From the IMG/VR virus record IMGVR_UViG_3300046095_000113, positions 1 to 34,441 of that record: a DNA stretch of 34,441 nucleotides; one strand, 5' to 3'. This document shows, one piece after another, positions 1 through 34,441 of this stretch (position 1 is the first letter of the stretch; each line of letters opens with the position of its first letter). The notes beneath the pieces are model-generated. The model was not told the origin of the DNA, made no database searches, and saw nothing but the letters and a program-made list of their open reading frames with translations. Made by a program: the position numbers and the translations under genes. Source of the DNA: a virus.

Positions 1-135
1 TTTAGCAGCCTCAGCCTTTTTGACTGGAGGCTTTAGGTTCATCCCCTGCGCTTTAGCAGAGGCTCTACCCTTGGCGTTAAGACCGCCTTTAGGATTCTTG
101 CCTTCGGCTCTTTGCCACGCTGGAGATGTAGCCAT
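1..135 (-). CDS. Partial small basic protein (DUF6321-like), cut by the left edge
   Basis: The first 45 residues are visible, starting MATSPAWQRAEGKNPKGG, and the frame is still open at base 1. The PAWQR-EGKN-GGLNAKGR and GMNLKPPVKK motifs match a family of small basic proteins common near structural genes of actinobacterial and aquatic phages (DUF6321 as I remember it); its function is unknown. The ATG at 135 overlaps the TAA of the upstream gene (TAATG), so the two are probably translationally coupled. The C-terminus lies outside the window. Confidence 0.75.
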   Translation of the reverse strand, partial: MATSPAWQRAEGKNPKGGLNAKGRASAKAQGMNLKPPVKKAEAAK

Positions 136-257
136 TATTTCTTAGGACCGTAAGTGCCGGTCTGTAGTGATTCGTAGGTTGAGTATTTTCCGCAATTATC
201 ATAAGCGGAAATCATCTCTGCATCTTCTGTTTCAATAACTGGCACTGTATTCATCAT
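135..257 (-). CDS. Small hypothetical protein, 40 aa
   Basis: A 40-residue frame starts MMNTVPVIETEDAEM and ends TGTYGPKK. It is packed between two neighbours: its ATGATG start overlaps the stop of the upstream gene and its TAA overlaps the ATG of the downstream gene. This tight overlap is the main evidence that it is real. No domain is recognised. It belongs to the string of tiny genes downstream of the capsid gene. Confidence 0.6.
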   Translation of the reverse strand: MMNTVPVIETEDAEMISAYDNCGKYSTYESLQTGTYGPKK

Positions 258-352
258 TTTTTTTTACCCATCTTCTTAGGAGTTACTTTTTTCATATCAG
301 AATTTTTCATCATCTTGCCGTCCATTAAGTGCATACCTTTTTTTGCTTTCAT
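254..352 (-). CDS. Tiny lysine/methionine-rich protein, 32 aa
   Basis: This 32-residue, strongly basic protein begins MKAKKGMHLMDGKMMKNSD and ends in a run of lysines. Its start at 352 overlaps the stop of the 86-aa gene upstream and its TGA sits inside the ATGATG start of the next gene. Short Lys/Met-rich proteins of this kind recur in aquatic phage genomes next to structural genes. A nucleic-acid or capsid association is possible from the charge but is not shown. Confidence 0.6.
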   Translation of the reverse strand: MKAKKGMHLMDGKMMKNSDMKKVTPKKMGKKK

Positions 353-612
353 TAGTAGCCTTCCTCTATTGGGTCATCATCTTCGGATTCATCTAACTCA
401 TAATCATCATCATCTACTTCATCTTCTTCTTCTTCAATCACTGTATGCCCAGGAAAACCCCACTCTGGGAGCTGACTGGCAGTTAGATCGAAGGCTTCTT
501 TACGGGTAAACCCGACTTTGATGTAGGATTCCAATAACTTATGCGCCTCGTGCGCCATAGACAACATTGGGTTTAATGGCTCCGCCATCAACACGACTTC
601 TTGTTCAGTCAT
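352..612 (-). CDS. Hypothetical protein with a very acidic tail, 86 aa
   Basis: The first ~50 residues look like a compact helical domain (LNPMLSMAHEAHKLLESYI, then GFTRKEAFDLTASQLPEWGF). The last ~30 are almost only Asp, Glu and Tyr. An AAAGG Shine-Dalgarno sequence precedes the ATG at 612. It lies in the post-capsid cluster of small genes and its stop overlaps the next start. An acidic tail on a late protein could contact the strongly basic small proteins encoded beside it, but this is speculation. Family not recognised. Confidence 0.65.
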   Translation of the reverse strand: MTEQEVVLMAEPLNPMLSMAHEAHKLLESYIKVGFTRKEAFDLTASQLPEWGFPGHTVIEEEEDEVDDDDYELDESEDDDPIEEGY

Positions 613-627
613 TGGATTACCTTTCTT

Positions 628-912
628 TTATGGTTTGAAAGTTAGTGTAGTTCCATCAAATGCTTTTCCAGCGTCATTTGATAATGACACAGCTTTATCA
701 ATATCTTTCTTACGGGTAGAGCGTGGCTCAATACCTTGTTTAACTGCGGAGTAGTAAGACTCCAATTCCTTTTGATCGTTTTTTTGCCAGGTTCTATCTA
801 ATGTTATGTTTTTGCTACCAAATACCCCAATAGCCTGAATTGTCTTACTTTGTAAACATTCAGCATAAGAGTCGTGGTCTTGGGTTCTACACCCAGAAGT
901 ACAATTACTCAT
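628..912 (-). CDS. Hypothetical Cys-rich N-terminus protein, 94 aa
   Basis: The N-terminus carries C4, C8, H13 and C19 in a CTSGC-TQDHDSYAEC pattern, which I associate with a recurrent small protein family of actinobacterial phages near structural genes; the residues could bind zinc. The rest (SYYSAVKQGIEPRSTRKKDIDKAV) looks helical and basic. The ATG at 912 overlaps the TAA of the upstream gene, which implies coupling. No known function. Confidence 0.7.
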   Translation of the reverse strand: MSNCTSGCRTQDHDSYAECLQSKTIQAIGVFGSKNITLDRTWQKNDQKELESYYSAVKQGIEPRSTRKKDIDKAVSLSNDAGKAFDGTTLTFKP

Positions 913-1238
913 TATGGTATTACCGTCAAGTAAGCGCTGTAGCCTGCATTTATCAATACAGTAGCCTGAGCTTGAGATACAACGTATTCGTGTCCACCTA
1001 AAAAGTAATAACCTGCTTCATCCAACTGATCTTGACTTGGAGTTTGGATCTCAGTTACTGTTGTTCCAGTAACAAGTAATGAATAGCCGCGAGGTATGTC
1101 TGTTATGAACGGATTGATAGTTCCAGTAGAAGTTCCACCAGTTACTGGACGACCAGCTAACCTTGAGTAAGGCGTAAACTCTTGCCCTGCTCCGTAAGTT
1201 TCCCAACGCCAAGGAGTTACTAATGTGTAATCCGACAT
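912..1238 (-). CDS. Hypothetical virion-associated protein, 108 aa
   Basis: This is the first gene after the major capsid gene. The protein is rich in Gly, Thr, Tyr and Val with predicted beta strands (GYSLLVTGTTVTEIQTPS, GGHEYVVSQAQATVLINAGY). An AGGAA-type Shine-Dalgarno sequence precedes the ATG at 1238. Its position and beta-rich look suit a small capsid decoration or head-completion protein, but no specific family is recognised, so the role is inferred from position only. Confidence 0.65.
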   Translation of the reverse strand: MSDYTLVTPWRWETYGAGQEFTPYSRLAGRPVTGGTSTGTINPFITDIPRGYSLLVTGTTVTEIQTPSQDQLDEAGYYFLGGHEYVVSQAQATVLINAGYSAYLTVIP

Positions 1239-1257
1239 TATTTCCTTTCATAAGGTT

Positions 1258-1282
1258 GGGCAGGGGCTTATGCACCCTGCCC
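1258..1282 (-). terminator. Strong hairpin after the capsid gene (attenuator or mRNA-end element)
   Basis: A perfect 8-bp inverted repeat, GGGCAGGG/CCCTGCCC with a 9-nt loop, lies 15 nt beyond the capsid stop codon on the transcribed minus strand. It is not followed by a T-run, so it is more likely a partial terminator or a 3'-end stabiliser that lets capsid mRNA accumulate above downstream genes than a full stop. Confidence 0.5.
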
Positions 1283-1297
1283 TTCCATAAGCGGTTA

Positions 1298-2470
1298 TTA
1301 GCCGTTTGTTGCTGAGGTTTCGATGCGGTATAGCGCAGCCTCACGAAGACGGTTGAATCCACCGAAGTAGTACCAACCGATTGTGCGGAAGCGACGAAGT
1401 GCATCAATCTCAGGTCCGATAACGGTTGAGATGTCAGAGGCTTGTGCTTCTGCAAGTGCTTCACGACCGGCAATAACTGCGCGGTAGTTGTTTGTGAAGG
1501 TTACAGTACCGGATGTAGCAGCAGTTGTAACTGTGCTTGTACCGATTAGAACTGTAAAGGTTGTTGATGATGGAACGGTTAGGATTGTTTGCGCTCCTGT
1601 AACAGCAGTGAACGGAGCCACTGTGTTAGAGAAGGTAACAATCTGTCCAACACCAAGGCCGTGTGCAACTGCTGTGGTTACTGTAACAGTACCAGAAGCG
1701 ATTGCGAGGTTGGTGATGGTGGTGGTTGTACCAATACCAGCAGCCAAACTTAGACCGTTAAGAACGCGAGCGGTTTCAACAATGTAAGCGCCTTCAATTA
1801 CGCCAACTGCACCAGCCACGAATGGGGTACGGTCAACATACTTGGTCAACTCTTGGAATCCGCCGGTGCCTGATTCGGCACGAAGATCCGCTGCTTGACG
1901 TGGGTGTACATATGCTGCATAGAGTTCGCCCATACGAGGCAAAGCCTTGTTGGTACGAAGTTCTGTGACTGCTTGACGAATTTTTGCTACGGTCATAACG
2001 CTTGCTGGAACAACTGTTGCTGAAGTGGTAGCAGTGCCACCATAAAGAGCATTTGTTCCTGCACAAAGTACTTGACCTACAACATTGTCAATGCTATCTG
2101 CTGCGTTGTAAGCGATGATGTCAGCAAGAGCTGAATCTACATCGTTGAAAGAAGTTAGGTTCAACTTCTTGGTTGTGGTTACGGCTGAGCCGTACTCATT
2201 TAGTGTTACGGTAACTTGTGATGGGTTACCTAATGCTATGCTTGAAACATCTGAGGATTCTGTTAACGTAGAGGTGGCTTGAGCCAAGTCTGAGTAAATT
2301 GAGAAAACTACTGATGATCCGGGCATAGCCTGTTGTACTGGCTTAACATCTGCAAGCGCTCTCATAACTGGAATGGAGCGAAGCGCCATTCTTACATACT
2401 GATCGTATGCTGTCTGTACGAGGTTGCTAATTGCAGATACGCCAGTAAGCGTACCTGTAGGTACTGCCAT
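1298..2470 (-). CDS. Major capsid protein, N4-gp56-like (HK97 fold), with an inserted beta-rich module
   Basis: The 390-aa protein forms the capsid shell. Residues 1-240 have the layout of the N4 gp56 major-capsid family: an N-terminal helix with a basic stretch, the TLTEYGSAV/KLNLTSFND strand region, and the helix-rich segment with AYVHPRQAADLRAE. The gene directly follows a scaffold-like gene, as is usual. Residues ~247-328 do not look like capsid core: a Thr/Val-rich segment (VTVTTAVAHGLGVGQIVTF...TTFTV) resembles the FCCH-type beta modules often found in phage fibres. The core then resumes (YRAVIAGREALAEAQASD) to the C-terminus. The start is supported by AAAGGA ahead of the ATG. Confidence 0.88.
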   Translation of the reverse strand: MAVPTGTLTGVSAISNLVQTAYDQYVRMALRSIPVMRALADVKPVQQAMPGSSVVFSIYSDLAQATSTLTESSDVSSIALGNPSQVTVTLNEYGSAVTTTKKLNLTSFNDVDSALADIIAYNAADSIDNVVGQVLCAGTNALYGGTATTSATVVPASVMTVAKIRQAVTELRTNKALPRMGELYAAYVHPRQAADLRAESGTGGFQELTKYVDRTPFVAGAVGVIEGAYIVETARVLNGLSLAAGIGTTTTITNLAIASGTVTVTTAVAHGLGVGQIVTFSNTVAPFTAVTGAQTILTVPSSTTFTVLIGTSTVTTAATSGTVTFTNNYRAVIAGREALAEAQASDISTVIGPEIDALRRFRTIGWYYFGGFNRLREAALYRIETSATNG

Positions 2471-2494
2471 TTGACTATCCTTTCATTAGTTGGA

Positions 2495-2968
2495 TTAGAG
2501 TCCAGATTCCCTAATGATTGCATCCAAATCTTCCTTGCTATTAGCGTTCATTAGACGGCGATGTATATCTTCTGAGTGGCTTGGTGTAATACCTTGTTCC
2601 ACTGCTTTCGTCATACGCTGATAGTCAGAGGCTACCTTTGGATCTACATTGGGTTTCTGAGTTTGTTCTTCGACTTGAAAACCGAACACATCTGCGTTCT
2701 CTTCAAGCCATTTTGATACAGACTCTTCAGTAGGGTCTATATCCGATGGAATAAATTTAGCAATTTTGCTACTTACTCCGCGAGTTTCGAGGACATCTTT
2801 AACTGCACGTTCCCGTTGGGCTTTATTTAGATTTTCAAACTGCGCCTTTATATCGGCTAGTTCTTTTTCTTTTTGCTTGTTGGCTTTACGTAACTGTTTG
2901 ACCAGATCGTTATTAGCCTCTGGAGCCGCATAGTCATCGTCATCATCTTCGTACTCGTAGTTGGACAT
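2495..2968 (-). CDS. Capsid scaffold-like protein, 157 aa
   Basis: The protein has an acidic N-terminus (NYEYEDDDDDY), a long charged coiled-coil-like stretch (KQLRKANKQKEKELADIKAQ) and a helical C-terminus, and is encoded just upstream of the capsid gene. This is the usual layout for a scaffold that guides procapsid assembly and is then removed. The start is placed at 2968 rather than at the in-frame ATG at 2986 because AAGGA lies 6 nt upstream of it. The role rests on position and composition; no sequence signature is diagnostic. Confidence 0.7.
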   Translation of the reverse strand: MSNYEYEDDDDDYAAPEANNDLVKQLRKANKQKEKELADIKAQFENLNKAQRERAVKDVLETRGVSSKIAKFIPSDIDPTEESVSKWLEENADVFGFQVEEQTQKPNVDPKVASDYQRMTKAVEQGITPSHSEDIHRRLMNANSKEDLDAIIRESGL

Positions 2969-3062
2969 AGTTAGTCCTTCTCCCATTTTCTCTAGTTGGA
3001 TTCGACAGCCACGTATTCACCTGGGGTAGTGGTACGGCTCTATCTCTCGGTCTTATTACACT

Positions 3063-3085
3063 CTCCAGTGCCGATCGATCTGGAG
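3063..3085. repeat. Inverted repeat ahead of the scaffold and capsid genes
   Basis: CTCCAG and CTGGAG form a perfect 6-bp inverted repeat around an 11-nt loop that contains the palindrome GATCGATC. It sits in the ~130-bp gap between the 409-aa gene and the scaffold gene. No T-run follows on either strand, and no good promoter was found in the gap. It may be an RNA-processing or regulatory site for the capsid messages. Confidence 0.35.
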
Positions 3086-3095
3086 CAGGTCTATG

Positions 3096-4325
3096 TTAGA
3101 ACGCGCCTGCGCGTCCTTGATTTAGTGCAGAGCTAGATAATCCACTCTGTCCACCGAAGGTTGCTTGTTCAAGTCCTGTAATCTTTTGACGTTTACGTCT
3201 GGCATCTGCTGCTCCGCCAGTACCAAATACTTCTTGTTCAGCAGTGGTCTGCGTATATGGTGTCTGACCATAGATATTTGCTAATTGACCACCACGTTCT
3301 AAGCCACCAGCAATCTGTTGGTATCCAGTTCGTGCTTGCGCTTGGTCAACACCAAAACTTGCTAGGTATTGAGCATCTGCTAAGTTTGTAGATAATCCTG
3401 ATAGACGCGCTGCTCCGCCAATTTCGGCTGCTTGTACTTGACGTTGGATATCAGGCAAAGCCTTCTTCGGATCTAGCATATAAGCCAATAGATTAGACTT
3501 ATTAACTCCTGGATAGAACTGTTCTAATGTTGCAAGAACTTCAGGTGAAGCGTTCTGAACTCTATTTACTCCAAGTTGGATACGGTCTTCTAACTCCGCA
3601 GGAGATACATCTCCGGCAAGAAACTTCTCTAACTCTGGTTGACGACCAGCAGTGCCGGTCTTGTAGAATGATTCTGGTAAACCATATTGACGCATTGTGC
3701 GTTGGTATTGATCTTCTAAAGTTATGTATTCTGCTTCGCTCAAAGAGCGATATCCAGCTTTAATTCTATCTGCATTTGCAGAAAAACGTGCTACATAGGT
3801 AGGTGTTTGTCTAAGTCTTAAAGTAAACTCTGCTGGACTTACACCTTCTACTGCTAATGCTTGAGTGTCTCCTACTAGATCCTGAAGTCCATAACGAGTA
3901 AACTCTTCTCTAAGAAGATCAAAAGCAGATTTACGTTCTGCTACTTTATCTTCTGCTTGACCAAGCACCTGCATTGTGCCATCTTCAAATACGGCTACAT
4001 TCTCACCTTTAGAGTTTACAATAGTGTTAATTACTTTTTTGCCACCAGCACCAGAAGGAATCTTTCCACTTATAGTTCCTGGTATGCCTTGTATTTGCTC
4101 TTCAGCAGCGGCTAGACCTGGAGCATAGGTTGGGTTTGCTGCAACGCTATAATCTGCTTGACCTAAACGTCCCATCGCTTGCATATTGTCAGTGCCAGCT
4201 TCAACATCAACCGGTGGTTGATTATCTAAACCGCTTCCTCTTTGCAAACGCATTTCTCTTTGATCTTGAAAACGAATATACTCAGGTGAACCAATAACAA
4301 GTCCACTAGCCGCATCAATAGCCAT
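3096..4325 (-). CDS. Putative internal virion or structural protein, 409 aa
   Basis: This protein is mainly helical (residues ~140-330, including FTRYGLQDLVGDTQALAVEG and AEYITLEDQYQRTMRQYGLP), with a Gly/Ala-rich C-terminus (RARTGYQQIAGGLERGGQLA-like turns, then GTGGAADARRKRQKITGLEQ). It is the last of four consecutive long virion-type genes between the portal and capsid genes. Proteins of this size and helix content in this position are often ejection or internal core proteins in short-tailed phages. No enzymatic motif was found. The function is inferred from context. Confidence 0.6.
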   Translation of the reverse strand: MAIDAASGLVIGSPEYIRFQDQREMRLQRGSGLDNQPPVDVEAGTDNMQAMGRLGQADYSVAANPTYAPGLAAAEEQIQGIPGTISGKIPSGAGGKKVINTIVNSKGENVAVFEDGTMQVLGQAEDKVAERKSAFDLLREEFTRYGLQDLVGDTQALAVEGVSPAEFTLRLRQTPTYVARFSANADRIKAGYRSLSEAEYITLEDQYQRTMRQYGLPESFYKTGTAGRQPELEKFLAGDVSPAELEDRIQLGVNRVQNASPEVLATLEQFYPGVNKSNLLAYMLDPKKALPDIQRQVQAAEIGGAARLSGLSTNLADAQYLASFGVDQAQARTGYQQIAGGLERGGQLANIYGQTPYTQTTAEQEVFGTGGAADARRKRQKITGLEQATFGGQSGLSSSALNQGRAGAF

Positions 4326-4327
4326 AG

Positions 4328-5656
4328 TTACCCCTGGAATCCGAAGTCTTTAAGAACGGTCTTAGCGATAGAAGATACGTCTTGACGAGCGTTGTCTGTG
4401 TATTGCCAACGTGCATCTTTGCGTAGAGATCGTTGATAATCATATAAGGACATTTCCTTGTCTGGTCCTATTGCCATACGAAGCGTAGGATCGTTTAATT
4501 TAATCGTTTCAGGATTAACCTCTAATGTAGCTGCCATCATATTTTTGTATGGGTTATAGATGGTTTCCAAATCAATACCTTTATCAACCAGTGAAGCAAC
4601 GCGATCTGGTAAACCAATCTTTGCAGTATCACGGATGATCTGCTTGTAGGTTTCTGTAGATTCACCTTGAGCAATCTTCTGTAGCCAACCTTGTAGGCTG
4701 GAGCCAAACTGCTTTTCAAGATTTAATCCATTAGCAGCAGCAGTTTTCTGTAATTCTGTAAGGTTTACTCCGGCTTCTCCGCCAAGAATAGCACCAGGCT
4801 TATATGAGATCTTTGCTCGGATTGCTGATTTAATTATTGGTGCATTTCCTTCATTTGCTAAATCATAAATTTGACCAGCAAGCACATCTAAATCTGTTGA
4901 ATTTACAGATGATCCATAAACAACACCGGCATCAGCAATAGCTTGTTTAGCACTGGCAAGCCCACGACCATACTCTGTAGTCTTTGCTAACTCTTCAGCG
5001 TTGCCACCTTTTTTCAATAAATCTTCATATTGCTTTTTATAGAACTGACGTTGACGAATAGGTCCAGCATTTGATGCAAACCAAGTTGTAGTCTGTAATT
5101 CATTTAAGAATCTTTGTGGGTCATAATCATCTTTAGGATTTTTTGGATCTCCAACTGCTCTTTTCATAAGAGCTGTAAGATCTTTATCTTCTTTGAAGAT
5201 GGCATCTATTGGACCATACTCGCTTTGAACTAAAGCAAAGATCTCATCAATAGTTGCTGGTTTTGCTTTATCAGGTTTAGCCTCTTCTTTTTTCTTTGCC
5301 AAAGGCTTTTCACCATCTGCACTAGGAGTGCTTGGAGTTTTAGCAGCAGGTGTAGTTGGTTTGGCTTTAGGAGTAAAAGTTGGACGCTCTACTGGAGTAA
5401 AAGTTCCAGGAGGTATTGGCTTGGTGCCTTTTTCTTTACCAGTTAAACGAATCTGTGCTTCGCTAATAGCTTTTTCTGATGGATCTTCTTCTGGTGTTGT
5501 GCTTTGTAAATCTTTTATTTCTTTGTTAAACTTATCAAGTTGGCGTTGTGCGTATTCTTTATTAGGATTAGAAGGATCATTTGCAGCTTTTTTTGCAGCA
5601 GTAATAGATACTTGAAGATCTTTTATCCGTTTTTTAATTTCTCTTTCAGTAGCCAT
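4328..5656 (-). CDS. Putative internal virion or structural protein, 442 aa
   Basis: There are three visible parts. Residues 1-60 form a Lys/Glu-rich coiled coil (EREIKKRIKDLQVSITAAKK). Residues ~75-135 are a low-complexity Pro/Thr/Lys linker. The remainder is a helical domain ending YTDNARQDVSSIAKTVLKDF. The ATG at 5656 overlaps the upstream stop (TAATG). Coiled coil plus flexible linker plus helical body suits an elongated virion protein that is ejected or rearranged, but no family is recognised. Confidence 0.6.
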   Translation of the reverse strand: MATEREIKKRIKDLQVSITAAKKAANDPSNPNKEYAQRQLDKFNKEIKDLQSTTPEEDPSEKAISEAQIRLTGKEKGTKPIPPGTFTPVERPTFTPKAKPTTPAAKTPSTPSADGEKPLAKKKEEAKPDKAKPATIDEIFALVQSEYGPIDAIFKEDKDLTALMKRAVGDPKNPKDDYDPQRFLNELQTTTWFASNAGPIRQRQFYKKQYEDLLKKGGNAEELAKTTEYGRGLASAKQAIADAGVVYGSSVNSTDLDVLAGQIYDLANEGNAPIIKSAIRAKISYKPGAILGGEAGVNLTELQKTAAANGLNLEKQFGSSLQGWLQKIAQGESTETYKQIIRDTAKIGLPDRVASLVDKGIDLETIYNPYKNMMAATLEVNPETIKLNDPTLRMAIGPDKEMSLYDYQRSLRKDARWQYTDNARQDVSSIAKTVLKDFGFQG

Positions 5657-6345
5657 TAGGAAACACCAATCGCTTGCTTGAATACATCATAATATGATTT
5701 GACTTTTTGCGCTCTTGCTTCATCAGTACCAGCAATTTCATTTATTAAAAACTGTTGTTCATTTATTCCACCAGTAGTTTTTGAAGTAGTAGCACCAGAT
5801 GTAACCTCACCAGTTATTGGTGAAGTTGTAGCCCCTGCTCTACTTGTAGTTACAGTGGTTGTAGGAGCCGCTGCTTGCGCTGTTTGTAATGCTTGAGTGT
5901 ACTTTTTTAATTCTGCGGTACTTGGTCCACGACCAACCTGATCTTGCATAACGGCAGTCACAAGTGCTTCTGCTGTAGTTGAATCAGATAATCTAGTACT
6001 CTTAGATACTCTTGTTTTACTAGCACCAGCTTCTTCATCTGCAAGAAGGCTAGTAAGAGAATCGTAACGATTAGTAGTAGTTGGAACGTTAAGAAGTTTA
6101 TCAAGTGCTATTTGACCTTGGTATTGTTCTTCTAGTTTTACAAGAGCGCTATAGTATTTAATATTAAATTTGTTAGATATGTTACCTTTCCAAAGTCCAG
6201 CATCTTTTAGTCTTTGAGCTAATGCAAGACGCTCTTCATCGGAACCATCTGCTACATCTTTTGCAAAGACAGCTAATGACACTTCTTGACCACCAGTGGC
6301 AGTACCAGAAGTAAGGGCAACTGGACCCATCGCTGGATTAGACAT
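5656..6345 (-). CDS. Putative virion-associated protein, 229 aa
   Basis: The N-terminal half is helical (VFAKDVADGSDEERLALAQR, YYSALVKLEEQYQGQIALDK). A Thr/Ala/Ser-rich flexible segment follows (residues ~165-205, with SPITGEVTSGATTS). The C-terminus (EQQFLINEIAGTDEARAQKV) is again helical. The gene start overlaps the end of the 1610-aa gene by 8 bp, so it is co-translated with the large virion proteins. No recognised domain. Confidence 0.55.
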   Translation of the reverse strand: MSNPAMGPVALTSGTATGGQEVSLAVFAKDVADGSDEERLALAQRLKDAGLWKGNISNKFNIKYYSALVKLEEQYQGQIALDKLLNVPTTTNRYDSLTSLLADEEAGASKTRVSKSTRLSDSTTAEALVTAVMQDQVGRGPSTAELKKYTQALQTAQAAAPTTTVTTSRAGATTSPITGEVTSGATTSKTTGGINEQQFLINEIAGTDEARAQKVKSYYDVFKQAIGVS

Positions 6346-9300
6346 TTGTATCTCCTAACAGTGATGCAAATAATGTGTTGTAAGCACTCATAGTATTTTC
6401 ATTTGCCTTTGAAAGTTCTCGCAGTTTTATGATGGCACTATCTTTCATAAATGAAACAAGGTTTGTTGTACCGGAAAGACCATCTAGCGCAGACCTTTGT
6501 AGTTTGTAATCATCGTAAACATCTAGCATCTCTTTTAGAGATTTCTGTACTGGTCCACGTGCTTTAACTGTTTTGTCATTGAGCATATTGCGAAGATCGT
6601 TAATAGCGTTAACACGTGCAATAGCCTTCTTGCCACCTTCGGCAAGATCTTCCTGAAGCAAAGGACGGCCTGCTTTGAATACTCTTGCCCACTCAGTAAA
6701 CTCACGACGAGCTGCTGTGCGTTCAAAGTCTGTAATCTTTGACTCAAGAGATTCTTCGTATTCGTTCTTCTTTGAGTAATAAGATTGTAAATCTGCGGCG
6801 GTTTGTACATCACGTAGGTAATCACTTACGTTCTTATTGTACTTTAGACCCATATTTTTCATAGTCTGGTAGGCATCCCAAGAGAAGCCTGATTTGTGAG
6901 GAATTAAAAACGCTGCACCCTGTGGGTATTTTGTAAATAGGTCTTTGTTTTCTTCAACAAACTTGCCAGATTCTTCTGCATATCTAATGACAGCAACTGT
7001 CTTCTTCTCAGATTCAGTGACTGTAAATGCTATCTCGTTAGGGAATAACTCTACCCATTTAGCCATAGCTGAATCAAAATCACCTGGGTACTGATCTAGT
7101 AAACTGTTCCAGGCTTGCTTAAAGTTAGCTTTACCGTTATCTCTAATCCAGTTAGCCATATCTGCCTTGAGTTGAACTTGCGGTGATGCTGGTGCAAAGA
7201 AACCATAAACAAAGCGTGTGCCAAGAATATTTAATGTTGTGTTCTTAACACGCTGACGATACTCTTCTTGTTCTTGAATAGTAGGTAAAATTAGTACTTT
7301 GTTCTCATCGTACTTTTCTTGTAGTCCGTGACCGCCAGCCTCTAAGTATGTAACCGCTTTTCTCCAAGCACTGGCATATTGCCCATCTCGTTCATCACTA
7401 TTCATTGTTTCAAGCAAACGATTGACGTGTGCTGGCAGAAATGCTGATACAAACGGGCGATCTACTGCGTACTTACCTAAAGCCATCTGTGTAATGTTAT
7501 CTGCCGCCCCTGGTGCGCCAGCAACATCTACCAAGTTGGAGATAACCTTAATTGATACACCTGATAACGGACCTGAGAAGGTAGGAATAATTGAATCTTG
7601 GTTTAATGATGGTGTTAGCATCTTAATTTGTGCGCCAAATTGTACTGGGAATGGCACCTTAAACTCTGCTGGTACGCCTACTGCTGTCATAGCAGCTTGC
7701 ACTGCACGATAGATTGGCTCTATGCCAGGATAGACAAAGTACTTTTCACCTTGGTCATCCTCTTGAATCCATCCGTTGTGTGCAATACCGTCATATGTAA
7801 GGGCTGCCTTACGGATAGCCATTGGGTTGTAGGTAACAGCACGTGAAAGACGGCGATAGAAGTCCTCAGTTGCACGATAGAAACGTGAGAAGTTACGAGC
7901 GCCAAATGCTAACTGTGTACGGACTAATGGATTATCCACATACTGTAATACTTGTGATACAGCACGTTCTTCAATAAGTTCAGCAAACTGACGTTTAGCA
8001 GCAAGGGTTGCTTTAGCAACCTTCTTAGGATCTGCTTGATCTACTGTCTTAACAAAAGATTCAATATACTTGGCTTCAAGTCCTGAGTCTTTCATTTGTT
8101 TACGGAGTGTAATAATCTCGTTAAATACCATAGGCTGACGTGACATACGAGCGTTAGCTAAACCTAGCCAACCCCAGTTCTTGGTCATTAGTGATGCTGT
8201 TATGTTTCCTGACTCTGCAATAGGTACAAGAGCTGGCCCAAGCACATACGATGGAATATCATCAGCAACGGTTGGTAGGTCATCAAGTGACAATTGACCA
8301 GAAATTACAAATTCACCCTCATCATTTTGTGCGCGAATCTTGCTAAGAAGGTCTAAATTAATTTCCTTTTGACTATTGGCAGTGGCTCCACGTTTTTCAA
8401 AGATTTCAGCAGCGCGTTTGTAAATAATCTCAGCGTGTTGTTTTTCGTCAATACCACGTGCAGTAAGTTGTGCTTCTTTGCGGAAGGATGGGTTCTCATT
8501 TATCCAGTCCATAATCTTTTGTATAGCAATAGCTTTGCCTTCTGCTGTATTGCTAAGGTTAGCAATCGCAATAGCACCTAGTTCATCGTTTGCGTAGTAT
8601 CGAATACGCATAAGCCAGGTAAGCATCGCTGCTTCATCCTGCGCTCCTAGTGATCTAGCTTTATAGGTTGCATCATCTCTAGCGCGACCAAATTTTTCTG
8701 CTCGTGGCTCATTGATAACCAAAGCCTCACTGCGTACACCGTGTGCGCGAGTAAAATTAACAGAACGACTAATCATATCGCCACCGGTAGCAAAGTTACT
8801 TGCACCTTCAGATACAAGAGATAGCGTATTATCTAAGTTTCCATAGATTAAATGCTCTGCAAGAATCTCTGCTTCTTCTTCAAACATAGGTTTAAGACCC
8901 ATACGCTCACGCAGGCGATTGACACGACCTGATGTAAGAGATGTTGCCATAATGCGACGTGTTTGCTGTACAGCGCTAACTCCAGCAGTTGCGCGTAAAG
9001 TCTCAATATCTGAAGCAAGAGATGCTTTAATAGCAGGATCTGTTGTAACTTTGATCTCATCTGCCTTTAATTTTATTTCCTTACGTGCGTTGGCTATATT
9101 GCCATCAACAGCAAGGATCTCTGCTTCATACTTAGCAGCTTCCTTCTTATTAAGAATACGAAGAAATACTCCAAGTTGATTATCTACTATATTAGTAGAT
9201 GTTCTTGCACCTTCTAATGCGGTATTAACTCTAGTTGATAGGTAACGACTTTTTGCAAGACCCCAAGGACTGCCACCAATAGCAAGGTGGACCATTAAGT

Positions 9301-11170
9301 CTTCGCCTGCGTTACGAATAGCATAACGAGGACCAGCAAGTGTAAAGAATGACCAATATCCAGTCATATTTTCTACCCAAGAACTATTAGCAGTACCCAT
9401 AATTCTATTAATAAGACCAGATCGCGCTGCTGCGCGGTCAATATCTACAATACGAGGCGTTGACATTACTGATGTGTAATCAGATGGAATTGCACCAATG
9501 TCCTGAAAGTCATCACCAAAGTTGGCTACAGAAAACTTAGCGTCATCTTTACCGATTGTGGTGTTAATAATCTTTTGTCCTGCTTCGGTAAGGTTAAGTC
9601 CACGAGATTCAGCAATAGTACCCCAGAGACCTTTAACCATTTCCTTGCGCTTGCCGATGTCATCTATTGCTTCAAATGTTTCACCGATCATACGTGAATC
9701 TTCTTTTGTCATTACCAGACGTGCAAGGCGATATACCTGATCTGAAGCATTACTTGCCATAACATCAAATTTGTCATCTTTGAACATCGGAGCAATATTA
9801 AACTTAGCTTTGAATCTATCTAGGCGAGTAGCAACAGTCGCTGATGAGAAGCGTAACTCTTGGCTTTCTTTAACCTTTTTGCCAATTAGAACGCCATCTT
9901 CAGAAAGAGATTTAACAATTCCATCGGTTGTAGATGGAGCGCCATAAATAGCATCCATAATTTTAGGTGCAGACTTATCAATATTGATTATTTTATCAGC
10001 GCCTGTAACAAAATTAATTCTAGCTTTGCGTTGTGCATCTAAGCGTGGAAGAATCACACGCTTGCGACCAACTGCGCCCTTGATTAACTCAGTTGCTTCT
10101 TTTGTATTTTCAAGAAAGGCACGTGTAGAGGTTGCATCTACAACATTATTTTTTTGTAATAGACTGATAACTGCTGGACCAAACTCTGGTCCTAGTACCT
10201 TTAATTCATTTCGTAAAGCAACTAGCTCTGAAGCCTTAGCACCTGGAGTTTTTTGTGCCTTTGTGTAGGCATCTAGAGTTGCTCCGTATCTATTCCAAAA
10301 ATTAGTTGCTGCGGGGTTTGCAAAATAGTCAGCAATCTTCTCACCCTTAGTAATTACATCAAGTGAATACTTGCCTATCACGTAAAGGCTACGTACCTTA
10401 GATGCTGCAACAAGTGGATCTGCAAATAAACGGTAAGCAGCATCCGTTACTCCAGATGTTATTCCGTACACTAAGCCATTTTTTTCTAATGACTCAGGAA
10501 GAATAAGGTTTGCATATTGACGGCCTGGGGAAAACCTTGCTTGATCTACTTCTAGTAAAGTATCGCTAAACAATTCACGAGCGCTGTCAATATCTGCAAC
10601 GTTAGGTATAACTTTGTTTCGCGGATCTGACAACATAATATACTTTTGTTGTTCAGGAGTGGCAGTTGCAAATAGTTTGCCTACATCTTCACCAGATTTG
10701 ATACGCATAGCAATATCTACAGCATCTTGACCGTACTTTAATTTTGCCTTTTCAATACGGTTCTCATTAAAAACCTTATCGCCACTATCACTTGCTTTAT
10801 CCCAAGCAAACCCAATTTCACCTTGTGATAATGGGATAGCAACTGCACGATATGCTCTTGTCATCGCATCGGATACTTCAATAGCACCCTTAAATGCAAG
10901 GGTTAATGGGTTGTAATTAGCAGCGTAATGCCAAGTACTGCCAAGCCAACCACGAGATGGCTTAGTAATTGGGTCTTCTTGCCCATACTTGTTAACAAGA
11001 TCTGTACGTTGGTCTGCTGGTAACGCAGCATACTTAGCCACTGCTACATCTTTAGGAAGATTAGACAGTTCTCTGTGTACAAAAAGTGATTTAACTAAAT
11101 CATCAACTTGCTTTTTAGACTGACCTTGTAAGTTTGCAGCAAGTGCTGCTGTTTTTAGATTATCAGCCAC
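6338..11170 (-). CDS. Giant virion protein, 1610 aa (probable internal or DNA-ejection protein)
   Basis: At 4.8 kb this is by far the longest gene. It is predominantly helical and lacks the monotonous coiled coil of a tape measure. Distinct stretches include WSFFTLAGPRYAIRNAGEDL in the middle and FGARNFSRFYRATEDFYRRL in the last third, which I associate with very large virion proteins of short-tailed actinophages. No lysozyme, protease or polymerase active site was found by eye. The start is GTG at 11170, directly after the TAA of the upstream gene, with AAGG upstream. It is probably packaged in the head and released at infection; this is inference from size and position. Confidence 0.7.
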   Translation of the reverse strand: MADNLKTAALAANLQGQSKKQVDDLVKSLFVHRELSNLPKDVAVAKYAALPADQRTDLVNKYGQEDPITKPSRGWLGSTWHYAANYNPLTLAFKGAIEVSDAMTRAYRAVAIPLSQGEIGFAWDKASDSGDKVFNENRIEKAKLKYGQDAVDIAMRIKSGEDVGKLFATATPEQQKYIMLSDPRNKVIPNVADIDSARELFSDTLLEVDQARFSPGRQYANLILPESLEKNGLVYGITSGVTDAAYRLFADPLVAASKVRSLYVIGKYSLDVITKGEKIADYFANPAATNFWNRYGATLDAYTKAQKTPGAKASELVALRNELKVLGPEFGPAVISLLQKNNVVDATSTRAFLENTKEATELIKGAVGRKRVILPRLDAQRKARINFVTGADKIINIDKSAPKIMDAIYGAPSTTDGIVKSLSEDGVLIGKKVKESQELRFSSATVATRLDRFKAKFNIAPMFKDDKFDVMASNASDQVYRLARLVMTKEDSRMIGETFEAIDDIGKRKEMVKGLWGTIAESRGLNLTEAGQKIINTTIGKDDAKFSVANFGDDFQDIGAIPSDYTSVMSTPRIVDIDRAAARSGLINRIMGTANSSWVENMTGYWSFFTLAGPRYAIRNAGEDLMVHLAIGGSPWGLAKSRYLSTRVNTALEGARTSTNIVDNQLGVFLRILNKKEAAKYEAEILAVDGNIANARKEIKLKADEIKVTTDPAIKASLASDIETLRATAGVSAVQQTRRIMATSLTSGRVNRLRERMGLKPMFEEEAEILAEHLIYGNLDNTLSLVSEGASNFATGGDMISRSVNFTRAHGVRSEALVINEPRAEKFGRARDDATYKARSLGAQDEAAMLTWLMRIRYYANDELGAIAIANLSNTAEGKAIAIQKIMDWINENPSFRKEAQLTARGIDEKQHAEIIYKRAAEIFEKRGATANSQKEINLDLLSKIRAQNDEGEFVISGQLSLDDLPTVADDIPSYVLGPALVPIAESGNITASLMTKNWGWLGLANARMSRQPMVFNEIITLRKQMKDSGLEAKYIESFVKTVDQADPKKVAKATLAAKRQFAELIEERAVSQVLQYVDNPLVRTQLAFGARNFSRFYRATEDFYRRLSRAVTYNPMAIRKAALTYDGIAHNGWIQEDDQGEKYFVYPGIEPIYRAVQAAMTAVGVPAEFKVPFPVQFGAQIKMLTPSLNQDSIIPTFSGPLSGVSIKVISNLVDVAGAPGAADNITQMALGKYAVDRPFVSAFLPAHVNRLLETMNSDERDGQYASAWRKAVTYLEAGGHGLQEKYDENKVLILPTIQEQEEYRQRVKNTTLNILGTRFVYGFFAPASPQVQLKADMANWIRDNGKANFKQAWNSLLDQYPGDFDSAMAKWVELFPNEIAFTVTESEKKTVAVIRYAEESGKFVEENKDLFTKYPQGAAFLIPHKSGFSWDAYQTMKNMGLKYNKNVSDYLRDVQTAADLQSYYSKKNEYEESLESKITDFERTAARREFTEWARVFKAGRPLLQEDLAEGGKKAIARVNAINDLRNMLNDKTVKARGPVQKSLKEMLDVYDDYKLQRSALDGLSGTTNLVSFMKDSAIIKLRELSKANENTMSAYNTLFASLLGDTNV

Positions 11171-11590
11171 TTAGTTACCTTGCGATAGGGCTGCTTGGTA
11201 TAGAACTGCAATTTCACCAGTAGGATCGTATGGAAGCATTGATGATAAAGTATCTGAAAGTTTTACAGTTGAACTTTGCATACCAAGTATGTTAGATCCA
11301 GGTCCTGGACCCATATCTATACCTGATGTAATAGGTTCATCTGGTCGTTGGGTTGGAGCACTAAAAGGAATTGCTTGTGGTTGCATACCACCGGCACCAC
11401 CAGTAGCTGAAAGCGGAGCGCCTGCTTGAATAGCGGCTGTCTCTACACCTTCGCCGTAACCGGCAGATGGAATATCTCTTTGTGGTTGACGCATATCGCC
11501 AGGACCGCCATCTGTACGTTGTGAAAACTTACCAGGACCAGAGAAAGTTGCTGGATTATTAGGCTTTTGATATCCGCCTTTACCTGCCAT
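11171..11590 (-). CDS. Gly/Pro-rich hypothetical protein, 139 aa
   Basis: The first ~95 residues are low-complexity Gly/Pro/Gln and probably unstructured (GGYQKPNNPATFSGPGKFSQ). The C-terminus (SSTVKLSDTLSSMLPYDPTG then EIAVLYQAALSQ) looks helical. The gene lies between a small membrane protein gene and the 1610-aa gene, touching both (its TAA directly precedes the GTG of the next gene). A linker or minor virion role is possible. Family not recognised. Confidence 0.6.
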   Translation of the reverse strand: MAGKGGYQKPNNPATFSGPGKFSQRTDGGPGDMRQPQRDIPSAGYGEGVETAAIQAGAPLSATGGAGGMQPQAIPFSAPTQRPDEPITSGIDMGPGPGSNILGMQSSTVKLSDTLSSMLPYDPTGEIAVLYQAALSQGN

Positions 11591-11784
11591 TATTCCTCCT
11601 TCATCATTTGTTCTAAATCTTCGTGCATCTCATCTATGCGAGATGCAAGTTCTGTTTCAAAGTTAGTGTGTTGATTTAATAGCCAGAGTAGTTCCTTAAA
11701 GAAACCTGCAACTGACATTGTTATATTAAAAAAGAATACTATTGATAACATTCCAAAATGAATAGGACGTACCGGAAGATTCAT
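11590..11784 (-). CDS. Small single-pass membrane protein, 64 aa
   Basis: A hydrophobic segment at residues ~10-30 (HFGMLSIVFFFNITMSVAGF) is followed by a charged amphipathic helix (LASRIDEMHEDLEQMMKEE). This is one membrane segment with a cytoplasmic or periplasmic helix, as in some holins and spanin-like proteins, but it lies among head genes rather than lysis genes. GGAGGG lies 5-6 nt before the ATG at 11784. A 9-bp hairpin encloses both the ribosome site and the start codon, so translation is probably controlled. The last residues overlap the next gene by one base. Confidence 0.6.
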   Translation of the reverse strand: MNLPVRPIHFGMLSIVFFFNITMSVAGFFKELLWLLNQHTNFETELASRIDEMHEDLEQMMKEE

Positions 11785-11801
11785 CTGTACCCTCCGGTAC
11801 G
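11768..11801 (-). promoter_or_regulatory. RNA hairpin enclosing the ribosome site and start of the membrane-protein gene
   Basis: CGTACCGGA (11793-11801 read on the minus strand) pairs perfectly with TCCGGTACG (11768-11776), leaving a 16-nt loop. The loop holds the start codon (11782-11784) and half of the GGAGGG ribosome site; the other half is in the stem. A 9-bp perfect stem around a start codon would be expected to reduce initiation unless opened by upstream ribosomes, a protein or temperature. Confidence 0.55.
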
Positions 11802-11816
11802 CGCTATTGAAAACAA

Positions 11817-11948
11817 TTAAGCCTTCTTTCCTTTGCGACCTGCTGGAGCGTATCCAAAACTTACATCACCACCTGCTGGCTTGGAGTGATCCATTTTGCC
11901 TTCGACTGCCTTACTTTCAGGTGCCGGTGCGTGTGATCCTTTATTCAT
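11817..11948 (-). CDS. Tiny basic Gly/Ala/Pro-rich protein, 43 aa
   Basis: This 43-residue protein begins MNKGSHAPAPESKAVEGK and ends SFGYAPAGRKGKKA. It is preceded by a near-perfect AGGAGGT ribosome site six bases before the ATG at 11948, so it is very probably expressed at a high level. It sits between the portal gene and the membrane-protein gene. No domain; the composition suggests a disordered basic peptide. Confidence 0.65.
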   Translation of the reverse strand: MNKGSHAPAPESKAVEGKMDHSKPAGGDVSFGYAPAGRKGKKA

Positions 11949-11962
11949 ATTCCACCTCCTAG

Positions 11963-13705
11963 TTATGCTGCGCCACCAATGGAGGCTAGTAGTTGTGCTA
12001 TATCGGGACGAGTTTGTGGGCCAGCAGCAGGGGTTGCACCTTGAGAGGGAGGAACCTGCGAGGCAGCGGTGGGAACCATACCTGCTGCTGGAACTTGCTC
12101 TGCTCCCATAGGCGGCATCTCTGGTGCTGGCGGTGGAGCAAATGCTTTTTCTACTACAGTTTCTAACTGTTGACCTTTTTGGCGGCCTGCAATAACTGCT
12201 GCAATACGAGTGATAGCCTCTGTAGGATCTTGTCCCGCTGCTGCCATCTGTGGAATAGATTGTGCATACTGTGCAACTGCTACTCGCAGTGAGTCACGCA
12301 TCTCTTCAATATCAATTCTTTGTTCTTCTTGGGTTACGTTCATATCAATTGGTAGTTCACGACGAGCATAGTCGCGGGAAACTAACTTATCGCTACGCAT
12401 TTGTAGTAATGCGATAACTGCGCGGTTAGGATCCATACCAGACATAATGCCGTAGCGAACATCAATAGCGTAATCCTTGTTGATGTCTCTTGATGGTATG
12501 TATTTTAAGATGTATGGAGTTCCATCATCAATACCACGAATAGTTTTTTGCATTGAACCAAAAACTACTTCATCTACTTCTAGGCAGAGTCCAAGCAATT
12601 CAGTAAACAACCGAGCGAATTGGGCTTGAGCAGATTTAATCTGCGTATCAAAGCCTTCTTGTAGCGCCTGGACTCCGCGACCTGTAACGACAGATGCGTT
12701 GATCTGCCCTGAACGTGTCTCTGGATAACGAGCGCCAAGACGAAGTTCGCGCTCAAGTACACCAGACTCAGCAAATACACCCTGCGGAAGTTCCAATGGA
12801 ACTCTACGGATTAACTGTGGGCTTGCTGAACGAAGAATAGCGTCAGGTCCAAGTGCCAACTCCTGCACATCTTGTGGGATAGCAATCGGTGCTTGAATAG
12901 ATTTTTCTGCTGCTTGAATTTGTAGGACTGCAAATCTAGCGCGAGCAAGTTGTACTGCTAGTACATCATCAAACTGTCCACGAGCCTCACCATCAATAGA
13001 GAAGCGTTGTGCCACACGAGCCATACATTTACCAAATTGGTTTGGTGTATTGGAAAGAACGGTATTGTTACGACTTGGAAGAAAGATCATATCCTGATCT
13101 TTGTCGTGGTAACGAACCATATCAATATAGGTTGCGCTTTGTCCGTACTGTTGGCGTGGAAGAATCTCTTTTGCAAATTCTGGATACATAGCAGCCAAAG
13201 TCTCAGGGTCCATCTGGACTACCTGAGTTAAAGATACGGTACGACCAAAGCGATCCATCTCTGGATAAACACCAAATGGATTAAGCAAACGGATCTTTGG
13301 TGTATTTGTTTCATAATCTACTTCAACAATACCAGGTAACATACCGTAGGTATTAAACCAATCAGCACCGGAGTACATTTGGATCTGTAGTTCTGAGGAA
13401 CTAGAGTAGTAGTTTACAATCCGAGTGCGGGTATCTGCACTCTTACGAGCAGCATCAGAGACCATATTAGATGCAGAACAGTTGAATGATGGCAAAGGTG
13501 CCATCGCTTCTGCTAGATCACGAGCAGCAACATCAATAAAGTTTGCGACTAAAGGTTTTGGATAATCCTCAGAAAACATCGCTGGATAGACTTTACCAAT
13601 ATCGCCTTGACGTACCGATAGTACATCCCGCATCCTTTGGTCACGAGCAGCGTAGCGCGATTGAAGACGCGATACCTTTGCTGCTACTTCTTTTGCTGTT
13701 AACAA
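11963..13705 (-). CDS. Portal protein, 580 aa
   Basis: The portal dodecamer forms the DNA entry channel at one capsid vertex. The length, the position two genes after terL, and the sequence layout fit a podovirus-type portal: an N-terminal helical region (KVSRLQSRYAARDQRMRDVL), then YPKPLVANFIDVAARDLAEA, a central RYPETRSGQINASVVTGRGV segment that looks like the stem/tunnel region, and a Pro/Ala/Gln-rich disordered C-terminus (PPPAPEMPPMGAEQVPAAG). The start appears to be TTG at 13705, with AAGGA six bases upstream and no better in-frame ATG nearby. Confidence 0.82.
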   Translation of the reverse strand: MLTAKEVAAKVSRLQSRYAARDQRMRDVLSVRQGDIGKVYPAMFSEDYPKPLVANFIDVAARDLAEAMAPLPSFNCSASNMVSDAARKSADTRTRIVNYYSSSSELQIQMYSGADWFNTYGMLPGIVEVDYETNTPKIRLLNPFGVYPEMDRFGRTVSLTQVVQMDPETLAAMYPEFAKEILPRQQYGQSATYIDMVRYHDKDQDMIFLPSRNNTVLSNTPNQFGKCMARVAQRFSIDGEARGQFDDVLAVQLARARFAVLQIQAAEKSIQAPIAIPQDVQELALGPDAILRSASPQLIRRVPLELPQGVFAESGVLERELRLGARYPETRSGQINASVVTGRGVQALQEGFDTQIKSAQAQFARLFTELLGLCLEVDEVVFGSMQKTIRGIDDGTPYILKYIPSRDINKDYAIDVRYGIMSGMDPNRAVIALLQMRSDKLVSRDYARRELPIDMNVTQEEQRIDIEEMRDSLRVAVAQYAQSIPQMAAAGQDPTEAITRIAAVIAGRQKGQQLETVVEKAFAPPPAPEMPPMGAEQVPAAGMVPTAASQVPPSQGATPAAGPQTRPDIAQLLASIGGAA

Positions 13706-13714
13706 ATTAGTTCC

Positions 13715-14368
13715 TTACTTAGATTTCTTTTTAAGAGGTGATGCTTGGCTTGCACCTGCAACAGCAGACACTAAAACTGTTGCACCAACAACCTTGCCTA
13801 CTCCTGGTTTTTTAGAAGACTTCATTGAGCCTTCACGCGCTCTAGCAGCCTCTGCTTTGGCATTAGCATAACGCATTGTATTAGAACCTTTAGTACGAAT
13901 ATTTGCTGTATTGCGTGTAACTTCTTTTTTTACAACACGGACAGTAGGTTTTTTAGTATTTACCTTAATTGATTTTTCGCCAGACCTGTTAATAAAAGGT
14001 TTAATTGCAAGTGTTTTGTCTTCTGTTTTAACAACTACATCACGCTTAGGTGAAGTTGCAGTTTTCTTTCCAGTTGCTGCTTTTGAATAAACCATTTTGC
14101 CAGAACCTTTGGCCTTATTTGCAGTCTGCAATACTTCCTTGCCAACTTTTTTTGCAGTTGCCTTAGCGGCTGCAATTCCTATTGCTTTGCCAACAGCAGC
14201 ACCTGGGATTGCTGATGATGCAACAAGAGCAAGATTACCTAAATTTCTTATATTTTCTTTTGAAGGTAAAACAACCTTCTTGTTAGGATTTGCGGCAGCA
14301 CGTTTTTTTTCTGCCTCTAAGGCTTTGCCGCGAGTAACGCGGTAATCTTCTTTTTTAGGTGCTGGCAT
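13715..14368 (-). CDS. Highly basic Lys/Ala-rich protein, 217 aa
   Basis: The protein is very rich in Lys, Ala, Val and Thr (for example KAIGIAAAKATAKKVGKEVL and KVNTKKPTVRVVKKEVTRN). Two hydrophobic Ala/Gly/Val stretches (~48-70 and ~188-205) could contact membrane or pack as helices. It is encoded between terL and the portal gene. The charge suggests DNA binding inside the head or a DNA-condensing virion protein. A small-terminase role cannot be excluded, but no such signature is visible and the gene order is not typical for it. Confidence 0.55.
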   Translation of the reverse strand: MPAPKKEDYRVTRGKALEAEKKRAAANPNKKVVLPSKENIRNLGNLALVASSAIPGAAVGKAIGIAAAKATAKKVGKEVLQTANKAKGSGKMVYSKAATGKKTATSPKRDVVVKTEDKTLAIKPFINRSGEKSIKVNTKKPTVRVVKKEVTRNTANIRTKGSNTMRYANAKAEAARAREGSMKSSKKPGVGKVVGATVLVSAVAGASQASPLKKKSK

Positions 14369-14381
14369 TGTTATTCCTTAG

Positions 14382-16250
14382 TTAGATGAATTGTTTTTTC
14401 TGATCTTGTTGTGCTTCTAGCAGGTCTTCTATATTTACTACTGCGCGTTTACTTAACTCTGCCCTAGACAAGAATGGGTTTTTCATATGGTGTACGTTGT
14501 TGTTACCATAATTGATAATTTCTCTTGCTCTGATCTCACAGAACCAAAGAGCCATCACCATATCTGTCTTACCTTTTGTGGTGGGCGACCAAGTAACTAA
14601 CTGCTCAATCATTGACTTAATGTTCTCAGTTTGATCGCTCGGTAGATGTATTAAGTTATCTCGATGGTGTTTACCATCTTCCTGCTTAGTGCCAAACAAA
14701 GTGGACATAGATGCCACACCAAAGCCGGAATCCCATTTGTTATTACCAGTATGGTGTTCTCTTAATCTCACACCACGATTAGCAAGATATTGTCTGATGC
14801 CTTCATCTTGAGTAAGGAAAGCCTGAAAGGCGTTCTTCTCAACTATCCACTCACTAGGGGCATAGGTAACAGTCCAGTCAAATATGATCTGACGAATCTG
14901 GGCCGGAGTAGGACGGGTAATTTTAATTGTGTCAACAATGTATCTCTTATATGTAGTGCGATCAATCGCATAACAGACAACTGCGGTATCTCCTACCATA
15001 GCAGGATCTAATCCACATACAGTTACAAAACCATTAGTAGACTTAGGATGACCAGGATGACCTGGTACTAACGGTCCAGACTTACGCATACCATCAATAG
15101 AACCACGCACAGATACCGGATCAAAGATTGCATCATCGGATATATCTTGTTGCTGGTAAACCAAAGCCCAAGTAGATGTATCCATTTGTTGGCGTTCATT
15201 CCACAGGTTCTGACCATTCCATCTAGGATATAGTCCAGTATCTGGGTGTTTATCTTCTTCAGTCTGTCCATCAAAAGGTACATCGGTATAAGGCCAAAGA
15301 GTTTCCCACTTAGTAGGGTCCTCATTTGTTTCTAATAACGCTGGCATAGCCAGGTAAGTCCAAGGAACTATTCCACCAGGGTAGCGATCTTCGTTGCGTA
15401 GTTCACGATACAGGTCAATAGCAGATACGCGGGTACCAACAATAATCAATTTACCGGTAGGGTTGAGACGGGATCTAACATCCTGGTTCAACCACTTGAT
15501 CTGGCGTTCAAAGTCATTGGCATTAGATAAAGTAACTGCGTCATCTACTATAATCATATCTGCACGTTTACCGTAGATCTGACCGCCAATACCAACGGCT
15601 TCTATATTGGGATCCTTCTCAGAGGATTCCCGTAGTTCATCACCAAAGGTGACGCGAGTTGCCTGCCAAGAGGCACTCTTAGTGTTAAACCCTACGCCAG
15701 CAGCGTAGGCTGTCTGTAATTCTTCATACATTGGATGTGTGAGCCGATTTTTGATGGCGTAGAGAAAGTCAGCAGCCAGACGCTGAGTCTGGGATACTAT
15801 AAGTATTCTAAAGTTTGGGTTCTGGCAAAGCATCCAGGTTACATAGTCCACAGTGATAGTCATAGACTTCGCGTGGTTTGGTGGGATGTTTAATAAGATA
15901 CGACTGGGTTGGCCCTTTTCGTATTTCATAGATGGGTGGAGCCAAGATGGCTCACGTCCCTGGATCACATCTATTAAGTTCTTCTGGTGTGGAAAAGTCT
16001 GGGAGTGCAAGAAGCGCTCCCTGAAAGATATGAAGTCTAGGTCCATTACATCTGTAGATGCAAAGACCTTATCTCGTAGTCCTAGCCTGGTGCGATCGGC
16101 TTTGTCTGCAAATGCCCTATCGGTGCGCCGGTAGTATTCGTATGACTTAATAGATTTGCCCGCAGATTTGCAAGCCTCTTCTACTGTCATACCTTCTGCC
16201 ACGCAAGTTAAAATAATTCGCTTGGCTATGTCGGCTGTATTTTCAGCCAT
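14382..16250 (-). CDS. terL: Terminase large subunit (packaging ATPase and nuclease), 622 aa
   Basis: The motor pumps DNA into the prohead and cuts it. Residues ~1-45 look like a helix-turn-helix segment (MTVEEACKSAGKSIKSYEYY). The ATPase domain has a Walker A-like IPPNHAKSM (122-130), a coupling-region SQTQRLAADFL, and Walker B MIIVDDA (232-238). The nuclease domain begins around VCGLDPAM with the first acidic residue D415, and later has KTDMVMALWF (~575-584) with another candidate metal ligand. The length is normal. AAGGAG precedes the ATG at 16250, and two DnaA-box sequences abut that ribosome site. It is the first gene of the late unit. Confidence 0.93.
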   Translation of the reverse strand: MAENTADIAKRIILTCVAEGMTVEEACKSAGKSIKSYEYYRRTDRAFADKADRTRLGLRDKVFASTDVMDLDFISFRERFLHSQTFPHQKNLIDVIQGREPSWLHPSMKYEKGQPSRILLNIPPNHAKSMTITVDYVTWMLCQNPNFRILIVSQTQRLAADFLYAIKNRLTHPMYEELQTAYAAGVGFNTKSASWQATRVTFGDELRESSEKDPNIEAVGIGGQIYGKRADMIIVDDAVTLSNANDFERQIKWLNQDVRSRLNPTGKLIIVGTRVSAIDLYRELRNEDRYPGGIVPWTYLAMPALLETNEDPTKWETLWPYTDVPFDGQTEEDKHPDTGLYPRWNGQNLWNERQQMDTSTWALVYQQQDISDDAIFDPVSVRGSIDGMRKSGPLVPGHPGHPKSTNGFVTVCGLDPAMVGDTAVVCYAIDRTTYKRYIVDTIKITRPTPAQIRQIIFDWTVTYAPSEWIVEKNAFQAFLTQDEGIRQYLANRGVRLREHHTGNNKWDSGFGVASMSTLFGTKQEDGKHHRDNLIHLPSDQTENIKSMIEQLVTWSPTTKGKTDMVMALWFCEIRAREIINYGNNNVHHMKNPFLSRAELSKRAVVNIEDLLEAQQDQKKQFI

Positions 16251-16259
16251 TAGTCTCCT

Positions 16260-16280
16260 TGTGGATAAACCTGTGGATAA
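16260..16280 (-). promoter_or_regulatory. Two perfect tandem DnaA boxes
   Basis: Two copies of the consensus DnaA box TTATCCACA lie in the same orientation on the minus strand (16260-16268 and 16272-16280), with 3 bp between them. The left one touches the AAGGAG ribosome site of terL. Bound host DnaA could open DNA here for replication or repress or time terL transcription. Tandem perfect boxes at such close spacing are unlikely by chance. Confidence 0.7.
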
Positions 16281-16356
16281 CCGGCTGCAATTAGTTTTGC
16301 ACCAGAGGGAAAATGGCTACAGAGGGATCATTGGAAAAATGATATAACTATCCGCA

Positions 16357-16377
16357 CTAAAAAACGCCGGAGGCGTT
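16357..16377 (-). terminator. Rho-independent terminator, minus strand, upstream of terL
   Basis: The hairpin AACGCC-TCC-GGCGTT on the minus strand is followed directly by a T-run (plus-strand A59-A64 of the 16300 block). It would stop minus-strand transcripts arriving from the cassette side before terL, which implies that terL has its own promoter between here and 16250, or that this is an attenuator in a longer leader. Confidence 0.6.
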
Positions 16378-16390
16378 ATTAGGGGTTATT

Positions 16391-16429
16391 ACCTCCTACG
16401 CCATAGGGGCTACGGAGGTTACACCGTAG
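16391..16429. repeat. Overlapping, mutually exclusive inverted repeats
   Basis: ACCTCC (16391-16396) can pair with GGAGGT (16414-16419), while CTACGG (16410-16415) can pair with CCGTAG (16424-16429). The two pairings share bases 16414-16415 and cannot form fully at once, the arrangement seen in attenuators and switches. No leader peptide or ligand-binding fold was recognised. Confidence 0.4.
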
Positions 16430-16441
16430 TAGCCTTAATCG

Positions 16442-16485
16442 GGGGCTACAGCCCCAATCGTTACACTCCTGGGGCGTTCCGCCCC
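16442..16485. repeat. Two GC-rich hairpins
   Basis: GGGGC/GCCCC with loop TACA (16442-16455) is followed by GGGGCG/CGCCCC with loop TTC (16471-16485). Together with their neighbours they make a dense row of stem-loops between 16363 and 16528, compatible with a structured RNA or with protein-binding sites in an origin. Confidence 0.5.
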
Positions 16486-16499
16486 CTACTTATACTAAG

Positions 16500-16528
16500 G
16501 CGGGAAAAATACCCTATTTCCCGCTTTT
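16500..16528 (+). terminator. Hairpin with short T-run, plus strand
   Basis: GCGGGAAA and TTTCCCGC form a perfect 8-bp stem with a 9-nt loop, followed by TTTT on the plus strand. It resembles a rho-independent terminator for plus-strand RNA, but no plus-strand gene lies to its left. It may instead end a short non-coding RNA made from this region or insulate the cassette. Confidence 0.45.
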
Positions 16529-16805
16529 GGAAAATATATCTTTAGAATGTGATGTAACTCACTATCTAAATACGGACATAGTAGTACATACAGCCCCCCT
16601 ATTTAGTGTAGATATTTATTTGGGGAGTACCGCACAGGGCTACGCACAATTCAACAACAAGGGGTCGTTGACGCGACGCGGGGCGGGTATTTTTTGGCGG
16701 TAATGCGGGGCGATACGGGACAACGCGGGGAGGTTCGGTGGCGTTCGGTAAGAATAAGGAGCGGGGCGGACTACTACACCGGCAGGCTCCCCGTTAAGTA
16801 ATAAG

Positions 16806-16816
16806 TATCTGGCAAG
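16806..16816 (+). repeat. 11-bp repeat TATCTGGCAAG, copy 1
   Basis: TATCTGGCAAG occurs here, inverted at 16876-16886 and again directly at 17364-17374. The first two copies form a perfect 11-bp inverted repeat 59 bp apart, upstream of and inside the cassette promoter, which suggests paired operators that could be bridged by one regulator. Confidence 0.55.
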
Positions 16817-16869
16817 GCTCCGGCCTAAGTAATAAGCAACGGGGCGCAGATATTGACCCGCTCAGGTAG

Positions 16870-16898
16870 TTGACTCTTGCCAGATATGAGCGGATAAT
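16870..16898 (+). promoter_or_regulatory. Sigma-70-like promoter of the plus-strand cassette
   Basis: TTGACT (16870-16875) and GATAAT (16893-16898) are separated by exactly 17 bp and each match the consensus at five of six positions. Transcription would start near 16905, about 40 bp ahead of the first cassette gene. The inverted copy of the 11-bp repeat occupies the spacer, an ideal place for a repressor. This is the best promoter seen in the window and probably works early with host polymerase. Confidence 0.75.
16876..16886 (-). repeat. 11-bp repeat TATCTGGCAAG, copy 2 (inverted, in the promoter spacer)
   Basis: The plus strand reads CTTGCCAGATA, the exact reverse complement of copy 1. It lies entirely between the -35 and -10 hexamers of the cassette promoter, so anything that binds it would block polymerase. 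Confidence 0.55.
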
Positions 16899-16908
16899 AA
16901 TTATTAGA

Positions 16909-16926
16909 GCGGGAGATCCCTCCCGC
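16909..16926 (+). repeat. Leader hairpin of the first cassette gene
   Basis: GCGGGA and TCCCGC form a 6-bp stem around GATCCC in the presumed 5' leader, followed by the AAGGGGTAA ribosome site. It is the first of a series of GCGGG-type stem structures that precede genes of this cassette. Confidence 0.5.
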
Positions 16927-16946
16927 CATATTGAAGGGGTAAAGAT

Positions 16947-17309
16947 ATGGACACCGTTAAAAAATTAAAGTGTGCCGATAAGATTGCGCAAGAATTATTT
17001 TTAAGAGAGGAGGATTTACTCTCTTATTACCGGATCATAGATTCTGATGATGTCCTAGAGGAGGACCGAGATAGAGCGCGTGAAGCGATTAACGAGATGG
17101 CGTACGGCATAGATACGCGCACACTATCCCGCGTAATCTGGTCAGGAGGAGGGCCTAGCGATTATCTAGAGATTACTCATAAGAAGGGGGAGGTACTAGC
17201 GGTGGACTACCTATGTCAGGACTGGTTCGACGGGGCTAAAGTATCGGTACCGGAGGACTCTCCCGCCTATCGTTACGCTCTAGAATTGATCGAGATCCTT
17301 AACTCATAA
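16947..17309 (+). CDS. Hypothetical acidic protein, 120 aa, first cassette gene
   Basis: The N-terminal two thirds are helical and charged (FLREEDLLSYYRIIDSDDVL, EEDRDRAREAINEMAYGI). The C-terminus has a pattern I associate with a recurrent actinophage protein (VDYLCQDWFDGAKVSVPEDS then YRYALELIEI). AAGGGG lies 7 nt before the ATG. As the first gene after a strong promoter it is probably an early, abundant protein. No enzymatic motif is visible and the function is unknown. Confidence 0.75.
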   Translation: MDTVKKLKCADKIAQELFLREEDLLSYYRIIDSDDVLEEDRDRAREAINEMAYGIDTRTLSRVIWSGGGPSDYLEITHKKGEVLAVDYLCQDWFDGAKVSVPEDSPAYRYALELIEILNS

Positions 17310-17315
17310 GTAATA

Positions 17316-17361
17316 GCGCGGGGCTAGTGAAGCCTAGAGGGGAGCGATACCTCTCCCGCGC
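17316..17361 (+). repeat. Structured intergenic element 1 (three-way-junction-like)
   Basis: An outer stem GCGCGGG (17316-17322) / CCCGCGC (17355-17361) encloses two smaller stems: CTAG/CTAG and AGAGG/CCTCT. The same plan of an outer CGCGGG/CCCGCG stem with two inner hairpins recurs in the next intergenic gap with different inner sequence, which argues for a selected fold. Confidence 0.5.
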
Positions 17362-17363
17362 AC

Positions 17364-17374
17364 TATCTGGCAAG
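17364..17374 (+). repeat. 11-bp repeat TATCTGGCAAG, copy 3
   Basis: This is a third exact copy, 25 bp before the start of the next small gene and just after structured element 1. Its position inside the transcribed region suggests a second operator or an RNA-level signal. Confidence 0.5.
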
Positions 17375-17399
17375 TAGCCGGATAATTAAGGGGTAACTA

Positions 17400-17567
17400 A
17401 TGCCTAAGTTCACGGTTTACGCGACAGTAACTTATGACCTCCAGACTGAGATCGAAGCCGACTCACTAGAGGAGGCGCAAGAGATAGCAGATAAGGATCT
17501 CATAACTTTAGATTTTGAGCAATTCAATGGCGATTTTGATTTAGGGGAGGTAGTAGAGGTCCAATAG
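17400..17567 (+). CDS. Small hypothetical protein, 55 aa
   Basis: The sequence starts MPKFTVYATVTYDLQTEIEA and contains a strand-strand-helix pattern (DSLEEAQEIADKD), then an acidic C-terminus. AAGGGGTAA six bases before the ATG supports the start. The SLEEAQEIA motif resembles small phage and plasmid proteins of the DpnD/PcfM-like type, but the match is loose. Function unknown. Confidence 0.7.
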   Translation: MPKFTVYATVTYDLQTEIEADSLEEAQEIADKDLITLDFEQFNGDFDLGEVVEVQ

Positions 17568-17574
17568 TAATAAG

Positions 17575-17618
17575 CGCGGGAGAGCAGACTCTACCGGAGG
17601 CGCAACGCCTCCCCCGCG
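17575..17618 (+). repeat. Structured intergenic element 2 (three-way-junction-like)
   Basis: The outer stem CGCGGG (17575-17580) / CCCGCG (17613-17618) encloses AGAG/CTCT and a perfect 7-bp hairpin GGAGGCG-CAA-CGCCTCC (17596-17612). It has the same architecture as element 1, with changed inner stems. Confidence 0.55.
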
Positions 17619-17677
17619 TACTATCTCCCGCTATCGGAGTGGGAGAGGGTAAGAGCAAGAGAAGGAGAGGGCGAGAG

Positions 17678-17845
17678 ATGATAATAGAGAAGGCTAGACA
17701 TAGTGGCGCGATAGTAATTTCCGACATAGTGGGAGGGTATCTATTGACCCGCGTTTACTACGGGCATACTAGGCGAGAAGCTAGGCTCCTATTCTTAGCA
17801 GGAGAGGGCAAGATTAGGGAGAGGGGAGGGGCTAGTAATGAATAG
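17678..17845 (+). CDS. Small hypothetical protein, 55 aa
   Basis: The start is placed at the ATG at 17678 (MIIEKARHSGAIVISDIVGG), because GGAGAGGGCGAGAG directly precedes it and the upstream extension would be encoded by that purine-rich ribosome-site region. The protein has GYLLTRVYYGHTRREARLLF, a pattern I associate with short early proteins of actinophages. The C-terminus is charged. Function unknown. Confidence 0.65.
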   Translation: MIIEKARHSGAIVISDIVGGYLLTRVYYGHTRREARLLFLAGEGKIRERGGASNE

Positions 17846-17972
17846 ATCTCTCACCCTTCTAGTTCAATTCTCCTTATTAGGGGTAATAATTCCCATAATC
17901 GTATCCCTAGCGCGTCAATTCCATCGAGAGGGGATGGCGAGAGTTAGAGCGGGAGAGGGGAGGGGCGAGTAA
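17838..17972 (+). CDS. Tiny single-pass membrane protein, 44 aa
   Basis: A hydrophobic segment at residues ~5-25 (LTLLVQFSLLGVIIPIIVSL) is followed by a basic, Gly/Arg/Glu tail. The ATG overlaps the end of the upstream gene and is preceded by GGGGAGGGGC. It could be an early membrane-acting peptide; such peptides in other phages inhibit host functions or block superinfection, but nothing here shows which. Confidence 0.55.
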   Translation: MNRSLTLLVQFSLLGVIIPIIVSLARQFHREGMARVRAGEGRGE

Positions 17973-18052
17973 TGGATATCTATGATATGGATTTTGATGA
18001 TCTTATGGATCTAATTGGAGATGGAGATCCTGAGCAGGTAATTTTCGGATAA
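17972..18052 (+). CDS. Tiny acidic protein, 26 aa
   Basis: This 26-residue frame is rich in Asp (MDIYDMDFDDLMDLIGDGD). Its ATG overlaps the stop of the membrane-peptide gene (TAATG) and it is preceded by GAGGGGCGAG. The tight coupling and ribosome site support expression. An Asp-rich peptide in an early cassette could mimic DNA, but at this size that is only a thought. Confidence 0.45.
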   Translation: MDIYDMDFDDLMDLIGDGDPEQVIFG

Positions 18053-18059
18053 GCCTACA

Positions 18060-18115
18060 CGCTCCTTCTCCGGTACTTGCTTATCGGAGGAGGGGAGCGT
18101 AGCCTTAACGCTACG
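18060..18115 (+). repeat. Structured intergenic element 3
   Basis: CGCTCC...CTCCG (18060-18072) pairs with CGGAG...GGAGCG (18085-18099) across a small internal loop. CGTAGC (18098-18103) then pairs with GCTACG (18110-18115). The junction sequence GAGCGTAGCCTTA (18095-18107) is repeated exactly in element 5 at 19229-19241. Confidence 0.5.
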
Positions 18116-18161
18116 ATCCTCTTCCAGATAGGGAGAGGGCGATAACCATAAGGGGTAAACT

Positions 18162-18767
18162 ATGAATAGCACTATGCAGGAGAGTAAGAAGGCTACCGAT
18201 ACTATTAGCGTGAAGGCTACGGTATTAAGGGAAGTATTAGAAGGAGCGGGATTACACGCGAGTAAGGATAGTAGCCTTCCCACGCTTAACGCAGTATCTA
18301 TTGAAGGATTAGAAGGTAAGTTGATCGTACGCGCTACCGATAGGTATCGCTTAATTAAGGGAGAAGTAATAGGAGAAGGAGATCTATCTTCTAGCCTTAT
18401 CCCACTATTAGATATTAAGCGTGTAATTACCTTAATTAAGGAGGAGAAGTGGGAGCGGGAAGTTCAACTATCTCGCGTAGGAGATCTTCTAAGTGTTACC
18501 TATAACTCTAATACGCTTACGATCCTCTTATGCTCCGGTACCTTCCCGCCTAGCGATCACCTATTCCCTGATACCAGTAATCCTTCACCTATCGGAGAAG
18601 TAATGCTTAATCCAACTCTACTGGCAGATTATGGCAAGATAGCGTGGAAGAAGAGTGGAATTAAGTTGATCTTCTCTGGAATAGGTAAGGCTATTACCGT
18701 AGAATTACCGGAGAATAAGAATATTAAGTGGAGCGCATTACTTATGCCTATGAGAATATCCTCTTAG
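18162..18767 (+). CDS. Short DNA sliding-clamp-like protein (beta-clamp family), 201 aa
   Basis: Sliding clamps encircle DNA and tether polymerase. Residues ~14-135 match the plan of a beta-clamp domain: VLREVLEGAGLHASKDSSLP, then TLNAVSIEG, EGKLIVRATDRYRL and a LDIKRVITLIKEE helix. Residues ~145-201 look like the C-terminal domain, with MLNPTLLADYGKIAW and the hallmark ending SALLMPMRI. Bacterial DnaN has three such domains (~370 aa); this has room for two, so it might form a trimer as PCNA does, or be a decoy or partner for the host clamp. No polymerase gene was seen in the window. AAGGGG lies six bases before the ATG. Confidence 0.75.
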   Translation: MNSTMQESKKATDTISVKATVLREVLEGAGLHASKDSSLPTLNAVSIEGLEGKLIVRATDRYRLIKGEVIGEGDLSSSLIPLLDIKRVITLIKEEKWEREVQLSRVGDLLSVTYNSNTLTILLCSGTFPPSDHLFPDTSNPSPIGEVMLNPTLLADYGKIAWKKSGIKLIFSGIGKAITVELPENKNIKWSALLMPMRISS

Positions 18768-18775
18768 CGCGGGAA

Positions 18776-18812
18776 TATCCTTCACTAGGGAGATCTAGTG
18801 GAGGGTATTCTC
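18776..18812 (+). repeat. Structured intergenic element 4 (long hairpin)
   Basis: GGGAATATCCTTCACTAG folds back on CTAGTGGAGGGTATTCTC with a 6-nt loop and only a few mismatches, giving one long stem after the clamp gene. It is preceded by AGCGCGGG, a sequence shared with elements 1 and 2, and followed by AAGGGG before the next gene. Confidence 0.5.
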
Positions 18813-18850
18813 CTTCTAATAGTTAGATGGAGAATAAATAAGGGGTAATG

Positions 18851-19186
18851 ATGGAAGTAATCCATAATCAGATAAGTAATGACGCTCACCGTAAGATCAC
18901 CGATACCTATACTCTAGGAGCCTACCGCGTGAAGGTGTACACCTATCACGATAAGAATAAGAAGGCTTACTGGAGCATAATTAGTGAGTGTACCGTCGAG
19001 CCTAGTGGCACTACGGGGATCTATTTCGAGAAGTCTAGGCCACAAGTAGATCTTAATAAACTTATCAATAGTGCTATCGCTAGTAGATATAACTATCAGC
19101 ACCTAATCTCTCACCATAGTAAGGCTCTATATATGGTTAGAGAATTGATAGATCAACTACTGGAGAAGGAGAAGGTAAGCGCATAA
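18851..19186 (+). CDS. Hypothetical protein, 111 aa
   Basis: The start is set at the second ATG of ATGATGG because the AAGGGG ribosome site would be only 2 nt from the first. The N-terminal half is beta-like (LGAYRVKVYTYHDKNKKAYW); the C-terminal half is helical (HSKALYMVRELIDQLLEKEK). It lies between two structured intergenic elements, next to the clamp gene. No recognised domain. Confidence 0.7.
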   Translation: MEVIHNQISNDAHRKITDTYTLGAYRVKVYTYHDKNKKAYWSIISECTVEPSGTTGIYFEKSRPQVDLNKLINSAIASRYNYQHLISHHSKALYMVRELIDQLLEKEKVSA

Positions 19187-19198
19187 GATTACACGCTA

Positions 19199-19241
19199 GG
19201 GCTAGGGTAGTTGATTATCCTAGCCTTAGAGCGTAGCCTTA
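19199..19241 (+). repeat. Structured intergenic element 5
   Basis: CGCTAGGGCTAGG pairs imperfectly with CCTAGCCTTAGAGCG around an 11-12-nt loop. GAGCGTAGCCTTA (19229-19241) follows, an exact 13-nt repeat of the junction in element 3. AAGGGGTA then precedes the next start. Confidence 0.5.
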
Positions 19242-19296
19242 TGGTTACGGCTCACTCTCAAAGAGGGAGAGGGCGAGATCAGAGTAAGGGGTACAT

Positions 19297-19455
19297 ATGC
19301 AATTAAGTGCGGTAGATACTATCCAAGATCTAAAGTTATGGGTGGAGGAGAATATGCCAGGGGCTAGAGTTACCGAGGATAGTGCTGGAGATATAGTAAT
19401 TCACACCGGATTACACTCAACTATGGGTGGATACTTATGCGAGGGAGAGGAATAG
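19297..19455 (+). CDS. Small hypothetical protein, 52 aa
   Basis: The sequence MQLSAVDTIQDLKLWVEENM then GARVTEDSAGDIVIHTGL has an alpha-beta-beta pattern and ends MGGYLCEGEE. It recalls a short early protein family of actinophages with a conserved TEDxxGDIVIxTGL core. AAGGGG lies five bases before the ATG. Function unknown. Confidence 0.65.
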   Translation: MQLSAVDTIQDLKLWVEENMPGARVTEDSAGDIVIHTGLHSTMGGYLCEGEE

Positions 19456-19457
19456 TA

Positions 19458-19613
19458 ATGAGTAATAAATATGAGTTTATTATAGGTTGCGGGGATACTA
19501 TTACCTGCGACGATTGCAATAACATCAGTGAAAATTGGTTCACTGGTGAGGATAGGGTAATCTGTGAGGATTGCTACGAACTACTAGCAAAGAGGGGTAT
19601 GGCGATTGCATAA
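19458..19613 (+). CDS. Zinc-ribbon microprotein, 51 aa
   Basis: Two CxxC knuckles, C17-D-D-C20 and C37-E-D-C40, fit a small zinc ribbon. The protein is acidic. Its ATG is 2 bp after the upstream stop and its TAA overlaps the start of the next gene (TAATG). Such microproteins often act as adaptors or regulators; the target is unknown. Confidence 0.65.
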   Translation: MSNKYEFIIGCGDTITCDDCNNISENWFTGEDRVICEDCYELLAKRGMAIA

Positions 19614-19804
19614 TGAGTGAGCAACAATTCGGCTTGATCGTAGTGATTGAGCGCGGGGAGAAGTGGAGTAGCGTATCCATATTCGACCCGCTAGATGAAG
19701 CGTTAGATAAGTTACCGATTGCTACCGGAGAGGGTTCGCATTGGCGAACTGCTTTAGGAGAGGCGTTAAGTAAGATCGAATTACCGGAGAAGGAGGGCGA
19801 GTAA
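19613..19804 (+). CDS. Small hypothetical protein, 63 aa
   Basis: The ATG at 19613 overlaps the upstream TAA, which fixes the start; a longer in-frame extension upstream would run inside the zinc-ribbon gene. The sequence MSEQQFGLIVVIERGEKWSS then VSIFDPLDEALDKLPIATGE suggests a beta-hairpin plus helix. It ends KIELPEKEGE and its stop overlaps the next start. Unknown function. Confidence 0.65.
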   Translation: MSEQQFGLIVVIERGEKWSSVSIFDPLDEALDKLPIATGEGSHWRTALGEALSKIELPEKEGE

Positions 19805-19956
19805 TGGCTAAGAAGAGTAAACCTGTATGTATGAAGTGCCTAAGTAATGAAGCGTTATATGTAACGCTAGGTAATGGTGAGCGTTTGCCTAGTTATACAA
19901 TGAAAATCGGTATAGGCATAGTCTGTAATGGATGTAAAGATAAGGCGGTAGCGTAA
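19804..19956 (+). CDS. Zinc-ribbon microprotein, 50 aa
   Basis: C9-M-K-C12 and C41-N-G-C44 form two knuckles separated by a ~28-residue beta-like segment (EALYVTLGNGERLPSYTMKI). The N-terminus is basic. Overlapping stop/start pairs link it to both neighbours, and GGAGGGCGAG precedes the ATG. It is the second CxxC microprotein in this cassette. Confidence 0.65.
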   Translation: MAKKSKPVCMKCLSNEALYVTLGNGERLPSYTMKIGIGIVCNGCKDKAVA

Positions 19957-20081
19957 TGTACCTTGAAGATGATGAAGCAAGAGGCAAGGCAGATACCTGT
20001 AACGACTGCGGTAATGAAGGTAAGTGGTGTAGTTGTGAGGACACCGATAGAGCGCATAAAGAAGGGGCAGAAAATGAGTGA
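19956..20081 (+). CDS. Cys-rich acidic microprotein, 41 aa
   Basis: The protein has C15-N-D-C18 and C25-S-C27 within CNDCGNEGKWCSCED and is otherwise acidic. The CxxC...CxC spacing is compatible with one metal site. Its ATG overlaps the upstream TAA; its end overlaps the start of the next frame by 8 bp. It is the third metal-binding-type microprotein in a row. Confidence 0.55.
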   Translation: MYLEDDEARGKADTCNDCGNEGKWCSCEDTDRAHKEGAENE

Positions 20082-20271
20082 TCCAACGGCAGAATATCTG
20101 CTATCCAGAGGTATGTTGCACCAGCGTAATGCCGTTAAGTCTATGGCAGAAGGCGATAAGGAGCGTTCAGTTACTGAACTTATGAGTATGGTTCACTATC
20201 TGACACTAGGCACTACGAAGGCGAGGAGTAATGCGTCAAGTCTTAATTCCACCAGCAACGCTTCAGTATGA
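20074..20271 (+). CDS. Small helical hypothetical protein, 65 aa
   Basis: The start at 20074 is supported by AAGGGG six bases upstream. Residues 1-50 are helical (YLLSRGMLHQRNAVKSMAEG, VTELMSMVHYLTLG). The last ~15 are Ser/Asn-rich and encoded in the 41-bp overlap with the next gene, so that tail may be functionally neutral. Unknown function. Confidence 0.55.
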   Translation: MSDPTAEYLLSRGMLHQRNAVKSMAEGDKERSVTELMSMVHYLTLGTTKARSNASSLNSTSNASV

Positions 20272-20464
20272 AGTTATAGGAGAAGATAATCAACCACTCT
20301 GGGGAGGGCTAAACCCTGCTGAGGCGATAGAAGTATTTGCCTATAACCGGCAGGCTAAGATAGTAGTAACTGCGTGGTCTGATGACCACCTAGAGCCACC
20401 TAGTAACACTATTGACCTGACTCATATAGTTCGGCAGGCGATAGCACAAGGTAGAGGTAGATGA
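20231..20464 (+). CDS. Small hypothetical protein, 77 aa
   Basis: The frame starts MRQVLIPPATLQYEVIGEDN behind GGCGAGGAGTA, the purine-rich ribosome site typical of this cassette. Beta strands (KIVVTAWSDD) and a C-terminal helix (IVRQAIAQG) are likely. Its stop overlaps the ATG of the transglycosylase gene. Family not recognised. Confidence 0.65.
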   Translation: MRQVLIPPATLQYEVIGEDNQPLWGGLNPAEAIEVFAYNRQAKIVVTAWSDDHLEPPSNTIDLTHIVRQAIAQGRGR

Positions 20465-20892
20465 GTTATCAGCGAAGGCTACTGTTGGCAGGAGTGCTGA
20501 CGGTAGCCTTAACTGTTGCGTTAATTCCCCACGCTACTCAACCGGAGAAGGAGAGGGCGATCCCTGCTCCTGCAAAGATTGTGAAAGAATCCAACAAGGC
20601 TACTATGAAGGAGAAGAAGGCTAATGAGAGAACTGCCAAGTTATTTGCGAGTGCTGGATGGGGGTGGCGAGGGCGAGAGTGGGTTTGCCTTAAATCCCTT
20701 TGGACCAGTGAGAGCAGGTTTGACCACAAAGCAGATAACCCAAGATCAACTGCTTTCGGAATCGCTCAACGACTTAGAGAGAAGGATAGACGACCTGAGA
20801 TTCAGATTCTTCACGGTCTTAGATACATTGAACACAGATACGGATCTCCTTGCGTTGCGAGATCTTTCTTTTCTAAACATAGATGGTACTGA
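20461..20892 (+). CDS. Secreted lytic transglycosylase-like protein, 143 aa
   Basis: Residues 6-24 are a signal peptide or membrane anchor (RRLLLAGVLTVALTVALIP), followed by a Lys/Glu-rich linker. Residues ~72-143 match the SLT/goose-lysozyme-like fold used by many actinobacterial and phage muralytic proteins: EWVCLKSLWTSESRFD with a candidate catalytic E84, then ADNPRSTAFGIAQ, and a HGLRYIEHRYGSPC...WY ending. It would cut peptidoglycan glycan strands, either in lysis or in remodelling during infection. It lies at the end of the early-looking cassette, apart from the M15 endolysin. A second frame overlaps its 3' half. Confidence 0.75.
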   Translation: MSYQRRLLLAGVLTVALTVALIPHATQPEKERAIPAPAKIVKESNKATMKEKKANERTAKLFASAGWGWRGREWVCLKSLWTSESRFDHKADNPRSTAFGIAQRLREKDRRPEIQILHGLRYIEHRYGSPCVARSFFSKHRWY

Positions 20893-20899
20893 AGTATGA
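20624..20899 (+). CDS. Possible overlapping gene nested in the transglycosylase gene, 91 aa
   Basis: This frame is +1 relative to the transglycosylase and covers its 3' 270 bases. The translation is gene-like: balanced composition and a clear amphipathic helix (SESLNDLERRIDDLRFRFFT then VLDTLNTDTDLLALRDLS). It starts at an ATG with GAAGAAGG close upstream and ends 7 bp beyond the host frame, just before the terminator. If real it is a soluble acidic helical protein of unknown function. The alternative is a chance open frame. Confidence 0.5.
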   Translation: MRELPSYLRVLDGGGEGESGFALNPFGPVRAGLTTKQITQDQLLSESLNDLERRIDDLRFRFFTVLDTLNTDTDLLALRDLSFLNIDGTEV

Positions 20900-20954
20900 T
20901 ACGATAGGTTTATAGTGTTGTAGCGTTAAACCCTTTCCGCTCCACTATAAAATG

Positions 20955-20990
20955 AAGGCTCCGTTTGCTACCCCTTTCGGAGCCTTTTTT
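20955..20990 (+). terminator. Bidirectional rho-independent terminator
   Basis: AGGCTCCG (20956-20963) and CGGAGCCT (20978-20985) form a perfect 8-bp stem followed by six T on the plus strand. On the minus strand the stem is followed by TTCATTTTA, a weaker T-rich tail. It separates the convergent plus-strand cassette and minus-strand replication operon. Confidence 0.85.
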
Positions 20991-21165
20991 AATTGTCTGT
21001 AGAGTAGAACCCTGGGCCATTAAACTTGATCTGTGGTGAGTGCCAGACACGCGACATAAGTATCCCGCAATCTCTACAGGTAGGAGATCCTGCTTCACTA
21101 TCAAAGGATCGTTCAACCTCTAATCTACTGGCGCAGAAGTCACACTTATATTCATACACTGGCAT
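20989..21165 (-). CDS. FmdB-type zinc-ribbon protein, 58 aa
   Basis: The frame begins MPVYEYKCDFCASRLEVER with C8-x2-C11 and has C30-R-D-C33, then ends FNGPGFYSTDN. This is the signature layout of the FmdB regulatory zinc-ribbon family. Its ATG lies inside the last codons of the upstream nuclease gene (14-bp overlap), and its stop touches the terminator. Family members are putative regulators; in phages the role is unknown. Confidence 0.8.
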   Translation of the reverse strand: MPVYEYKCDFCASRLEVERSFDSEAGSPTCRDCGILMSRVWHSPQIKFNGPGFYSTDN

Positions 21166-21547
21166 CTAACTGCACTCCTGCCTCTAATGGCAGGAAGCCC
21201 ACCATCTTATCTATCTTAGATTTGTTAGCGAAATCTGTAGTTACTGGTAGGTATTGTGTACTCCAAGGAATCTCTATATCTGGAGTGAGATGAAAAGCCC
21301 AGACACCTTCAGGTGTGGAGTTGATATACCAAGGTGCTAACTGCCTTGCTCCGGCTGCAAGTATTAAATTATCGTACTTAGATTTTTCAATCAGCAAGGT
21401 AGGGTAATGAGTACGCCTAGATTTTAATTCAATATACATTTTGAACTGTTCAGTAGTGCAATCGAAAGTATCGTAAGTGCCTTCGGACTTGACAAGATCT
21501 GGATAGTGACTATCTTTGAGATACTGGAATAGATCTGCCTCTTTCAT
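21152..21547 (-). CDS. Putative PD-(D/E)XK-fold nuclease, 131 aa
   Basis: The start is the ATG at 21547, which overlaps the stop of the sigma-factor gene (TAATG). Residues 26-42 contain TYDTFDCTTEQFKMYIELK, with Asp followed by a strand carrying E40-L-K42, the core of PD-(D/E)XK nucleases. After this come the strand PTLLIEKSKYDNLI and GVWAFHLT. It could be a Holliday-junction, repair or host-DNA-degrading nuclease. The family assignment is by motif only. Confidence 0.5.
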   Translation of the reverse strand: MKEADLFQYLKDSHYPDLVKSEGTYDTFDCTTEQFKMYIELKSRRTHYPTLLIEKSKYDNLILAAGARQLAPWYINSTPEGVWAFHLTPDIEIPWSTQYLPVTTDFANKSKIDKMVGFLPLEAGVQLDASV

Positions 21548-22185
21548 TATTGCCAAGGGTTATCTCCGCCTAGTATTCTTTGAAGTGAGCGCAACGCGCT
21601 CTCGCAACGGCGATCTGCTGTTGAGGTAGAACATTCAAACCGTTCAGCAACCTTCTCTAAAGTTAAGTTCTCGTGATACCTAGCCGTCAATAAAGTCTTA
21701 TCTTTATCTTCCATCATCTCAAAGCCACGCTTGATATCAATCAGCATAGCAAGTAATCCTCTACCTTCTGCTGGTGCAGAAGTGTGCCTTGGAGTACCAT
21801 CATCTACTAACTGTTGTGCTTGTTCTAAGATCGCACCATCAAAGATATGACTGAGGATATGTGGCAACATTTGTGCCAGGGTAGAAGTTTCATAGAAGTA
21901 TTCATCACCAGATACATAGCCAGACTTTGCTGCCTTCTCCTTGCGAGCATAACGCTCGCATACTCTCTTTAATTGCCACCATAACCGGCGTTCATTATGC
22001 TTACGAATCTCTGGATCTGGTTCTGAAGTAGCATCTACTATCTGCTGATAGCGAGAAGTGGCCCAAGCCCAAGCCTCTTGCATCATATCATCGCGTTCAG
22101 TCCACTTATTATATCTACGATAGACAGTTAGAACTACACCGTAGATAGCCTCTGATACCCCTTCTGGAAAGGGTTTATCAGTCAC
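21547..22185 (-). CDS. Sigma-70-family (ECF-like) RNA polymerase sigma factor, 212 aa
   Basis: Residues ~30-85 resemble sigma region 2 (ERDDMMQEAWAWATSRYQQI then RRLWWQLKRVCERYARKEK). Residues ~152-205 are a clear region 4 helix-turn-helix (LLTARYHENLTLEKVAERF, CSTSTADRRCESALRSLQRI). A ~60-residue linker separates them, as in ECF factors. It probably redirects host RNA polymerase to phage late promoters, such as that of terL. The start is GTG at 22185, overlapping the end of the upstream gene. Confidence 0.78.
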   Translation of the reverse strand: MTDKPFPEGVSEAIYGVVLTVYRRYNKWTERDDMMQEAWAWATSRYQQIVDATSEPDPEIRKHNERRLWWQLKRVCERYARKEKAAKSGYVSGDEYFYETSTLAQMLPHILSHIFDGAILEQAQQLVDDGTPRHTSAPAEGRGLLAMLIDIKRGFEMMEDKDKTLLTARYHENLTLEKVAERFECSTSTADRRCESALRSLQRILGGDNPWQ

Positions 22186-22495
22186 AATCTATACCTGAAT
22201 CCTTTGTAACTTTCACCAGAGATAGGATCTTGATTGCTAAGAAATCTATATAGTTGCTGGCATCTGCTAACTCTTCTACCAACTCACGCACTGTATCTTC
22301 AAGTGTGTACTGCTCAAACTTCTGACTGCCACGACCTGAGTATTCTCTAGCACCAACGCCAGAGATACGACTTGATCTAAGTGAGGCAAAGGATTCAACG
22401 AAGGACACTAGATCCGCAGTTGATACTCCATCATTACGGAAAGTTAATACCGCAGGATGATCTGTTAATGGCGTACTGGTGGAATCTGTATCCAT
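22178..22495 (-). CDS. MazG-like helical protein, 105 aa
   Basis: The start is set at the ATG at 22495, with AAGGA six bases upstream; a longer GTG-started frame would run back into the primase gene. The C-terminal half has SQKFEQYTLEDTVRELVEEL and ADASNYIDFLAIKI. The EExxDxxNY pattern is like MazG/dUTPase-type all-alpha nucleotide pyrophosphohydrolases, and I associate this form with actinophage genomes. It could clean nucleotide pools or lower alarmone levels. Not all metal ligands can be confirmed by eye. Confidence 0.5.
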   Translation of the reverse strand: MDTDSTSTPLTDHPAVLTFRNDGVSTADLVSFVESFASLRSSRISGVGAREYSGRGSQKFEQYTLEDTVRELVEELADASNYIDFLAIKILSLVKVTKDSGIDCD

Positions 22496-22568
22496 AATTG
22501 TCCTTGCTCTAGGTCTGCTTGGATTACTGTAAAGCCCAATCCATTCAGGATTCTGATCGCTTCCATCA

Positions 22569-23225
22569 TCACTCGCCTTTGTTCCACTGGAATCCCAACC
22601 GCTCACGAGTGCGCTCCTTACCTTCTTGCAGGTAACAATCCGTTATGTCCATTCCTGCCGGTAATAGTATAATGGTAGTGTTCTGCAATTCACCTGCGAC
22701 ACGCTTAGCAAAGTCTTGCCCAGGATTAGATCCATCATCTTTCAAATCATTATCTCCAACAATTAAAATACTTGTGTAACCCTCTAGCATCTTTACATAA
22801 TGTGGCTTCCAACTGGCTACCCCAGGACAACCTACTGCTGGTATCTCTAGTAGTTCAGAACAAACAATCGTATCTAACTCACCCTCGCAAAGAACTATAG
22901 TATCTGAATCCTTATCTATATCTGTAACGTTATAGAGATGAGTCTTCTGTCCAGTAGGTGAGCCATACTTTGGTGAACCATCATCTAATCTGCGGAATTT
23001 ATATCCTGCTATATAGCCAGACTTAGTAACATAAGGAATTGATAGCCATCCCTGATGGCCCTCGTGTCCTGGATGGTTGTTGATAATAGTTCCAAGCCAC
23101 TTGTTATCTGCTGTCTGGTTAGAGATCCCACGTCCTTCTAGGTAATCTGTTGTTCTTTGATCCCGACCCTCGCAGTATTCCAACGCCTGACTTTTCAATG
23201 ATTCTAACTGCGATAAGTTTAGCAT
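22569..23225 (-). CDS. DNA primase, TOPRIM part (split primase), about 218 aa
   Basis: The catalytic TOPRIM domain is recognised by IVLCEGELDTIVC (E114, E116 from the ATG at 23225) and ILIVGDNDLKDDG (D158, D160). Upstream residues ~20-45 (EYCEGRDQRTTDYLEGRGIS) match the linker of phage DnaG-like primases. The zinc-finger half lies in an overlapping frame (23119-23484). The frame is open upstream to at least 23276, so either this ATG is used or ribosomes shift frame from the first half. It makes RNA primers with the helicase encoded upstream. Confidence 0.8.
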   Translation of the reverse strand: MLNLSQLESLKSQALEYCEGRDQRTTDYLEGRGISNQTADNKWLGTIINNHPGHEGHQGWLSIPYVTKSGYIAGYKFRRLDDGSPKYGSPTGQKTHLYNVTDIDKDSDTIVLCEGELDTIVCSELLEIPAVGCPGVASWKPHYVKMLEGYTSILIVGDNDLKDDGSNPGQDFAKRVAGELQNTTIILLPAGMDITDCYLQEGKERTRERLGFQWNKGE

Positions 23226-23484
23226 CCTTAAAATCCACTCCCTCTTTAATCTTAATAAGCGCGATTGCATCCCCACCCTGAGCGCAAGTATGACAGAAGT
23301 AAACCTGTTTAACTGTATCTATAACTGCACTCTTGCGAGTGTCCTCGTGTAAGAAGCAGCGCACACTTACATTCTTTCCCTCTTTTGTTTCCCCACCGTA
23401 GTAAGCAACAACAGGTTCTATTGGTATAGATTCCCTAGAAGAGAAGCCTCTTCTACTACTACGGCGTATTCTAAAATCATTCAA
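23119..23484 (-). CDS. DNA primase, CHC2 zinc-finger part (split primase), 121 aa
   Basis: The CHC2-type zinc site is C43-x2-H46 and C64-x2-C67 (VRCFLHEDTRKSAV, VYFCHTCAQGGDAIALI), as in DnaG-family primases, followed by KEGVDFKDAK. Beyond about residue 90 the reading differs from what a primase should have; the expected continuation is in the +1 frame, where LNLSQLESLKSQALEYCEGR follows. The last ~35 residues may thus be a short unrelated tail. The start seems to be TTG at 23484. Confidence 0.75.
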   Translation of the reverse strand: MNDFRIRRSSRRGFSSRESIPIEPVVAYYGGETKEGKNVSVRCFLHEDTRKSAVIDTVKQVYFCHTCAQGGDAIALIKIKEGVDFKDAKLIAVRIIEKSGVGILRGSGSKNNRLPRRTWDL

Positions 23485-23485
23485 C

Positions 23486-23674
23486 TTATTCTTCTTCTGT
23501 TACTGGTTGTACTTCCAATTCAATACCGGATACAAACATCTCATAACTTCTTACAGCAGTAGGATATTTTAAGTAGCCTCTAAACTTTTCCTCTGCTTCA
23601 TCTGATGAGTTAGCAAGGACAACACCTTTGTAGACTACTCGTTCCCTACCAATAACCTCGTACTTATTTAGCAT
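23486..23674 (-). CDS. Small hypothetical protein, 62 aa
   Basis: The start is taken as the ATG at 23674 (MLNKYEVIGRERVVYKGVVL), inside the last codons of the upstream gene, with a GAGG ribosome site; an extension to 23698 would overlap more. The strand-strand-helix pattern, NSSDEAEEKFRGYL, and the acidic end QPVTEEE are visible. No known function. It is immediately followed by the primase. Confidence 0.6.
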   Translation of the reverse strand: MLNKYEVIGRERVVYKGVVLANSSDEAEEKFRGYLKYPTAVRSYEMFVSGIELEVQPVTEEE

Positions 23675-23888
23675 CTTCTGCTTCCTCTGTATCTTCAACC
23701 TCTGGTTCTGGTGGAACTACTGCTTGTAATATCTCAGTTGTTGTAATGATTCCCTCTGGTACTGGCATTTGATCTCCTTGTGTGTAGTATTTTCTGGCTG
23801 CTTCCCAACCTGCATTGTATCCATCATCAAACATATTACTGCCGGTTGATTGAAACTGTCTTACTCTTTTAGCAACTCCAACTTTCAT
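23664..23888 (-). CDS. Hypothetical acidic-tail protein, 74 aa
   Basis: The N-terminus is basic (MKVGVAKRVRQFQS), the centre aromatic (MFDDGYNAGWEAARKYYTQG) and the C-terminus Pro/Glu-rich (VVPPEPEVEDTEEAEDAK). It overlaps both neighbours slightly. The DGYNAGWEAA motif occurs in many small phage proteins of unknown role. Confidence 0.65.
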   Translation of the reverse strand: MKVGVAKRVRQFQSTGSNMFDDGYNAGWEAARKYYTQGDQMPVPEGIITTTEILQAVVPPEPEVEDTEEAEDAK

Positions 23889-24232
23889 TTCTTATCTCCA
23901 AATCCTGCATCTCGTAACAGATTAACTAATTGTTCTACCGTTAACATACATACCCAATCACTGATTGACTTCTCACCTTGACCGTTCAGACGTAGCACAG
24001 CGATACGGATATCCCCATCCTTAGCCCTGTCCTTCATCTGTCGCATCGTTTCCGCAGGTGAGAAGCCTGTGCGAGCCTTGACCTCCCAGTCAATACCCAC
24101 AGTACCAGTGACATCAGAGCCTGATCTTCCGGCTCCGGTGCTTTCAGCAAAGGGAAAACCGTTCTCTGCTAAGTACATAGCAAGTACCTTCTGAGATCGG
24201 TAGCCTCTATGCTTACGCGATTGACTTGCCAT
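23885..24232 (-). CDS. Holliday-junction-resolvase-like PD-(D/E)XK nuclease, 115 aa
   Basis: The start is the ATG at 24232 (MASQSRKHRGYRSQKVLAMY), with AAAGG upstream. The active-site plan of archaeal-Hjc/VRR-like nucleases is visible: a basic N-terminal helix, then GRSGSDVTG with D40, and GIDWEVKART with E50 and K52. It probably resolves branched DNA before packaging or trims recombination intermediates. It sits among replication genes. Confidence 0.7.
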   Translation of the reverse strand: MASQSRKHRGYRSQKVLAMYLAENGFPFAESTGAGRSGSDVTGTVGIDWEVKARTGFSPAETMRQMKDRAKDGDIRIAVLRLNGQGEKSISDWVCMLTVEQLVNLLRDAGFGDKK

Positions 24233-24422
24233 TATTGCCTTTAACAATAGTAATTGCTTCCTTTATATTGTCACAGTGTTCTTGGTTTACACCAAGGCAA
24301 CTATCACCACAAAGTAAAACCTCAATCTCCAACGCTATAGCCTCTCTAATAGATTGCTCTGGATCTTTATAGAAAGATGCGTGAGCATTACAAAGGCTAC
24401 AGGGATGAAAGATCTCTGACAT
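24213..24422 (-). CDS. Cys-rich small protein, 69 aa
   Basis: Cysteines C8, C11, C38, C42 and C50 (FHPCSLCNAH, LLCGDSCLGVNQEHC) could bind zinc. The ATG at 24422 overlaps the stop of the upstream gene and the end overlaps the resolvase-like gene. Function unknown. Confidence 0.65.
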   Translation of the reverse strand: MSEIFHPCSLCNAHASFYKDPEQSIREAIALEIEVLLCGDSCLGVNQEHCDNIKEAITIVKGNNGKSIA

Positions 24423-24589
24423 TACTTCTTCTTCGCTACCTTCTTGACTGGCTTTGCATCTTCAAGTTCTTCTGCCCATCTATCAAACTGACGTAGTACA
24501 AAGAACTCTTGGATCTCTGATCTAAGGTAAGAAACAATATGCCATACCGCTAACAGTGCAGTACCTGTCCAAAATAATTCTACGTTCAT
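24422..24589 (-). CDS. Small membrane-anchored protein, 55 aa
   Basis: A hydrophobic N-terminal segment (ELFWTGTALLAVWHIVSYL) is followed by a charged helix and a Lys-rich tail (KPVKKVAKKK). The ATG overlaps the helicase stop by 4 bp (ATGA), and its own stop overlaps the next start. It could anchor a replication component to the membrane, but only the topology is visible. Confidence 0.65.
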   Translation of the reverse strand: MNVELFWTGTALLAVWHIVSYLRSEIQEFFVLRQFDRWAEELEDAKPVKKVAKKK

Positions 24590-25416
24590 AACTCTCCCAT
24601 CGCTGAATGTCTATAACTTCTACCTTGTGCATCGGAGTCTCCGATTTGGCACGTTGAATAGTTTACAAATAAGGAAGCGTAGTCGCTTCCATCAGCAGAG
24701 TGTGGTCCAAATCTATTCTTGACTGGAGCAACTCTTAATATAGATTCCATTGGATTAAAAGCCAACGTAACTATCAGTGAAGGTAACTGTGAGATCTTAC
24801 CGTGAATAGCCCGTCTAGGTGGTGGCATATCAGACTTACCAAACTCACTCTGTTCGCTGGTGTGATGAAGCACCAGCAAGCAAGCCTCGGTAGTACGAGC
24901 AAGGTGATGGAACTCAGTCATAATTGTCCGAAGTCCAGACCACTCGTTCTCTTGTTCTGCTACCACGTTAGACAAGTTATCTACAACTATTAACTCTGGT
25001 GGCATACCATAAAGTTCTATGTATGCCTTAACTTCTAACTCAATATCATCTAGGCTAGGTGACGGATTAAATACCCAACGAATGTTACTGAGTTGACTCA
25101 GTTGATAGCGATAGAAGTTTGAAGTTAACTCCAGATTCTGCTCTACCATCAACTGACTGTGGTTACTTAAATGTGCTGCTGCTCTGATGGCAACTGTAGT
25201 TGTATCAGTATCAGCAGAAAAGAATAAAGTTGGAACTTTGGTTTTAATTGCATAGATTAACGCGAACATAGACTTACCAGCATTTGGTTGCGCTGCAACC
25301 ATACAGACCTGTCCCCTGCGGAACTTGATCTGCTTGGCTGCTAATGAGCGCCACGCATCGGGAAGAGGCACAGCCTTTGACTGTGTACCTTTCCACGCTC
25401 GCTGTAAATCAAGCAA
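24586..25416 (-). CDS. DnaB/RecA-like replicative helicase ATPase, 276 aa
   Basis: The protein is a RecA-fold motor with Walker A AAQPNAGKSM (K48, S49), a second strand PTLFFSADTD, Walker B ELIVVDNLSN (D146), and a CLLVLHHTSE sensor strand with the adjacent HGKISQLPSLIV. It lacks the N-terminal DnaB domain, as in RepA/gp4-type phage helicases. It would unwind DNA with the split primase encoded downstream. The likely start is TTG at 25416, five bases after GGAGGG, inside the end of the whiB gene. Confidence 0.8.
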   Translation of the reverse strand: MLDLQRAWKGTQSKAVPLPDAWRSLAAKQIKFRRGQVCMVAAQPNAGKSMFALIYAIKTKVPTLFFSADTDTTTVAIRAAAHLSNHSQLMVEQNLELTSNFYRYQLSQLSNIRWVFNPSPSLDDIELEVKAYIELYGMPPELIVVDNLSNVVAEQENEWSGLRTIMTEFHHLARTTEACLLVLHHTSEQSEFGKSDMPPPRRAIHGKISQLPSLIVTLAFNPMESILRVAPVKNRFGPHSADGSDYASLFVNYSTCQIGDSDAQGRSYRHSAMGEL

Positions 25417-25690
25417 ATTTACCCTCCAACGACTTAAACTTTATCCCTGTTTTCTTTCGGATCATACTTCGTTCATACTCTGTAGCCCCACCCCAGATAC
25501 CAAAGGATTCGTGCTTTACTCCCCAGTCTAAACAATCTTTCTGGAACGGACAATTACCACATACTTTTTTAACAGTTGCCAACTGTCTAAATCCGTACTT
25601 GGTTGTCGCACCAACTGTTTGATCTGCGTAGAAAACATCCGTACCCATTTCTCTACAGGGTGGGTTTTCAAATTCCCAAGGTGACAACAT
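25409..25690 (-). CDS. whiB: WhiB-family iron-sulphur transcription regulator, 93 aa
   Basis: All hallmarks are present: four cluster cysteines C12, C44, C47 and C53 (PPCREMG, VCGNCPFQKDC), the G-I-W-G-G turn at 64-68 and a basic C-terminus (SMIRKKTGIKFKS) for DNA contact. WhiB proteins bind a [4Fe-4S] cluster and act with the primary sigma factor of actinobacteria, so this fixes the host phylum. Phage versions can block host WhiB targets or superinfection. It is embedded in the replication operon, just ahead of the helicase gene. Confidence 0.92.
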   Translation of the reverse strand: MLSPWEFENPPCREMGTDVFYADQTVGATTKYGFRQLATVKKVCGNCPFQKDCLDWGVKHESFGIWGGATEYERSMIRKKTGIKFKSLEGKFA

Positions 25691-25701
25691 AACTACCCCG
25701 A

Positions 25702-26076
25702 CTACAGGTAAATGTTTTTACATTTGTCCGTTGACTCTTTAGGAGCCGCGCACATATAACCTCTCCAAGGTCCCTTGTTTCCCACACCTTCACGGTAAGT
25801 CATACCTCCGTGACGGCAATCTGGTGCATTAGCAGCAGCACTAGCAGATGGTGCAGATGCTGGTGCTGTAGGTGCTATTGATGATGCTGGCGCTCCTGGC
25901 TTTAATGCGTACGCTGCTGTTAATGATTGTGAAACAGTAGCAATAAGCATAGATAAATCTTGCAAAGAACTTAGGTTTGCTTCCAACTCTGCTTGAGTAT
26001 CACCATACCCGTTAATCAAATCACCATTAGGTAGTTTGAAATTAACCTGTAGTTTTGTATTTGCATTATTCGCCAT
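25702..26076 (-). CDS. Hypothetical protein with C-terminal Cys/His motif, 124 aa
   Basis: The protein has an N-terminal beta/helix domain (LQVNFKLPNGDLINGYGDTQ, then SMLIATVSQSLTAAYA), a ~25-residue Ala/Pro/Ser linker, and a C-terminal motif with C87, H89, C109 and C119 (DCRHGGMTYREG, KGPWRGYMCAAP, DKC). This end piece recurs in actinophage proteins of replication regions. A single-strand-DNA-binding or accessory role is possible from position but not shown. It overlaps the nuclease gene upstream by 11 bp. Confidence 0.65.
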   Translation of the reverse strand: MANNANTKLQVNFKLPNGDLINGYGDTQAELEANLSSLQDLSMLIATVSQSLTAAYALKPGAPASSIAPTAPASAPSASAAANAPDCRHGGMTYREGVGNKGPWRGYMCAAPKESTDKCKNIYL

Positions 26077-27040
26077 CTAAATCAGTTCCTCCCGATTGTT
26101 TAACCGACTTGACTTCAAGCCGGAGACTTTCTTTACCTGTCTTTGTTGGTAGAAAACCAAGTAACTTTTCTACTTCATCAGAATCCACTGTACGCCTTCC
26201 GGCGATTGGTGTCCAGATAACTTGAATACCGTCATCTGTAACTCCAGTGTGGCCTTCTAGCAGAACCTTAATGTCATCCTTGATCTTCGTCAACTCTTTT
26301 ATTTTCTGATCTGTTTCAAGGTATTGAACTGCTGCATTACTAGCACTGTACTCAGCGAGGCGCACCATAGGTGCTTCATCTTTTTTTATACCGGTACAAC
26401 CAACCTCACCAGATTCATCATAGAACTTACAGTAGAACCGGCAGTAGGAAACTGCATCTTTTTCTGGTTCTGGGACTGTATCTGTTGCTTTGATTTCCTC
26501 TAACCAAGCAAGGGCTTCTAGCGCGATTGATTCGTTATATGGTTCTGAGTGCATAATTACATCGCGCTCATCACCATCACGGGATATAGCCACCAGTGCT
26601 ACTGTGTCAACAGGATTACCTGCACCGTGTTTCATCAGGTATCCGTATGTCTGGACTTGCCAGATTTGTTGCTTGCTTGGGAAGTATCCTAGTGTCTTGG
26701 ACTTTACTGTCTTCCAATCCACAATCATCTTTTCTTCAGGGATGTAGCAGTCAACGTGTGCTTTCATACCATTGAAAGCCACCTCAGTTTCAAGCCAGAA
26801 CTTAATACCCTGCGGATCTGCCTTGCTTAACGCTGCTTCTATCTCAGTATGGATAGCAGTACCCATAATCGCTGCGAGTTTAAGGTCATTGGTGTTAGTT
26901 TCAGGTTGTGAATTTAACCGATAGAATACTTTTCTACGGCACGAACCTAACTCCGATGGACCGATCTCTGGTTGTAGTGATCTGGCACGACCGGAATCTT
27001 TGTTCCGTAGCGCCGTGATTAGTTCATCTATTACATTCAT
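26066..27040 (-). CDS. Cas4/RecB-like exonuclease with iron-sulphur cysteines, 324 aa
   Basis: The start is the ATG at 27040 because AGGAGG lies five bases upstream; the frame extends further but without a site. The PD-(D/E)XK core is clear: H64 (GTAIHTEIE), D97 (AHVDCYI), D108-W-K110 (MIVDWKTVKS) and the Q129-x2-Y132 motif (QVQTYGYLM). C34 and C200/C204/C215 (GSCRRKVFYR, SYCRFYCKFY...GC) match the four-cysteine [4Fe-4S] clamp of Cas4/AddB nucleases. No CRISPR system is present, so recombination or DNA-end processing is the likely role. First gene of the replication operon. Confidence 0.85.
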   Translation of the reverse strand: MNVIDELITALRNKDSGRARSLQPEIGPSELGSCRRKVFYRLNSQPETNTNDLKLAAIMGTAIHTEIEAALSKADPQGIKFWLETEVAFNGMKAHVDCYIPEEKMIVDWKTVKSKTLGYFPSKQQIWQVQTYGYLMKHGAGNPVDTVALVAISRDGDERDVIMHSEPYNESIALEALAWLEEIKATDTVPEPEKDAVSYCRFYCKFYDESGEVGCTGIKKDEAPMVRLAEYSASNAAVQYLETDQKIKELTKIKDDIKVLLEGHTGVTDDGIQVIWTPIAGRRTVDSDEVEKLLGFLPTKTGKESLRLEVKSVKQSGGTDLDGE

Positions 27041-27162
27041 CGTTCCTCCTAAGAGCGAGTGTACTCCCACCGGAGAAGTAATCCAAACATTGTGTGTCAC
27101 CCTCGGCGTGTCGCTTCGGAGAATGTGTGTACAATACGAGCCATAGGCGAGTTACAGTACAG

Positions 27163-27181
27163 GGGTGGCTTGAGGCCACCC
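27163..27181. repeat. Perfect 7-bp inverted repeat in the divergent intergenic region
   Basis: GGGTGGC-TTGAG-GCCACCC lies between the start of the replication operon (27040) and the plus-strand gene at 27263. It has no T-run on either strand, so an operator or an mRNA leader hairpin is more likely than a terminator. No promoter with two good hexamers could be assigned in this gap on either strand. Confidence 0.45.
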
Positions 27182-27262
27182 ATATAGTACCGTCTAGAAT
27201 GGCCTAAATCGCCCTGTTTTAAGGCGTGTCGGGCCGTTTTCTCAGCGAGGTAGGGTGATTGT

Positions 27263-27487
27263 ATGGGTAAGGATATTTGGGAGGCTCACCTCCCTGATAA
27301 GCGGGGCATAGATCTCCGAGGTACTCCTACTCATAAATGCGTATGTGGTAATGGACTTTTTGTAATGATCGGTGCTTTCGAGGATAGTGAATTAGCCTTC
27401 TACTTCCTGGATGCCGAGTGCCTTAACTGTGGGAATCTGGTGACTCTACCTACTCCAGTAGATAATGACCAGGACTCACTAATTTAA
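27263..27487 (+). CDS. Small CxC/CxxC protein, 74 aa
   Basis: The frame starts MGKDIWEAHLPDKRGIDLRG. C26-V-C28 and C53-L-N-C56 (HKCVCGNGLF, AECLNCGNLV) suggest a zinc ribbon. It is a lone plus-strand gene, divergent from the replication operon and convergent with the lysis genes, with the terminator starting six bases after its stop. A GAGGTAGGG stretch upstream gives a weak ribosome site. Possibly a regulator; no family recognised. Confidence 0.7.
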   Translation: MGKDIWEAHLPDKRGIDLRGTPTHKCVCGNGLFVMIGAFEDSELAFYFLDAECLNCGNLVTLPTPVDNDQDSLI

Positions 27488-27492
27488 GGCAT

Positions 27493-27529
27493 AAAAAAAG
27501 AGGGCCGCCCCTTACGGGAACGGCCCTTT
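27493..27529 (-). terminator. Rho-independent terminator of the lysis and tail operon
   Basis: On the minus strand AGGGCCG/CGGCCCT pair (7 bp, extended by A-T pairs), and the stem is followed by seven T. It lies directly after the last minus-strand late gene (27545). On the plus strand the T-run is only three bases, so it is mainly directed leftwards. Confidence 0.85.
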
Positions 27530-27544
27530 GCCTCGCAGTAAAAC

Positions 27545-27700
27545 TTAGGCTTTAACTGTTTTCTTTGGTGAGGCTCCAGCCACACCTGATGCAATAATAC
27601 TTGACAAGATTGAACGATAGTCAAGGTCAAATCCTGTTGCCTGCCAGGTCACAAGAAATCCTGTCAATGCAAACATAACCTGCTTTTGATTGATCTTCAT
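27545..27700 (-). CDS. Small hydrophobic protein, 51 aa (holin-like candidate)
   Basis: The frame MKINQKQVMFALTGFLVTWQ then FDLDYRSILSSIIASGVAGA ends in SPKKTVKA. Two moderately hydrophobic segments with a basic tail, one base after the endolysin stop and just before the terminator, suggest a lysis-related membrane protein. The hydrophobicity is modest, so the call is tentative. Confidence 0.6.
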   Translation of the reverse strand: MKINQKQVMFALTGFLVTWQATGFDLDYRSILSSIIASGVAGASPKKTVKA

Positions 27701-27701
27701 A

Positions 27702-28145
27702 TTAGCCTTCCTTTTTAGGTAAAGGTTTTACCTTAGCCTTTACTTTGTTTACTACCTTCGCCTTACCAAGCCAAGGAAACCAAGGTGCAGTGTTAGCACC
27801 AGCGGTATCTTTGATTGATATGTGAAGGTGATGCGGATGTGCGTAACCGTCAAAGTCACGATCACCCTTTTCCTTGGACCAAATGCGACCTTGGAAAATT
27901 AAATACTTGACCCTTGGGTCACTCTGTAATTCTATAAAGGCTTGACGGCAATCAATACCATCTTTGGGATCGTGGGTTAGATCGCAGGCAAAGCCTGAGT
28001 TGTGATCTGAGTTAGGATTTTTGGATAAATGGGCCTTGCTTGGCAGCAAACCATCTGATGCCTTCTTGCGCTTTGGTTTCAACGCTGTGGCTTGACGAAG
28101 CACTGCTATCGCTGCTGGTTGTGCTGCTCTTGCTAGTGGTATCAT
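27702..28145 (-). CDS. Endolysin, M15 (VanY/D,D- or L,D-peptidase-like) domain, 147 aa
   Basis: The zinc-peptidase signature is clear: SDHNSGFACDLTHD gives H48 and D55, and YAHPHHLHIS gives H108 as third ligand. The family hydrolyses peptide cross-links or stems in peptidoglycan. It is a single-domain enzyme with a short basic tail (VKAKVKPLPKKEG) that may bind the wall. There is no signal peptide, so release needs a holin, and candidates flank it on both sides. It overlaps the upstream membrane-protein gene by 4 bp. Confidence 0.88.
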   Translation of the reverse strand: MIPLARAAQPAAIAVLRQATALKPKRKKASDGLLPSKAHLSKNPNSDHNSGFACDLTHDPKDGIDCRQAFIELQSDPRVKYLIFQGRIWSKEKGDRDFDGYAHPHHLHISIKDTAGANTAPWFPWLGKAKVVNKVKAKVKPLPKKEG

Positions 28146-28360
28146 TTTTTCTCCAGTAGTAATCGGTAGATGTCATCAACTCTGTTCTCTAATCTTTCTA
28201 ATCGGATGGTGTTTTTAGTAACGGAGTCCTTCATACTTGACCCGCCATTGGGACGAAGTTCCATTAGGAAAGATTTTACCATCCATCGAATTCCCATACT
28301 GACAGTAGCCAGTACACCTAGAAGTCCAGATACAAACATCACCCAGTCGGAGGCACTCAT
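28142..28360 (-). CDS. Membrane protein with coiled-coil tail, 72 aa (holin candidate)
   Basis: One N-terminal membrane segment (WVMFVSGLLGVLATVSMGIR, residues ~6-25) is followed by a charged heptad-like helix (NTIRLERLENRVDDIYRLLL). The gene directly precedes the endolysin and its ATG overlaps the stop of the tail gene (TGATG). This arrangement fits a class of short one-segment holins in actinophages. A spanin-like or anchoring role cannot be excluded. Confidence 0.65.
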   Translation of the reverse strand: MSASDWVMFVSGLLGVLATVSMGIRWMVKSFLMELRPNGGSSMKDSVTKNTIRLERLENRVDDIYRLLLEKK

Positions 28361-30273
28361 CAGACTGTTCTAACTGTTACTAATAAGATTCCGCCAAATC
28401 CAGTAAACCTTTTATCGGTAGGGGTTTTGTTTACAAAGTCCATTTCTTCAATCAATCCAATGTAAACTTCTCCGGTACGAAAGTCCTCAACTCTGACTGT
28501 ATTGCCTTGGTTTTCCAAGGTTTCTATGTTATATAATCTGTCGTAGGCTCGTCCGTCATAACCAACTTCATTACCAAAGGCATCTGATTCGTGGTCATAG
28601 CAGGCTAAAGGATATTGAATTAAACGCTGGCGTGGTATGCCAGGTAATGATTTAAGTTGGTAGCCAGTAAACAAAGGTCCTAATAAAGCATTGGTACTCG
28701 ATCTGTTTACTGTAAACTTAAATGCTAAATACTGTTGAGCACCGGCAGGGTATGGAATACCAATCTCTTCTACGCCAGTACCTTGTGCAAAGGTTCCAAT
28801 ATTGTATTCTATTCCAAAACTATCTATTGAGTTGATCTGGAAAGCACCGTTTGCGGTATCAATCTTTGGTAACAGCAACTTGAATATCTTATTTTCTAAT
28901 GTGTTATATCTGATGTAACCAGTTTGTAGATAACCACTAGCCACTAATGATGTAGTTGATTCAGCCCAAACATCATTACCTGTAGTAAATGCTATACGAT
29001 CTGAGTTGCCAAAGAAAGCAATCTGATTAGCAGTAGCACTAATACCGGAGGCAATTAAATCCCAAGCATAAGGAAATAGTATTGCGTTACCGATAACTGT
29101 GGATAAGTCTATGCGAAGCAACCCTGCTTCGCCATCTACTGTGGTAGTTACATAGGCAAAGCGATCAGCAAAAGATACGTCATTACAGGCAGCATCGCTG
29201 TAAAGTAATGGACCGTAGGAGATATCTCCATCTGCTGATACAACACCAACCCGTACTCCCTTGCTGGTAGCAAGGACTGCATAGGTTCCAAGGTAAACAT
29301 CAAAGCCATTGATCCGCTCACCTGTTGGTAAATCAACAGTGACGGTAGGTACATTTAACTCTGGGAATCCAAGTGAGTTAGGTGTAGTTGGATCTAAAGT
29401 AATCTTAAATATGGAACTTGAGGTTCCATTAGGATCATATCCTGCTACATAGATAGCAGCCGGTCCCTCAGCGATAGCAGACCAGATCCACGCTGAGTTC
29501 GGATGGGTATATAAAGCAGTAGGTAATGCAGCAGAAGCCGTAGCGTTAGCATTAAGTTCATATAAAACATTTTCCTTAGCCAACAGTAACCGTTGTTTAA
29601 CATAACGGATAGTGGCTCTAGTTGTAGAAGGAGTGTTGTAGATCTCAGAGTCTGCTGGAGATGCTCCTACGGAGCCTCTGTGTACCTTTGTAGCGTTAAT
29701 AAAGTAAAAGTTAGATCCATCAGTGGTAAGTGAATAGATGGTTGAAGGAGTACCGGCTTGGCTAATAGTCGAAGATGATCCAGCAGAAGTAATCTTTTTT
29801 AATGCGGTACCATCTGTAATGTAGATGCAATCATTGGTACCATCATTAACACCAAGTAACTGACCTGCCACAGCACCATCATAAAATATTGCTGTATCAT
29901 TAAGAAGAGTTGCCTGACCTTTGGTCCATATATCTAAACCTTTAGACTCAGTAAACTGAAATCGCAAAGATTCATCTTGAGCAGGCTCAAAATACTTAAT
30001 CCCCGCTCCTAAGTGGAACGAGGATTGGGATCTAAACCACCAGCCAGTGAGCGACTGCTCACCCGCTTCTCGCGTTTGGTCAAACTGTTGCTTTCGATAC
30101 TGAGCAGTTACTCTACGATAAGGAGTCTCATCACTGGTACTCATAAAGAATGGTTGAGTATTGATTGCTACATCGTAGCCAAAGTCAGAAGGTTGATATG
30201 AAACAGATGCCGCAGGGTTTGATAATGGAAAAGCAATATTAAAATATTCTCCACCCTCAGTAATATCAGCCAT
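28360..30273 (-). CDS. Tail protein with beta-propeller-like repeats (nozzle or stopper candidate), 637 aa
   Basis: The protein is almost entirely beta, with many short strands and recurrent YI-DGT, VYVAGYDPNG and YVTTTVDGEAGLLRIDL-type turns, as in a beta-propeller. The C-terminal ~110 residues (YPLACYDHESDAFGNEVGYD, then VRVEDFRTGEVYIGLIEEMD) form a separate beta domain ending GGILLVTVRTV. It follows the adaptor and fibre genes, so a short-tail nozzle (gp12/TubB-like) or receptor-binding role is likely. AGGAG precedes the ATG. The family is inferred from fold pattern, not a diagnostic motif. Confidence 0.65.
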   Translation of the reverse strand: MADITEGGEYFNIAFPLSNPAASVSYQPSDFGYDVAINTQPFFMSTSDETPYRRVTAQYRKQQFDQTREAGEQSLTGWWFRSQSSFHLGAGIKYFEPAQDESLRFQFTESKGLDIWTKGQATLLNDTAIFYDGAVAGQLLGVNDGTNDCIYITDGTALKKITSAGSSSTISQAGTPSTIYSLTTDGSNFYFINATKVHRGSVGASPADSEIYNTPSTTRATIRYVKQRLLLAKENVLYELNANATASAALPTALYTHPNSAWIWSAIAEGPAAIYVAGYDPNGTSSSIFKITLDPTTPNSLGFPELNVPTVTVDLPTGERINGFDVYLGTYAVLATSKGVRVGVVSADGDISYGPLLYSDAACNDVSFADRFAYVTTTVDGEAGLLRIDLSTVIGNAILFPYAWDLIASGISATANQIAFFGNSDRIAFTTGNDVWAESTTSLVASGYLQTGYIRYNTLENKIFKLLLPKIDTANGAFQINSIDSFGIEYNIGTFAQGTGVEEIGIPYPAGAQQYLAFKFTVNRSSTNALLGPLFTGYQLKSLPGIPRQRLIQYPLACYDHESDAFGNEVGYDGRAYDRLYNIETLENQGNTVRVEDFRTGEVYIGLIEEMDFVNKTPTDKRFTGFGGILLVTVRTV

Positions 30274-30370
30274 TATTCTCCTTTGGTTTTAACTGTTCAT
30301 CTAATGGGTCAGATCTATATTCCCAAGTAGGAAGATCTTCTGTTGTGCAATTACCTGTTAGTAAAGACAT
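30266..30370 (-). CDS. Tiny hypothetical protein, 34 aa
   Basis: The frame MSLLTGNCTTEDLPTWEYRS then DPLDEQLKPKENNG fills the gap between the fibre and propeller genes. Its ATG lies one base after the fibre stop and its end covers the ribosome site of the propeller gene, so it may mainly serve coupling. No Shine-Dalgarno of its own. Confidence 0.45.
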   Translation of the reverse strand: MSLLTGNCTTEDLPTWEYRSDPLDEQLKPKENNG

Positions 30371-30371
30371 A

Positions 30372-31286
30372 TTAAGATGTTATATTTCCCACTAAAAGAA
30401 AATTGTTTGAGGATGTGCAAATTAAAGAAGCAGCGCTGTACTGAGCAGTTAATTTTAAGGTAGTTGAAGGTTGGATTACCGAGGTTCCATCAGAGGCTAC
30501 AGTAACTTGACCTGCACCTAGTTGTGCTAAATGAATTTGATCTCCGGCGCTAAAAATTGCATTAGGTACGGTTAAAGTAATTGGGTTTGCGTTAGTTAAA
30601 GTAACTACTTTGTTTAGATCTGCGGCTACCAAAGTATAGGTAGTTCCAGTTTGTGCATTGAGTCCTAGACGAGCAAGTGCCAAAGGCACTGCGTTGGCTT
30701 GTACAGTACCAGTTCCCTTGGGAACTAGGTTAAGGCTGATATTGGTATCTCCACCAGTAGCAGCAATACTTGGTGTACCAGTAGTAGCAGCGTTAGTTAC
30801 AGTAAGTTCATTTACTGCACTGGCTGTTGTGGTAAATTTAATCTCTTCATTACCGTTAGCATCAGCAATAAATCCACCGTTGACAAATTTAGGTGCGGTA
30901 AGGGTTTTGTTAGATAGAGTAGAAGCGCTAGTTTCAGTAATAGATGCGTTAACTCCATCTTCAAAGCGCTGAGCATCATTACCAGTAAATACGTGTTGAA
31001 CAGTTGCTCCGGTATTGTGAGCAATACCAGAAACGCCAGCAGTACCAGTACCAGCCTGTCCTCTGGATATTGTAAGAGTATCGCTAGATACCGCAGTTAC
31101 ATAAACAATTTCTTCACTGGATGTCTCTGGATCAATGGCCAAAGCAAAAGTATCACCTGTTGTTAAAGTTACACCACCCATCAGGGTAATACCGGTACCA
31201 GATGCAACAGTCATAGAAGTCGCTGTAGAGTTTATGGAACTTGCTAGTGTGGTATCAATAGAGATTGTCGAGTATTTTCTTGCCAT
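30372..31286 (-). CDS. Tail-fibre-like protein, 304 aa
   Basis: Beta-rich and Thr/Ala/Gly/Asn-rich throughout. Residues ~1-105 contain strand repeats including EEIVYVTAVSSDTLTISRGQ, typical of phage fibre shaft/attachment domains. The middle has LSNKTLTAPKFVNGG, a motif common in fibres. The C-terminal ~90 residues (TTYTLVAADLNKVVTLTNAN, then AGDQIHLAQLGAGQVTVASD) form a beta module that recurs in fibre and tail proteins of aquatic phages. It probably contacts the host surface. Confidence 0.7.
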   Translation of the reverse strand: MARKYSTISIDTTLASSINSTATSMTVASGTGITLMGGVTLTTGDTFALAIDPETSSEEIVYVTAVSSDTLTISRGQAGTGTAGVSGIAHNTGATVQHVFTGNDAQRFEDGVNASITETSASTLSNKTLTAPKFVNGGFIADANGNEEIKFTTTASAVNELTVTNAATTGTPSIAATGGDTNISLNLVPKGTGTVQANAVPLALARLGLNAQTGTTYTLVAADLNKVVTLTNANPITLTVPNAIFSAGDQIHLAQLGAGQVTVASDGTSVIQPSTTLKLTAQYSAASLICTSSNNFLLVGNITS

Positions 31287-31292
31287 TTTTAC

Positions 31293-32189
31293 CTACTTTG
31301 TATAGTGAAGACGGATTGGGTATTTGTCTTGTAACTTTAATGCTTCCTCGTTCAAACGATTTTGGTAAACCGCATAGATATAACGAGATGATGATGTACC
31401 AGCAGTTGAAGGGATCTTGCTATCTTGAGAATCTGCTTCCGCAGAGGTAAGATTGATACGACCTGAATCAATATATGAAAGCAACTTATAGGCTGCGCCT
31501 AGAGTAATAACATCTCTACAGGTTTCAGGTAATCCTGAAACATCTGCAAAATCATCAGTAGATGAATCTAAAGTAGTAGGTGTGCTGGTGTAGTAAACCT
31601 GCACTGTACGTCCTGGCTGGATATTTTCATAGATATTTACAGTATTTGTACTGTTAAAGGTAGAGATATTAGCCATCGGATCTGCTCGCCATTTGTTAAC
31701 TGGTAGCCACTCTTGGCTAGAACCTGTGGTTTGCCAAGAGATATAAAGGATTGACTCTAAATCATCAGGCAACGGATAGGTAGTTTGTGCTGCGTTAAAG
31801 GTAAAGATGGCAGATGAGACTGCCCAAAGTTTAGGATAGACACTGTTGATAGTGTCATTGATAGCCTGCTTGACCATCATTCTAGGGAAGGTAGGACTTA
31901 AAGTAATCTGTGCATACTGAGCGTGTGGTGCAGGTGTGGAGTTTTGGAAGCCACGACCAAAACCTGGAGCAGCGTTTAATGTGTTGTTTGTCTTGACAAA
32001 GTTGTCAATCCAGATGAGTTCATCATCAATCTCAATAATACCCTTTGCTAAGTTAGATGAAGAGCCAACCTGAATAGCGGTATCAGTGGTGGTGATAGCA
32101 GCGTTTAGATAAGTAATTCGATCCTGACGCAGAGTGTAGCCTGCTAGGTTTGATCGTACCTCATCTATCATATCCGATAGTGTTGCCAT
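31293..32189 (-). CDS. Tail adaptor / head-tail connector-like protein, 298 aa
   Basis: The start MATLSDMIDEVRSNLAGYTL is followed by TDTAIQVGSSSNLAKGIIEI and DELIWIDNF, then a helical region (MMVKQAINDTINSVYPKLWA) and a conserved-looking PLPDDLESILYISWQ segment. This is the layout of tail tubular A-like adaptor proteins of short-tailed phages that bind under the portal. The C-terminus is helical (YQNRLNEEALKLQDKYP). The role is inferred from pattern and position next to the fibre and propeller genes. Confidence 0.6.
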   Translation of the reverse strand: MATLSDMIDEVRSNLAGYTLRQDRITYLNAAITTTDTAIQVGSSSNLAKGIIEIDDELIWIDNFVKTNNTLNAAPGFGRGFQNSTPAPHAQYAQITLSPTFPRMMVKQAINDTINSVYPKLWAVSSAIFTFNAAQTTYPLPDDLESILYISWQTTGSSQEWLPVNKWRADPMANISTFNSTNTVNIYENIQPGRTVQVYYTSTPTTLDSSTDDFADVSGLPETCRDVITLGAAYKLLSYIDSGRINLTSAEADSQDSKIPSTAGTSSSRYIYAVYQNRLNEEALKLQDKYPIRLHYTK

Positions 32190-32191
32190 TG

Positions 32192-33244
32192 TTACCTTTC
32201 ATACCATCCGTTGTTCCAGAGTGTTAATAGCCTTGTAAAGTATTTTTCGTATTGCGGTTGTATTGCCTCTAGTGAGTAGTTTTGTACAGCCCTATTGTGT
32301 ATAACAGTTGGATCTAATGTCCACACGTTATCCACAGCCTTACAGAACTCATCAAAAGTTCTACATCTATATCCTGTAACCCCGTGTAGATTAGTTTCTA
32401 CAAAGGCACCCCAGTCAGTGGTGATTGTCGGAGTTCCAGTGAAGTGTGCCTCTGGCACAATGTTTCCAAAAGGTTCTATATAAAGCGTTGGTGCCAGCAA
32501 AGCCTGCGCTTTGCCCATTAGTTCGGCTCTCTTTTGTGCGCCGACTACTCCAACATATTCCACACCTTTAGGTGGATCTCCAGGTCCTGCCATTACCAAA
32601 GTCTTACCAAGTTCTTTAGCAACTTGGACTGCTATATCTATTCCTTTACGGGGAATGATTCTTCCGACATAGAGCAAGTAATCTTCTTTATCCAGGCATA
32701 GTGGAAAATCTGTTTGCTCAAAGTATCCAGGAATAACAGTGTCAAAGAATTGTCCATCTACTTGTGTCGGATCTTTATATCCAGCGTAATTACTGTGCAT
32801 CCAGGAGTAAGACTCCCAGACTCTGTACTTAGCAAAGGTGGCTCCGTAGCCAATACCAAACTCTACCGAGATGTATTGAGGTAACGCTTGAGCAATTTGC
32901 CTATGAGCCGTCCCGCCAATAAAGCAAAGGAAATCTTTTTCCTGCGCCCTAGCGCTGATCTCAGCAATAACATTTTTAGTAAAGTGTTGCCAGTGTGGCA
33001 GGTTTGTGTCGAAGGATGCGCTGGTGTAGTGCTTTCCATTTAATGATTCCTCACGCATCTTCTCATCTATGCAGGTAATTAACTCCGTACAAGGAGCATC
33101 GTTATATTCTCCAGCGTATAGATAGACGGTATGACCTGCCTCATACATCATCTTAGAGAACAGTCTTACCTTTTGGGTAAAGGCACAGGACATATATTCA
33201 GTTGTAGTTTGAGCGTGTGGTAAACCTACGATATGGAATCTCAT
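32192..33244 (-). CDS. GT-B glycosyltransferase, family-4-like, 350 aa
   Basis: The C-terminal half has the Rossmann-like donor-binding domain of GT4 enzymes: LLYVGRIIPRKGIDIAVQVA (191-210), TLVMAGPGDPP, and the E-x7-E motif E257-PFGNIVP-E265 that binds the nucleotide sugar. The N-terminus begins MRFHIVGLPH with a histidine often seen in GT4 proteins. It transfers a sugar to an unknown acceptor: virion protein, phage DNA base or host surface polymer. It sits inside the tail operon between small virion genes and the adaptor gene. Confidence 0.85.
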   Translation of the reverse strand: MRFHIVGLPHAQTTTEYMSCAFTQKVRLFSKMMYEAGHTVYLYAGEYNDAPCTELITCIDEKMREESLNGKHYTSASFDTNLPHWQHFTKNVIAEISARAQEKDFLCFIGGTAHRQIAQALPQYISVEFGIGYGATFAKYRVWESYSWMHSNYAGYKDPTQVDGQFFDTVIPGYFEQTDFPLCLDKEDYLLYVGRIIPRKGIDIAVQVAKELGKTLVMAGPGDPPKGVEYVGVVGAQKRAELMGKAQALLAPTLYIEPFGNIVPEAHFTGTPTITTDWGAFVETNLHGVTGYRCRTFDEFCKAVDNVWTLDPTVIHNRAVQNYSLEAIQPQYEKYFTRLLTLWNNGWYER

Positions 33245-33248
33245 AGGA

Positions 33249-33593
33249 TTACTCTACAGGTAAAGACTCCCAAGTAAGGGTTTCTTCATTCCAAGAATAT
33301 CTTTCACCATCTGTTGGATACGCCACTGGTGCGTTCCATAGATAGGTATCTGCATCTTTAATCCAAGATGGATATGGCTGTGGGGCATAGAAACCTACGC
33401 CATCCCATTCATACCCGATACCAGCATAATTCTTATGTAGAGCAGTTCCACCTTCGCGGCTGTTCACTCCACCTTGTGTGTTGTAGGAAGTTTGTATCCA
33501 CTCACCACCGAGGTTTGCCTGACACCATTCTTTAGAATCGGCAACAATAACTTGTGTCACAATTCCGTCTTCTACTTTTGCATAATGAGCCAT
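33249..33593 (-). CDS. Small virion-associated protein of the pelagic-phage type, 114 aa
   Basis: The sequence MAHYAKVEDGIVTQVIVADS, GGEWIQTSYNTQGG, NYAGIGYEWDGVGFYAPQPY and PYPSWIKDADTYLWNAPVAY matches a protein family I associate with marine and freshwater phages next to tail or fibre genes, most often as a structural or unknown protein. The length is normal. It precedes the glycosyltransferase gene in the same operon, 4 bp apart. Confidence 0.75.
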   Translation of the reverse strand: MAHYAKVEDGIVTQVIVADSKEWCQANLGGEWIQTSYNTQGGVNSREGGTALHKNYAGIGYEWDGVGFYAPQPYPSWIKDADTYLWNAPVAYPTDGERYSWNEETLTWESLPVE

Positions 33594-33595
33594 TG

Positions 33596-33793
33596 TTATT
33601 CCTTATCTTCGCCGTAGAGTGTAGATGTATTTACCAGTTTGACATCACGCTTTGTGACGATGCCACCTTTGTCATCTAGTTGAGTCTTGGCAGTTGCTTC
33701 ATTGTCAGCGATGATGTGAACCAACATAGTCACTTCAAAACTGAAACATTGTGTTGCCTTTACTTCTTTGATTTTGCTTACATTACTTTTCAT
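33596..33793 (-). CDS. Small hypothetical protein, 65 aa
   Basis: The frame begins MKSNVSKIKEVKATQCFSFE, continues VTMLVHIIADNEATAKTQLD and ends LVNTSTLYGEDKE. A beta-beta-helix-beta pattern is likely. AGGA precedes the ATG at 33793. It lies between the fibre gene and the pelagic-type protein. No function recognised. Confidence 0.65.
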   Translation of the reverse strand: MKSNVSKIKEVKATQCFSFEVTMLVHIIADNEATAKTQLDDKGGIVTKRDVKLVNTSTLYGEDKE

Positions 33794-33805
33794 ATTGTCC
33801 TCCCG

Positions 33806-34441
33806 TTAGATTGCATATCTTACAATGACGATACCAGAGCCACCTGCTCCGCTTGGACTTGCTGTTCCACTATTTGCAGGGCTACCGCCACCGCCACCGC
33901 CAAGATTTGTTGTGCCAGCAACTGCGTTTGTGCCTAATCTATTACCGCCCTTACCACCACCGCCTGTACCACCTGCTGCGCCAGTAGTTGTAGTTGAGTT
34001 ACCACCACCGCCACCACCGCCAGCGTAGGTCACAGAAGAACCTGAAATAGATGTTGCTCCACCAGCACCACCTGCGCCCGGTGTAGCAAAACTAGAACTG
34101 CTAGTTCCTACTGCACCTGCACCACCACCACCTGCACCAGCACTTGTTGATGCGCCTGATGTATCACCACCACCTGCAAAACCTTGATTTGCTGTACCAG
34201 CACCACCTAATGTACTTGTAGCATCTGCGGAGGTTCCACCGCCTGAGCCACCTATTGCACCGCCATTTACACCACCATTACCACCACCACCGCCACCTGT
34301 TGATGTAATTGTAGAAAATACAGAGTTGGAACCATTTACGCCTACTGCGTTATTAGTTGCTTGTGATGCGCCACCAGCACCGATAGTTGCTGTGTAAGAA
34401 GTTCCTGCTGTAAGTGATAGAGCAGTTTCTAGTGAACCACC
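33806..34441 (-). CDS. Glycine-rich tail fibre / adhesin, partial (211 aa visible), cut by the right edge
   Basis: The frame is open to the window edge; the N-terminus is missing. The visible part is dominated by poly-Gly runs separated by Ser/Thr/Ala/Asn segments (for example NSTTTTGAAGGTGGGGKGGN), with SLTAGTSYTATIGAGG near the start of the visible part, and ends SGIVIVRYAI. This is the phage glycine-rich fibre/adhesin type, in which poly-Gly loops form the host-contact surface. The repeats are GGT/GGC codons, so the region is prone to slippage. It belongs to the tail operon. Confidence 0.8.
   Translation of the reverse strand, partial: GGSLETALSLTAGTSYTATIGAGGASQATNNAVGVNGSNSVFSTITSTGGGGGGNGGVNGGAIGGSGGGTSADATSTLGGAGTANQGFAGGGDTSGASTSAGAGGGGAGAVGTSSSSFATPGAGGAGGATSISGSSVTYAGGGGGGGNSTTTTGAAGGTGGGGKGGNRLGTNAVAGTTNLGGGGGGSPANSGTASPSGAGGSGIVIVRYAI

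Follow-up and report, generated by a model that had tools for sequence, protein, structure and literature searches.

Structured intercistronic elements as candidate expression cassettes for exchangeable genes in an uncultured phage

Accessory phage genes turn over quickly, and how an acquired gene comes to be properly expressed is rarely visible. The question arises at a plus-strand cassette of small genes at 16.9-20.9 kb, with minus-strand blocks on both sides, in the IMG/VR virus record IMGVR_UViG_3300046095_000113 from an uncultured phage. The window analysed here comprises positions 1 to 34,441 of that record (34,441 bases, 43% GC). An initial annotation had read five structured gaps between the cassette genes either as a system for processing or stabilising mRNA or for controlling expression gene by gene, or as the scar of modular gene insertion. 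Our analysis supports this interpretation in part: there is support for expression control as well as for modular insertion, and the two are compatible, being two sides of one thing. We favour, with a probability of about 0.6, the reading that the elements are composite intercistronic expression cassettes that make genes exchangeable.

The cassette, its relatives and its structured gaps

The nearest matches of the phage terminase are Streptomyces phage terminases and a Caudovirales record (42-45% identity). Within the cassette, a 201-aa protein has weak sliding-clamp similarity, with Pfam DNA_pol3_beta_2 just under the cut-off and PHROG matches to processivity-factor and RusA-annotated families, and a 112-aa protein (18848-19186) belongs to a family without a Pfam or PHROG match. 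The latter family is 51-95% conserved in many uncultured phages (relatives L003-L024), where it adjoins elements, and is absent from INPHARED as judged by tblastn. A nucleotide search with the cassette and tblastn with two cassette proteins likewise gave no match in INPHARED, leaving no cultured relative as a source of annotation, and a genome-contig search with the conserved 112-aa protein, meant for host assignment, returned no relative. No Rfam covariance model matched the window at the gathering score, and a tRNA search found nothing. Elsewhere on the minus strand, the proteins at 28360-30273 and 31293-32189 fall into PHROG families of unknown function (E 2e-238 and 1.5e-112).

Relatives were collected by scans with the clamp-like protein and the 112-aa protein, which yielded L003 and L004 (94%) and L005 (88%) as close relatives and, at 51-60%, over a dozen distant ones. 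A scan with the ribosome-site pattern ACCTTGGAAGGGGTWA gave 88 stretches; many are unrelated, but a subset shows gene junctions of this kind. Because many unrelated, hairpin-free contigs also matched, the ribosome-site motif alone was rejected as a diagnostic.

Stem structures are present in all five gaps, as the initial annotation had claimed, with z-scores against dinucleotide shuffles of -2.7 for element 1 and -3.2 to -4.9 for elements 2-5. In a stability scan of the whole contig, comprising 983 plus-strand segments of 70 nt, those at 19181, 17571, 18061 and 18761, which are elements 5, 2, 3 and 4, ranked 1, 2, 3 and 5, respectively. All features of the units lie on the plus strand. Folding of element 1 gave a large hairpin (17316-17361), with an outer GCGCGGG stem and two inner hairpins, and a leader hairpin (17364-17384), which is followed by the ribosome site AAGGGGTA (17388-17395). 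The large and leader hairpins predicted by folding lie at 17574-17619 and 17620-17650 in element 2 and at 18773-18810 and 18809-18833 in element 4; the ribosome site is of the GGAGAGGGCGA type in element 2 (17664-17677) and AAGGGGTA in element 4 (18840-18847). The CGCGGG/CCCGCG outer stem described as common to elements 1 and 2, around two differing inner hairpins, was recovered by folding. Elements 3 and 5, whose large hairpins (18055-18102 and 19189-19236) were defined by folding and by alignment with orthologues, indeed share the exact 13-mer GAGCGTAGCCTTA (18095 and 19229; expected 0.00).

The ribosome site AAGGGGTA, said to end four of the elements, does follow elements 1, 3, 4 and 5. It occurs 7 times in the contig against 0.9 expected, the other copies being at 16934 and, twice, on the minus strand. 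The sequence AGCGCGGG, by which the elements were said to be commonly preceded, was found at three of the five, namely elements 1, 2 and 4 (17315, 17573 and 18766), and not at elements 3 and 5; moreover, it is part of the element rather than preceding it. It also occurs once within an ORF, at 19650.

Two other hairpins were noted in the window. A strong one on the minus strand (11750-11850; z about -8) follows a structural gene with no AAGGGGTA nearby, and G003 has a similar one at 12503. The other, of 16 pairs (20475-20510), lies in the start of ORF 20461-20892 and contains GTAGCCTTAA like the elements; the L003 hairpin near the equivalent place is unlike it.

Conservation of the fold

The proposal that fold rather than sequence is kept could be examined in the relatives. 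When elements 3 and 5 were aligned with their orthologues, six of the fourteen pairs of the large hairpin were changed on both sides, 100% of the cells were paired and no pair was broken, and the covariation score of this set was reached by none of 500 shuffles. The second and third hairpins of the same elements showed only pair-keeping changes. In the distant family A1 (16 sequences), three pairs were changed on both sides (13 two-sided cells) and 99.7% of the cells were paired, again with 0 of 500 shuffles reaching the score; slid controls gave 28-53% pairing. An inner stem of element 2 is GAG/CTC in the window and GGG/CCC in L003. Covariation and similar elements in relatives were thus both found, the former showing that the fold is kept and the sequence is not, and the initial interpretation was not refuted. 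When a covariance model was built from elements 3 and 5, it recovered its own members and matched distant type B elements weakly (E 6e-4 to 0.05); it was dropped as evidence because reverse-strand hits on the same palindromes score equally well.

Only Watson-Crick pairs were allowed in the stem search, which disfavoured G-T and A-C oppositions to the same degree. G-T nevertheless exceeded A-C in the stems by 11:2 in the window and by 80:30 in the relatives, which are not independent of one another. This bias suggests a coding-strand RNA rather than a DNA palindrome, pointing to hairpins that would act as sense-strand RNA. It is therefore very improbable that the elements are DNA-level palindromes, i.e., protein-binding operators or recombination sites whose RNA has no role, even though they are junctions of gene exchange and the ESAS of Cluster K phages have been proposed as DNA-binding sites (PMC3203893). 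Moreover, stems are replaced wholesale between elements without a conserved palindrome sequence, which is unsuited to a sequence-recognising protein.

The stems are 14-20 pairs long and lie between genes, with the fold kept and the sequence free, as would be expected of sites at which RNase III or a similar enzyme cuts a polycistronic message, as in T7 early RNA, the promoters being incidental. This explanation is best suited to elements 1, 2 and 4, which have no promoter, and there it overlaps with the favoured reading. However, it leaves unexplained both the exact 17-nt promoter spacing and the placement of the leaders relative to the -10 region that are described below, and we consider it rather unlikely, if a serious contender.

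Promoter motifs, leader hairpins and overlapping folds

Elements 3 and 5 share TTGAYTATC, with TTGCTTATC in the window's own element 3, and TAGCCT lies 17 nt after the -35 hexamer, within the shared 13-mer. In all fetched loci together, 43 TTGA(C/T) sites stand upstream of a ribosome site; 21 of them have TAnnnT at spacer 17, and no other spacer from 8 to 26 has it more than twice. With one representative per family, the families being partly related and not fully independent, spacer 17 was found in 8 of 10 and spacer 18 in one; in 2000 shuffles the count at spacer 17 never exceeded 2. These statistics suggest that the 13-mer is probably a promoter -10 region, and in elements 3 and 5 it is probably best read as a -10 region together with a hairpin arm. 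TTGAC-17-TAnnnT, with a spacer of 17-18 nt, is the normal actinobacterial sigma70-type promoter. Most of the element families match this motif. In addition, the minus strand at 21547-22185 encodes a sigma-factor-like protein (Sigma70_r4 and PHROG RNA polymerase sigma factor), which might read promoter classes beyond those recognised here.

The TTGA(C/T)-17-TAnnnT signal in elements 3 and 5 goes beyond the initial annotation, as does a sixth unit at the cassette opening (16870-16941), where promoter, leader hairpin and AAGGGGTA occur in the same order. This unit 0 consists of a promoter predicted from its motif, TTGACT-17-GATAAT (16870-16898), which opens the cassette, a leader hairpin GCGGGAGATCCCTCCCGC found by folding (16909-16926) and the ribosome site AAGGGGTA (16934-16941) before the first cassette gene. 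At the orthologous position, L003 has TTGAAC-17-TACCCT and L005 has TTGACA-16-TACACT, and the promoter and hairpin sequences both differ in these two relatives. The predicted promoter of element 3 is TTGCTT-17-TAGCCT (18077-18105), whose degenerate -35 is TTGACT in L003, L005 and L026; a second hairpin, CGTAGC-CTTAAC-GCTACG (18098-18115), can form in place of the large hairpin's outer stem, and a leader hairpin at the predicted 5' end (18117-18139) is followed by AAGGGGTA (18150-18157). Element 5 has the predicted promoter TTGATT-17-TAGCCT (19211-19239), a second hairpin CGTAGC-CTTATG-GTTACG (19232-19249), a leader hairpin at the predicted 5' end (19251-19273) and AAGGGGTA (19286-19293). On these motifs, the predicted promoters would be active at their predicted start sites.

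No recognisable promoter was found in elements 1, 2 and 4 or in the type B relatives, and the promoter is therefore not a constant part of the element. ACTATCT was considered as the -10 of elements 1 and 2 and type B and was rejected, as type B relatives have GACTACC with a co-changed partner strand. In one type A sub-family (the first site of L048 and its kin), the hairpin is kept and the -10 is lost. The register of hairpin and promoter also varies, the loop being at TTGA in element 3 and just before the -10 in the L048 family. Since the register differs between families, hairpin and promoter are separate constraints that have been superimposed.

We found no U-tract in or after the elements, the longest T-run being 2, and a terminator scan found none of them. 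In contrast, a canonical U-tract terminator at the cassette end (20955-20990) is conserved in G001 and G003. Ordinary intrinsic terminators were therefore rejected. Terminators without a U-tract have been proposed in actinobacteria, and the large hairpins could be partial terminators of this kind with graded read-through, transcription being restarted by promoters where these are present. The strong hairpins directly after stop codons agree with this, as do the promoters that overlap some hairpins, which would be expected where transcription units meet. However, the phage has conserved canonical U-tract terminators at the ends of its transcription units, whereas no element has a T-run above 2, and efficient termination at the promoterless elements 1, 2 and 4 and type B would silence the downstream genes. 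Partial termination is thus an unlikely explanation.

The position of the leader is also constrained. Pairing in the predicted transcript sets in 6-11 nt downstream of the -10 in all 19 of 19 cases, and the ribosome site follows the hairpin; the leaders are better folded than shuffles (mean z -2.5, n=14). In elements 3 and 5 the leader hairpin has a conserved SD-like tract, GGGAGAGGG, as its 3' arm. This tract, and the strong ribosome site that ends nearly every element with a leader hairpin just before it, would fit translational control, in which ribosome loading is set, or each start is insulated from upstream ribosomes, by the leader hairpins and purine tracts. However, folding places AAGGGGTA outside strong stems, so that it is not sequestered, making translational control improbable.

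In the type A families examined by inspection, one segment belongs to two hairpins, forming the outer 3' arm of the large one and the loop or 5' arm of the one that follows. The overlapping segment is GTAGCCTTA in elements 3 and 5, and AGCTAAGCA, TACCTAG and AACCTAT form leader loops elsewhere. Only read-through RNA can form the large hairpin, and the mutually exclusive folds may be a switch, a pseudoknot or a by-product. One possibility, which we put forward tentatively while leaning against it, is that the -10 segment takes part in both hairpins, as 3' arm of the large one and as loop or 5' arm of its successor, so that the start site of the polymerase picks the fold. Each gene would then have its own message with a 5' hairpin, and read-through RNA would be folded or cut differently. 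If true, such an arrangement would insulate the genes, and a large group of uncultured phages would have in the cassette a general socket for plugging in genes.

Gene exchange at the elements and comparison with known systems

The suggestion that the elements mark exchangeable modules is borne out by gene exchange directly seen at the element edge in relatives. Behind element 5, the window, L003 and L005 each have an ORF unrelated to the other two. The 80 nt that precede the ATG show an identity of 0.90, against 0.28 for the 80 nt that follow it, which places the break of ORF replacement directly 3' of the ribosome site. The ORFs behind element 4 also differ among these three, and there an ungapped comparison understates the upstream identity owing to a 2-nt shift. 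The homologue of element 1 in L005 stands behind a different ORF. In family B2, from distant phages, three ORF families occur in 13 loci, with an identity of 0.96 before and 0.31 after the ATG, and a fourth ORF family is found in L086 with a slightly different spacer. In family B1 and at the second A1 site, the same gene is always downstream. The elements can be, and need not be, exchange points.

Cassette genes also often end in (E/K)VSA*, in DNA GGTGAGYGCRTAATG, which joins the stop, the ribosome site and the next start. Junctions of this type (19170-19186; L005:7990-8013; L012, L014 and others) represent a second, hairpin-free repeated gene junction.

In the expression-cassette reading that we favour, the large hairpin of each element stands directly behind the stop codon of the upstream gene and is followed by the leader hairpin and a strong ribosome site. 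In elements 3 and 5 a host-type promoter (TTGAC-17-TAnnnT) would be overlaid on the hairpin, and the cassette opening would have a free-standing promoter with the same arrangement of leader and ribosome site. RNA reading through from upstream would carry the large hairpin, which we infer to act by processing, end protection or attenuation. The hairpins would most likely protect or define mRNA ends, a 5' stem-loop shielding the downstream message and the hairpin serving as the 3' end or processing site of the upstream message. With its RNA protected or processed in this way, each gene would be expressed fairly independently of its neighbours, and such independence would make the junction a socket: the element is retained, and the ORF behind it is replaced from a point between the ribosome site and the start codon onwards. 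The break at the start codon behind a self-contained cassette, with fold, promoter spacing and leader position kept despite unlike sequences, offers a testable rule for plug-in gene acquisition and would allow the promoters and transcript starts of uncultured phages to be predicted by sequence alone.

Among known systems, the closest are the PeSLs of T4, the SAS/ESAS of Cluster K and the RNase III sites of T7. This combination of features was not met in a shallow search of the literature, in which the PeSL was compared through PMC4503421. As summarised in that source, the PeSL (promoter-early stem-loop) of T4-type phages consists of an early promoter and a stem-loop that is a transcription terminator, lies among small fast-changing genes and is linked to gene shuffling (Arbiol 2010, Comeau 2014, via PMC4503421). 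Compared with the PeSL as described there, only elements 3 and 5 couple a promoter motif to a stem-loop, and the shared modular gene shuffling takes the form of ORF replacement at the ATG. The same description indicates several differences: here the promoter lies within the hairpin arms, some elements are promoterless, the stem-loops have no U-tract, and the unit also includes a leader hairpin and a ribosome site. In addition, the PeSL is found in T4-type myoviruses with T4 early promoters, whereas the present elements occur in a 34-40 kb non-T4 phage with TTGAC-17-TAnnnT.

In Cluster K mycobacteriophages, SAS repeats lie upstream of a subset of small non-structural genes and are linked to the ribosome site, with inverted repeats (ESAS, 17-bp, consensus) upstream in about half (PMC3203893). 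Departures of the ESAS from the consensus do not support mRNA pairing, and the authors argued against an mRNA hairpin (PMC3203893). The present elements are similarly repeated, ribosome-site-linked units before small genes; however, their arms differ between elements and covary, with pairing kept. The 13-bp SAS GGGATAGGAGCCC, a motif placed close to start codons, is absent from the cassette sequence, where the ribosome-site motif is AAGGGGTA.

Bacterial mRNA is stabilised by 5'-terminal stem-loops (Emory et al. 1992, cited in PMC7509114 and PMC3997798) and by 3' hairpins (review PMC7509114). The predicted element transcripts would likewise bear a 5'-terminal stem-loop; relative to the work as cited there, the starts here are predicted, and different phages repeatedly have this arrangement as a gene junction. 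The long intercistronic stems in a co-directional gene string appear similar to those of T7, in which RNase III sites lie between the early genes, except that here promoters overlap some stems. Finally, phage morons are extra genes that arrive with their own expression signals. The genes of the present cassette also have their own expression signals, but here the signals stay and the genes change.
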